NCBI GenBank assembly: GCA_017550535.1
Contig: JAFZOS010000025.1
Location: forward strand, 1-38,554
Direction: 5' to 3'
DNA: 38,554 bases
Source of the DNA: Lachnospiraceae bacterium
GTDB lineage: Bacteria > Bacillota > Clostridia > Lachnospirales > Lachnospiraceae
The notes under the pieces are model-generated. The model saw only the letters and a list, made by a program, of their open reading frames with translations, did no database searches and had not been told where the DNA came from. The first letter of the stretch is position 1, and the number at the start of each line of letters is the position of its first letter. Shown piece by piece: positions 1 through 38,554 of the stretch. Position numbers and translations under genes: made by a program.

Positions 1-2
1 AG

Positions 3-818
3 CCCGGGGCAGTGATCGAAGAAACGGTTTTTAAGGAGGAAGGATCACAGGCGGCGGATAAGCCTGAGGGGGCATCCGATGAAGTCAGGGCAGATGATTC
101 TGATACGGGTGCGGATGATCCTTACGGGCAGGAAGAAGTGGTTAAGGATAAGGAAATAGCGGTGATAAACGAAGCGGTGATTCCTGACACAGGGGCAGAA
201 AATAGCGTCAGCGAAGATGAATTTTATATTACTGAAATAACCGATGAAATATTTGACAGGATATACGGTAAGTCCTTTAAGGAGGACTGCACGCTCCCGC
301 GGGAAGACCTTCGTTACCTTCATGTCCTTAATAAGGATAAGGACGGGAATGTTCTTGAGGGTGAGATGATCGTAAATAAACATATAGCGGAGGATGTGCT
401 TGAGATATTACGGGAGCTGTATGATTCTGATTATCCCATTGAAAAGATAAGGCTGGTCGACGAATACGATGCGGATGACGATAAGTCTATGGAGGATAAC
501 AATTCGTCGAGCTTTAACTACAGGACGGTCCCGGGATCAAAGAAGATGTCCAAACACAGTATGGGTATGGCTATCGATATAAATCCGCGGTATAATCCGT
601 ATATCCGCTATAAAAACGGGCAGAGCATCATCACTCCCGAAAACGGTATCGAGTATGCCGACAGGGAAGCGGAGTTTGATTATAAGATAGAAAAGGGAGA
701 TCTGTGCTATAACCTGTTTATAGAGCATGGCTTTGAATGGGGTGGCGCGTGGAACAGCAGCAAGGATTATCAGCATTTTGATATACCGGATGCAAAGATA
801 AATGAGTGGTATCCGTAG
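3..818 (+). CDS. M15-family D-Ala-D-Ala carboxypeptidase-like protein, 5'-truncated
   Basis: The reading frame is open to the left window edge, so the true start is probably outside; the GTG at 12 has no convincing ribosome site. The first ~70 residues are acidic and low-complexity, typical of a linker after a signal or membrane segment that is not visible here. The C-terminal half carries the pattern of the Peptidase_M15_4 group: a SKHSMGMAIDINP stretch (zinc ligands His and Asp) and a terminal YQHFD stretch (last zinc ligand). Enzymes of this family cut peptidoglycan stem peptides outside the membrane, either as D,D-carboxypeptidases or L-Ala-D-Glu endopeptidases. Which bond this one cuts cannot be told from sequence. 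A lipoprotein gene follows after 27 bp on the same strand. Confidence 0.75.
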   Translation, partial: PGAVIEETVFKEEGSQAADKPEGASDEVRADDSDTGADDPYGQEEVVKDKEIAVINEAVIPDTGAENSVSEDEFYITEITDEIFDRIYGKSFKEDCTLPREDLRYLHVLNKDKDGNVLEGEMIVNKHIAEDVLEILRELYDSDYPIEKIRLVDEYDADDDKSMEDNNSSSFNYRTVPGSKKMSKHSMGMAIDINPRYNPYIRYKNGQSIITPENGIEYADREAEFDYKIEKGDLCYNLFIEHGFEWGGAWNSSKDYQHFDIPDAKINEWYP

Positions 819-845
819 GAATACAGACACGAAAGCGAGGTATGA

Positions 846-2651
846 ATGAAAAATCTTAAAAAGCTGACAGCCTTATTGATGGCGGCGGCGATGGCTGCAA
901 GCCTGTGTGCATGCAATATAAACATCAATGACGGGCGGAGCAGGGATAACGGACAGGATAATGCGGACAGCGCGGTTACTGATGAAGCGGACGCTACGGT
1001 TACCGGGGAAGCAACGGGTGAGGCTGCGGGAACCGACGCTTCAGTCGAAAAGAACGGGAATGTTATTATATTGTTTACGAGCGATGTCCACTGCGGTATC
1101 GACCAGGGCTTCGGATATGCGGGGCTTAAGCAGATAAGGGATAACTATGAAGCACAGGGCTATACGACTATACTTGTGGATGACGGTGATTCCATACAGG
1201 GTGATACCGTGGGCACGATAGGCAAGGGCGAAGCGATCATTGATCTGATGAATGCCCTTGAGTATGATGTGGCGATCCCCGGCAATCACGACTTTGATTA
1301 CGGCATGGAAAGGTTCCTTGAACTTACAGAAATGGCAGACTTTCCGTATGTATGCTGCAATTTCGTGTATAAGGGCGAACCGGTGTTTAAGCCGTATATC
1401 ATAAAGGAAGCGGCGGGACATAATATCGCGTTTGTCGGAGTGACAACGCCCAAGACGATAACATCGTCGACGCCGGCTTATTTCCAGGATGAAAACGGTG
1501 AGTTCGTATACGGCTTCTGCCAGGATGTGAGCGGACAGGGTGTTTACGATGCGGTGCAGAAGGCAGTGGATGATGCAAGGGCCGAGGGAGCCGATTATGT
1601 GTATGTTTTGGGACATATGGGCCTTGAGGAGGACTGTGCACCCTGGACATATGCAGATGTTATCGCAAATACAAACGGTATAGACGTATTCCTTGACGGA
1701 CACAGCCATGATACGGAACAGATAGTGATGAAGAATAAGGACGGAGAGGATGTTCCCCGTTCGGCAGTCGGTTATAAATTAAACAGTATAGGCTACAGCC
1801 TTATTGATGAAAACGGTATCAAAGAAACGAATATTCTGGGCTGGTCCGGTAAAAAGAGCGCTCCGGCTGCATTTGGCATACATAACGAAATAGAGGATTT
1901 GGTAAATGAGAAACTGGATGCACTGAGTGAAGAGCTAAACGAAAAGGTAGCAAAGAGTTCGGTTTTCCTTACAGTCAATGATCCCGTTAAAACGGATGAT
2001 GAAGGCAATCCCGTTAGGATGGTACGGCGCGGTGAGACCAATATGGGTGATCTTTGTGCCGATGCGTACCGCTTAAGGCTCGGCACGGATGTGGCCATCA
2101 TGAACGGCGGCGGCATCAGAGCGGAGATCGATGAAGGAGATATAACCTACGGTGAGATAATAAAGGTATTTCCGTTTAACAACCAGCTGTGTGTTATCAG
2201 GGTGACCGGACAGCAGATCCTTGATGCGCTTGAATGGGGCGCCAGGGTCGTACCCGCGGAAACAGGCGCATTCCTGCAGGTATCGGGAATGACATATGAG
2301 ATAGATATGTCTGTCGAAAGCGGATGCAAAGCCGATGAAAACGGTATGTGTATCGGTATAGAGGGTGATCGCCGTGTTAAGAACGTTAAGGTGGGTGATG
2401 AACCGATCGATCCTGAAAAAACATATACACTCGGAGGCATCGCGTATACGCTCCTTAATAACGGTGACGGCTTTACTGCATTTGATGATGCCGAGCTTTT
2501 GGAAAAAGATGTGATGCTCGATAACCAGCTGCTCATTGATTATATAATTGAGACCCTTAACGGTGAGATAGGTGAAGAATATGCCGATCCTTACGGGCAG
2601 GGCAGGATAACAATAATAGAAGAATCAAACGAAAGCGAAGGAGAAAACTAA
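846..2651 (+). CDS. 5'-nucleotidase / 2',3'-cyclic phosphodiesterase family lipoprotein
   Basis: A 601-residue exported metallophosphoesterase of the UshA/YfkN type. The N-terminus is a lipoprotein signal with lipobox LCAC and predicted lipidation at Cys23. A low-complexity linker follows, then the metallophosphoesterase domain: SDVH near residues 79-82, DDGDS near 112-116 and GNHD at 146-149, all metal-ligand motifs. The second half matches the 5'-nucleotidase C-terminal substrate domain, with a GGGIRAEI stretch. The likely job is dephosphorylating nucleotides or cyclic nucleotides at the cell surface for nucleoside and phosphate salvage. The ATG at 846 has AAAGCGAGG upstream. The stop codon overlaps the next start (TAATG), so the downstream hydratase is probably translationally coupled. 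Confidence 0.85.
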
Positions 2652-4942
2652 TGGTCAGATTAACGGAAACGGGTGCTTATCTTGTAAACGGGACTACGAT
2701 CATTCCGGATACCGAGGGGGCACCTGATAAGGCTGCGGCGGCAGCAGGCAGGCAGGTAAGTAAGGATGAGGCCGTAAAGAACACGATAGCTTACGGTATC
2801 CTTAAGGAACACAATACCGCTGATACCATGGATAAGCTTAAGATTAAGTTCGACAAGCTTACGTCCCACGACATCACCTTTGTGGGCATCATCCAGACGG
2901 CAAGGGCTTCGGGCCTTGAAAAGTTCCCGATACCTTATGTATTGACGAACTGCCACAACAGCTTGTGCGCGGTCGGCGGTACCATAAACGAGGATGACCA
3001 CATGTTTGGATTGTCCTGCGCGAAGAAGTACGGCGGCGTGTACGTTCCCCCGCATCAGGCAGTCATCCATCAGTTTGCGCGTGAGATGCTTGCAGGCTGC
3101 GGAAAGATGATCCTGGGATCTGATTCTCACACCCGTTACGGTGCACTCGGTACCATGGCTGTCGGAGAGGGCGGTCCCGAGCTTGTTAAGCAGCTGCTTA
3201 ACAGGACATACGATATAGACAGGCCCGGTGTTGTGGGCGTGTATCTTACAGGTGAGCCTATCCCCGGCGTAGGACCTCAGGACGTTGCGCTTGCGATAAT
3301 AGGTGCCGTGTTTAAGAACGGATATGTGAAGAATAAGGTAATGGAATTCGTGGGTCCGGGCGTTGCATCGCTTAGCGCCGATTTCAGGATAGGCGTGGAT
3401 GTGATGACCACCGAGACCACCTGCTTATCATCTATCTGGCGCACGGATGAGGAGATAAGGGAATTTTACAGGATCCACGGCAGGGAGGAAGAGTATAAGG
3501 AGCTTAACCCGGGTGACGTTGCATATTACGACGGACTTATCGAGATAGACTTAGGCACGATACGTCCGATGATCGCGATGCCGTTCCATCCTTCGAATAC
3601 ATACACGATAGATGAACTTAACGCAAACCTCCTTGATATCCTTGATGATGTTGAGAAGAAGGCGCTCGTTAGCCTTGACGGACAGGTTGAATATACGCTT
3701 AAGAATAAGGTACGCGACGGTAAGCTGTACGTTGACCAGGGAATAATCGCAGGCTGTGCCGGCGGCGGATTTGAAAATATCTGCGCGGCTGCTGATATAC
3801 TTGAAGGAACAAGCATAGGTTCCGATGAGTTTACCTTAAGCGTTTATCCCGCTTCGATGCCTGTATACATGGAGCTTATTAAGAACGGCTGCGCTGCAAA
3901 GATCCTTGAAACCGGTGCGGTATTAAAGACTGCATTCTGCGGACCTTGTTTCGGTGCCGGTGATACACCTGCGAACAATGCATTCTCGATAAGGCATTCG
4001 ACGCGTAACTTCCCGAACCGCGAAGGCTCCAAGCTTCAGAACGGACAGATTTCATCCGTTGCGCTTATGGATGCGCGTTCCATAGCGGCAACTGCGGCAA
4101 ACAAGGGATATTTAACGGGCGCGGATAAGGTTATAGAGGCTTCTACACTTAAGAAGTACAAGTATTTCTTTGATAAGACTATATATGAGAACAGGGTGTT
4201 TGATTCTAAGGGAGTGGCAGACCCTTCAGAGGAGATAAAGTTCGGCCCCAATATAAAGGACTGGCCCAAGATGAGCGCACTGCCCGAGAACCTCGTGCTG
4301 CGCGTGGTATCCGAGATACATGATCCCGTTACGACGACAGATGAACTGATTCCTTCGGGAGAAACCTCTTCGTTCCGTTCAAATCCTTTGGGACTTGCTG
4401 AGTTCACGCTCTCAAGGAAGGATCCCAATTACGTGGGACTTGCAAAGGAGATTAAGAAGGCCGAGGATGCAAGGATAAGCGGCGCTGATATCAATGCGGC
4501 AAACTCAGATGTTAAGGGCGTTATGGATAAGGTTAAGGCCAAGTTCCCCGATGCGGGTAAAGATAATACCGGTTTCGGAAGCACGATATTTGCAGTTAAG
4601 CCCGGTGACGGGTCCGCGCGTGAGCAGGCGGCTTCCTGCCAGAAGGTACTCGGCGGCTGGGCGAACATCGCAAATGAATACGCTACCAAGAGGTACCGCT
4701 CCAACCTTATAAACTGGGGAATGCTACCGTTCCTTATAAAGGACGGAGACCTTCCGTTTACGAATAAGGATTACCTTTTCTTCCCGGGCATCCGCAAGGC
4801 AGTGGAAGATAAGGCCGATGTCATCAAGGGATATGTGGTCGGCGATACGCTTAAGGAATTCGATGTCCGCCTCGGCGACCTGACCGATGATGAGAGGGAG
4901 ATAATCCTGAAGGGCTGTTTGATAAATTACTACGCAGGATAG
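2651..4942 (+). CDS. aconitase-superfamily hydratase (YbhJ-like)
   Basis: A 763-residue protein of the aconitase/IPM isomerase superfamily. Visible motifs are GSDSHTRYG (156-164, substrate and active-site region), a GCAGGG stretch with Cys369 and CGPCFG with Cys430 and Cys433. Together these give the three cysteines that hold the catalytic 4Fe-4S cluster. Length and the GCAGG variant (canonical aconitases have SCTNS) resemble E. coli YbhJ, a hydratase of unproven substrate, more than AcnA or AcnB. A citrate-cycle role is possible but not shown. The start overlaps the stop of the upstream nucleotidase by one base. The stop codon lies at the left edge of a long perfect palindrome that may end transcription. 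Confidence 0.8.
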
Positions 4943-5044
4943 ACACGGGTGGACCATGGGGACGGGGTTAGGGGGCCATTTTTATGAAACCCAAAAATGG
5001 CCCCCTAACCCCGTCCCCATGGTCCACAGCCCAACCCCGTGTCT
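4941..5044. repeat. long palindrome with GGGGACGG core between convergent genes
   Basis: The arms at 4949-4983 and 4993-5027 are perfect reverse complements over 35 bp, with a 9-base loop. Outside them AGACACGGG (4941-4949) and CCCCGTGTCT (5035-5044) pair again with small bulges. It begins within the aconitase stop codon and lies between two convergent genes. It could act as a bidirectional terminator, although no long T-tract follows. It shares the GGGGACGG core with three other elements here (16858-16888, 23919-23986, 29357-29383), which suggests a mobile or REP-like repeat family. Confidence 0.8.
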
Positions 5045-5066
5045 GAACATTTCCCCGTGACTTATC

Positions 5067-6137
5067 CTACCTGCTTAAATCCAGATGCTGCACGGTTCCC
5101 GCCTGCCCGTTCTCATAAAGGAACAGGCCTGTTTTACGGATGACACCGTTTAATGAATTGTCGCTTAAATTCTTAAGCGAGAAGTTAGTCGAAACGTTAC
5201 CTAAGTAGATAGCGCCCACACCTTTTTCGGACAGTCCGTACAGTGACTGGCTTCCGTCCTCGTTAGGTGAGTAGATAATGAGCTTGTCCCAGATCTCATC
5301 CGCTTCGTCGATCCATCCGTTTCCATCGGAATCATACGCGGCAAGGTCCTTAAAGCCGTCGCCCGATCCTGTTCCGAACAGTTCGCTGCCGTCATTTATC
5401 ACACCGTCCCCGTTCTTATCAAGCGCAAGGAAACCGCTGCCCTTATTAAGCATAGAGATGCTGTCCTTAACGCCGTCAGAATCAATATCAAACATAAATT
5501 TCTGGTCAGATACCGAAGCTATATCGGAATCGATGTTGATGACAAGCGGATCACAGAGCTTACCTATATCAAGGGTATGCTCCTTTTCATAATATTCTTC
5601 AAAACTCCTGCTCATCTGAAAACTTAAGTTAAAGTCAAGCTCCCGGCCGTCTGCCGTTACGACCTTGCCGACCGTACTGTAGCTTACGTCTTCAACCTCG
5701 GCAAAGTAGTGTGCTTCACATGTCCGAAGGCTCAGTCCCGACAGGGACATACCGCTGCCCTGATCGGAAGCCGACGCAGCGCCGTTTTCATTTTTATAAC
5801 GTTTATAAGGATCGTCATCCTCGTCGAGCCTGCCGCCGAACAGGAGCCTTATAAGGAAGTTGATACACTGGGTCCTTATCCTGTCCATTGCGGATTCTTC
5901 ATAGTGATTCGGTGTGATGCGCGTAGTCCTCATGGATCCGTAGCGCTTCATAAGGTTGTCCATCGAGTTTCTGAAGCTGCCTTTTTCCTCATCCGAAACG
6001 CGGCTGTTGGTCTCCCCCACAGTATCTTCAAGTGAAGGAGATGATTTAACTCCGATGGCCATACCATACGCATCCATGCGCAGTGAGGAGTATTTCCTGA
6101 CGGATTCCATTCCTATGCTGCTGCTTGAAATGATCAA
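5067..6137 (-). CDS. EF-hand-like calcium-loop protein of unknown function
   Basis: The frame extends to an ATG at 6173, but that start has no ribosome site. A TTG at 6135-6137 has AAAGGGGGAC eight bases upstream and gives an N-terminus beginning (M)IISSSSIGMES, so I use it (356 residues). The C-terminal half holds Asp-rich loops of the calcium-binding DxDxDG type: DIDSDG near 217, DKNGDGVIND near 240 and DSDGNGWIDE near 269. No signal peptide or membrane segment is obvious. The middle is Ser/Gly-rich and low in complexity. I recall similar proteins with a conserved SSS-rich N-terminus in Lachnospiraceae but know of no proven role. Calcium or another divalent ion probably stabilises the C-terminal fold. 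Confidence 0.7.
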   Translation of the reverse strand: MIISSSSIGMESVRKYSSLRMDAYGMAIGVKSSPSLEDTVGETNSRVSDEEKGSFRNSMDNLMKRYGSMRTTRITPNHYEESAMDRIRTQCINFLIRLLFGGRLDEDDDPYKRYKNENGAASASDQGSGMSLSGLSLRTCEAHYFAEVEDVSYSTVGKVVTADGRELDFNLSFQMSRSFEEYYEKEHTLDIGKLCDPLVINIDSDIASVSDQKFMFDIDSDGVKDSISMLNKGSGFLALDKNGDGVINDGSELFGTGSGDGFKDLAAYDSDGNGWIDEADEIWDKLIIYSPNEDGSQSLYGLSEKGVGAIYLGNVSTNFSLKNLSDNSLNGVIRKTGLFLYENGQAGTVQHLDLSR

Positions 6138-6310
6138 TAAACAGTCCCCCTTTGTTTTGGGGATCACCACCATTTAATCGCATCCGTCCGTGTTTACAAA
6201 TAAAAAAGAGCATATACATTACGCAGTAATCCGTTGCTGTTTCATGTATGCCCTCCGTGGTCGATCCATGTAGTGATTATTCAATCCGGCCATGATTGAA
6301 ATGCGATGTT

Positions 6311-6339
6311 TTGCATCTGTTTATTATATCGGTTATAAT
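6311..6339 (+). promoter_or_regulatory. sigma-A promoter for the lipase-like gene
   Basis: TTGCAT (6311-6316), a 17-base spacer and a perfect TATAAT (6334-6339). It lies downstream of the ATG at 6292, so that longer frame cannot be the start used from this promoter. This supports the start at 6394. Confidence 0.7.
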
Positions 6340-6393
6340 CATCAAATAATAACCCCTTTAAATGATCAAAGGAGAATCAAACGGAGACAGGTT

Positions 6394-7761
6394 ATGAAAA
6401 CACTTAAGTCGTTTAAGACAATTATCCTTGATATACTGGCAGCCTTAGGAGTCATCCTTGCCGCAAATTCGCCGCTTATCATAACATCGCTGATGCCGGG
6501 GAGGTTCATATTTGTTCCGGCGGGGTGGCTTATCGTCATTGTAATGATGATATCACCCGATCCTCTGTATCCGCGCGTAAAAAGCGGGCGGCTTAAGATA
6601 CTCAGGAACGGCCTTAACCTTCTCCTCGTTTTTTGCATAAGCAGTGTGATTCTTATCCCGCTTGTAATTCTCATGGCTTCAGGACGGACCGGCTTTCCCG
6701 GGATAATGCTCTCGCCTGTCATATGGATCGTTAATTTCATAATAATAGCAGCTGCATTAACGCTTATATTCTTTGCCGGCATGATAAGGGTGTATGTCTC
6801 ATCCGAACAGCTTGCGATAAAGTGGCGCATCATAGGGCTTATCTGCGGATTGCTGCCCATAATAAATATCGTGATGCTAATAAAGATCATCTCGGTGGTA
6901 TCGGCCGAGCTTGATTATGAGAATGCAAGGCTTATTAAGGAAGAATCACGCAGGGGCGAAAACATATGTAAGACCAGGTATCCGATCCTGTTAGTACACG
7001 GTGTGTTCTTCCGTGATTTCAGATACTTAAATTACTGGGGAAGGATACCCGATGCCCTTGAAAAGAACGGAGCGGTCCTTTACTACGGAGAACATCAGTC
7101 GGCTGCGTCGGTTGCCGAGTGCGGCCGTGAACTTGCGCAGCGTATTGAAAGTATAGTAAAGGAAACAGGGTGTGAAAAGCTCAATGTGATCGCCCACTCA
7201 AAGGGCGGACTGGACACGCGGTATGCGATATCAAAATGCGGCGCTGATAAATATGTGGCTTCGCTTACTACGATAAACACGCCTCACAGGGGCTGCGAAT
7301 TTGCCGACTATCTTTTAGGTAAGATACCGGCGTCTCAGCAGCAGGCGATCGCAGCCGCATATAACGGAGCATTTAAAAAGCTGGGCGATGAAAAACCGGA
7401 CTTCCTTGAGGCAGTCGGCGACCTTACTCATGAAGCCTGCACAAGGTTTAACAATGAAGTTAAGGATGTCCCCGGAATCATATATAAGAGCATAGGTTCA
7501 AAGCTTAACAAAAGCAGCGGCGGCAGGTTCCCCCTTAATATGTCATATCATCTTGTAAAGTATTTTGACGGTGATAACGACGGCCTTGTCGGTGAAGGCT
7601 CGTTTGAATGGGGAAGCAGCTACAGATACCTTAAGGTTAAAGGAAACAGGGGCATCTCTCACGGCGATATGATCGACTTAAACAGGGAGAACATCCCGGA
7701 CTTTGACGTCCGGGAGTTCTACATAGATCTGGTAAAAGAAATTAAGGAAATGGGATTATAG
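6394..7761 (+). CDS. membrane-anchored lipase-like alpha/beta hydrolase
   Basis: The start at 6394 (455 residues) is chosen because GGAGA lies six to seven bases upstream and the promoter is at 6311-6339. Residues 1-170 form about five hydrophobic segments, so the protein is anchored in the membrane. From about residue 195 there is an alpha/beta-hydrolase domain like bacterial class I triacylglycerol lipases. It has an LLVHG oxyanion region near 200, the nucleophile Ser269 in AHSKGG, a DGDNDGLV loop near 392-399 similar to the calcium site of Pseudomonas-type lipases, and a probable catalytic His423 in ISHGD. The substrate is likely a lipid or ester, unproven. Its 3' end overlaps the convergent glutamine synthetase gene by 6 bp. 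Confidence 0.8.
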   Translation: MKTLKSFKTIILDILAALGVILAANSPLIITSLMPGRFIFVPAGWLIVIVMMISPDPLYPRVKSGRLKILRNGLNLLLVFCISSVILIPLVILMASGRTGFPGIMLSPVIWIVNFIIIAAALTLIFFAGMIRVYVSSEQLAIKWRIIGLICGLLPIINIVMLIKIISVVSAELDYENARLIKEESRRGENICKTRYPILLVHGVFFRDFRYLNYWGRIPDALEKNGAVLYYGEHQSAASVAECGRELAQRIESIVKETGCEKLNVIAHSKGGLDTRYAISKCGADKYVASLTTINTPHRGCEFADYLLGKIPASQQQAIAAAYNGAFKKLGDEKPDFLEAVGDLTHEACTRFNNEVKDVPGIIYKSIGSKLNKSSGGRFPLNMSYHLVKYFDGDNDGLVGEGSFEWGSSYRYLKVKGNRGISHGDMIDLNRENIPDFDVREFYIDLVKEIKEMGL

Positions 7762-9186
7762 GTCGTAGTATTCTGCGAATTCCGCGGGATGCGGCAAGCG
7801 GGAAATCCTGCTGCTTGCCTTCCTGCACCTTCCGATAAGCTGTGTGAGCAGCCTTTCGGGGAATACACCGCCTGCAGTTAAATAATCATGATCCTCGGTA
7901 AGCGCATCAAGGGCTTCATCCAGTGTTGTGGGAAGTCCCGATAATTTCGCCTTTTCCTCATCCGAAAGCTCATAAAGGTTAAAGTCATACGGTCCCCAGC
8001 CTGATTTATGGGGATCTATCTTATTTTTTATACCGTCAAGACCGGCCATTAAGATGGCAGCATACGCATAATACGGATTGCAGGTCGCATCCGGATTCCT
8101 TAACTCGAAACGTTTGGTCTCGGGAGTCTTTGCATATGCCGGGATGCGGATTACCGCGCTGCGGTTTGACATCGCGTAACCGATGGTAACCGGAGCCTCA
8201 AATCCCGGAACCAGCCTCTTGTATGAGTTGGTCGATGGATTTGTGATCGCGCACAATGAGCGCGCGTGTGAAAGCAATCCGCCCATGAACCAGTGCGCTT
8301 CTTTGCTAAGCTGCGCATATCCCTTTGCATCGTAGAATACGGGCTTACCCTTCTTAAACAAAAGCATATGAACGTGCATACCGTTTCCTGCTTCACCTGC
8401 CAGGGGCTTTGGCATAAAGGTTGCGGTGCAGCCGTCCTTTACTGCTTCGTTTTTGATAACGTATTTTGCCGACATCGTATCATCGGCAAGCTTTAACATA
8501 TCGCCGAGTTCAACTTCTATTTCCATCTGCCCGCTGCCGCCGACTTCGGGATGATGGTATTTGACATCAATGCCCCAGTCGTTCATTGCAAGGCACATGC
8601 GGGACCGAAGATCGTTCCTTATATCAGTGGGGAGCGAATTGTGGTAACCGGTTCCGGGCTTTAACTGATAACCCTTGTTGTTATCCTCATGACCAGCCGC
8701 GAACCCGGCCTGCGGAGTGAATATCTCGGTATACATATTGTAGTAATCGGTGCTGTAATGAACGCTGTCAAAGATGTAGAATTCATACTCAGGTCCGATC
8801 ACCATCCTGTCGGCAACGCCAATCTCCTCCATGTATTCAAGCGCACGTATCGCAACGTTCCTCGGATACTGGTCAAACGGCCTGTTGTTCGGAAGATCGA
8901 TTATCCTTACATCACCGATCATGGACAATGTAGGGATCTCCGAATAACGGTCGACTACGGCTGATTCTAACACGGGAATGAACACCATATCGCTGTTTTC
9001 GATGGGCGCATACCCGTAATTGGAGCCGTCGAAACCGATGCCGTGCTCCATGGTGCTTTCCGTCAGCCTTTCCGCCGGGATACTTAAATGGCGCCACCTG
9101 CCGTCAATATCCGTCAGCTTGAAATCAACTATCCTTATTCCTTCGTCCTTGATGAGTTTTTGTACGTCTTTTAATGACTTAGCCAT
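7756..9186 (-). CDS. glnA: type I glutamine synthetase
   Basis: A 476-residue enzyme that makes glutamine from glutamate, ammonia and ATP in the cytosol. Typical motifs include the GFDGSNYG beta-grasp region, EYEF metal ligands, GNGMHVHM, NPSTNSYKRLVPG (ATP and glutamate site) and NRSAVIRIP. Length and motifs are closer to the GSI-beta form: a NLYEL stretch sits where E. coli GlnA has its adenylylated Tyr (NLYDL), and the C-terminus HPAEFAEYYDL resembles HPVEFELYYSV. No adenylyltransferase gene is visible here, so regulation is open. The start has AAGGAGGG seven bases upstream. The upstream lipoprotein gene is on the same strand only 35 bp away, so the two may be co-transcribed. Confidence 0.93.
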   Translation of the reverse strand: MAKSLKDVQKLIKDEGIRIVDFKLTDIDGRWRHLSIPAERLTESTMEHGIGFDGSNYGYAPIENSDMVFIPVLESAVVDRYSEIPTLSMIGDVRIIDLPNNRPFDQYPRNVAIRALEYMEEIGVADRMVIGPEYEFYIFDSVHYSTDYYNMYTEIFTPQAGFAAGHEDNNKGYQLKPGTGYHNSLPTDIRNDLRSRMCLAMNDWGIDVKYHHPEVGGSGQMEIEVELGDMLKLADDTMSAKYVIKNEAVKDGCTATFMPKPLAGEAGNGMHVHMLLFKKGKPVFYDAKGYAQLSKEAHWFMGGLLSHARSLCAITNPSTNSYKRLVPGFEAPVTIGYAMSNRSAVIRIPAYAKTPETKRFELRNPDATCNPYYAYAAILMAGLDGIKNKIDPHKSGWGPYDFNLYELSDEEKAKLSGLPTTLDEALDALTEDHDYLTAGGVFPERLLTQLIGRCRKASSRISRLPHPAEFAEYYDL

Positions 9187-9221
9187 AACAGCCCTCCTTA
9201 TAAAAACTCTTTTATAATTTT

Positions 9222-10925
9222 TTATGGTGTATATTCTTCAAATCCGTACACCACTTCTCCGTCTTCATTAAGATAAAGATACATCATGCGAGAATCATCT
9301 TCATCATATTTTTTAATGTATTTGCCCAATTCAAAAGCGTAGTTCAGCCTGCGGGCCCCGTCTTCGGGATACTGTATGTAAAAAGGAGTATCGCCTCCTT
9401 CGGCCAGGGTGTAATCCCTGAAGTTCTTATCCGGCATGACAACCTCATAATCATCGTCAAAATCAGCATTTTCCAGATGATATTTTTTTATGAGTTCGGT
9501 ATTGTCAATGCCTACCATTATGATCTCGCGTGCGGAAACCTTATCATTTTCAGGCGCTTTCATATCGCAGTTTATCATTGATACGGCACCCTTTCCTTCC
9601 GCGGCCGATGAGATGCCGTCGGTGCGCCCCGTAAACGTTAATGAGCCTATCCAGTAATTGGCAAAAGAATCATCGGGAAAAGTCTTGCTCGGATAGTGGT
9701 TATCCGCTTCGATTATATAGGCATATACATATGAACTGCCCTTATCGGTTCCCGGACTGAAAATGAAACGTCCGTTGCATACGGAGTTTCCGCCGGAACC
9801 GTCGGGATACCAGAATGCATAATCGGAATAACCGCCGCAGATGGATACATAATCATACTGCATAAAGTATGCATCATTCGGGGACGTAACATAAAGAACA
9901 TCGTCGCCGGGGGCATCAGGGCCGTATATATGTTTAAGGCAGTCCTTTACAAACTTTTCGGCACCGTTTGACATATCATACGTATCGGTAACGGGATAGC
10001 ATGTATTGATGACCTTAAAGCTTGAATCAGCGTTTTCATCCTCAAAGCGGTAGGTTCCGTCATCATTTAGTTTCGATACCGTGTTTTTAAGTCCCGGAAG
10101 CTTTACCCGGTTTACAAGAAAGGTTTTGTTCTTATCAGAGATATTGCTTGAAAAGAATGCATAGGAATCCTTTGTGTTGATGATCGCGGCAAACGGCAGC
10201 TCATCGGGTTTATCCTCGATATATTTGAATTCCTCACCGACATAGCTCCCGAAATGCACGGGAGACAGCCAGTTTAACTCCTCTTCGTTTATTGCGGAAG
10301 TGACCGCGCCGGCAGCCATGAAAACGAGGGAATCCTCTTCCCCGGTGAGTCCGTCCAGGCCGTAAGGCGTGGTATATGAATACAGTACTTCATCGATGAT
10401 CTCTTCGGTATCCGGTTCCTTATCAAAGACCATATCCTCAATGGTAAGGGAGTACATAAGCGGCCCCGCAGTCTTTACCTCTTTACTGAAATGTCCCGAA
10501 AAGTCACATAAGTATACCGTTCCGTTGCTGTGGCCCGGCCCTGTGGAACCCATGTCACTGTCGTGGTATGTACCGGAAAACGATCCGTCGGGTTTTACAT
10601 TAAGTTCCGTTCCCCAGCCGCCTGCGCCGCTTGCAAACTCAAATGACCAGTCCGCCATCTCGGCAAACACCGAGGAGGCATCAGCCTTGTACATATCTTC
10701 CGGGGAGGGTTCCGGTTCGTTTTCCTCTTTATCGGAGGGCTGTGAAGCTTCGTCCGCAGCCGGTTTATCCGCCTCATCCGGATCATTGACATTCTCGGTT
10801 TTTATTTTTCCCAGTTTATCCTTAACAGAATCACCCTGCTTATCCGCGCCCAAAGAGCAGCCTGCAAGCAAAGAAACCGAAAGGATAAGTATGAATAAGG
10901 TTGTAAACTGTCTTATATTCTTCAT
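9222..10925 (-). CDS. putative lipoprotein of unknown function
   Basis: The ATG at 10923-10925 gives 567 residues and has AAGGAG upstream; the longer frame adds only 12 residues. The N-terminus is a clear lipoprotein signal with lipobox LAGC and lipidation at Cys23. A charged Asp/Glu/Pro/Lys-rich linker (about residues 25-75) follows, typical of a spacer through the wall. The rest is a soluble, acidic and aromatic-rich region with no motif I recognise. Glycine/tyrosine-rich stretches suggest beta structure. It probably sits on the outer face of the membrane. A tandem 11-bp repeat overlaps its promoter. Confidence 0.75.
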   Translation of the reverse strand: MKNIRQFTTLFILILSVSLLAGCSLGADKQGDSVKDKLGKIKTENVNDPDEADKPAADEASQPSDKEENEPEPSPEDMYKADASSVFAEMADWSFEFASGAGGWGTELNVKPDGSFSGTYHDSDMGSTGPGHSNGTVYLCDFSGHFSKEVKTAGPLMYSLTIEDMVFDKEPDTEEIIDEVLYSYTTPYGLDGLTGEEDSLVFMAAGAVTSAINEEELNWLSPVHFGSYVGEEFKYIEDKPDELPFAAIINTKDSYAFFSSNISDKNKTFLVNRVKLPGLKNTVSKLNDDGTYRFEDENADSSFKVINTCYPVTDTYDMSNGAEKFVKDCLKHIYGPDAPGDDVLYVTSPNDAYFMQYDYVSICGGYSDYAFWYPDGSGGNSVCNGRFIFSPGTDKGSSYVYAYIIEADNHYPSKTFPDDSFANYWIGSLTFTGRTDGISSAAEGKGAVSMINCDMKAPENDKVSAREIIMVGIDNTELIKKYHLENADFDDDYEVVMPDKNFRDYTLAEGGDTPFYIQYPEDGARRLNYAFELGKYIKKYDEDDSRMMYLYLNEDGEVVYGFEEYTP

Positions 10926-10975
10926 GTTGATCATCTCCTTAATGAGGGCTGAGCCATCCAAAATACCGTAATTGT

Positions 10976-11004
10976 ATTTTAATGATATTTTAATGATTCT
11001 TCAA
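10976..11004 (-). promoter_or_regulatory. promoter with tandem 11-bp repeats, lipoprotein gene
   Basis: Read on the minus strand: TTGAAG (10999-11004), a 17-base spacer and TAAAAT (10976-10981). The plus-strand sequence ATTTTAATGAT occurs twice in tandem (10976-10986 and 10987-10997), covering the -10 box and most of the spacer. Direct repeats spaced one helical turn apart resemble sites for OmpR/PhoB-type regulators; that is inference. Confidence 0.5.
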
Positions 11005-11061
11005 GGACGGCTTAAGAAAGGGGTGGTACATTACACTTGTAAAACGAAAGGAGGAATAAAA

Positions 11062-11274
11062 ATGTTTACTATATTATCTTTGGTTTTGTTTACGATGGTT
11101 TTCGGAAAGCTGCTTGTATTCGCATTCAAGGTCGGCTGGGGGATCCTTAAGATAGCTGTATATCTTGTTTTCCTTCCCGTCATCGTACTTATGCTCATAT
11201 TCGGGGGATTGTTCTACCTTGCTCTGCCTATCATGCTGATCGCCGGTATCATGGGACTGGCGGCCAAGGCATAA
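11062..11274 (+). CDS. small hydrophobic membrane protein, 70 residues
   Basis: The ATG at 11062 follows AAAGGAGGAATAAAA, a very good ribosome site; the longer upstream frame lacks one. Nearly the whole protein is hydrophobic, with two likely transmembrane segments (about residues 5-25 and 30-60) separated by a short Lys/Gly turn. No known family is recognised. It stands alone, divergent from the lipoprotein gene and convergent with the hydrogenase-like EAL gene. Confidence 0.65.
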   Translation: MFTILSLVLFTMVFGKLLVFAFKVGWGILKIAVYLVFLPVIVLMLIFGGLFYLALPIMLIAGIMGLAAKA

Positions 11275-11294
11275 GGACCGCAGTAAGAATCACA

Positions 11295-13910
11295 CTAACC
11301 CACACGGAAGCTGATAGCCTCATCGGGCGGTATGGGTTCGCTGAAGTAGAAGCCCTGTATCGTGTCGGCGCCGAAATCCTTAAGGCGGTCAAACTGCCGT
11401 TTTTCTTCCACGCCTTCAACGATCATCTTCTTGCCAAGGTCATGCACAAGGCGGATCACGTTATCGATGAAGCTGTCCTTACCCTCCACGAGGTAATTGT
11501 CCACAAGCGATTTATCAAGCTTGATGACATCAACCGGGATGTAGGTAAGGTAGCCGAGTGATGAATAACCGGTTCCGAAATCATCCATAAGAAGGCGGAT
11601 GCCAAGAGCCTTGAAACGGTCAAACAATGCATTGGCCTGTGCTGTTTTATCAAGGAATACGCCTTCCGTGATCTCAATCTCCAAAAGCTCCGGAGGGACA
11701 TCGTATTCCTTAAGCTTACTTTCAAGAAAATCGATATAACCGGAATCACTTAACTGGTTGCTCGAGAAATTGACGGAAACCGGACGCAGAGGCATTCCGT
11801 TCCTGCGCCATTCGGATATCTGCTTTATAACAAGCTCGGTTGTGATCCTTCCTATACGCCATATCTCACCGTTACGCTCGGCAACCGGTATGAACTTGGC
11901 CGGATACAGTCCGGGCTCCTTCATACGGACAAGCGCTTCGTAGCCGCTGGTCTGTTCGGTCTGAGAATCGATCTGCGGCTGATACAGGATAAAGAACCCG
12001 TCGCTGTCGATTGCTTCCTTTATCTTTTCGCCTATCCATTTTTCTTCCCTTGCTTTGTCCTTAAGTTCATCGGCATACAGGAATACCTTATTCTTGCCGC
12101 GCTGCTTGGCTTCATATACGGCTGCCTCGGCATTAAGGATGTTTTCCTCCGCATCCGCTATCCCGTCAGGGAGTGATATGCCGATGCTTACATTCATCGT
12201 CAGGTGATTATGCCCGATGCGCATGGGCTCGATAAATGCCCTTTGTATCTCATGTATGATCCTGCTGTCGGGATCCGCACTTATCCCCGGGATAAGGAAC
12301 AGGAACACATCTCCGCCGTAACGTACGATGCGGACGCCCTTTGAGCCGATGGTATCCCTTAAGCGCTTTGAGAGGATCTTTAAAAAGCCGTCGGCAGTGG
12401 CATGGCCGTAAGTCGCATTGATGCTCTTAAAGCCTCCGATATCTGCGATCACAACTGAAAACAGATCATACTCATCCATTATATCCTTAAGGAGAGAAAC
12501 GGCGCTCCTGCGGTTCCATAATTCAAGAGCCTCGTCATGGGTCGCCTGATATAGCAGCTGTTCCTTTTCATCCTCGACTTCGCGCTTTAAGTAGTAAACG
12601 CAGTTATCCCTGTGATTGAATCCGTTATGGATAGCGCATGCCATCTCGTAACAGGATTCGTAGCCGCAGGAGGAGCAGTTTATCTTGCGTGATTCTTCCG
12701 TGTCCTTACGCATGGAACGGTAGATCTGCTCAAGCTCTTCGCCCGTGGGGATGCTGTATTTACAGTTCTCGGAAAAGTCGGTATATTCCCTCAGATAATC
12801 GGAAAGCTCAAGATCCTCAAACTGTTTGTTCAGACGATCCAAACGTTCCGAAGGTTTTAAGTTCCTTGCCCAGGCACCGTCTTCATCCTTCTTTACGCTT
12901 TCACGTATGGACAAAAGGTTTAAAAGAGCACGGTCGCCCTCGGAATACAGAGGATCCACGGCCGTTCCGCAGATACAGCCGTTCTCACAGTTTAAGGCAT
13001 CATAAAGAAGGAACGGATTGTTACCTGATTCTATCGTATTTGCATTCTCGCGAAGATAATGATAAAGGCGCTTTTCGCCGCCTATCTCACGGATGAAGGC
13101 TTCCTCGCCCACGAGCCACTTTACGTTTTCCATAAGGCCGCCCGGAGTCGGATAGAATGAGCCGAGGCCGTATTCGATCTCGTCCGTTACGGGTTCCGCA
13201 TCAAGCCCGTGAGAACGAACGTATTTCATAAGATGTGAAAAGGTTACGTTATAATGGACATGACCCTGATTCTTCGGGTCATCTATCTCGAGTTTTTTGG
13301 CGATACAGGGACTTATAAAGGCGAAACGGTCGGTCACGCCCATTTCCTTCCTTGCATAGATAGCCGCGCACATTAAGGGGCTTTGTACCGGGAAAAGCTT
13401 TTTGATAAGCTCGGGATGGTATTTTTCAATATAAGCAACGACGGCGGGACAGGGCTGTGAGATCCCGCCCTTAAAACCGTATTGCTTAATGTAGTTGATA
13501 TAGCCCCATGTCGTAATATCGGCGCCGAATGCGACGTTGATCATACGGTTAACGCCAAGCTTTTTGAGCGCGCCAAGCACCCGACCGTATTCGTCGGGGT
13601 AGTTTGCCTTAAAGGCGGGTGCGATGAGGACGGAAATCTTCACGCCCTTTTCAAGGTCGTTAAAGAAAGCCTCGGTGTCGTCCATGAACTCCCTTGCGTT
13701 GTGTTCACAGGCATCAAAACAGGCTCCGCAGGCAATACATCTGGCCGGATCCACCACGATCCTTGAATTGCCGTCATCATCAGCTTCGGTTGATACGCAT
13801 GCGCCGACACAGCTGCAGGTGGCTATGCATTTATTGCACCCTACACAGTTTTCGTTTGTATATACAAGGCCGTTGTTTATATCGGCCATCGGTTGATTCT
13901 CAGTGTTCAT
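11295..13910 (-). CDS. ferredoxin / [FeFe]-hydrogenase-like / FeS / GGDEF-like / EAL fusion
   Basis: The ATG at 13908-13910 (871 residues) is chosen over a GTG at 13937 that lacks a ribosome site. Domains in order: two CxxCxxCxxxC ferredoxin clusters (residues 22-68); an H-cluster domain with QPCP (Cys154), SPCIAKK (Cys202) and NCENGCICG (Cys308, Cys312), the four ligands of an [FeFe]-hydrogenase active site; a CSSCGYESC FeS domain (412-437); a GGDEF-like domain whose signature reads GGDVF (532-536); and an EAL domain. The EAL part keeps EALVR, the Asn in NFSSNQ, EITE, DDFGTG, IKLD, EGVEE and QGF, so c-di-GMP phosphodiesterase activity is likely. The second Cys of the canonical TSCCP motif, which carries protons, is Pro here. 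That favours a sensory rather than catalytic H-domain. Cytosolic, with no membrane segment. Confidence 0.85.
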   Translation of the reverse strand: MNTENQPMADINNGLVYTNENCVGCNKCIATCSCVGACVSTEADDDGNSRIVVDPARCIACGACFDACEHNAREFMDDTEAFFNDLEKGVKISVLIAPAFKANYPDEYGRVLGALKKLGVNRMINVAFGADITTWGYINYIKQYGFKGGISQPCPAVVAYIEKYHPELIKKLFPVQSPLMCAAIYARKEMGVTDRFAFISPCIAKKLEIDDPKNQGHVHYNVTFSHLMKYVRSHGLDAEPVTDEIEYGLGSFYPTPGGLMENVKWLVGEEAFIREIGGEKRLYHYLRENANTIESGNNPFLLYDALNCENGCICGTAVDPLYSEGDRALLNLLSIRESVKKDEDGAWARNLKPSERLDRLNKQFEDLELSDYLREYTDFSENCKYSIPTGEELEQIYRSMRKDTEESRKINCSSCGYESCYEMACAIHNGFNHRDNCVYYLKREVEDEKEQLLYQATHDEALELWNRRSAVSLLKDIMDEYDLFSVVIADIGGFKSINATYGHATADGFLKILSKRLRDTIGSKGVRIVRYGGDVFLFLIPGISADPDSRIIHEIQRAFIEPMRIGHNHLTMNVSIGISLPDGIADAEENILNAEAAVYEAKQRGKNKVFLYADELKDKAREEKWIGEKIKEAIDSDGFFILYQPQIDSQTEQTSGYEALVRMKEPGLYPAKFIPVAERNGEIWRIGRITTELVIKQISEWRRNGMPLRPVSVNFSSNQLSDSGYIDFLESKLKEYDVPPELLEIEITEGVFLDKTAQANALFDRFKALGIRLLMDDFGTGYSSLGYLTYIPVDVIKLDKSLVDNYLVEGKDSFIDNVIRLVHDLGKKMIVEGVEEKRQFDRLKDFGADTIQGFYFSEPIPPDEAISFRVG

Positions 13911-14031
13911 AAAGCACCCTGATGAGTAAAATTTCACAAATATACTATATCATAACCGCACTTCTTTAGCAATTATTACAAAGGCAGCTGCGGGGTTAAA
14001 ACCTGCCAAAAATCATCCCGGTTTATTGTGC

Positions 14032-14060
14032 TTGTTTGATAGGTATTATATTGTTAGAAT
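14032..14060 (+). promoter_or_regulatory. candidate promoter for the YgjP-like gene
   Basis: TTGTTT (14032-14037), a 17-base spacer and TAGAAT (14055-14060), about 50 bp before the start at 14112. Both boxes are imperfect. Confidence 0.35.
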
Positions 14061-14111
14061 CATTATCATGAAGTACCCGAAATAGAAGAAAATCGGAAAG
14101 TATTGAAAACC

Positions 14112-14657
14112 ATGGAATATGAATTTATAAGATCAAGACGAAAAACGATAGGGATCTCGGTTAAGGATGACGGAAGCGTTATACTGCGGGCTCCCTTAAG
14201 GTGTCCGAGGAAGGAAGCTGAACAGTTCCTTTATGAAAAACAGGACTGGGTAAAAAAGGTTCAGGCGCGGATAAAGGCAGCAGGAGCTTATAAACCGGAC
14301 CCATTTACCGAAGAAGAATTAAAGGTGATAAAGCAGAGGGCACACAGGCTGATACCGCCGATGGTACGTGATATTGCAGGTGAGATGGGAGCGGATTATA
14401 ACAGGATCTTCCTGCGTACACAGAAAAGCAGGTGGGGGAGCTGTTCATCAAAAAGGAACTTAAATTTCAACTGCCTGCTCGTACTTTTACCCGAGGACCT
14501 TCAGCGGTATGTGATAGTGCACGAACTGTGCCATTTAAAGGAGATGAACCATTCGAAAAGATTCTGGGCCGAGGTGGCAAAATACCGGCCCTTTTACAGG
14601 GAAGAAAAAAAGCGCTTAAATGCCGAGGGGCATAAGCTGCTTTTAAGGTTAGGCTAG
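14112..14657 (+). CDS. YgjP-like (DUF45, M48-related) zinc metalloprotein
   Basis: The ATG at 14112 is preceded by GGAAAG at 11 bases; a TTG at 14103 is too close to it. This gives 181 residues. The C-terminal half has RWGSCSS and HELCHLKEMNHSKRFW, which is the HExxH-like zinc site plus third His of the YgjP/WLM group. An N-terminal beta-rich part (SRRKTIGISV) is also typical. Members are annotated as predicted metal-dependent hydrolases; E. coli YgjP has been reported as a UTP pyrophosphatase, so peptidase activity should not be assumed. The stop overlaps the end of the convergent 87-residue gene by 4 bp. Confidence 0.85.
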   Translation: MEYEFIRSRRKTIGISVKDDGSVILRAPLRCPRKEAEQFLYEKQDWVKKVQARIKAAGAYKPDPFTEEELKVIKQRAHRLIPPMVRDIAGEMGADYNRIFLRTQKSRWGSCSSKRNLNFNCLLVLLPEDLQRYVIVHELCHLKEMNHSKRFWAEVAKYRPFYREEKKRLNAEGHKLLLRLG

Positions 14658-14917
14658 TCCTCTTCAAGGACCTGTATCTCAAGATAATCAAAGTCGATAG
14701 AATCAATAAAGTTATCGTTAAGGAACCTGCATTTTGAATGCCGCTTAAAATCCTTAACCGTCGCGTCAAGCCATATGGGCTTGCTAAGGTCGAATTCATG
14801 GCATATCCTGTCCATCGCATCGAATACTTTGTGGGTTCTTGTATCGTCCGAAGTGTCTTCAATGACCATATCTTTTATTATGTGATTCTCCCCGATAAGC
14901 TTTGCCCATATCCGCAT
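14654..14917 (-). CDS. conserved-looking small protein, 87 residues, unknown
   Basis: The ATG at 14915-14917 has AGAGGG eight bases upstream on the minus strand. The protein is soluble and mixed in charge, with a hydrophobic-acidic N-terminus (MRIWAKLIGENHIIKDM) and an acidic C-terminus. I recognise no catalytic motif. The good ribosome site and its position end-to-end with the YgjP-like gene suggest it is real. Confidence 0.65.
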   Translation of the reverse strand: MRIWAKLIGENHIIKDMVIEDTSDDTRTHKVFDAMDRICHEFDLSKPIWLDATVKDFKRHSKCRFLNDNFIDSIDFDYLEIQVLEED

Positions 14918-15004
14918 GAGATTTCCCTCTTTTCTTTAAAACCCCAATTTGCAGCTCTGATATAGAATCATATCACAGATAAAGATTTTTGTCTGTGGTC
15001 TTGT

Positions 15005-15022
15005 TGCTATAGTGCCCTATAG
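15005..15022 (+). promoter_or_regulatory. extended -10 with paired CTATAG boxes, toxin-antitoxin operon
   Basis: TGCTATAGT (15005-15013) is an extended -10 element. CTATAG occurs at 15007-15012 and again at 15017-15022, separated by TGCC. Each box is itself a palindrome. This is a plausible promoter-operator for an autoregulated antitoxin, though no good -35 is seen. Confidence 0.35.
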
Positions 15023-15084
15023 ACATGAGGTAAAGGTTTTGCTATTATTGTAGTATAGAATCATGTTAGATATGGGGTATTTAT

Positions 15085-15627
15085 ATGGGATACGATGAAA
15101 CATCCAAAAAATCAACGATCAAGTATATAAAGGACAAACAGCAGGAGATAAAGGTCAGGTATAAGAAGACCGATTATGAACAGGATATTCTTCCTGTGAT
15201 CGAGAAATCAGGGCTTCCGGTTGCCACCTATATCAAAAAGGCTGTATCGGAGAAAATAGAGTTAGATAAAAAGAGTGCCCAGGACGCCGATGAAAAGCTT
15301 GCATCTGTTAAGAAGGCGACACTTAAGGCAATACCGGAAATAATGAAGGATGATTGCAGGCAGATAATCCTGTATGGATCATATGCCAGAGGTGATTATA
15401 ACGATGATTCGGATATAGATATTGCGATCCTTACAAACAGCAACAGGGCTGAAGTTAAGAAATATGATGACAGCATAGATGAAGTTGCGACACAGATATG
15501 TCAGGATACGATGGCTATTGTTAACTATGTATGTCTTCCATATCTTGAATATGAGAAGAAGAAATCATGGTATCCGTATTTTATGAACATTGCAAGGGAT
15601 GGGGTGGTCTTATATGGACGCAGCTAA
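15085..15627 (+). CDS. MNT-type nucleotidyltransferase antitoxin with N-terminal DNA-binding-like domain
   Basis: A 180-residue protein. Residues ~75-180 form a minimal nucleotidyltransferase: GSYARGDYNDDSDID (98-112) holds the GS motif and two metal-binding Asp (110, 112). The place where a third carboxylate is usual appears as Asn147 (AIVNYV), so activity is uncertain. Residues 1-64 look like a short ribbon-helix-helix-type antitoxin: a basic strand followed by a GLPVATYIKKAV helix. The next gene encodes a HEPN protein and overlaps by 14 bp. In known MNT-HEPN systems the MNT protein neutralises the HEPN RNase by adding AMP to it. Here the same protein may also repress its own promoter. The ribosome site is weak (TGGGG, 7 bases). 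Confidence 0.75.
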   Translation: MGYDETSKKSTIKYIKDKQQEIKVRYKKTDYEQDILPVIEKSGLPVATYIKKAVSEKIELDKKSAQDADEKLASVKKATLKAIPEIMKDDCRQIILYGSYARGDYNDDSDIDIAILTNSNRAEVKKYDDSIDEVATQICQDTMAIVNYVCLPYLEYEKKKSWYPYFMNIARDGVVLYGRS

Positions 15628-16027
15628 TATAAAAGATCTTGCGAAGGTGAGATATGAACGGGCATGTGAACTTTTGGAAGATGCGAAATCCATGCTTAAT
15701 AATGATTCTTATAAGTCAGCCAATAACAGGGCATATTATGCGGCGGAGAAGGCTGTTAAGGCAGCCCTATCGTTAGCCGGTAAGGATGCAGAAACTCATA
15801 CCGGAGTGCTGCGTACATTTAATATGGAGTTTATTCATACGCCGTGTGCGTATTTTGACAGAGACGATATGAAGAACCTGCAGAGTATGGAGAGGATCAG
15901 GACATCATCGGATTATGATGATTTTTATGTTGCAAACAAGGCAGAGTGTGAAGAACAAGTCAGGAAGGCTAAGAATCTAATTGCCAAAGTGGAAGCTTTT
16001 CTGATAGCAGAGGGTATTGATTTATAG
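15614..16027 (+). CDS. HEPN-domain protein, likely toxin
   Basis: The ATG at 15614 is preceded by GGGGTGG and lies inside the end of the nucleotidyltransferase gene, a sign of translational coupling. The 137-residue all-helical protein matches the UPF0332 HEPN group: NNRAYYAAEKAVKA (37-50) is the typical second helix, and R96-TSSD-Y101 stands where RNase HEPN proteins have Rx4-6H. The His is replaced by Tyr, as in other members of this subfamily I recall. Pairing with the MNT gene points to a toxin-antitoxin or defence module; a solely regulatory role is possible. Confidence 0.75.
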   Translation: MDAANIKDLAKVRYERACELLEDAKSMLNNDSYKSANNRAYYAAEKAVKAALSLAGKDAETHTGVLRTFNMEFIHTPCAYFDRDDMKNLQSMERIRTSSDYDDFYVANKAECEEQVRKAKNLIAKVEAFLIAEGIDL

Positions 16028-16131
16028 TACTCCAAAAGAAGTAAGGATAGGCAAAACAGTTGACTTATCAGTTTTAAAGCGGGGATATGGAGCCATGTTC
16101 TTAAGTATTTAATGCAAAATTGCACGAGGCG

Positions 16132-16140
16132 TGTTATACT
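16132..16140 (+). promoter_or_regulatory. candidate extended -10 promoter for the (p)ppGpp synthetase gene
   Basis: TGTTATACT is an extended -10 (TGn plus TATACT) about 73 bp before the TTG start. No good -35 box lies at the right distance. Confidence 0.35.
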
Positions 16141-16212
16141 AAACTAAAGTGTTCTGTCTACATTCATTTGTGACAAACATGATTCAAGATCATACAAAGT
16201 GAGGGAACAGGA

Positions 16213-16860
16213 TTGGAGTATAAACCCAACGGAACTGATCAGGTTGATGACTGGCAGACCATGATATTACTGTACAATTCGGCTCTTAAGGAAGTGGGCA
16301 CGAAGCTCGAGATCCTTAACGACGAGTTTCAGCATATACATCAGTACAATCCCATAGAACATATAAAGTCAAGGGTAAAAACATCGGAAAGCATAGTAAG
16401 GAAGCTTAAGAAAAGGGGCTATGAGTCTACCCTTGAAAACATGCAGAAGTATGTGAACGATATCGCGGGTATCAGGGTCATATGTTCGTTTACTTCGGAT
16501 ATATACAGGGTGGCGGACATGCTTGCAAACCAGAGCGATGTCAAGGTGCTGTCGATAAAGGATTATATCAAGCAGCCAAAGGAGAGCGGGTATAAGAGCT
16601 ATCACATGATAGTCAGCGTTCCGATCTACCTTTCGGACAGTGTTATCGATACGAAGGTTGAAGTGCAGATACGTACGGTCGCGATGGATTTCTGGGCAAG
16701 CCTGGAGCATAAGATGAACTACAAGTTCGATATGAACGCGCCGGAGGAGATCAAAAAGGAGCTGTATGAATGTGCTCAGATGGTGTCGGCTTTGGATGCG
16801 AGGATGCTGCAGCTGAATGAGGAGATTCGAGAGGCGAAGAAATTGGAGGAGGGAAAGTGA
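16213..16860 (+). CDS. small alarmone synthetase, RelQ/YjbM-like
   Basis: The start is TTG at 16213 with GAGGG seven bases upstream. The 215-residue protein is a single RelA_SpoT synthetase domain without HD hydrolase or TGS/ACT domains. It shows IAGIRVICSF, SGYKSYH (substrate loop), the EVQIRT stretch and FWASLEHKMNY. Such enzymes transfer pyrophosphate from ATP to GDP or GTP to make (p)ppGpp in the cytosol during stress. The C-terminal helix (residues 185-215) is typical of the tetramer-forming RelQ group. The stop codon is inside a GGGGACGG-core hairpin. It lies next to the MNT/HEPN pair, but 185 bp and a candidate promoter separate them. Confidence 0.88.
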   Translation: MEYKPNGTDQVDDWQTMILLYNSALKEVGTKLEILNDEFQHIHQYNPIEHIKSRVKTSESIVRKLKKRGYESTLENMQKYVNDIAGIRVICSFTSDIYRVADMLANQSDVKVLSIKDYIKQPKESGYKSYHMIVSVPIYLSDSVIDTKVEVQIRTVAMDFWASLEHKMNYKFDMNAPEEIKKELYECAQMVSALDARMLQLNEEIREAKKLEEGK

Positions 16861-16888
16861 GTCAATGGGGACGGTTCCGATTGACTCA
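16858..16888 (+). repeat. GGGGACGG-core hairpin over the relQ-like stop codon
   Basis: TGAGTCAAT (16858-16866) and ATTGACTCA (16880-16888) form a perfect 9-bp stem around a GGGGACGGTTCCG core. The TGA of the stem is the stop codon of the synthetase gene. Same core and stem-core-stem layout as the elements at 23919 and 29357. Confidence 0.75.
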
Positions 16889-17010
16889 TTGAAAGCCGAA
16901 ACACATAAATGTGTTCCGGCTTGAGAAGGGGTTCTGCATCCCGGAGGGGCGGTCCTCATATATACAGGATTAACCAAAATCAGATATGATAACGAATTGC
17001 TTCGCAATCC

Positions 17011-17042
17011 AAAATGAACAGGCATTCGCCTGCTCATTTTTT
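17011..17042 (+). terminator. rho-independent terminator downstream of the alarmone synthetase
   Basis: AAAATGAACAGGC (17011-17023) pairs with GCCTGCTCATTTT (17028-17040) with one mismatch and an ATTC loop. The run of six T at 17037-17042 follows. Confidence 0.7.
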
Positions 17043-17102
17043 AAGGTCTTAAATCAGGACTGCTTACGTGCGAGCACGACGCATACCTGATATTAAGACC
17101 TT
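17043..17102. repeat. 60-bp imperfect palindrome
   Basis: AAGGTCTTAA (17043-17052) pairs with TTAAGACCTT (17093-17102). TCAGG/CCTGA continues the stem, and CGTGC-GA-GCACG (17067-17078) forms an inner stem. It could be a small structured RNA, a REP- or MITE-like element, or a protein-binding site. Confidence 0.65.
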
Positions 17103-17178
17103 ATATCATATACTGCGGAAGATGTCGGTTTAGTATTAGCAGTATCCCGGATAATTGACGGCTCTATAAAATGAGGAG

Positions 17179-17207
17179 TGCCCCGGTGGATGAGAATCAC
17201 CGGGGCA
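17179..17207. repeat. GC-rich perfect hairpin
   Basis: TGCCCCGGTG (17179-17188) and CACCGGGGCA (17198-17207) are exact reverse complements with a 9-base loop. No T-tract follows, so it is not a standard terminator. Confidence 0.6.
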
Positions 17208-17463
17208 ATATTATGAAAAAATTTATCAACTTACCTTCTCTCTTTTCGTCTAAGGAAATATTAGCAATATTATATGAACAGTAAATGAACAAAATATTAA
17301 TAGATAGTTAAAACGCACAAAAGAATCAGGCAAATCGATAAAAAACAAAACAAATTGCACAAAACACCCCGCTTCTTGTTTTTATACCACAGAAATGTTA
17401 AAATATTGAAGACTACAGGCGCTTATATAATGCGCGTTATTTCCTATTGAAAGTGAGGATATT

Positions 17464-18162
17464 ATGGAAAGCTTCAGTAAGTTTGCAAGGAACTTAAATT
17501 TTAATAAGGTACAGAGGGAAGGTCAGGACAGGATGAGGACTGAAAGGGAATACAGCGAGCGCAGGAGGATGATGGGAAATTCCGTCAGCGCTGAGCAGAT
17601 AAAGGAAGCCATAAACGATAGCAATGATTCTCAGCTGGATGCGATCCAGGATATGTTCTATGACGAGCGTGTCGACCGTGATGCGGCGGGCAAGGAGATC
17701 CTCCGCGCGGTTGATTCTAATGCAAAGCTTCTTAATAAAAACTACCGTCTGCTTAATGACATAAAGGATGACATTGATTTAAGCGATTTCGATGAGCTTA
17801 AGACTATGTCCGAGGAAAACAAGGATGAGATATTAAAGGCAGTCTTTTCGAATAAGGAGATACTGGCTCTTTTAAAGCAGGAGCTTATAGACAACAAGGT
17901 TGAAGAGAACAGGGAATGGGAGGAAAAGCTGTTTGACAAGGCAACGGCCGAGAAAGCGTTCATTGACCTTGAGGACCATGTTCATAAGGAAAATGTGAAG
18001 TGCTACAAAAATGTGCAGGCCGTCCTTGAGGAAACCGATGAGAAGGCCTTCGGAAGGATAAAGAAGGGATTTAATACGGTTAAGGCGCTTGTGACGGTGT
18101 CTCTCCTTTTCGGGATCGCCAACCTTGCATTTCTTATCTGCTGGTATTTGAGGATCATTTGA
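17464..18162 (+). CDS. coiled-coil protein with C-terminal membrane anchor, unknown
   Basis: The ATG at 17464 follows GTGAGGA at six bases. The 232-residue protein is highly charged and helical from about 1 to 200, with heptad-like stretches suggesting coiled coil. It ends in one hydrophobic segment (about 208-230, starting VKALVTVSLLFG) and a short basic tail, so it looks tail-anchored with the bulk in the cytosol. I recognise no family. The M23 endopeptidase gene follows after 58 bp on the same strand, so a link to the cell envelope is possible but unproven. Confidence 0.65.
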   Translation: MESFSKFARNLNFNKVQREGQDRMRTEREYSERRRMMGNSVSAEQIKEAINDSNDSQLDAIQDMFYDERVDRDAAGKEILRAVDSNAKLLNKNYRLLNDIKDDIDLSDFDELKTMSEENKDEILKAVFSNKEILALLKQELIDNKVEENREWEEKLFDKATAEKAFIDLEDHVHKENVKCYKNVQAVLEETDEKAFGRIKKGFNTVKALVTVSLLFGIANLAFLICWYLRII

Positions 18163-18220
18163 TAAATTAATCTGATCATAAGGGGATCAGGGGTTTATTT
18201 CAGGGGATTTTAAGGGGTAT

Positions 18221-19783
18221 ATGTTTTCCAGGTTTGCCAGGATAACTAAATACAGTCATGTATGCACGATGATTCTTGTCGCGCTTGTTTCCTTTCTCAT
18301 TGATTTCGGATCGGTGGGCAAGGTAAAGGAAACGGGGAGCCGCGTGACCGTATTCGTAAACGGTACGGCGGTCGGTGTGATAGATGACGCGGCAAAGGTT
18401 GAGGAACTGGTCATCAGGGCGCGTAAGAGGCTCGCCATGGAATCGGACGGGCTGACTCTTATAAACTGTGACATAAGGACCAATGTAAAGACTGACGTTT
18501 TCAACCGCATAGATGATGATGAGACGGTTGTTAACAACATCTACAGGGTGTTCAGCGAGAACGTGTTCAAGACCAAGGAACCCGTTTACGAAGTCAAGAT
18601 AAACGAGTTCACGGTAAACCTGCGGACCGCGAATGAAGTCCATCAGCTGCTGATAAGGGCCAAGCAGCAGTATGATAAAGAGGATGACTACACCGTGGAC
18701 CTTGTGCTCGATCCCACCAGGGAGCTGAACGTGCTTACGACGGCGGTCAATAAGTCGGGCGAAACGGAGGATTCCGGCGAGGAGCTGTTCCCGACGGCGG
18801 GTGTTGTGAAAAAGGTCAACGCCATATTCGCACTGGCCCTCAACCAGGATGTGTCGCAGTTCCATTTCGGAGTCACCAATCTTGATTTCGGCGAGAACGT
18901 CGAGGTCGTTCAGGCATATGCGGATCCCGAGAAGATAAGCACCCTCGAGGAAGCGATAGATCTTGTTACAAAGGAAAAGGAAAAAAGCAAGATATATGAA
19001 GTCGTAGCGGGCGATTCGCTTTCCGTGATCGCGGACAAGAACAATACGACCATAGATAACCTTATAGCATTGAATCCCGGTGTGATAACGAGCGCCAAAT
19101 CGCTTATACGGCCCGGCGACGAGATAAAGGTCAATTCACCCGAGCCCGAGCTGTCGGTCATGCGTACGGAAGAAGTGTATTATGAGGAAAATTACAACAA
19201 ACCGATCGAATATATAAATAATGATGAGTGGTTCACAAACGAGAGCGTGGTAAGGCGGGAGCCTGTCGAGGGTTTCAGAAAGGTTGTCGCCGACGTTACC
19301 TATCGTAATGATAATGAAGAATCACGCGAGATCATTTACGAAGATGTCGTAGTCGATGCCGTGGCCAAGGTTGTCGAGCGCGGTACCAAAGTTCCGCCTA
19401 CCTATCTTAAGCCGATATCGGGCGGAAGGATGTCTTCGGGCTTCGGCAAGCGCAAGGCTCCGAAGAGGGGAGCGTCCACCTATCATAAGGGTATCGACTG
19501 GGCAACGCCCGTCGGTACAGCGGTATATGCATCATCCGGCGGTACCGTCGTACGTGCGGGCTGGGGAAGCGGATACGGAAATGTTGTCATGATCCAGCAT
19601 CCGGACGGCAAGGAGACAAGGTACGGCCATTTAAGCAAGGTCCTTGTCAAGGTCGGACAGCAGGTCGGACAGGGCCAGAAGATAGCGCTTTCGGGAAATA
19701 CAGGCGTAAGTACGGGACCACATATCCATTTCGAAATCCTGGTCGGAGGTGTGCAGGTTAACCCGCTTAAGTACCTTCAGTAG
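18221..19783 (+). CDS. M23 peptidoglycan endopeptidase with LysM and G5 domains
   Basis: A 520-residue exported wall enzyme. One N-terminal hydrophobic segment (about 14-30) acts as signal or anchor. A long middle region follows, then LysM (about 263-308, with VVAGDSLSVIADKNNTTID), a G5-like domain (about 345-393, ending VVERGTK) and a C-terminal LytM/M23 domain (about 405-520). The M23 part keeps HKGIDW and HIHFE, the zinc and catalytic residues. It should bind peptidoglycan and cut cross-bridges or stem peptides. The leader carries four AGGGG copies (18181, 18189, 18202, 18213); the nearest is only three bases from the ATG, which is unusual. Confidence 0.9.
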   Translation: MFSRFARITKYSHVCTMILVALVSFLIDFGSVGKVKETGSRVTVFVNGTAVGVIDDAAKVEELVIRARKRLAMESDGLTLINCDIRTNVKTDVFNRIDDDETVVNNIYRVFSENVFKTKEPVYEVKINEFTVNLRTANEVHQLLIRAKQQYDKEDDYTVDLVLDPTRELNVLTTAVNKSGETEDSGEELFPTAGVVKKVNAIFALALNQDVSQFHFGVTNLDFGENVEVVQAYADPEKISTLEEAIDLVTKEKEKSKIYEVVAGDSLSVIADKNNTTIDNLIALNPGVITSAKSLIRPGDEIKVNSPEPELSVMRTEEVYYEENYNKPIEYINNDEWFTNESVVRREPVEGFRKVVADVTYRNDNEESREIIYEDVVVDAVAKVVERGTKVPPTYLKPISGGRMSSGFGKRKAPKRGASTYHKGIDWATPVGTAVYASSGGTVVRAGWGSGYGNVVMIQHPDGKETRYGHLSKVLVKVGQQVGQGQKIALSGNTGVSTGPHIHFEILVGGVQVNPLKYLQ

Positions 19784-19865
19784 CCTTGTCAAGTTGAATG
19801 GTGTATAAATACATGCGGGAATAAATGTAACATTTATGTAATATTTAACAGAAATTTTGTTCGCG

Positions 19866-19894
19866 TTTACAAGCTGACCAAGTTGGTTTATAAT
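19866..19894 (+). promoter_or_regulatory. sigma-A promoter for murA
   Basis: TTTACA (19866-19871), a 17-base spacer and a perfect TATAAT (19889-19894), 36 bp before the GTG start. Confidence 0.65.
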
Positions 19895-19930
19895 TTTTAG
19901 GACAGTTTTTGAAAAAGCAGAGGAAACGCA

Positions 19931-21223
19931 GTGGATCAATACGTAATAAGGGGCGGTAATCCATTAGTAGGAGATGTTGAGATAGGGGGAGCCAAGAACG
20001 CAGCGCTTGCGATCTTAGCTACTGCGGTCATGACCGATGAAACGGTCGTGATCGAGAACCTTCCCGATGTACGCGACACGAATGTTCTTATTATGGCAAT
20101 GGAGAGCATCGGAGTCGTAGTTCAGCATCTTGACCGCCATACCGTTAAGATAAACGCATCGATGATACATGACCGTACCATAGATGCCTCATATATCAAA
20201 AAGATAAGGGCTTCCTATTATATGCTGGGAGCGTTGCTCGGCAAGTATCGCAGTGCCGAGGTCGCACTTCCCGGCGGATGTAATATCGGAAGCCGTCCTA
20301 TTGACCAGCATATCAAGGGATTCAGGGCACTCGGAGCCGATGTAAGGATAGCGAGGGGTCTTATAACCGCCGAAGCTGAGCGTCTTACCGGTAACCATAT
20401 CTATCTGGATGTCGTTACGGTCGGTGCCACGATCAATATCATGATGGCTGCCACTCTTGCCGAGGGCAAGACAATAATCGAGAATGCAGCCAAGGAACCG
20501 CACGTCGTTGATGTGGCCAACTTCCTTAACAGTATGGGAGCCAATATCAAGGGTGCAGGTACCGATGTGATAAGGATCAAGGGTGTTGAGAAGCTCCACG
20601 GTACCACTTATTCCATAATCCCCGACCAGATCGAAGCCGGAACTTTCATGTTCGCGGCGGCCATTACCAAGGGTGATGTCACAATAAAGAATGTTATCCC
20701 CAAGCACCTTGAGTCGATAACGGCCAAGCTTATCGAGATGGGATGCGAGGTTGAGGAGTTTGACGACGAATTAAGGATAGTTGCATCAAAACAGCTTAAG
20801 CATACACATGTAAAAACTCTTCCGTATCCGGGATTCCCGACGGATATGCAGCCGCAGATAGCGGCAGCGCTGTCGATCTCAGACGGAACCTGTGTGGTAA
20901 CGGAAAGTATCTTCGAGAACCGTTTCAAATATGTGGATGAACTCCTTAAGATGGGAGCCAACATTAAGGTTGAAGGAAACACGGCGATAGTCGAAGGAGT
21001 GAGCAAGCTTACCGGAGCACCGATAACCGCACCCGACTTAAGGGCCGGCGCGGCACTCGTGATAGCGGCACTTGCAGCAGACGGCGTATCGACCGTTGAC
21101 GATATATATTATATCGAGCGAGGGTATGAGGACTTCCCCGAAAAGCTCCAGAACCTGGGAGCCCAGATAGAAAAAACCGCTTCCGACAGGGAAGTACAGA
21201 AATTCAGATTAAAAACCGGCTGA
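19931..21223 (+). CDS. murA: UDP-N-acetylglucosamine 1-carboxyvinyltransferase
   Basis: A 430-residue EPSP-synthase-fold enzyme that transfers enolpyruvate from PEP to UDP-GlcNAc, the first committed step of peptidoglycan synthesis, in the cytosol. Motifs include GGAKNAAL near the N-terminus and LPGGCNIGSRPIDQH with the active-site Cys117, the residue attacked by fosfomycin. The GTG start at 19931 has AGAGGA upstream. It has its own promoter and ends in a terminator that overlaps the stop codon. Many Firmicutes have two MurA copies; which one this is cannot be told here. Confidence 0.95.
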   Translation: MDQYVIRGGNPLVGDVEIGGAKNAALAILATAVMTDETVVIENLPDVRDTNVLIMAMESIGVVVQHLDRHTVKINASMIHDRTIDASYIKKIRASYYMLGALLGKYRSAEVALPGGCNIGSRPIDQHIKGFRALGADVRIARGLITAEAERLTGNHIYLDVVTVGATINIMMAATLAEGKTIIENAAKEPHVVDVANFLNSMGANIKGAGTDVIRIKGVEKLHGTTYSIIPDQIEAGTFMFAAAITKGDVTIKNVIPKHLESITAKLIEMGCEVEEFDDELRIVASKQLKHTHVKTLPYPGFPTDMQPQIAAALSISDGTCVVTESIFENRFKYVDELLKMGANIKVEGNTAIVEGVSKLTGAPITAPDLRAGAALVIAALAADGVSTVDDIYYIERGYEDFPEKLQNLGAQIEKTASDREVQKFRLKTG

Positions 21224-21240
21224 CGACAGCCGGTTTTATT
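21212..21240 (+). terminator. rho-independent terminator of murA
   Basis: AAAACCGGCT (21212-21221) pairs perfectly with AGCCGGTTTT (21228-21237) around GACGAC. The murA stop codon lies at the end of the left arm. The A-rich left side lets it also work on the minus strand, toward the convergent HD-GYP gene. Confidence 0.8.
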
Positions 21241-21262
21241 ATTTCCTTTATTCAGATCATAT

Positions 21263-22345
21263 TTATACGAATGTTTCTATATACACATCCGGTTCCTTTG
21301 ACAGATCGATGAACCTGTTGCGGCACTGTACCATAGGCCGGGACAGTGCATTCTTATTCATGAACACCACTTCGCCTTCCATTCCGTTGTTTAACCTTAC
21401 GCGGTTCTTGATATAAGTCGAAGCTATGTGCTCAAGGAATACCATGATGAACTTGCTGTCATATTTATTGAGGCCGTCGGTCTCAAAGATGCCTATTACC
21501 TTGAACGGACACAGGGGACCGCGGTATACGCGGGCTGCGGTCATGGCATCGTAAACATCCGCTATCGCTACGACCTTGGCGTATTTGTTTATCTTATCAC
21601 CGGTAAGCCCTAAGGGATATCCGGTTCCGTCGCACCTTTCGTGATGCATCAGTGCGCTTTCCTTTATATCGTTGTTTATATTTTTGTAGCCCTTTAATAT
21701 GTTGTAACCCTGGAGGGTGTGAGTCTTAATGATGTTGTATTCATCGGCGGTAAGCTTGTCCGGCTTACGTATGATGTTATCGGGGATGGCGAGCTTGCCT
21801 ATGTCGTGGAGAAGTCCGCACAGTGTAAGCTTGTCCACTTCCGAAGGCGGGAGCTTGAGCCACTTTGCAAATACAGTGCAGATAAGGCTTACGTTGATAC
21901 AATGCGCATAGGTAAGGTCATCATACTGACGCATGTTATGGAGCATATCAAAAATGGAGATCGTGGTCGTCTGATTGGCCATGAGGTTTGATATGTTGCT
22001 GCACAGCTCCTCGGTATTGATGGGAGCCCGGTCGTCAACTATCGAGCGCAGGTTCTTTTTGAAATTTTCGGTTGTGCGCAGGAAACTCTGCTCAAACTCC
22101 TTGAATTCCTTGCTGGCCTTGATGCGCTGTGAGTACGAAGGCAGATCAAACTGATTGAGGTCCGGCGCCTGAGGAAGCGCGTCGTCATTGATACGTACCG
22201 CAAGAACGGAATAGAACTCAAGACGGGTAATTATCTTATCCGTCAGTTCCGTATTGTTTGGAACGATCATCTGATTATTATAAGAATAAACATCCTCGGC
22301 CGTTATCATGCCGGGAACGAGTTCCGATGTCCTTACACGTTTCAT
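21263..22345 (-). CDS. HD-GYP domain protein, likely c-di-GMP phosphodiesterase
   Basis: A 360-residue cytosolic protein. Residues 1-120 are an uncharacterised, partly helical N-terminal region. The HD-GYP domain (about 130-310) contains HDIGK at 180-184 and HERCDGTGYP at 235-244, matching the canonical signature of active enzymes that degrade c-di-GMP. The C-terminus (about 310-360) looks like a small beta domain. It has its own well-formed promoter, divergent from that of metK, and a 12-bp palindrome in its leader. Confidence 0.88.
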   Translation of the reverse strand: MKRVRTSELVPGMITAEDVYSYNNQMIVPNNTELTDKIITRLEFYSVLAVRINDDALPQAPDLNQFDLPSYSQRIKASKEFKEFEQSFLRTTENFKKNLRSIVDDRAPINTEELCSNISNLMANQTTTISIFDMLHNMRQYDDLTYAHCINVSLICTVFAKWLKLPPSEVDKLTLCGLLHDIGKLAIPDNIIRKPDKLTADEYNIIKTHTLQGYNILKGYKNINNDIKESALMHHERCDGTGYPLGLTGDKINKYAKVVAIADVYDAMTAARVYRGPLCPFKVIGIFETDGLNKYDSKFIMVFLEHIASTYIKNRVRLNNGMEGEVVFMNKNALSRPMVQCRNRFIDLSKEPDVYIETFV

Positions 22346-22347
22346 AT

Positions 22348-22359
22348 AGGTATATACCT
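22348..22359. promoter_or_regulatory. 12-bp palindrome in the HD-GYP leader
   Basis: AGGTATATACCT is a perfect palindrome ending three bases from the start codon. It overlaps the place where a ribosome site would be, so it could be an operator or control translation. Confidence 0.3.
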
Positions 22360-22402
22360 GCCTGTCTTTTATACCCTCTTCTTAATATATTTATACATAG
22401 TA

Positions 22403-22431
22403 AGTATATAAATAAGCATATGAAAAGTCAA
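22403..22431 (-). promoter_or_regulatory. sigma-A promoter for the HD-GYP gene
   Basis: On the minus strand: TTGACT (22426-22431), a 17-base spacer and TATACT (22403-22408). Its -35 box is two bases from the -35 box of the metK promoter on the other strand. Confidence 0.65.
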
Positions 22432-22433
22432 TG

Positions 22434-22462
22434 TTGACTAATCAGCTTAATGATAGTATGAT
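22434..22462 (+). promoter_or_regulatory. sigma-A promoter for the SAM riboswitch and metK
   Basis: TTGACT (22434-22439), a 17-base spacer and TATGAT (22457-22462), about 30 bp before the aptamer. Confidence 0.7.
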
Positions 22463-22494
22463 GACAACGATATGACAATTCAATATTGTAAAGA

Positions 22495-22590
22495 CTCTTA
22501 TTCAGAGTGGTGGAGATACATAGGATCTGTGAAGCCACGGCAACCCCGTAAGGAAGGTGCCAACCTGAGCGAGTAATCGAGCAATAAGAG
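22495..22590 (+). ncRNA. SAM-I (S-box) riboswitch aptamer
   Basis: Shows the conserved S-box order: P1 strand CTCTTATT (22495-22502), AGAGTGGTGGAG, GTGAAGCCACGGCAACC, AAGGTGCCAACCTGAGC and the closing P1 strand AATAAGAG (22583-22590). With SAM bound, P1 holds AATAAGAG and lets the terminator at 22618-22645 form. Without SAM, AATAAGAGG (22583-22591) can pair with CCGCTTATT (22618-22626) as antiterminator, one mismatch. This turns metK off when SAM is plentiful. Confidence 0.93.
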
Positions 22591-22617
22591 GATTTGATTA
22601 TCAGATAACTGTCAATT

Positions 22618-22645
22618 CCGCTTATTACAAGCGGTATTTTTTTTT
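22618..22645 (+). terminator. riboswitch-controlled terminator
   Basis: CCGCTT (22618-22623) pairs with AAGCGG (22629-22634), followed by TA and a run of nine T (22637-22645). It is the expression platform of the SAM-I riboswitch. Confidence 0.85.
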
Positions 22646-22706
22646 AGTAGAACACTTAGCGATGTATTTTGCTTAGTGGAGATGCGACTTAAGAAAGGAG
22701 AATCAA

Positions 22707-23888
22707 ATGGAAAAGTATTTATTCACTTCCGAATCGGTAACCGAAGGCCATCCCGACAAGGTGTGCGACGCTATCTCGGATGCGATCCTGGATGCTTGCA
22801 TGGAACAGGATCCGATGAGCCGCGTTGCCTGTGAAACCGCTTGCTGCACGGGCTTTGTGCTTATTACCGGTGAGATAACCACCAATGCTTACGTTGATAT
22901 GCAGAAGGTAGTCCGCGATACGGTAAAGGAGATCGGTTACACGAAGTCGGAATACGGCTTCGACGGCAATACATGTGCGGTGCTCGTTGCAATTGATGAA
23001 CAGTCAAGCGATATCGCGATGGGTGTTGACAAGGCACTTGAAGCTAAGGAAGGTTCATTAACGGATGACCTTGATACAGGTGCCGGCGATCAGGGTATGA
23101 TGTTCGGCTTTGCTACAAACGAGACCGACGAATACATGCCTTATCCCATTTCACTTGCGCACAAGATCGCAAGGAAGCTTACCGAGGTCCGCAAGGACGG
23201 AACACTCAAATACTTAAGGCCCGACGGTAAGAGTCAGGTATCCGTTGAATATGACGAGAACGGAAAGCCCTTAAGGCTCGAGGCTGTAGTGCTTTCGACC
23301 CAGCATGATGATGATGTTACCCAGGAGCAGATCCATGCGGATATCAAAAAGTACGTATTCGATCCCGTACTTCCGAAGGAACTCATAGATGACAACACGA
23401 AGTTCTTCATCAATCCCACGGGACGTTTCGTTATCGGAGGACCTCACGGTGATGCGGGTCTTACCGGACGTAAGATAATCGTTGATACCTACGGCGGATA
23501 CGCACGTCACGGCGGCGGTGCATTCTCAGGTAAGGACTGCACCAAGGTTGACCGCAGTGCCGCATATGCCGCAAGGTACGTTGCCAAGAACATCGTTGCA
23601 GCGGGACTTGCCGACAAGTGCGAGATCCAGCTTTCATATGCGATCGGTGTTGCACAGCCCACATCGATAATGATCGACACCTTCGGTACCGGCAAGTTAA
23701 GCGATGAAAAGCTGGTATCCATAGTACGTGAGAACTTCGACCTTCGTCCGGCAGGCATCATAAAGATGCTTAACTTACGCCGCCCGATCTACAAGCAGAC
23801 GGCAGCCTACGGACATTTCGGCCGTAACGACCTTGACCTTCCCTGGGAGGCACTTGATAAAGTAGATGCATTAAAGAAGTACCTGTAA
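22707..23888 (+). CDS. metK: S-adenosylmethionine synthetase
   Basis: A 393-residue cytosolic enzyme making SAM from methionine and ATP. Motifs include EGHPDK at the N-terminus, [12 protein letters not shown] (ATP site) and the loop [12 protein letters not shown] followed by GGGAFSGKD. Full normal length. The start has AAGAAAGGAG upstream. Expression is under the SAM-I riboswitch, so the product represses its own synthesis. A GGGGACGG-core palindrome follows 30 bp after the stop and probably helps end the transcript before dnaE. Confidence 0.97.
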
Positions 23889-23918
23889 TAAATTATTTTG
23901 TATATTTAAATACCTCTC

Positions 23919-23986
23919 CAGACACGGGGACGGTTCTTCCGTCTGGTTTTTGAAATAACCAGACGGAAGAACCGTCCCCGTGTCTG
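23919..23986. repeat. palindromic GGGGACGG-core element between metK and dnaE
   Basis: Arms 23919-23948 and 23957-23986 are perfect 30-bp reverse complements with an 8-base loop. Each arm is itself CAGAC...GTCTG around the core GGGGACGGTTC. The arm is almost identical to the single copy at 29357-29383. It may work as a metK terminator, though its origin looks like a mobile repeat. Confidence 0.8.
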
Positions 23987-24037
23987 CCATTTCCGTGTCC
24001 TATATTTTGTGTTACAATACTTTAAGAGGTATTGTAT

Positions 24038-27000
24038 ATGTCATTTGTTCATCTTCACAGCCATACGGAGTTTTCACTCCTGGACGGTTCCAATAAGATA
24101 AAAGAATATGTCCACAGGGTTAAGGAACTCGGCATGGATGCGGCCGCGATCACGGATCACGGCGTTATGTACGGGGTCATTGATTTTTACAGGGCGGCAA
24201 AGGCTGCCGGCATCAAGCCCATCCTGGGATGTGAGATATATGTTGCGCCGGGCAGCCGCTTTGATAAGGAAGCAAGCCACGGCGATGACAGGTACCACCA
24301 TCTTATCCTCCTTGCCGAGAACAACAAGGGCTATTCCAACCTGTGCAAGATCGTAAGCCGCGGTTTTACCGAAGGCTACTATTACAGGCCGCGCGTAGAC
24401 ATGGAGGTCTTAAGGGAATTCCATGAAGGGCTCATCTGCTGTTCGGCCTGCCTTGCCGGTGAGGTCCAGCGCCTGCTTGCCAAAGGCCTGTATGACGAAG
24501 CAAAGGAGGCTGCGCTTAAGCACCTTGAATGCTTCGGCGAAGGCAATTATTTCCTTGAACTGCAGGACCACGGCATACCCATCCAGAAGAATGTCAATAC
24601 AGATCTTATCCGTATGAGCAAGGAGACGGGCATTCCCCTTGTCGCAACAAACGACGTGCATTACACATACGCGGATGACGCGGTAAGTCACGATATCCTG
24701 CTTTGCATCCAGACGGCAAAGAAGGTGCAGGATGAGGACAGGCTGCGTTACGAAGGAGGGCAGTACTACGTTAAATCGGAGGAAGAGATGCGCTCCCTGT
24801 TTTCGTATGCGTTAGATGCACTCGACAATACGGTTAAGATAGCTGAGCGCTGCAACGTTGAGATAGAATTCGGTTCATACAAGCTCCCTAAATATGATAT
24901 CCCCGAAGGATATACGTCCTTTGAATATTTGAGCAAGCTGTGCCACGAAGGCCTTAAGGAGCGCTACCCCGATAAGGCGGATGAGCTTACGGGCCGTCTT
25001 GAGTATGAGCTTGAAACCATAAAGAGCATGGGCTTTGTCGATTATTTCCTCATAGTATGGGATTTCATAAACTACGCAAAGACCCATGATGTTGCGGTCG
25101 GTCCGGGACGCGGTTCCGCCGCCGGCAGCATTGTATCCTACTGCTTAAGGATCACGGACGTGGAGCCGATAAGGTACAACCTTCTGTTTGAGCGTTTCCT
25201 TAATCCGGAGCGCGTGACCATGCCCGATATCGATATCGACTTCGAACCCGAGGGCAGGCAGAAGGTCATCGATTATGTGGTAAACAAGTACGGCAAGGAG
25301 AAGGTGGTGCAGATAGTCACCTTCGGTACCATGGCGGCAAAAGGAGTCATAAGGGATGTCGGCCGTGTCATGGACCTGCCTTATTCTTATTGTGATATGG
25401 TTGCAAAGCTTGTTCCCAATGAGCTTAACATCACCCTGCAGAAGGCCCTTGATTACGGCCAGGATTTTAAAAAACTTTACGACAGCGACGATCAGGCAAA
25501 GGAACTCATCGATATGTGCATGCGCCTTGAAGGGCTTCCCAGGCATACATCGATGCATGCTGCCGGCGTGGTCATCTGTCCCGAGGCGGCGGATGAATTT
25601 GTTCCCTTATCGAGGGGCGCAGACGGCACCATAACCACCCAGTATGTAATGACGACGCTTGAGGAATTAGGTCTCCTTAAGATGGATTTCCTCGGGCTCC
25701 GCAACTTATCGGTCATCAAGGATGCGGCCAGGCTTGCATCCGAAAACACGGGCAGGGCGATCGATATAAACAGTATCGATTACGACGATCCTGAAGTGTT
25801 TGATTATATAGGGACCGGCAGGACCGACGGCGTATTTCAGCTTGAGAGCAGCGGTATGAAGAGCTTCATGAAGGAATTAAAGCCGCATTCTATGGAGGAT
25901 GTCATAGCCGGTATATCACTCTATCGTCCGGGCCCTATGGATTTTATCCCTCAGTATATAAAGGGGAAGAATCAGCCTGACACGGTCACCTACGACTGCC
26001 CGCAGCTTGAACCGATCTTAAAGCCTACCTACGGCTGTATCGTGTACCAGGAACAGGTCATGCAGATAGTGCGCGATCTCGGAGGCTACACCCTCGGCCG
26101 GAGCGACCTGGTAAGACGAGCCATGAGTAAAAAGAAAGCCGATGTCATGAAGAAGGAGAGGCACAATTTCGTGTACGGCAACGAAGCCGAAGGCGTGCCG
26201 GGCTGCGTGAACAGGGGCGTTGACGAAAAGGTGGCCGATCATATCTATGATGAGATGATGGATTTCGCGAGCTATGCGTTCAATAAATCCCATGCGGCGG
26301 CTTATGCATTTGTCGCATACCAGACGGCGTGGCTTAAGCACTACTATCCGGTCGAGTTCATGGCGGCGCTCATGACCTCGGTCATCGATAATTTCAACAA
26401 GGTTTCCTTCTATATATATACCTGCCGTTCCATGGGCATAAAGATCCTTCCGCCTGATATAAACGAAGGCGTCGGTGCATTCTCCGTAAAGGGAAATGAT
26501 ATACTGTACGGACTCGCATCCATTAAGGGTGTCGGGCGGACCGTCATCGATGCGATAGTTGCCGAGAGGGAAGAAGGCGGCAGCTTTAAGAGCCTTAAGG
26601 ATTTCATCGAGCGCATGTCCGGCGGCGAGGTAAACAAGCGCACGATAGAAGGCTTCATAAACGCGGGAGCGCTTGACTGTCTGCCGGGCACCAGAAAGCA
26701 GAAGACATATGTGTATGCGCAGATCATCGACAGCATCAACAACGACCGCAAGCACAACCTGGCGGGCCAGATGTCGCTGTTTGACATGATGCCCGATGTG
26801 AGCAGGGAGGACTACGAGCTTAAGATGCCCGATGTCGGCGAGTTTGACGAAGATGAGCTTTTAAGCCGAGAGAAGGAAGTCCTCGGCGTATACGTAAGCG
26901 GTCATCCCTTAAGGGCCTATGAAGGATTGTGGCGCAAGAACGTGACGCGGACGACGGTTGATTTTGCCTATGATGAAGAATCAAAGGCAGTAAAGGTTGC

Positions 27001-27487
27001 CGATAACGAAAGGGTCACTGTAGGCGGCATCATAGAAGGCAAAACCGTCAAGTATACAAAGACCGGAAAACCGATGGCGTTCTTAAGCCTCGAGGATCTT
27101 TTGGGGACGGTCGAAGTCATCGTTTGGCCGAACGATTACGAAAAGAACTCGGCATATCTTAATGAAGAATCACGGATATTCCTTCGCGGCCGTGCATCCG
27201 TTGAGGAGGAGAAGGATGCAAAGGTCATCTGCGATGAGATAATACCGTTTGAGAACATACCGAGGAAGCTGTGGATAAGGCTTAAGGACATGGACAGCTT
27301 TACAAAGAGCGAGAAGGATCTTAACGAAGCCATTGCGGATTCCGACGGTAAGGACAGGGTAGTCATTTATATAGAAGACACGCATCAGATGAAGGAGCTG
27401 CCCGTCAATATGACAGTGCATGCCGATGATGCCCTTAAGGCGAAACTCGAAGCGCTCTACGGCGAGGGAAACATTAAGGTCGTTTAG
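24038..27487 (+). CDS. dnaE: DNA polymerase III alpha subunit (DnaE)
   Basis: The ATG at 24038 has AAGAGG eight bases upstream; a TTG two codons earlier is too close to that site. The 1149-residue protein has an N-terminal PHP domain (HLHSHTEFSLLDG and AITDHG), the polymerase palm with GPGRGSAAGS and PDIDIDF (catalytic Asp397, 399, 401), helix-hairpin-helix and a C-terminal OB fold (about 985-1055). It lacks the PolC-type exonuclease insert. In Firmicutes DnaE usually works with PolC on the lagging strand and in primer extension. pfkA follows on the same strand behind its own promoter. Confidence 0.96.
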   Translation: MSFVHLHSHTEFSLLDGSNKIKEYVHRVKELGMDAAAITDHGVMYGVIDFYRAAKAAGIKPILGCEIYVAPGSRFDKEASHGDDRYHHLILLAENNKGYSNLCKIVSRGFTEGYYYRPRVDMEVLREFHEGLICCSACLAGEVQRLLAKGLYDEAKEAALKHLECFGEGNYFLELQDHGIPIQKNVNTDLIRMSKETGIPLVATNDVHYTYADDAVSHDILLCIQTAKKVQDEDRLRYEGGQYYVKSEEEMRSLFSYALDALDNTVKIAERCNVEIEFGSYKLPKYDIPEGYTSFEYLSKLCHEGLKERYPDKADELTGRLEYELETIKSMGFVDYFLIVWDFINYAKTHDVAVGPGRGSAAGSIVSYCLRITDVEPIRYNLLFERFLNPERVTMPDIDIDFEPEGRQKVIDYVVNKYGKEKVVQIVTFGTMAAKGVIRDVGRVMDLPYSYCDMVAKLVPNELNITLQKALDYGQDFKKLYDSDDQAKELIDMCMRLEGLPRHTSMHAAGVVICPEAADEFVPLSRGADGTITTQYVMTTLEELGLLKMDFLGLRNLSVIKDAARLASENTGRAIDINSIDYDDPEVFDYIGTGRTDGVFQLESSGMKSFMKELKPHSMEDVIAGISLYRPGPMDFIPQYIKGKNQPDTVTYDCPQLEPILKPTYGCIVYQEQVMQIVRDLGGYTLGRSDLVRRAMSKKKADVMKKERHNFVYGNEAEGVPGCVNRGVDEKVADHIYDEMMDFASYAFNKSHAAAYAFVAYQTAWLKHYYPVEFMAALMTSVIDNFNKVSFYIYTCRSMGIKILPPDINEGVGAFSVKGNDILYGLASIKGVGRTVIDAIVAEREEGGSFKSLKDFIERMSGGEVNKRTIEGFINAGALDCLPGTRKQKTYVYAQIIDSINNDRKHNLAGQMSLFDMMPDVSREDYELKMPDVGEFDEDELLSREKEVLGVYVSGHPLRAYEGLWRKNVTRTTVDFAYDEESKAVKVADNERVTVGGIIEGKTVKYTKTGKPMAFLSLEDLLGTVEVIVWPNDYEKNSAYLNEESRIFLRGRASVEEEKDAKVICDEIIPFENIPRKLWIRLKDMDSFTKSEKDLNEAIADSDGKDRVVIYIEDTHQMKELPVNMTVHADDALKAKLEALYGEGNIKVV

Positions 27488-27495
27488 CGTATCTG

Positions 27496-27524
27496 TTGAA
27501 AATGGCGCAAAAAAGCGTTAATAT
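27496..27524 (+). promoter_or_regulatory. promoter for pfkA
   Basis: TTGAAA (27496-27501), a 17-base spacer and TAATAT (27519-27524), 30 bp before the start codon. Confidence 0.5.
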
Positions 27525-27554
27525 AGGGTATGTGGTACTTAGGAGGAAACGCTT

Positions 27555-28529
27555 ATGGCTAAAGAGATAAATACAGTTGCGGTACTTACAAGCGGCGGAG
27601 ATGCGCCGGGAATGAATGCGGCGATAAGGGCCGTTGTAAGGCGCTCGATCGCAAGCGGCAAGCGCGTTATCGGCATACAGAAGGGATATCAGGGACTGCT
27701 CAATGAGGAGATGGATGAGATGAGCCCCCGTGATGTTTCGGATATAATCCAGCGCGGAGGAACCATCCTTCGTACCGCAAGGTGTGAGGAGTTTAAAACG
27801 GAGGAAGGCCAGGCAAAGGGCGCCGAGATCTGCAAAAAGCACGGCATCGACGGCCTTGTTGTAATAGGCGGCGACGGTTCCTACAGGGGAGCGCAGGCTC
27901 TCGCAGCGCACGGCATCAACACGATAGGGATCCCGGGAACCATCGACCTTGACATAGCATGCACCGATTACACGATAGGATTTGATACGGCCGTAAACAC
28001 TGCCATGGAAGCGATCGATAAGGTAAGGGATACATCATCCTCTCATGAAAGGTGTTCGATCATCGAGGTCATGGGCAGGAACGCAGGCTACATCGCTTTG
28101 TGGTGCGGCGTTGCTTCAGGCGCCGAGGATATCCTCCTTCCCGAAAAGTATCAGTACAAGGAACAGGAGATAATCAACAACATAATAAATAACCGCAAGA
28201 AGGGCAAAACACACCATCTTATAATAAATGCCGAGGGTATCGGACATTCGACTTCGATGGCAAGGCGTATCGAGGCGGCGACCGGCGTCGAGACAAGGGC
28301 CACGATCTTGGGATACATGCAGCGCGGCGGTTCACCGACCTGTAAGGACCGTTATTACGGCTCGATGATGGGCGCTTATGCGGCCGATCTTCTGTGCGCC
28401 GGCAAGACAAACAGGGTAGTGGGATACAAGCACGGCGAGTATGTTGATTTTGACATCGACGAAGCACTCGCAATGCAGAAGGACATCCCCGAGTATGAGT
28501 ATGAAGTGACCAAGTCACTGTCCATCTAA
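27555..28529 (+). CDS. pfkA: ATP-dependent 6-phosphofructokinase
   Basis: A 324-residue glycolytic enzyme turning fructose 6-phosphate into fructose 1,6-bisphosphate. GGDGS marks an ATP-using rather than PPi-using form (the latter has GGDDS). The catalytic loop reads PGTIDLDIACTDYTIG: the base Asp of TID is kept, but the usual Asn of TIDND is Leu. MGRNAG and TILGYMQRGG are also typical. The start has AGGAGG upstream. The TrmH-family gene starts directly after the stop codon, so the two form an operon. Confidence 0.95.
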   Translation: MAKEINTVAVLTSGGDAPGMNAAIRAVVRRSIASGKRVIGIQKGYQGLLNEEMDEMSPRDVSDIIQRGGTILRTARCEEFKTEEGQAKGAEICKKHGIDGLVVIGGDGSYRGAQALAAHGINTIGIPGTIDLDIACTDYTIGFDTAVNTAMEAIDKVRDTSSSHERCSIIEVMGRNAGYIALWCGVASGAEDILLPEKYQYKEQEIINNIINNRKKGKTHHLIINAEGIGHSTSMARRIEAATGVETRATILGYMQRGGSPTCKDRYYGSMMGAYAADLLCAGKTNRVVGYKHGEYVDFDIDEALAMQKDIPEYEYEVTKSLSI

Positions 28530-29354
28530 ATGATAATAACAAGTACGGCAAACGATAAAATAAAAAATATAGTAAAGCTAAGTACAAGCAGCAGGGCGCG
28601 TCGTGAGCAGAATGCATTCGTAGCCGAAGGCGTTAAGATGTTCATGGAAGCGCCTTCATTGCGCATTAAAGAGGTTTATATAAGCGAATCGCTGCACAAT
28701 AAGGTTAACATCGCGGCCCGCTATGATGATAATGACGAAGAATCACAGCTCCTTAAAAAATGCGCTCTAAAGCTTAAGGAAACCGGCTATACCGATGTCA
28801 CCGACCAGGTATTTAACAAGATGTCGGACACCATTACGCCGCAGGGGATACTTACGGTGATAGAGGAGGACAGGCATAAGTTAAGTGATCTTCTGGCAGG
28901 GCGTGACAGGGACAGCCTTAGGGTTTTGATCCTTGAAAGCATACAGGATCCCGGGAACTTAGGGACAATGATAAGGACCGCCGAGGCCGCAGGCTATGAT
29001 ATTGTCCTTGCAAACGAAGGCACCGTTGATATGTACAACCCCAAGGTCATAAGGGCAACGATGGGCTCTATTTACAGGGTGCCGGTGGTTTACGCGCCGG
29101 ACTTAAAACTTGAGATAAGCCGCTTAAAGGCAAAGGGTGTTACCATACTGGCCGCACATTTAGGCGGCAGGAGGAGTTATAAGGAGATCACCCCGGGCCC
29201 GAGGCACGCGGTAATGATAGGGAACGAAGGCAGCGGGCTTACCGATGAAACAGCTGCGCTGGCCGATGAATGTGTAAAGATCCCAATGAAGGGAAAGGTA
29301 GAATCATTAAACGCGGCAGTCGCCGCCGCACTTTTAATGTTCTACGGACAGTAA
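28530..29354 (+). CDS. TrmH/SpoU-family RNA 2'-O-methyltransferase
   Basis: A 274-residue SPOUT enzyme. An N-terminal substrate-binding part (1-~110) is followed by the knotted domain with the three SpoU motifs: NLGTMIRTAEAAG, IGNEGSGL and IPMKGKVESLNAAVA. It methylates a ribose in rRNA or tRNA using SAM; RlmB-like 23S rRNA activity is likely, but the exact site is unknown. The ATG is immediately after the pfkA stop and lacks a ribosome site of its own, so translation is coupled. Confidence 0.88.
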   Translation: MIITSTANDKIKNIVKLSTSSRARREQNAFVAEGVKMFMEAPSLRIKEVYISESLHNKVNIAARYDDNDEESQLLKKCALKLKETGYTDVTDQVFNKMSDTITPQGILTVIEEDRHKLSDLLAGRDRDSLRVLILESIQDPGNLGTMIRTAEAAGYDIVLANEGTVDMYNPKVIRATMGSIYRVPVVYAPDLKLEISRLKAKGVTILAAHLGGRRSYKEITPGPRHAVMIGNEGSGLTDETAALADECVKIPMKGKVESLNAAVAAALLMFYGQ

Positions 29355-29356
29355 TT

Positions 29357-29383
29357 CAGACACGGGGACGGTTCTTTCGTCTG
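29357..29383 (+). repeat. single-arm GGGGACGG-core element after the TrmH-family gene
   Basis: CAGAC (29357-29361) and GTCTG (29379-29383) flank GGGGACGGTTC. It differs from the left arm of the 23919 element at one base but has no second arm. It starts two bases after the stop codon. Confidence 0.7.
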
Positions 29384-29443
29384 ACAAACGCGGAAATGGT
29401 TTGGTAATTAAGTGTTTCGGCGAGATTTAAGGAGGATTTAATT

Positions 29444-30238
29444 ATGAAAATAGGCTTCATAGGACTCGGAAACATGGGTTCCGCCATGATAGGCGGTATC
29501 ATAGGGAATAAGATCGTTGCAGCTTCCGATATAATCGGGGCGGATTACAGCGCAGAAAGAACAAATGAGATAAAGGATAAGTTCGGCATAACGGCTGCAT
29601 CATCCAATAAGGAAGCGGCGGCAGGCGCAGACATCCTTGTGACTTCGGTAAAGCCCCAGGTTTATGAGGCGGTGATCGATGACATAAAGGATTCGATAAA
29701 GGACGGCACGGTTATAGTATCTATCGCGCCCGGCAAAACGATAGGCTGGCTTACCGAAAAATACGGCAGGCCCGTAAAGCTTGTAAGATGCATGCCAAAC
29801 ACTCCCGCCCTTGTCGGCGAGGGCTGCACCGGAGTGTGCAGGAACGAACTTGTCACCGATGATGAATTCAAACAGGTGCTTACCGTTCTTAACAGCTTCG
29901 GAAAGGCATATGAGGTACTTGAGAGTCAGATGGACGCGGTCGTTGCGGTAAGCGGAAGCTCGCCTGCCTATGTGTTCATGTTAATAGAAGCAATGGCGGA
30001 TGGAGCCGTAGCCGAGGGACTTCCCAGAAAGACGGCATATGAGATGGCAGCCCAGGCAGTGCTCGGAAGTGCAAAGATGGTGCTTGATACGGGAAGGCAT
30101 CCGGGAGACCTTAAGGATATGGTATGTTCACCCGGAGGAACAACGATAGATGCGGTCGCAGTGCTTGAAAACATGGGCTTCCGCTCCGCAGTCATAGAAG
30201 CTGAGAGAGCATGCGCCGAGAAATCAAGGGCTCTGTAA
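29444..30238 (+). CDS. proC: pyrroline-5-carboxylate reductase
   Basis: A 264-residue cytosolic enzyme that makes proline from pyrroline-5-carboxylate with NAD(P)H. The N-terminus GFIGLGNMGSAMIGG is the Rossmann dinucleotide site; VRCMPNTPALVGEG and SGSSPAYVF are typical of ProC, as is SPGGTTIDAV near the C-terminus. AAGGAGG lies upstream of the ATG. It is followed by a strong promoter for the next gene. Confidence 0.95.
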   Translation: MKIGFIGLGNMGSAMIGGIIGNKIVAASDIIGADYSAERTNEIKDKFGITAASSNKEAAAGADILVTSVKPQVYEAVIDDIKDSIKDGTVIVSIAPGKTIGWLTEKYGRPVKLVRCMPNTPALVGEGCTGVCRNELVTDDEFKQVLTVLNSFGKAYEVLESQMDAVVAVSGSSPAYVFMLIEAMADGAVAEGLPRKTAYEMAAQAVLGSAKMVLDTGRHPGDLKDMVCSPGGTTIDAVAVLENMGFRSAVIEAERACAEKSRAL

Positions 30239-30256
30239 CATAAGCGTAACAAACAA

Positions 30257-30285
30257 TTGACAATTTAATATTTTCCTGCTATAGT
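30257..30285 (+). promoter_or_regulatory. strong sigma-A promoter for the SH3/SleB-like gene
   Basis: Perfect TTGACA (30257-30262), a 17-base spacer ending in TGC (extended -10), and TATAGT (30280-30285). Confidence 0.75.
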
Positions 30286-30290
30286 ATAGG

Positions 30291-30385
30291 TCGATGACCT
30301 CTAATTTTGTAATAATTCTGTAACAATTCACAAGATATTGTGTAACGGGGCGAATGGACAACAATTTATAGGTTCGGGTCATCGA
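30291..30385 (+). promoter_or_regulatory. structured 5' leader, type unknown
   Basis: TCGATGACC (30291-30299) can pair perfectly with GGTCATCGA (30377-30385), closing a ~77-base loop that contains a CACAA-GATA-TTGTG hairpin (30329-30342). The closing strand ends just before the ribosome site AGGAG. It could be a cis-acting RNA that controls translation; it does not match a riboswitch class I can name. Confidence 0.45.
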
Positions 30386-30404
30386 ATAGGAGCAAAAGAA
30401 AACA

Positions 30405-31652
30405 ATGAAAAACAGAATGCATGCTTGTAATGCAGCTGTTGCAGTCCTGATGGTCGCAGCAGTCATTACGCAGGGGAGTATGCAGGGTGTTTGGGCAGCA
30501 GGAAAGACGATAACAAAGTCAAACAATACGGTTGCCTCCGCGAAGATAACGGTGAAAAATACCGGTGCGGATAATAGTAAAGGGTCTACAAATGAATCAT
30601 CGATTGATATAAAGGTAGGTGCCAATCCGAGCACTTCCATAGATATCAAAGTTGATTCCACAGGGAACGGTACAAAGGCCGAAAGCGCGGATCTGTCAGG
30701 ATCGGTTGCGGGTATCGCATATGAGAACCTGGTAATGGCTAACGTTGAGGAAGCCGTTAATATCAGGAAATCTGATTCTGAGGATTCGGAGATAGTAGGC
30801 AAATTATATAAGGAATGCGCAGGAGAGATCATTAAGAAGGGATCGGGCTGGACCAACATACGTACAGGCGATGTCACGGGATGGGTCAAGAACGATTATC
30901 TCCTGTTTGGAGCAGATGCAAAAAGGCTGGCGGATGCCACTGTCCGTAAGATGGCAACATCCAATACTTCCTGCTTAAGGGTAAGGAAGGAGCCAAGCCA
31001 GGATGCCGGAGTTTATGACCTCCTTGCCCAGGGCGATACGATCGAAGTAGTCGAGGAGCTTGGCGAGTGGGTATCGGTTGAGTTTGCGGACGGTACCGTA
31101 GGCTACGTTTCGAGTGAATATGTAAGCGTTGCCGATGAGATAGGAAAAGGCGAAACCATTGAGTCCATAACGGCCAAGGCCGAAGCTTCGGAAAAGGCTA
31201 AGCAGGCCGAAGCAAACAAGGCAGCAGCGGAAAAGGCTAAATCGGATTCATCGGCAGCCACGCCGGCAGCGGCAACCAATGATGCGGCAGCAAGTGCGGC
31301 AGCAGCACCGACATCATACGATGATGTTACACTGCTTGCAGCTTTAATACAAAGCGAGTCGGGCTATGAATGTCACGAGGGACAGGTTGCAGTCGGAAAT
31401 GTCGTAATGAACAGGCTTCGCTCCGGAAAGTTCGGTAATACGATCTATTCGGTAATAAATGCAAAGGGTCAGTTCTCACCGGTTGGAAGCGGACGTATAG
31501 CCCAGATCCTGGCACAGGGACCCAAGGCATCCTGTATACAGGCGGCTCAGGAAGCTATGGCAGGTACCAATTATGTCGGTGATGCCGTAAGGTTCAGGCC
31601 GGTAAGCTCGGGATATCAGGGTATCGTTATCGGAAACCACGTATTCTGGTAG
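30405..31652 (+). CDS. secreted SH3-domain, SleB-like cell-wall hydrolase
   Basis: A 415-residue exported protein. A signal peptide (about 1-32) precedes a Ser/Thr/Lys-rich stretch and two bacterial SH3 domains (about 111-168 and 183-242, each with a VNIRK or LRVRK start). An Ala/Lys/Glu-rich linker (about 250-305) leads to a C-terminal Hydrolase_2 (SleB/CwlJ) domain with QVAVGNVVMNRL and GQFSPV. These domains cut peptidoglycan, usually as lytic enzymes in spore germination or wall turnover. SH3 domains probably bind the wall. It has its own strong promoter, a structured leader and a terminator. Confidence 0.88.
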   Translation: MKNRMHACNAAVAVLMVAAVITQGSMQGVWAAGKTITKSNNTVASAKITVKNTGADNSKGSTNESSIDIKVGANPSTSIDIKVDSTGNGTKAESADLSGSVAGIAYENLVMANVEEAVNIRKSDSEDSEIVGKLYKECAGEIIKKGSGWTNIRTGDVTGWVKNDYLLFGADAKRLADATVRKMATSNTSCLRVRKEPSQDAGVYDLLAQGDTIEVVEELGEWVSVEFADGTVGYVSSEYVSVADEIGKGETIESITAKAEASEKAKQAEANKAAAEKAKSDSSAATPAAATNDAAASAAAAPTSYDDVTLLAALIQSESGYECHEGQVAVGNVVMNRLRSGKFGNTIYSVINAKGQFSPVGSGRIAQILAQGPKASCIQAAQEAMAGTNYVGDAVRFRPVSSGYQGIVIGNHVFW

Positions 31653-31676
31653 GAATAACGGAAATTGAGCAATTTG

Positions 31677-31703
31677 AAGGTGACGCATATTGCGTCACCT
31701 TTT
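31677..31703 (+). terminator. rho-independent terminator of the SleB-like gene
   Basis: AAGGTGACGCA (31677-31687) pairs perfectly with TGCGTCACCTT (31691-31701) around TAT. The T-run is short (four T). Confidence 0.75.
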
Positions 31704-31716
31704 ATCATAAGGGGTA
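31701..31716 (+). repeat. 16-bp direct repeat, copy 1 (before argF)
   Basis: TTTATCATAAGGGGTA occurs here and again at 32731-32746, so the two exact copies flank the carbamoyltransferase gene. The AAGGGG part may serve as a ribosome site in the second copy. Confidence 0.6.
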
Positions 31717-31741
31717 TCATCGAAGATGGAGGATATGTATC

Positions 31742-32728
31742 ATGAGTCTTAAGGGACGTGATTTTTTAACACTTAAGGATTTTACGAAGGAGGAGATACT
31801 TGAATTCCTTGATCTTGCAGCCGAGCTTAAGGAAAAGAAGAAAAAGGGTATCTTCGACCGTGTTTATCAGGGTAAGAACATTGCCCTTATATTTGAAAAG
31901 ACAAGCACCAGGACCAGGTGTTCTTTCGAGGTTGCCGCTCATGATATGGGCATAGGCACGACCTATCTTGATCCCAAGAGCTCACAGATAGGCAAGAAGG
32001 AAAGCGTTGCCGATACGGCAAGGGTTTTGGGAAGGATGTTTGACGGCATCGAATACAGGGGCTTCGGACAGGAGAATGTCGAGGAGCTTGCGAAGTATGC
32101 CGAGGTACCGGTGTGGAATGGGCTTACCAATGAGTATCATCCCACACAGATGCTTGCCGACCTGCTCACAATACGTGAACACCTTGGAACCCTTGAAGGC
32201 CGCAAGCTCGTATATATGGGCGATGCAAGGTATAACATGGGGAATTCCCTTATGGTGACCTGTGCCAAGATGGGCATGCATTTTGTGGCAGCCGCACCGA
32301 AGAAGTATTTCCCGAACGAGGAGCTTATAAACGAGTGCAGGGAGTTCTGTAAGATAAGCGGTGGCACGGTTGACTTTAACGAGGATGCTTACGAGGCGGC
32401 AAAAGATGCCGATGTCATATATACCGATGTATGGGTATCGATGGGCGAACCCGACGAGGTTTGGGAGGAAAGGATCCGCGACCTGACACCTTACAAGGTT
32501 ACCATGGATATCATGAAACAGGCCAAGGATAAGGCGATATTCTTACATTGCCTGCCTTCGTTCCATGATCTTAAGACTGAGATCGGTGAGGAGATGGGCA
32601 AGCGGTTTAACCTTACCGAAATGGAAGTAACGGATGAGGTATTCGAAAAATATTCGGATGTTGTATTTGACGAGGCCGAAAACCGCATGCATACGATCAA
32701 GGCTGTTATCGCAGCCACCCTGGGATAG
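31742..32728 (+). CDS. argF: ornithine carbamoyltransferase
   Basis: A 328-residue enzyme that makes citrulline from ornithine and carbamoyl phosphate. STRTR (carbamoyl phosphate site), HPTQ, MGDARYNMGNS and HCLPSFHD are all present. Close resemblance to E. coli ArgF/ArgI and to catabolic ArcB in FEKTSTRTRCSFEV and in the C-terminal DEAENRMHTIKA means the direction, biosynthetic or catabolic, cannot be fixed by sequence. No other arginine gene is nearby. GGAGG lies nine bases upstream of the ATG. Confidence 0.94.
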   Translation: MSLKGRDFLTLKDFTKEEILEFLDLAAELKEKKKKGIFDRVYQGKNIALIFEKTSTRTRCSFEVAAHDMGIGTTYLDPKSSQIGKKESVADTARVLGRMFDGIEYRGFGQENVEELAKYAEVPVWNGLTNEYHPTQMLADLLTIREHLGTLEGRKLVYMGDARYNMGNSLMVTCAKMGMHFVAAAPKKYFPNEELINECREFCKISGGTVDFNEDAYEAAKDADVIYTDVWVSMGEPDEVWEERIRDLTPYKVTMDIMKQAKDKAIFLHCLPSFHDLKTEIGEEMGKRFNLTEMEVTDEVFEKYSDVVFDEAENRMHTIKAVIAATLG

Positions 32729-32730
32729 AA

Positions 32731-32746
32731 TTTATCATAAGGGGTA
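32731..32746 (+). repeat. 16-bp direct repeat, copy 2 (after argF)
   Basis: Second exact copy of TTTATCATAAGGGGTA. The AAGGGG is 11 bases from the next ATG and may be its ribosome site. Confidence 0.6.
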
Positions 32747-32755
32747 CCGCACAGT

Positions 32756-33043
32756 ATGAATAAAGAATCAAAAGCTTACATAAGAAATGTGATGAAGGGC
32801 CGGGGCTTTATCATCGATTTTTTAAGCACCGCGCTGGCGATCGGGATACTTATAATGGTACTCCTTAATTCTTTCGGTGACAGTACCGGAATGTATTTCG
32901 TGCAGATATTCGGTTTCGGAGCGCTGCTTGCATTTCTTAATTTCATAAAAAAAGTAAGGGTAAGGTCAGGCTTTGCGGCCGCCTTTGCCGTGTTCGGCGT
33001 ACTGATGGCCGTGCTGGCCGTGCTGTGTTACTTAAAGCTGTAA
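32756..33043 (+). CDS. small membrane protein, 95 residues, unknown
   Basis: Three hydrophobic segments (about 20-40, 45-62 and 70-92) separated by short charged loops (FIKKVRVRSG) indicate an integral membrane protein. No family is recognised. It starts 27 bp after argF and is followed after 23 bp by the next gene, in what looks like an operon running to dusB. Confidence 0.7.
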   Translation: MNKESKAYIRNVMKGRGFIIDFLSTALAIGILIMVLLNSFGDSTGMYFVQIFGFGALLAFLNFIKKVRVRSGFAAAFAVFGVLMAVLAVLCYLKL

Positions 33044-33066
33044 TCTGACCGGGAGTGATTCTTAAT

Positions 33067-33414
33067 ATGGAACAGAATACCGTACTCTGCGGTGCGAACG
33101 CATACGAAAAGAAATATTATTTTAATGAAAAGTTCAACTCCCTTCCGGATTCGATCAAGGATGAGCTGCATATCATATGCGTGCTGTTCACCGAGGAAGT
33201 CGGCGGGGTCATTACCTTTGAATATGACAATGAGGGGAATTTAAACCTTAAGACGGATGCCGATGAGGATGATATCCTTTATGATGAGATAAGCTCCGGG
33301 CTCCTTGTGAAGGAGATATTAAGGAAGAAACAGGAACTGTTTGAAAGCCTGACGATGTTTTATAAGGTATTTGTGCTCGGGCAGGGCGCCGATGAGCTAT
33401 TGAAGGAGGAATGA
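33067..33414 (+). CDS. small acidic protein, unknown (DUF6145-like)
   Basis: The ATG at 33067 has GGGAGTG nine bases upstream; a GTG at 33055 lies within that site. The 115-residue protein is soluble and acidic, with [20 protein letters not shown] and a C-terminal helical part. It resembles what I recall as DUF6145, a Lachnospiraceae family of unknown function found before coaX; this needs a profile search. Its stop is one base from the coaX start. Confidence 0.7.
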
Positions 33415-33415
33415 A

Positions 33416-34183
33416 ATGTTACTTGCGATCGATGTAGGCAATACAAATATCACGATAGGCGTGTATGACGGTAAGGAGATAAAGGGCAGTTTCAGGATGA
33501 CCACAAAGCTCCCTAGGACGTCGGACGAATACGGTACGCTGCTCGTTGATCTGCTTAAGAGTCAGGATATGGGCGTTGATGATATAAACGGAGTCATCAT
33601 CGCAAGCGTGGTGCCGAATGTGATGTATTCACTTACCAGCAGCATAGTAAAGTATTTTAAGCAGGAGGCATTTGTAGTAGGTCCCGGCACCAAGACAGGT
33701 ATCAGGATCGATACAACAAATCCCAAGGAGATAGGTCCCGACAGGATAGTGGATGCGGTAGCAGCTTATGAGCTCTACGGCGGCCCGGTTCTCGTGCTTG
33801 ATTTCGGAACGGCTACCACATACGATCTGGTAACGGCAGACGGACGCTTCGTTGCGGGTATCACGGCTCCCGGTATAAGGATAAGCGCCAAGGCTTTATG
33901 GGAAGGCACGGCGAAGCTTCCCGAGATCGAGATAGCAAAGCCCAAAACGATACTTGCACAGGACACGATCACTTCAATGCAGGCGGGACTTGTATACGGA
34001 CAGATCGGACAGACGGAATATATCATCCATCAGGTTAAAAAGGAATCGGGCTACGGAAACCTTAAGGTTGTGGCGACCGGAGGTCTTGGGCGGATAATTT
34101 CGGATGAGACTGCAGCGATAGATGAATACAACGGAGATCTTACCCTGGAGGGACTTCGCATTATATATGGTAAGAATAGGTAA
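33416..34183 (+). CDS. coaX: type III pantothenate kinase
   Basis: A 255-residue cytosolic kinase starting coenzyme A synthesis by phosphorylating pantothenate. [10 protein letters not shown] (phosphate loop), [13 protein letters not shown] and DFGTATTYD are the motifs of the ASKHA-fold CoaX type. AAGGAGG lies upstream. The 3' end overlaps the dusB start by 17 bp, so the two are coupled. Confidence 0.95.
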
Positions 34184-35120
34184 CGTTACACTTAAAAACA
34201 GATGGATACTGGCACCGATGGCAGGGGTTTGTGACCTGCCATTTCGTGTGTTATGCACCCGCGAGGGGGCGGGCATGACCTGCATGGAAATGGTCAGCGC
34301 CAAGGCGATATATTATAACAACAAAAACACCGAGGCGCTTATGGAGATATCACCCGAGGAAGGCATCGTATCCCTGCAGCTGTTCGGGTCGGACCCCGAT
34401 ATCATGGGCGAGATGGCAAAAAGGATCGAGGATAAGCCGTTCTCGATCCTTGATATAAACATGGGCTGTCCTGTTCCGAAGGTAGTAAACAATCATGAGG
34501 GTTCCGCGCTTATGAAGGATCCCCTGCTCGCAGGCAGGATCATAGGATCGGTGGTAAAGGCGATCGATAAACCGGTCACGGTAAAGATAAGGAAGGGATT
34601 TGACGAAGCCCACGTCAATGCGGTAGAGATAGCCCATATCGCGGAAGAATCAGGCGCCGCCGCCGTTGCCGTACACGGAAGGACAAGGGAGCAGTACTAT
34701 TCCGGAAAGGCCGACTGGGACATCATAAGGAAGGTAAAGGAAGCGGTCAGCATTCCCGTCATCGGGAACGGTGATGTGAAGGATGCAAAGTCCGCGCATA
34801 ATATAATAGAAGAAACAGGCTGCGATGCGGTCATGATTGGACGGGCCGCACAGGGAAATCCGTGGATATTTAAGGAGCTTGCCATGGCGGATGAGGGGCT
34901 TATATATGAAGGCCCGGGTGTTGAAGAACGGAAGCGGATGATTCTTACCCATGGGAAGATGCTCATCGACTGTAAAGGCGATTATATCGGGATAAGGGAA
35001 ATGCGCAAGCATGCCGCCTGGTATACCGCGGGACTGCCGGGTTCATCAAAGCTTCGTGGCAGGATGAACGAGATGGAAAGCTACGGCGATCTGGAGAAGC
35101 TGATAGAGGAGTGTTTATAA
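34167..35120 (+). CDS. dusB: tRNA dihydrouridine synthase
   Basis: The ATG at 34167 (317 residues) lies within the end of coaX; a longer frame from 34122 adds residues without family likeness. [12 protein letters not shown] starts the FMN barrel; NMGCPVPKV holds the catalytic Cys; [15 protein letters not shown] and [13 protein letters not shown] bind FMN and tRNA. The enzyme reduces uridines in tRNA D-loops. GGAGGGA is 13 bases upstream, rather far, so coupling with coaX is likely important. Confidence 0.93.
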
Positions 35121-35131
35121 TAAAACATTCC

Positions 35132-35161
35132 TTGACAGTCAATAAGTGAATGGAGTATACT
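35132..35161 (+). promoter_or_regulatory. sigma-A promoter for greA
   Basis: Perfect TTGACA (35132-35137), an 18-base spacer and TATACT (35156-35161). The leader has a small ATAAGG/CCTTAT hairpin at 35171-35185. Confidence 0.65.
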
Positions 35162-35219
35162 TACGCGAGTATAAGGGTTCCTTATGCCCTAAGCAGAATA
35201 AAGAATAGAGGAAAATAAA

Positions 35220-35717
35220 ATGGAGATGGAGAAGAAAAATATCTTAACCTATGAGGGGCTTAAGAAGCTCGAGGATGAGCTTCATGATCTTAAGGTTGTA
35301 AGGAGGGCCGAGGTTGCCCAGAAAATAAAGGAGGCACGCGAGCAGGGCGACCTGTCCGAGAATGCCGAGTACGATGCAGCCAAGGATGAGCAGCGTGATA
35401 TCGAGACCCGCATCGAGGAGATCGAGAAGATCCTTAAAAATGCAGAGGTGGTACTTGACGAGGAAGTTGATACGGGCAAGATCAGCATCGGCTGCAAGGT
35501 TAAGATCAGGGATATGGAATTTAAGGAAGACATGGAATATAAGATCGTCGGCTCGACCGAGGCCGATTCGCTGGGCGGCAAGATAAGTAACGAATCACCG
35601 GTCGGAAAGGCACTCATCGGTGCCAAGAAGGGCCAGACGGTTTCGGTTGAAACTCAGGCGGGAGTGCTTAAGTACAAGGTATTACAGATAATCCGCCCGG
35701 GTGATAAAGATTATTAG
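35220..35717 (+). CDS. greA: transcription elongation factor GreA
   Basis: A 165-residue factor that rescues backtracked RNA polymerase by stimulating transcript cleavage. The N-terminal coiled-coil hairpin has the acidic tip GDLSENAEYDAAK. The C-terminal FKBP-like domain ends with ISNESPVGKALIGAKKG. Full length. AGAGG lies eight bases upstream. lysS follows, separated by a 109-bp linker with a hairpin. Confidence 0.96.
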   Translation: MEMEKKNILTYEGLKKLEDELHDLKVVRRAEVAQKIKEAREQGDLSENAEYDAAKDEQRDIETRIEEIEKILKNAEVVLDEEVDTGKISIGCKVKIRDMEFKEDMEYKIVGSTEADSLGGKISNESPVGKALIGAKKGQTVSVETQAGVLKYKVLQIIRPGDKDY

Positions 35718-35721
35718 AGGA

Positions 35722-35757
35722 AGAGCCATTACGCGGAGCGTAATTCAGGATGGCTCT
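35722..35757 (+). promoter_or_regulatory. hairpin in the greA-lysS linker
   Basis: ATTACGC (35728-35734) pairs with GCGTAAT (35738-35744), and AGAGCC (35722-35727) with GGCTCT (35752-35757), leaving a bulge. No T-run follows. It may affect read-through or mRNA processing between the two genes. No T-box signature is seen. Confidence 0.5.
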
Positions 35758-35826
35758 GACGAAAGGCCGCTGAACGAATGTGAGGGGGCATCACCCGACA
35801 TTCTGAGAAAAATTAGAGGATATGCA

Positions 35827-37428
35827 ATGGAAAAGAACACAGAACAGCAGCAGGATATAGGCCAGCTCCTTAAGGTACGCAGGGAAAAGCTTGCGAATCT
35901 GCAGGAAGCAGGGAAGGATCCGTTTGTAATAACCAAATACGACCAGACGCATCATTCGACGGATGCAAAGGCTGAGTATGAGGAACTTGAGAAGAAGCTT
36001 CTTGCAGGCAGGAGCGAGGTTGATGTGACCGGAATGGATGAGGCTGAGGCCAGGGAAGCGAAGAAGGCTGATTACAACGAGAGGCGTGCAATCATGGACG
36101 CACAGCCTATAAATGTCAGCATTGCGGGCCGTATCATGAGCAAGCGTATCATGGGTAAGGCCGCGTTCTGCAATATCCAGGATAAGCCCGGAAACATCCA
36201 GGTGTATGTTGCCAGGGATGCTGTCGGGGAAGAATCATACGCCGATTTTAAGAAGTATGATATCGGTGATATCGTCGGCATCAAGGGTTATGTGTTCAGG
36301 ACCATGACGGGCGAGATTTCCGTACATGCGTCTTCCATAGTCCTTCTGTCAAAGTCACTGCAGATACTTCCCGAGAAGTTCCACGGACTTACAAACACGG
36401 ATCTTCGTTTCAGGCAGAGATATGTTGACCTTATCATGAATTCTGATGTAAAGGATACATTCATAAAGAGGTCGAAGATCATATCTTCCATCAGGCGTTA
36501 TCTTGACGATCAGGGATTCATGGAGGTTGAAACGCCGATGCTCGTATCAAATGCGGGCGGTGCGGCTGCAAGGCCTTTCGAGACATATTTCAATGCACTC
36601 GATGAGGACTTCAAGCTTCGTATCTCACTGGAGCTGTATCTTAAAAGGCTCATTGTCGGCGGTCTTGAGAGGGTATATGAGATAGGCCGCGTGTTCAGGA
36701 ACGAGGGACTTGATACAAGGCACAATCCGGAGTTTACGCTGATGGAGCTCTACCAGGCATATACCGATTACCACGGCATGATGGACTTAACCGAGAACAT
36801 GTTCAGGCATGTGGCGCAGGAAGTACTCGGAACCACGAAGTTTAAATACGGCGAGGTCGAGCTTGACTTCGGAAAGCCGTTTGAGCGCATCACGATGATC
36901 GATGCGATAAAGAAGTACGCGGGGATCGATTTTGACACCGTTCCCGATACCGAAGCCGCGAAGAAGCTTGCGGATGAAAAGGATATCCATTACGAACCGT
37001 ATCATACGAAGGGCGATATCATAAACCTGTTCTTTGAGGAGTTCGTTGAGGAAAATCTTGTTCAGCCGACTTTCGTAATGGACCATCCGGTCGAGATAAG
37101 CCCGCTTACCAAGCGTAAGCCCGACAGGCCGGACCTGGTTGAAAGGTTTGAGCTGTTTATAAATACCTGGGAGATGTGCAATGCATATTCCGAGCTTAAC
37201 GATCCCATCGATCAGAGGGAGCGTTTCAAGGCTCAGGATGCGGCTGCGGCAGCAGGCGATGAGGAAGCAAACCACACCGATGAGGACTTCCTTAACGCTC
37301 TCGAGATCGGTATGCCGCCCACAGGTGGCATAGGCTATGGCATAGACCGCCTGACCATGCTGCTGACTGATTCTCCAAGTATAAGGGAGGTTTTATTCTT
37401 CCCGACACTCAAGAGTTCGGAAGACTGA
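35827..37428 (+). CDS. lysS: lysyl-tRNA synthetase, class II
   Basis: The ATG at 35827 has AGAGGA at seven bases and gives 533 residues; the open frame upstream to 35701 has no family likeness. The N-terminal OB fold binds the anticodon. Class II motif 2 (RVFRNEGLDTRHNPEFT) and motif 3 (GIGYGIDRLTMLL) bind ATP and lysine. It charges tRNA-Lys. A strong terminator follows. A diverged copy of its last ~40 codons is found at 38322-38444. Confidence 0.96.
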   Translation: MEKNTEQQQDIGQLLKVRREKLANLQEAGKDPFVITKYDQTHHSTDAKAEYEELEKKLLAGRSEVDVTGMDEAEAREAKKADYNERRAIMDAQPINVSIAGRIMSKRIMGKAAFCNIQDKPGNIQVYVARDAVGEESYADFKKYDIGDIVGIKGYVFRTMTGEISVHASSIVLLSKSLQILPEKFHGLTNTDLRFRQRYVDLIMNSDVKDTFIKRSKIISSIRRYLDDQGFMEVETPMLVSNAGGAAARPFETYFNALDEDFKLRISLELYLKRLIVGGLERVYEIGRVFRNEGLDTRHNPEFTLMELYQAYTDYHGMMDLTENMFRHVAQEVLGTTKFKYGEVELDFGKPFERITMIDAIKKYAGIDFDTVPDTEAAKKLADEKDIHYEPYHTKGDIINLFFEEFVEENLVQPTFVMDHPVEISPLTKRKPDRPDLVERFELFINTWEMCNAYSELNDPIDQRERFKAQDAAAAAGDEEANHTDEDFLNALEIGMPPTGGIGYGIDRLTMLLTDSPSIREVLFFPTLKSSED

Positions 37429-37450
37429 AGCAGGAAAATACAGGATTATT

Positions 37451-37483
37451 AAGGCGTATCACTTAAAAGTGGTACGCCTTTTT
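37451..37483 (+). terminator. rho-independent terminator of lysS
   Basis: AAGGCGTATCACTT (37451-37464) pairs with AAGTGGTACGCCTT (37467-37480) with one G-U pair, followed by TTTTTGC and a second T-run. Confidence 0.85.
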
Positions 37484-37530
37484 GCTTTTTTTACAAAGAA
37501 GAGGCAAAGAAGAGCTTGGGAAAACGTGCG

Positions 37531-37560
37531 TTGACTGAGGTTGATATTGTAATATATAAT
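37531..37560 (+). promoter_or_regulatory. sigma-A promoter of the zeta-like module
   Basis: TTGACT (37531-37536), an 18-base spacer and a perfect TATAAT (37555-37560), 22 bp before the small ORF. Confidence 0.65.
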
Positions 37561-37582
37561 TATTGAATCGGAGGACTATATT

Positions 37583-37762
37583 ATGTGCGATGTTCAGAAA
37601 TATAATGATATATATAATGATATTAAGAAGCTTACGAAGGATGATACAACCCAACTGATCTTGGAAGCATCAACGGAAGAAGAGAAGGATTTCTATGCTA
37701 TGGTAGGTGATTTCTTCTTTCAGAAAAAACAGGAAGAATGTATTGCGAGGAATGTATTTTAA
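37583..37762 (+). CDS. 59-residue protein, candidate antitoxin
   Basis: A short frame: ATG at 37583 with GGAGG eight bases upstream, 59 codons, stop TAA at 37760-37762. The product begins MCDVQKYNDIYNDIKKLTKD and is acidic and helical, with a C-terminal FFFQKKQEECIARNVF. Its stop overlaps the start of the kinase gene (TAATG), a strict coupling typical of toxin-antitoxin pairs, where the smaller upstream protein usually neutralises the toxin. I recognise no family; an antitoxin role is inferred from position only. Confidence 0.7.
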   Translation: MCDVQKYNDIYNDIKKLTKDDTTQLILEASTEEEKDFYAMVGDFFFQKKQEECIARNVF

Positions 37763-38319
37763 TGAAAAGATACGTAGTCATAGCCGGTGTTAACGGAGCC
37801 GGAAAGACAACATTTTATTCCGCTGAAAATACATTTGAGGATATAGAAAAAGTTAATCTTGATGAGATTGTCAGATCAATCGGAAACTGGAAAAATCCGA
37901 CGGATGTTGTTAATGCCGGGAAAATGGCAGTTAACAGAATAGCAAGCTTGTTTAAAAATGGTATATCATTTAGTCAGGAAACAACACTATGTGGCAACAG
38001 TATTATTCGAAACATTCGCAAGGCTAAAGAAGCAGGATACAGTGTCGAATTATACTATATTGGAGTAGATAGTCCGGAAATAGCGAAGCTACGTGTTAAA
38101 CAAAGGGTAAAAAACGGTGGTCATGGAGTATCGGACGAAGATGTAGAAAGAAGATATTATGAGGGACTGAATAACCTGAAAAAGATATTACCTTTATGTG
38201 ATAAGGCAATAATATATAACAATTCTAATAGAATTATAAGACTTGCAGTATACCAGGATGGCATTTGCAAATGGAAAAATAAGGATATATCGGAATGGTA
38301 TAAAAGGTATTTGAATTAA
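37762..38319 (+). CDS. zeta-toxin-like P-loop kinase
   Basis: The ATG at 37762 (185 residues) overlaps the stop of the 59-codon gene. GVNGAGKTT (residues 9-17) is the Walker A loop; NLDEI follows at about 35-39, then FSQETTL, and KNGGHGVSDEDVERRY, the basic lid region seen in the zeta toxin family and in COG4185. Zeta toxins phosphorylate UDP-N-acetylglucosamine and block wall synthesis; other members of the group have unknown targets. Base composition is more AT-rich than in the genes before lysS, which suggests transfer. Confidence 0.8.
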   Translation: MKRYVVIAGVNGAGKTTFYSAENTFEDIEKVNLDEIVRSIGNWKNPTDVVNAGKMAVNRIASLFKNGISFSQETTLCGNSIIRNIRKAKEAGYSVELYYIGVDSPEIAKLRVKQRVKNGGHGVSDEDVERRYYEGLNNLKKILPLCDKAIIYNNSNRIIRLAVYQDGICKWKNKDISEWYKRYLN

Positions 38320-38321
38320 GG

Positions 38322-38444
38322 TTGTCAACGCCATCTATAGGTAAAATTGGATTCGGTATAGATAGGATTATCATGCTTTGGACAAACAGGATGACAATTA
38401 GGGATGTACTTTTGTTCCCGACCTTGAAGTCAACAGGCAAGTAA
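38322..38444 (+). pseudogene. remnant of the 3' end of a second lysS
   Basis: The frame from 38322 to the TAA at 38442-38444 encodes GFGIDRIIMLW, IRDVLLFPTLKS and a short tail. It parallels the intact LysS C-terminus (GYGIDRLTMLL, IREVLFFPTLKS). There is no start codon with a ribosome site and no upstream synthetase part; it begins three bases after the kinase stop. Nucleotide identity with the intact gene is clearly lower than protein similarity, so it is not a fresh duplication. It could be a foreign lysS tail left by recombination or integration. Confidence 0.75.
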
Positions 38445-38554
38445 ACCCCGGTAAAATCAAGGGTTTCAAGTGGTAAAAGGAACTTAGGTACCACAAAAGT
38501 GCCACAATAGTTCCAATTGTAGATGCAGAACAGTACATGATAATGCATTTACTC
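38445..38554. other. right edge, no gene assigned
   Basis: AT-rich. It holds small inverted repeats (GTGGTA 38470-38475 with TACCAC 38489-38494; GGAACT 38479-38484 with AGTTCC 38509-38514). A frame open from 38477 to the edge lacks a start codon with a ribosome site. Confidence 0.4.

Follow-up and report, generated by a model that had tools for sequence, protein, structure and literature searches.

A single gene on the minus strand of the window (the whole stretch of 38,554 nucleotides analysed here, from a Lachnospiraceae bacterium) encodes one polypeptide in which a hydrogenase-like sensory module is followed directly by a GGDEF-EAL tandem. Judged by its sequence, the input module shows the active-site signature that has been published for group D sensory [FeFe]-hydrogenases (HydS), and alignments of its relatives show the same HydS-like module attached at a single junction to outputs of the chemoreceptor, kinase or EAL type. 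We believe nearly as much as we doubt that the fusion protein is a c-di-GMP phosphodiesterase built on a HydS scaffold and gated by the redox state of its iron-sulfur clusters. Group D HydS have no known output, and since the fusion joins such a module covalently to an output whose activity is accessible to test-tube assays, the question of signalling by HydS becomes directly testable. Signal transfer by any sensory [FeFe]-hydrogenase is untested or disputed (PMC13104023), and sensory hydrogenases of the gut are in effect called uncharacterised (PMC12578642). A search of the open-licence literature found no paper on an H-domain/EAL fusion, albeit phrase matching may miss the bracketed "[FeFe]".

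Domain architecture and active sites

The fusion gene can be read from two start codons (Table 1), of which the ATG at 13910 is the end coordinate given in the earlier note; Pfam positions refer to the 880-residue form and residue numbers to the 871-residue form. The opposite, plus-strand frame over the gene contains many stops. Pfam matches Fe_hyd_lg_C at 101–324 (E 2.5e-27, 96.5 bits, cut-off 22.1), GGDEF at 465–617 (E 4.1e-24), EAL at 638–868 (E 8.6e-62) and, above cut-off, Fer4 at 60–82 (25.5 bits). Fer4_7 at 30–81 stays below its cut-off (24.3 bits versus 27), as does, slightly, the FeS family PF04060 at 418–448 (21.8 bits versus 23), the latter with an exact Cx2Cx4Cx16C motif formed by C412, C415, C420 and C437; in the paralogue L003 PF04060 passes with 33.6 bits. 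The H-cluster cysteines are encoded at 13449–13451 (C154), 13305–13307 (C202), 12987–12989 (C308) and 12975–12977 (C312). Profiles and residues agree with the earlier reading of two ferredoxin clusters, four H-cluster cysteines, an FeS domain, a GGDEF-like domain and a complete EAL site in a single chain. Moreover, all 16 cluster cysteines, including the eight of the F-domain, are invariant in an alignment of 14 diverse modules, and three orthologues (L055, L075, L076) have the same architecture at 77–79% identity across 857–870 residues, so that the architecture is more than a product of chance.

Table 1. Positions of the fusion gene and its domains in the window
Feature	Positions	Strand	Basis or remark
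Fusion gene	11295..13937	minus	880 aa from GTG at 13937, or 871 aa from ATG at 13910
Two-cluster ferredoxin (F) domain	13674..13880	minus	Fer4 and Fer4_7 matches; 8 Cys
H-domain (Fe_hyd_lg_C)	12966..13637	minus	C154, C202, C308, C312 (871-aa numbering)
C-terminal FeS domain	12594..12686	minus	PF04060 match below cut-off; exact Cx2Cx4Cx16C
Linker, last FeS Cys to GGDEF domain	12546..12599	minus	predicted to be helical
Degenerate GGDEF domain (GGDVF)	12087..12545	minus	PF00990, 85.6 bits; motif
EAL phosphodiesterase domain	11334..12026	minus	PF00563, 209 bits; catalytic set complete

All conserved catalytic residues of the EAL domain are present (E658, N714, E746, D776, D777, K797, E832 and Q852); they are invariant among 22 aligned proteins, and none of the 40 EAL-type rows has lost a catalytic position. 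An exact GGDEF motif, in contrast, occurs in just 7 of these 40 rows, two of the seven being identical, which suggests that selection acts on hydrolysis. In the fusion protein the GG(D/E)EF motif of diguanylate cyclases is replaced by GGDVF, and the earlier wording "GGDEF-like" was well chosen. LapD and FimX are degenerate GGDEF-EAL tandems that act as c-di-GMP receptors, and models of the FimX and LapD type are among the matches to the fusion protein; that its tandem is likewise a non-enzymatic receptor, or that the protein is a diguanylate cyclase, is nevertheless very improbable given the intact EAL positions, the altered cyclase motif and the fact that the closest solved match to the full tandem, 5m3c, is an active-type GGDEF-EAL protein. 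DosP and other sensor-GGDEF-EAL phosphodiesterases likewise combine a sensor, a degenerate or intact GGDEF and an active-type EAL domain in one chain, although the sensor of DosP is a haem-PAS domain and that of the fusion protein an H-domain module.

For the H-domain pocket, a profile of the 14 modules was aligned, in its F- and H-domain part, to hydrogenases of solved structure; positions follow CpI numbering, taken from general knowledge as well as from PMC8163306. Pro153 occupies the proton-relay position (C299 of CpI), with Ser at M353 and Leu at M497. According to PMC8163306, the group D (M2e) protein TamHydS of Thermoanaerobacter mathranii has Ser at M353, Leu at M497 and a C-terminal Cx2Cx4Cx16C, and loss of C299 is a property of subclasses M2e and M2f. 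The fusion protein has the group D layout of two N-terminal [4Fe-4S] motifs, H-domain and C-terminal Cx2Cx4Cx16C, as well as the group D pocket (Ser/Thr for M353, Leu at M497, C299 not conserved), and Pfam finds in it no PAS domain, which in group C (M2f) follows the FeS domain. The proton-relay cysteine of TSCCP is proline, as the earlier note had said, but since its loss is published for M2e and M2f as a whole the proline places the module and is no proof of sensing. As would be anticipated for a sensory type, the NCBIfam hydrogenase models fall far short of their cut-offs, B1 scoring 137 of 450 bits and A scoring 83 of 406.

TamHydS is thus the closest described counterpart in layout and pocket: it has the same two [4Fe-4S] sites, H-domain and Cx2Cx4Cx16C without PAS, its operon also being described without PAS (PMC8163306), and it shares the pocket residues, C299 being Pro in the fusion protein. 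It has no output domain, whereas in the fusion protein GGDEF-EAL follows the module directly. TmHydS of Thermotoga maritima (group C, M2f), for which a signalling role is proposed (PMC13104023), has F-domain, H-domain and C-terminal FeS domain in common with the fusion protein, but contains PAS, Ser at M497 and Gly at M353 (PMC8163306), in contrast to the fusion protein without a PAS match. Group C sensors with PAS and phosphatase output are reportedly abundant in rumen data (PMC6776011); the group C hydrogenase of Ruminococcus albus is likewise a sensory H-domain protein of a rumen Firmicute, albeit with a separate phosphatase output in addition to PAS (PMC6776011), whereas the fusion protein is predicted to hydrolyse c-di-GMP in the same chain.

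Relatives of the module and their outputs

How common is such a fusion? Scanning a single genome for each species yielded at least 590 stretches, 576 of those listed being relatives, and the best 80 were kept. Among these best 80 of at least 576 relatives, local BLAST assigned 42 chemoreceptor (MCP), 25 EAL and 12 kinase outputs, with one protein cut by a contig end; Pfam confirmed the output type in five (L003, L071, L075, L078, L122). The fusion is hence a common architecture and not a singular one, EAL being one of several outputs. By record title the best 80 are mainly Lachnospiraceae from ruminant guts, and the few other titles (e.g. Treponema, Mucispirillum) given to MAGs may reflect binning error. 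The genome of the window itself encodes three modules: the fusion protein with EAL, L003 (643 residues) ending in an MCP signalling domain, and L009 (1929 residues) with the module between two histidine kinase/receiver parts plus a dCache domain. At L009:5448-11234 dCache, two HisKA/HATPase/receiver sets, an Hpt match and the ferredoxin-H-FeS module in mid-protein are recognised.

The junction can be followed by its spacing. The FeS motif spans 26 residues in 127 of 127 rows with an FeS match, and the length of the linker is constant within each output class, that to the kinase motif measuring 32 residues in 18 of 22 rows. From the last FeS cysteine to GGDEF, the EAL rows have 20 residues in 20 of 40 and 14 residues in 11 of 40, the other nine having other spacings or none found by pattern. 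A tree of 126 rows needs three changes of the EAL label, two of them forced by starred branches. When 11 distant, long-branched rows were removed, the 38 close EAL rows formed one side of a branch in the resulting 115-row tree (support 60, unstarred); repeated independent gain of EAL among close relatives was dropped, as these rows already stand together.

A second, distant H-domain/GGDEF/EAL family is represented by L071:3056-5629 and L072:3686-6283, with GAGTF in place of GGDEF. Its domain order is the same at 32–33% identity, the equivalent of Lys358 is lost, and the family may be a separate one. A further variant, L073:6154-8484 (G040 contig C37), lies some 2.3 kb from HydG and combines the H-domain module with a GGDEF domain whose motif (GGEEF) looks intact; Pfam finds no GAF domain in it.

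Maturases and the nature of the signal

How could such a protein work? The fusion protein would be a soluble one-component signalling enzyme, with the ferredoxin clusters, H-domain and Cx2Cx4Cx16C domain of the HydS-like module as input and the GGDEF-EAL tandem as output, a short helical linker passing the signal onward. The EAL domain would hydrolyse c-di-GMP, and the degenerate GGDEF domain probably contributes to allostery or dimerisation. Most safely, the module may be taken to gate EAL via the FeS domain and the helical linker, the state of the iron-sulfur centres presumably setting the activity. When TamHydS is exposed to H2 its C-terminal cluster is not reduced (PMC13104023), so that signal flow through this cluster cannot be taken for granted and transmission from the H-domain by conformational change is no less likely than by electron relay. 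The signal could be the redox state of low-potential carriers, i.e. reduced ferredoxin. Low c-di-GMP would favour motility, and through the paralogues chemotaxis and phosphorelay may receive the same signal; the electron balance of fermenting gut bacteria would then be linked to all three, c-di-GMP, chemotaxis and phosphorelay.

What the H-domain holds depends on the maturases. In the genome of the window (98% complete, 103 contigs) the best matches to all three stay below cut-off: HydG 18.5 bits (cut-off 312), HydF 94 bits (325.6; GTPase part only) and HydE 24.2 bits (254.6), although with 103 contigs this absence is not final. Since no maturases were found, the H-domain might carry a [4Fe-4S] cluster without the diiron subsite. 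Of 61 relatives, own genome counted, 33 have HydG above cut-off and 33 HydF. The genus is represented by 37 genomes: HydG reaches its cut-off in 21 of them and HydF in 19, while G023 and G030 additionally contain HydF fragments; none has HydF without HydG, a combination seen at order level in G043 and G052, where HydG is not above cut-off, and 16 have neither. The sensor (score over 500 bits) is present in 14 of these 16 and in 18 of the 21 with HydG (Fisher p = 1), and this equal retention leaves H2 as the signal unsupported so far. Nine genus genomes are listed as at least 97% complete; seven of them, some in only about 20 contigs, have neither HydG nor HydF, and five of these seven keep the sensor. 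Considering 50 loci of the best 80, all EAL types included, HydG was found in 11 genomes, HydF in 14 and neither in 36, their completeness not being given. HydE, sought in 19 chosen genomes, is above cut-off in four of four with HydG and in none of 15 without, one of which (G054) gives a 109-bit match below cut-off. AB2028, not labelled as a MAG in its record title, encodes the sensor but none of HydG, HydF and HydE, and G096 and G108 have no PF02906 protein other than the sensor.

The pocket was compared in the 86 of 126 tree rows with known maturase status. The four H-cluster cysteines, Pro 299, Ser 353, Lys 358 and Leu 497 are identical in the 33 rows with and the 53 rows without maturases; one row without has Tyr in place of a ferredoxin cysteine. 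A relaxed pocket in maturase-less genomes was rejected, the mean column entropy of pocket and cysteines being 0.156 with and 0.124 without maturases. On the sensor tree, rows of like maturase status group together to some degree (20 changes versus a shuffled mean near 26.6), and the two sets are thus not fully independent. A few species with hydrogenases but without maturases were already noted in 2011 (PMC3226654), so that the pattern itself is not new.

A true H2 sensor, in which a complete H-cluster is built by missed HydEFG or by another route and H2 binding switches EAL, is a serious possibility that we nonetheless rather doubt. Every H-cluster cysteine and Lys358 are conserved, HydG is above cut-off in more than half of the genus genomes, and HydS of groups C and D form H-clusters (PMC8163306, PMC6984386); against it stand the sub-cut-off maturases of the own genome, in which the fusion gene differs from TamHydS, the nearly complete genus genomes that keep the sensor without HydG and HydF, and AB2028. 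In favour of an H2 sensor, the own genome also contains a HydA above the cut-off for NADH-dependent [FeFe] hydrogenase A6 (827 bits versus 765). An A6-type HydA should need HydEFG, hence maturases of this genome may have been missed, which weakens the diiron-free reading. The conserved Lys358 and CO/CN-ligand pocket would also not obviously be needed without diiron. Of the coupling of H2 or redox state to c-di-GMP breakdown proposed in the earlier note, the redox part is plausible, and the H2 part, though possible, so far lacks support since the genes for building the H-cluster were not found above cut-off in the genome.

More general, and regarded with somewhat more doubt than the redox-gated phosphodiesterase, is the notion that diiron-free H-domains serve gut Lachnospiraceae as a plug-in redox module, attached at one junction to EAL, chemoreceptor or kinase outputs in genomes unable to make the H-cluster. 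If the module does work without HydEFG, some of the "sensory hydrogenases" counted in rumen and gut data would be sensors of redox state and not of H2. Sensing of O2, NO or oxidative damage, with the phosphodiesterase switched by cluster loss instead of reduction, seems unlikely: FeS proteins are known as O2 and NO sensors (PMC13104023) and the hosts are gut anaerobes judging from record titles, but 16 cluster cysteines and an H-domain far exceed the needs of a simple damage sensor, and the neighbourhood contains no pointer to oxidative stress.

Other hydrogenases of these genomes are also of note. At least one PF02906 protein occurs in all 61 relatives and all 45 named genomes searched. The A6-type HydA lies in L175:118-4279 (G000 contig C5, own genome), where NuoE-like, NuoF-like and HydA genes stand in a row at the contig start, the operon beginning 118 bases from the contig end. 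G057, a single contig, encodes a HydA with TSCCP, MPC and CPGGC, HydG and HydF both being below cut-off. Either maturases have been overlooked, or hydrogenase-like proteins function without them in many genomes. An altered HydA in maturase-less genomes was rejected, as the motifs are alike in both sets of the 21 loci read; in two of these (L158, L165) the motif pattern did not show L1.

Gene neighbourhood

The fusion gene appears to be monocistronic. No gene between 4900 and 18200 of the window is common to the flanks of five orthologue loci, these flanks being short (4.4–11.5 kb). A promoter scan gave TTGCTA-17-TATAGT at 13972–13944, but with five such sites found versus 5.4 expected it is no evidence of a promoter. 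Downstream of the fusion gene, 9222–10961 (minus) encodes a protein of 579 residues that begins like a lipoprotein and matches no Pfam family. An HD_5 protein with HDIGK and HHERCDGTGYP, encoded at 21263–22345 (minus), is a candidate c-di-GMP phosphodiesterase of the HD-GYP type. On the plus strand, a SAM riboswitch at 22495–22590 precedes an S-adenosylmethionine synthetase gene at 22707, a GA-cis RNA at 35715–35799 lies between a greA-like and a lysyl-type tRNA synthetase gene, and the small P-loop protein encoded at 37738–38319 matches the zeta-toxin family of Pfam.
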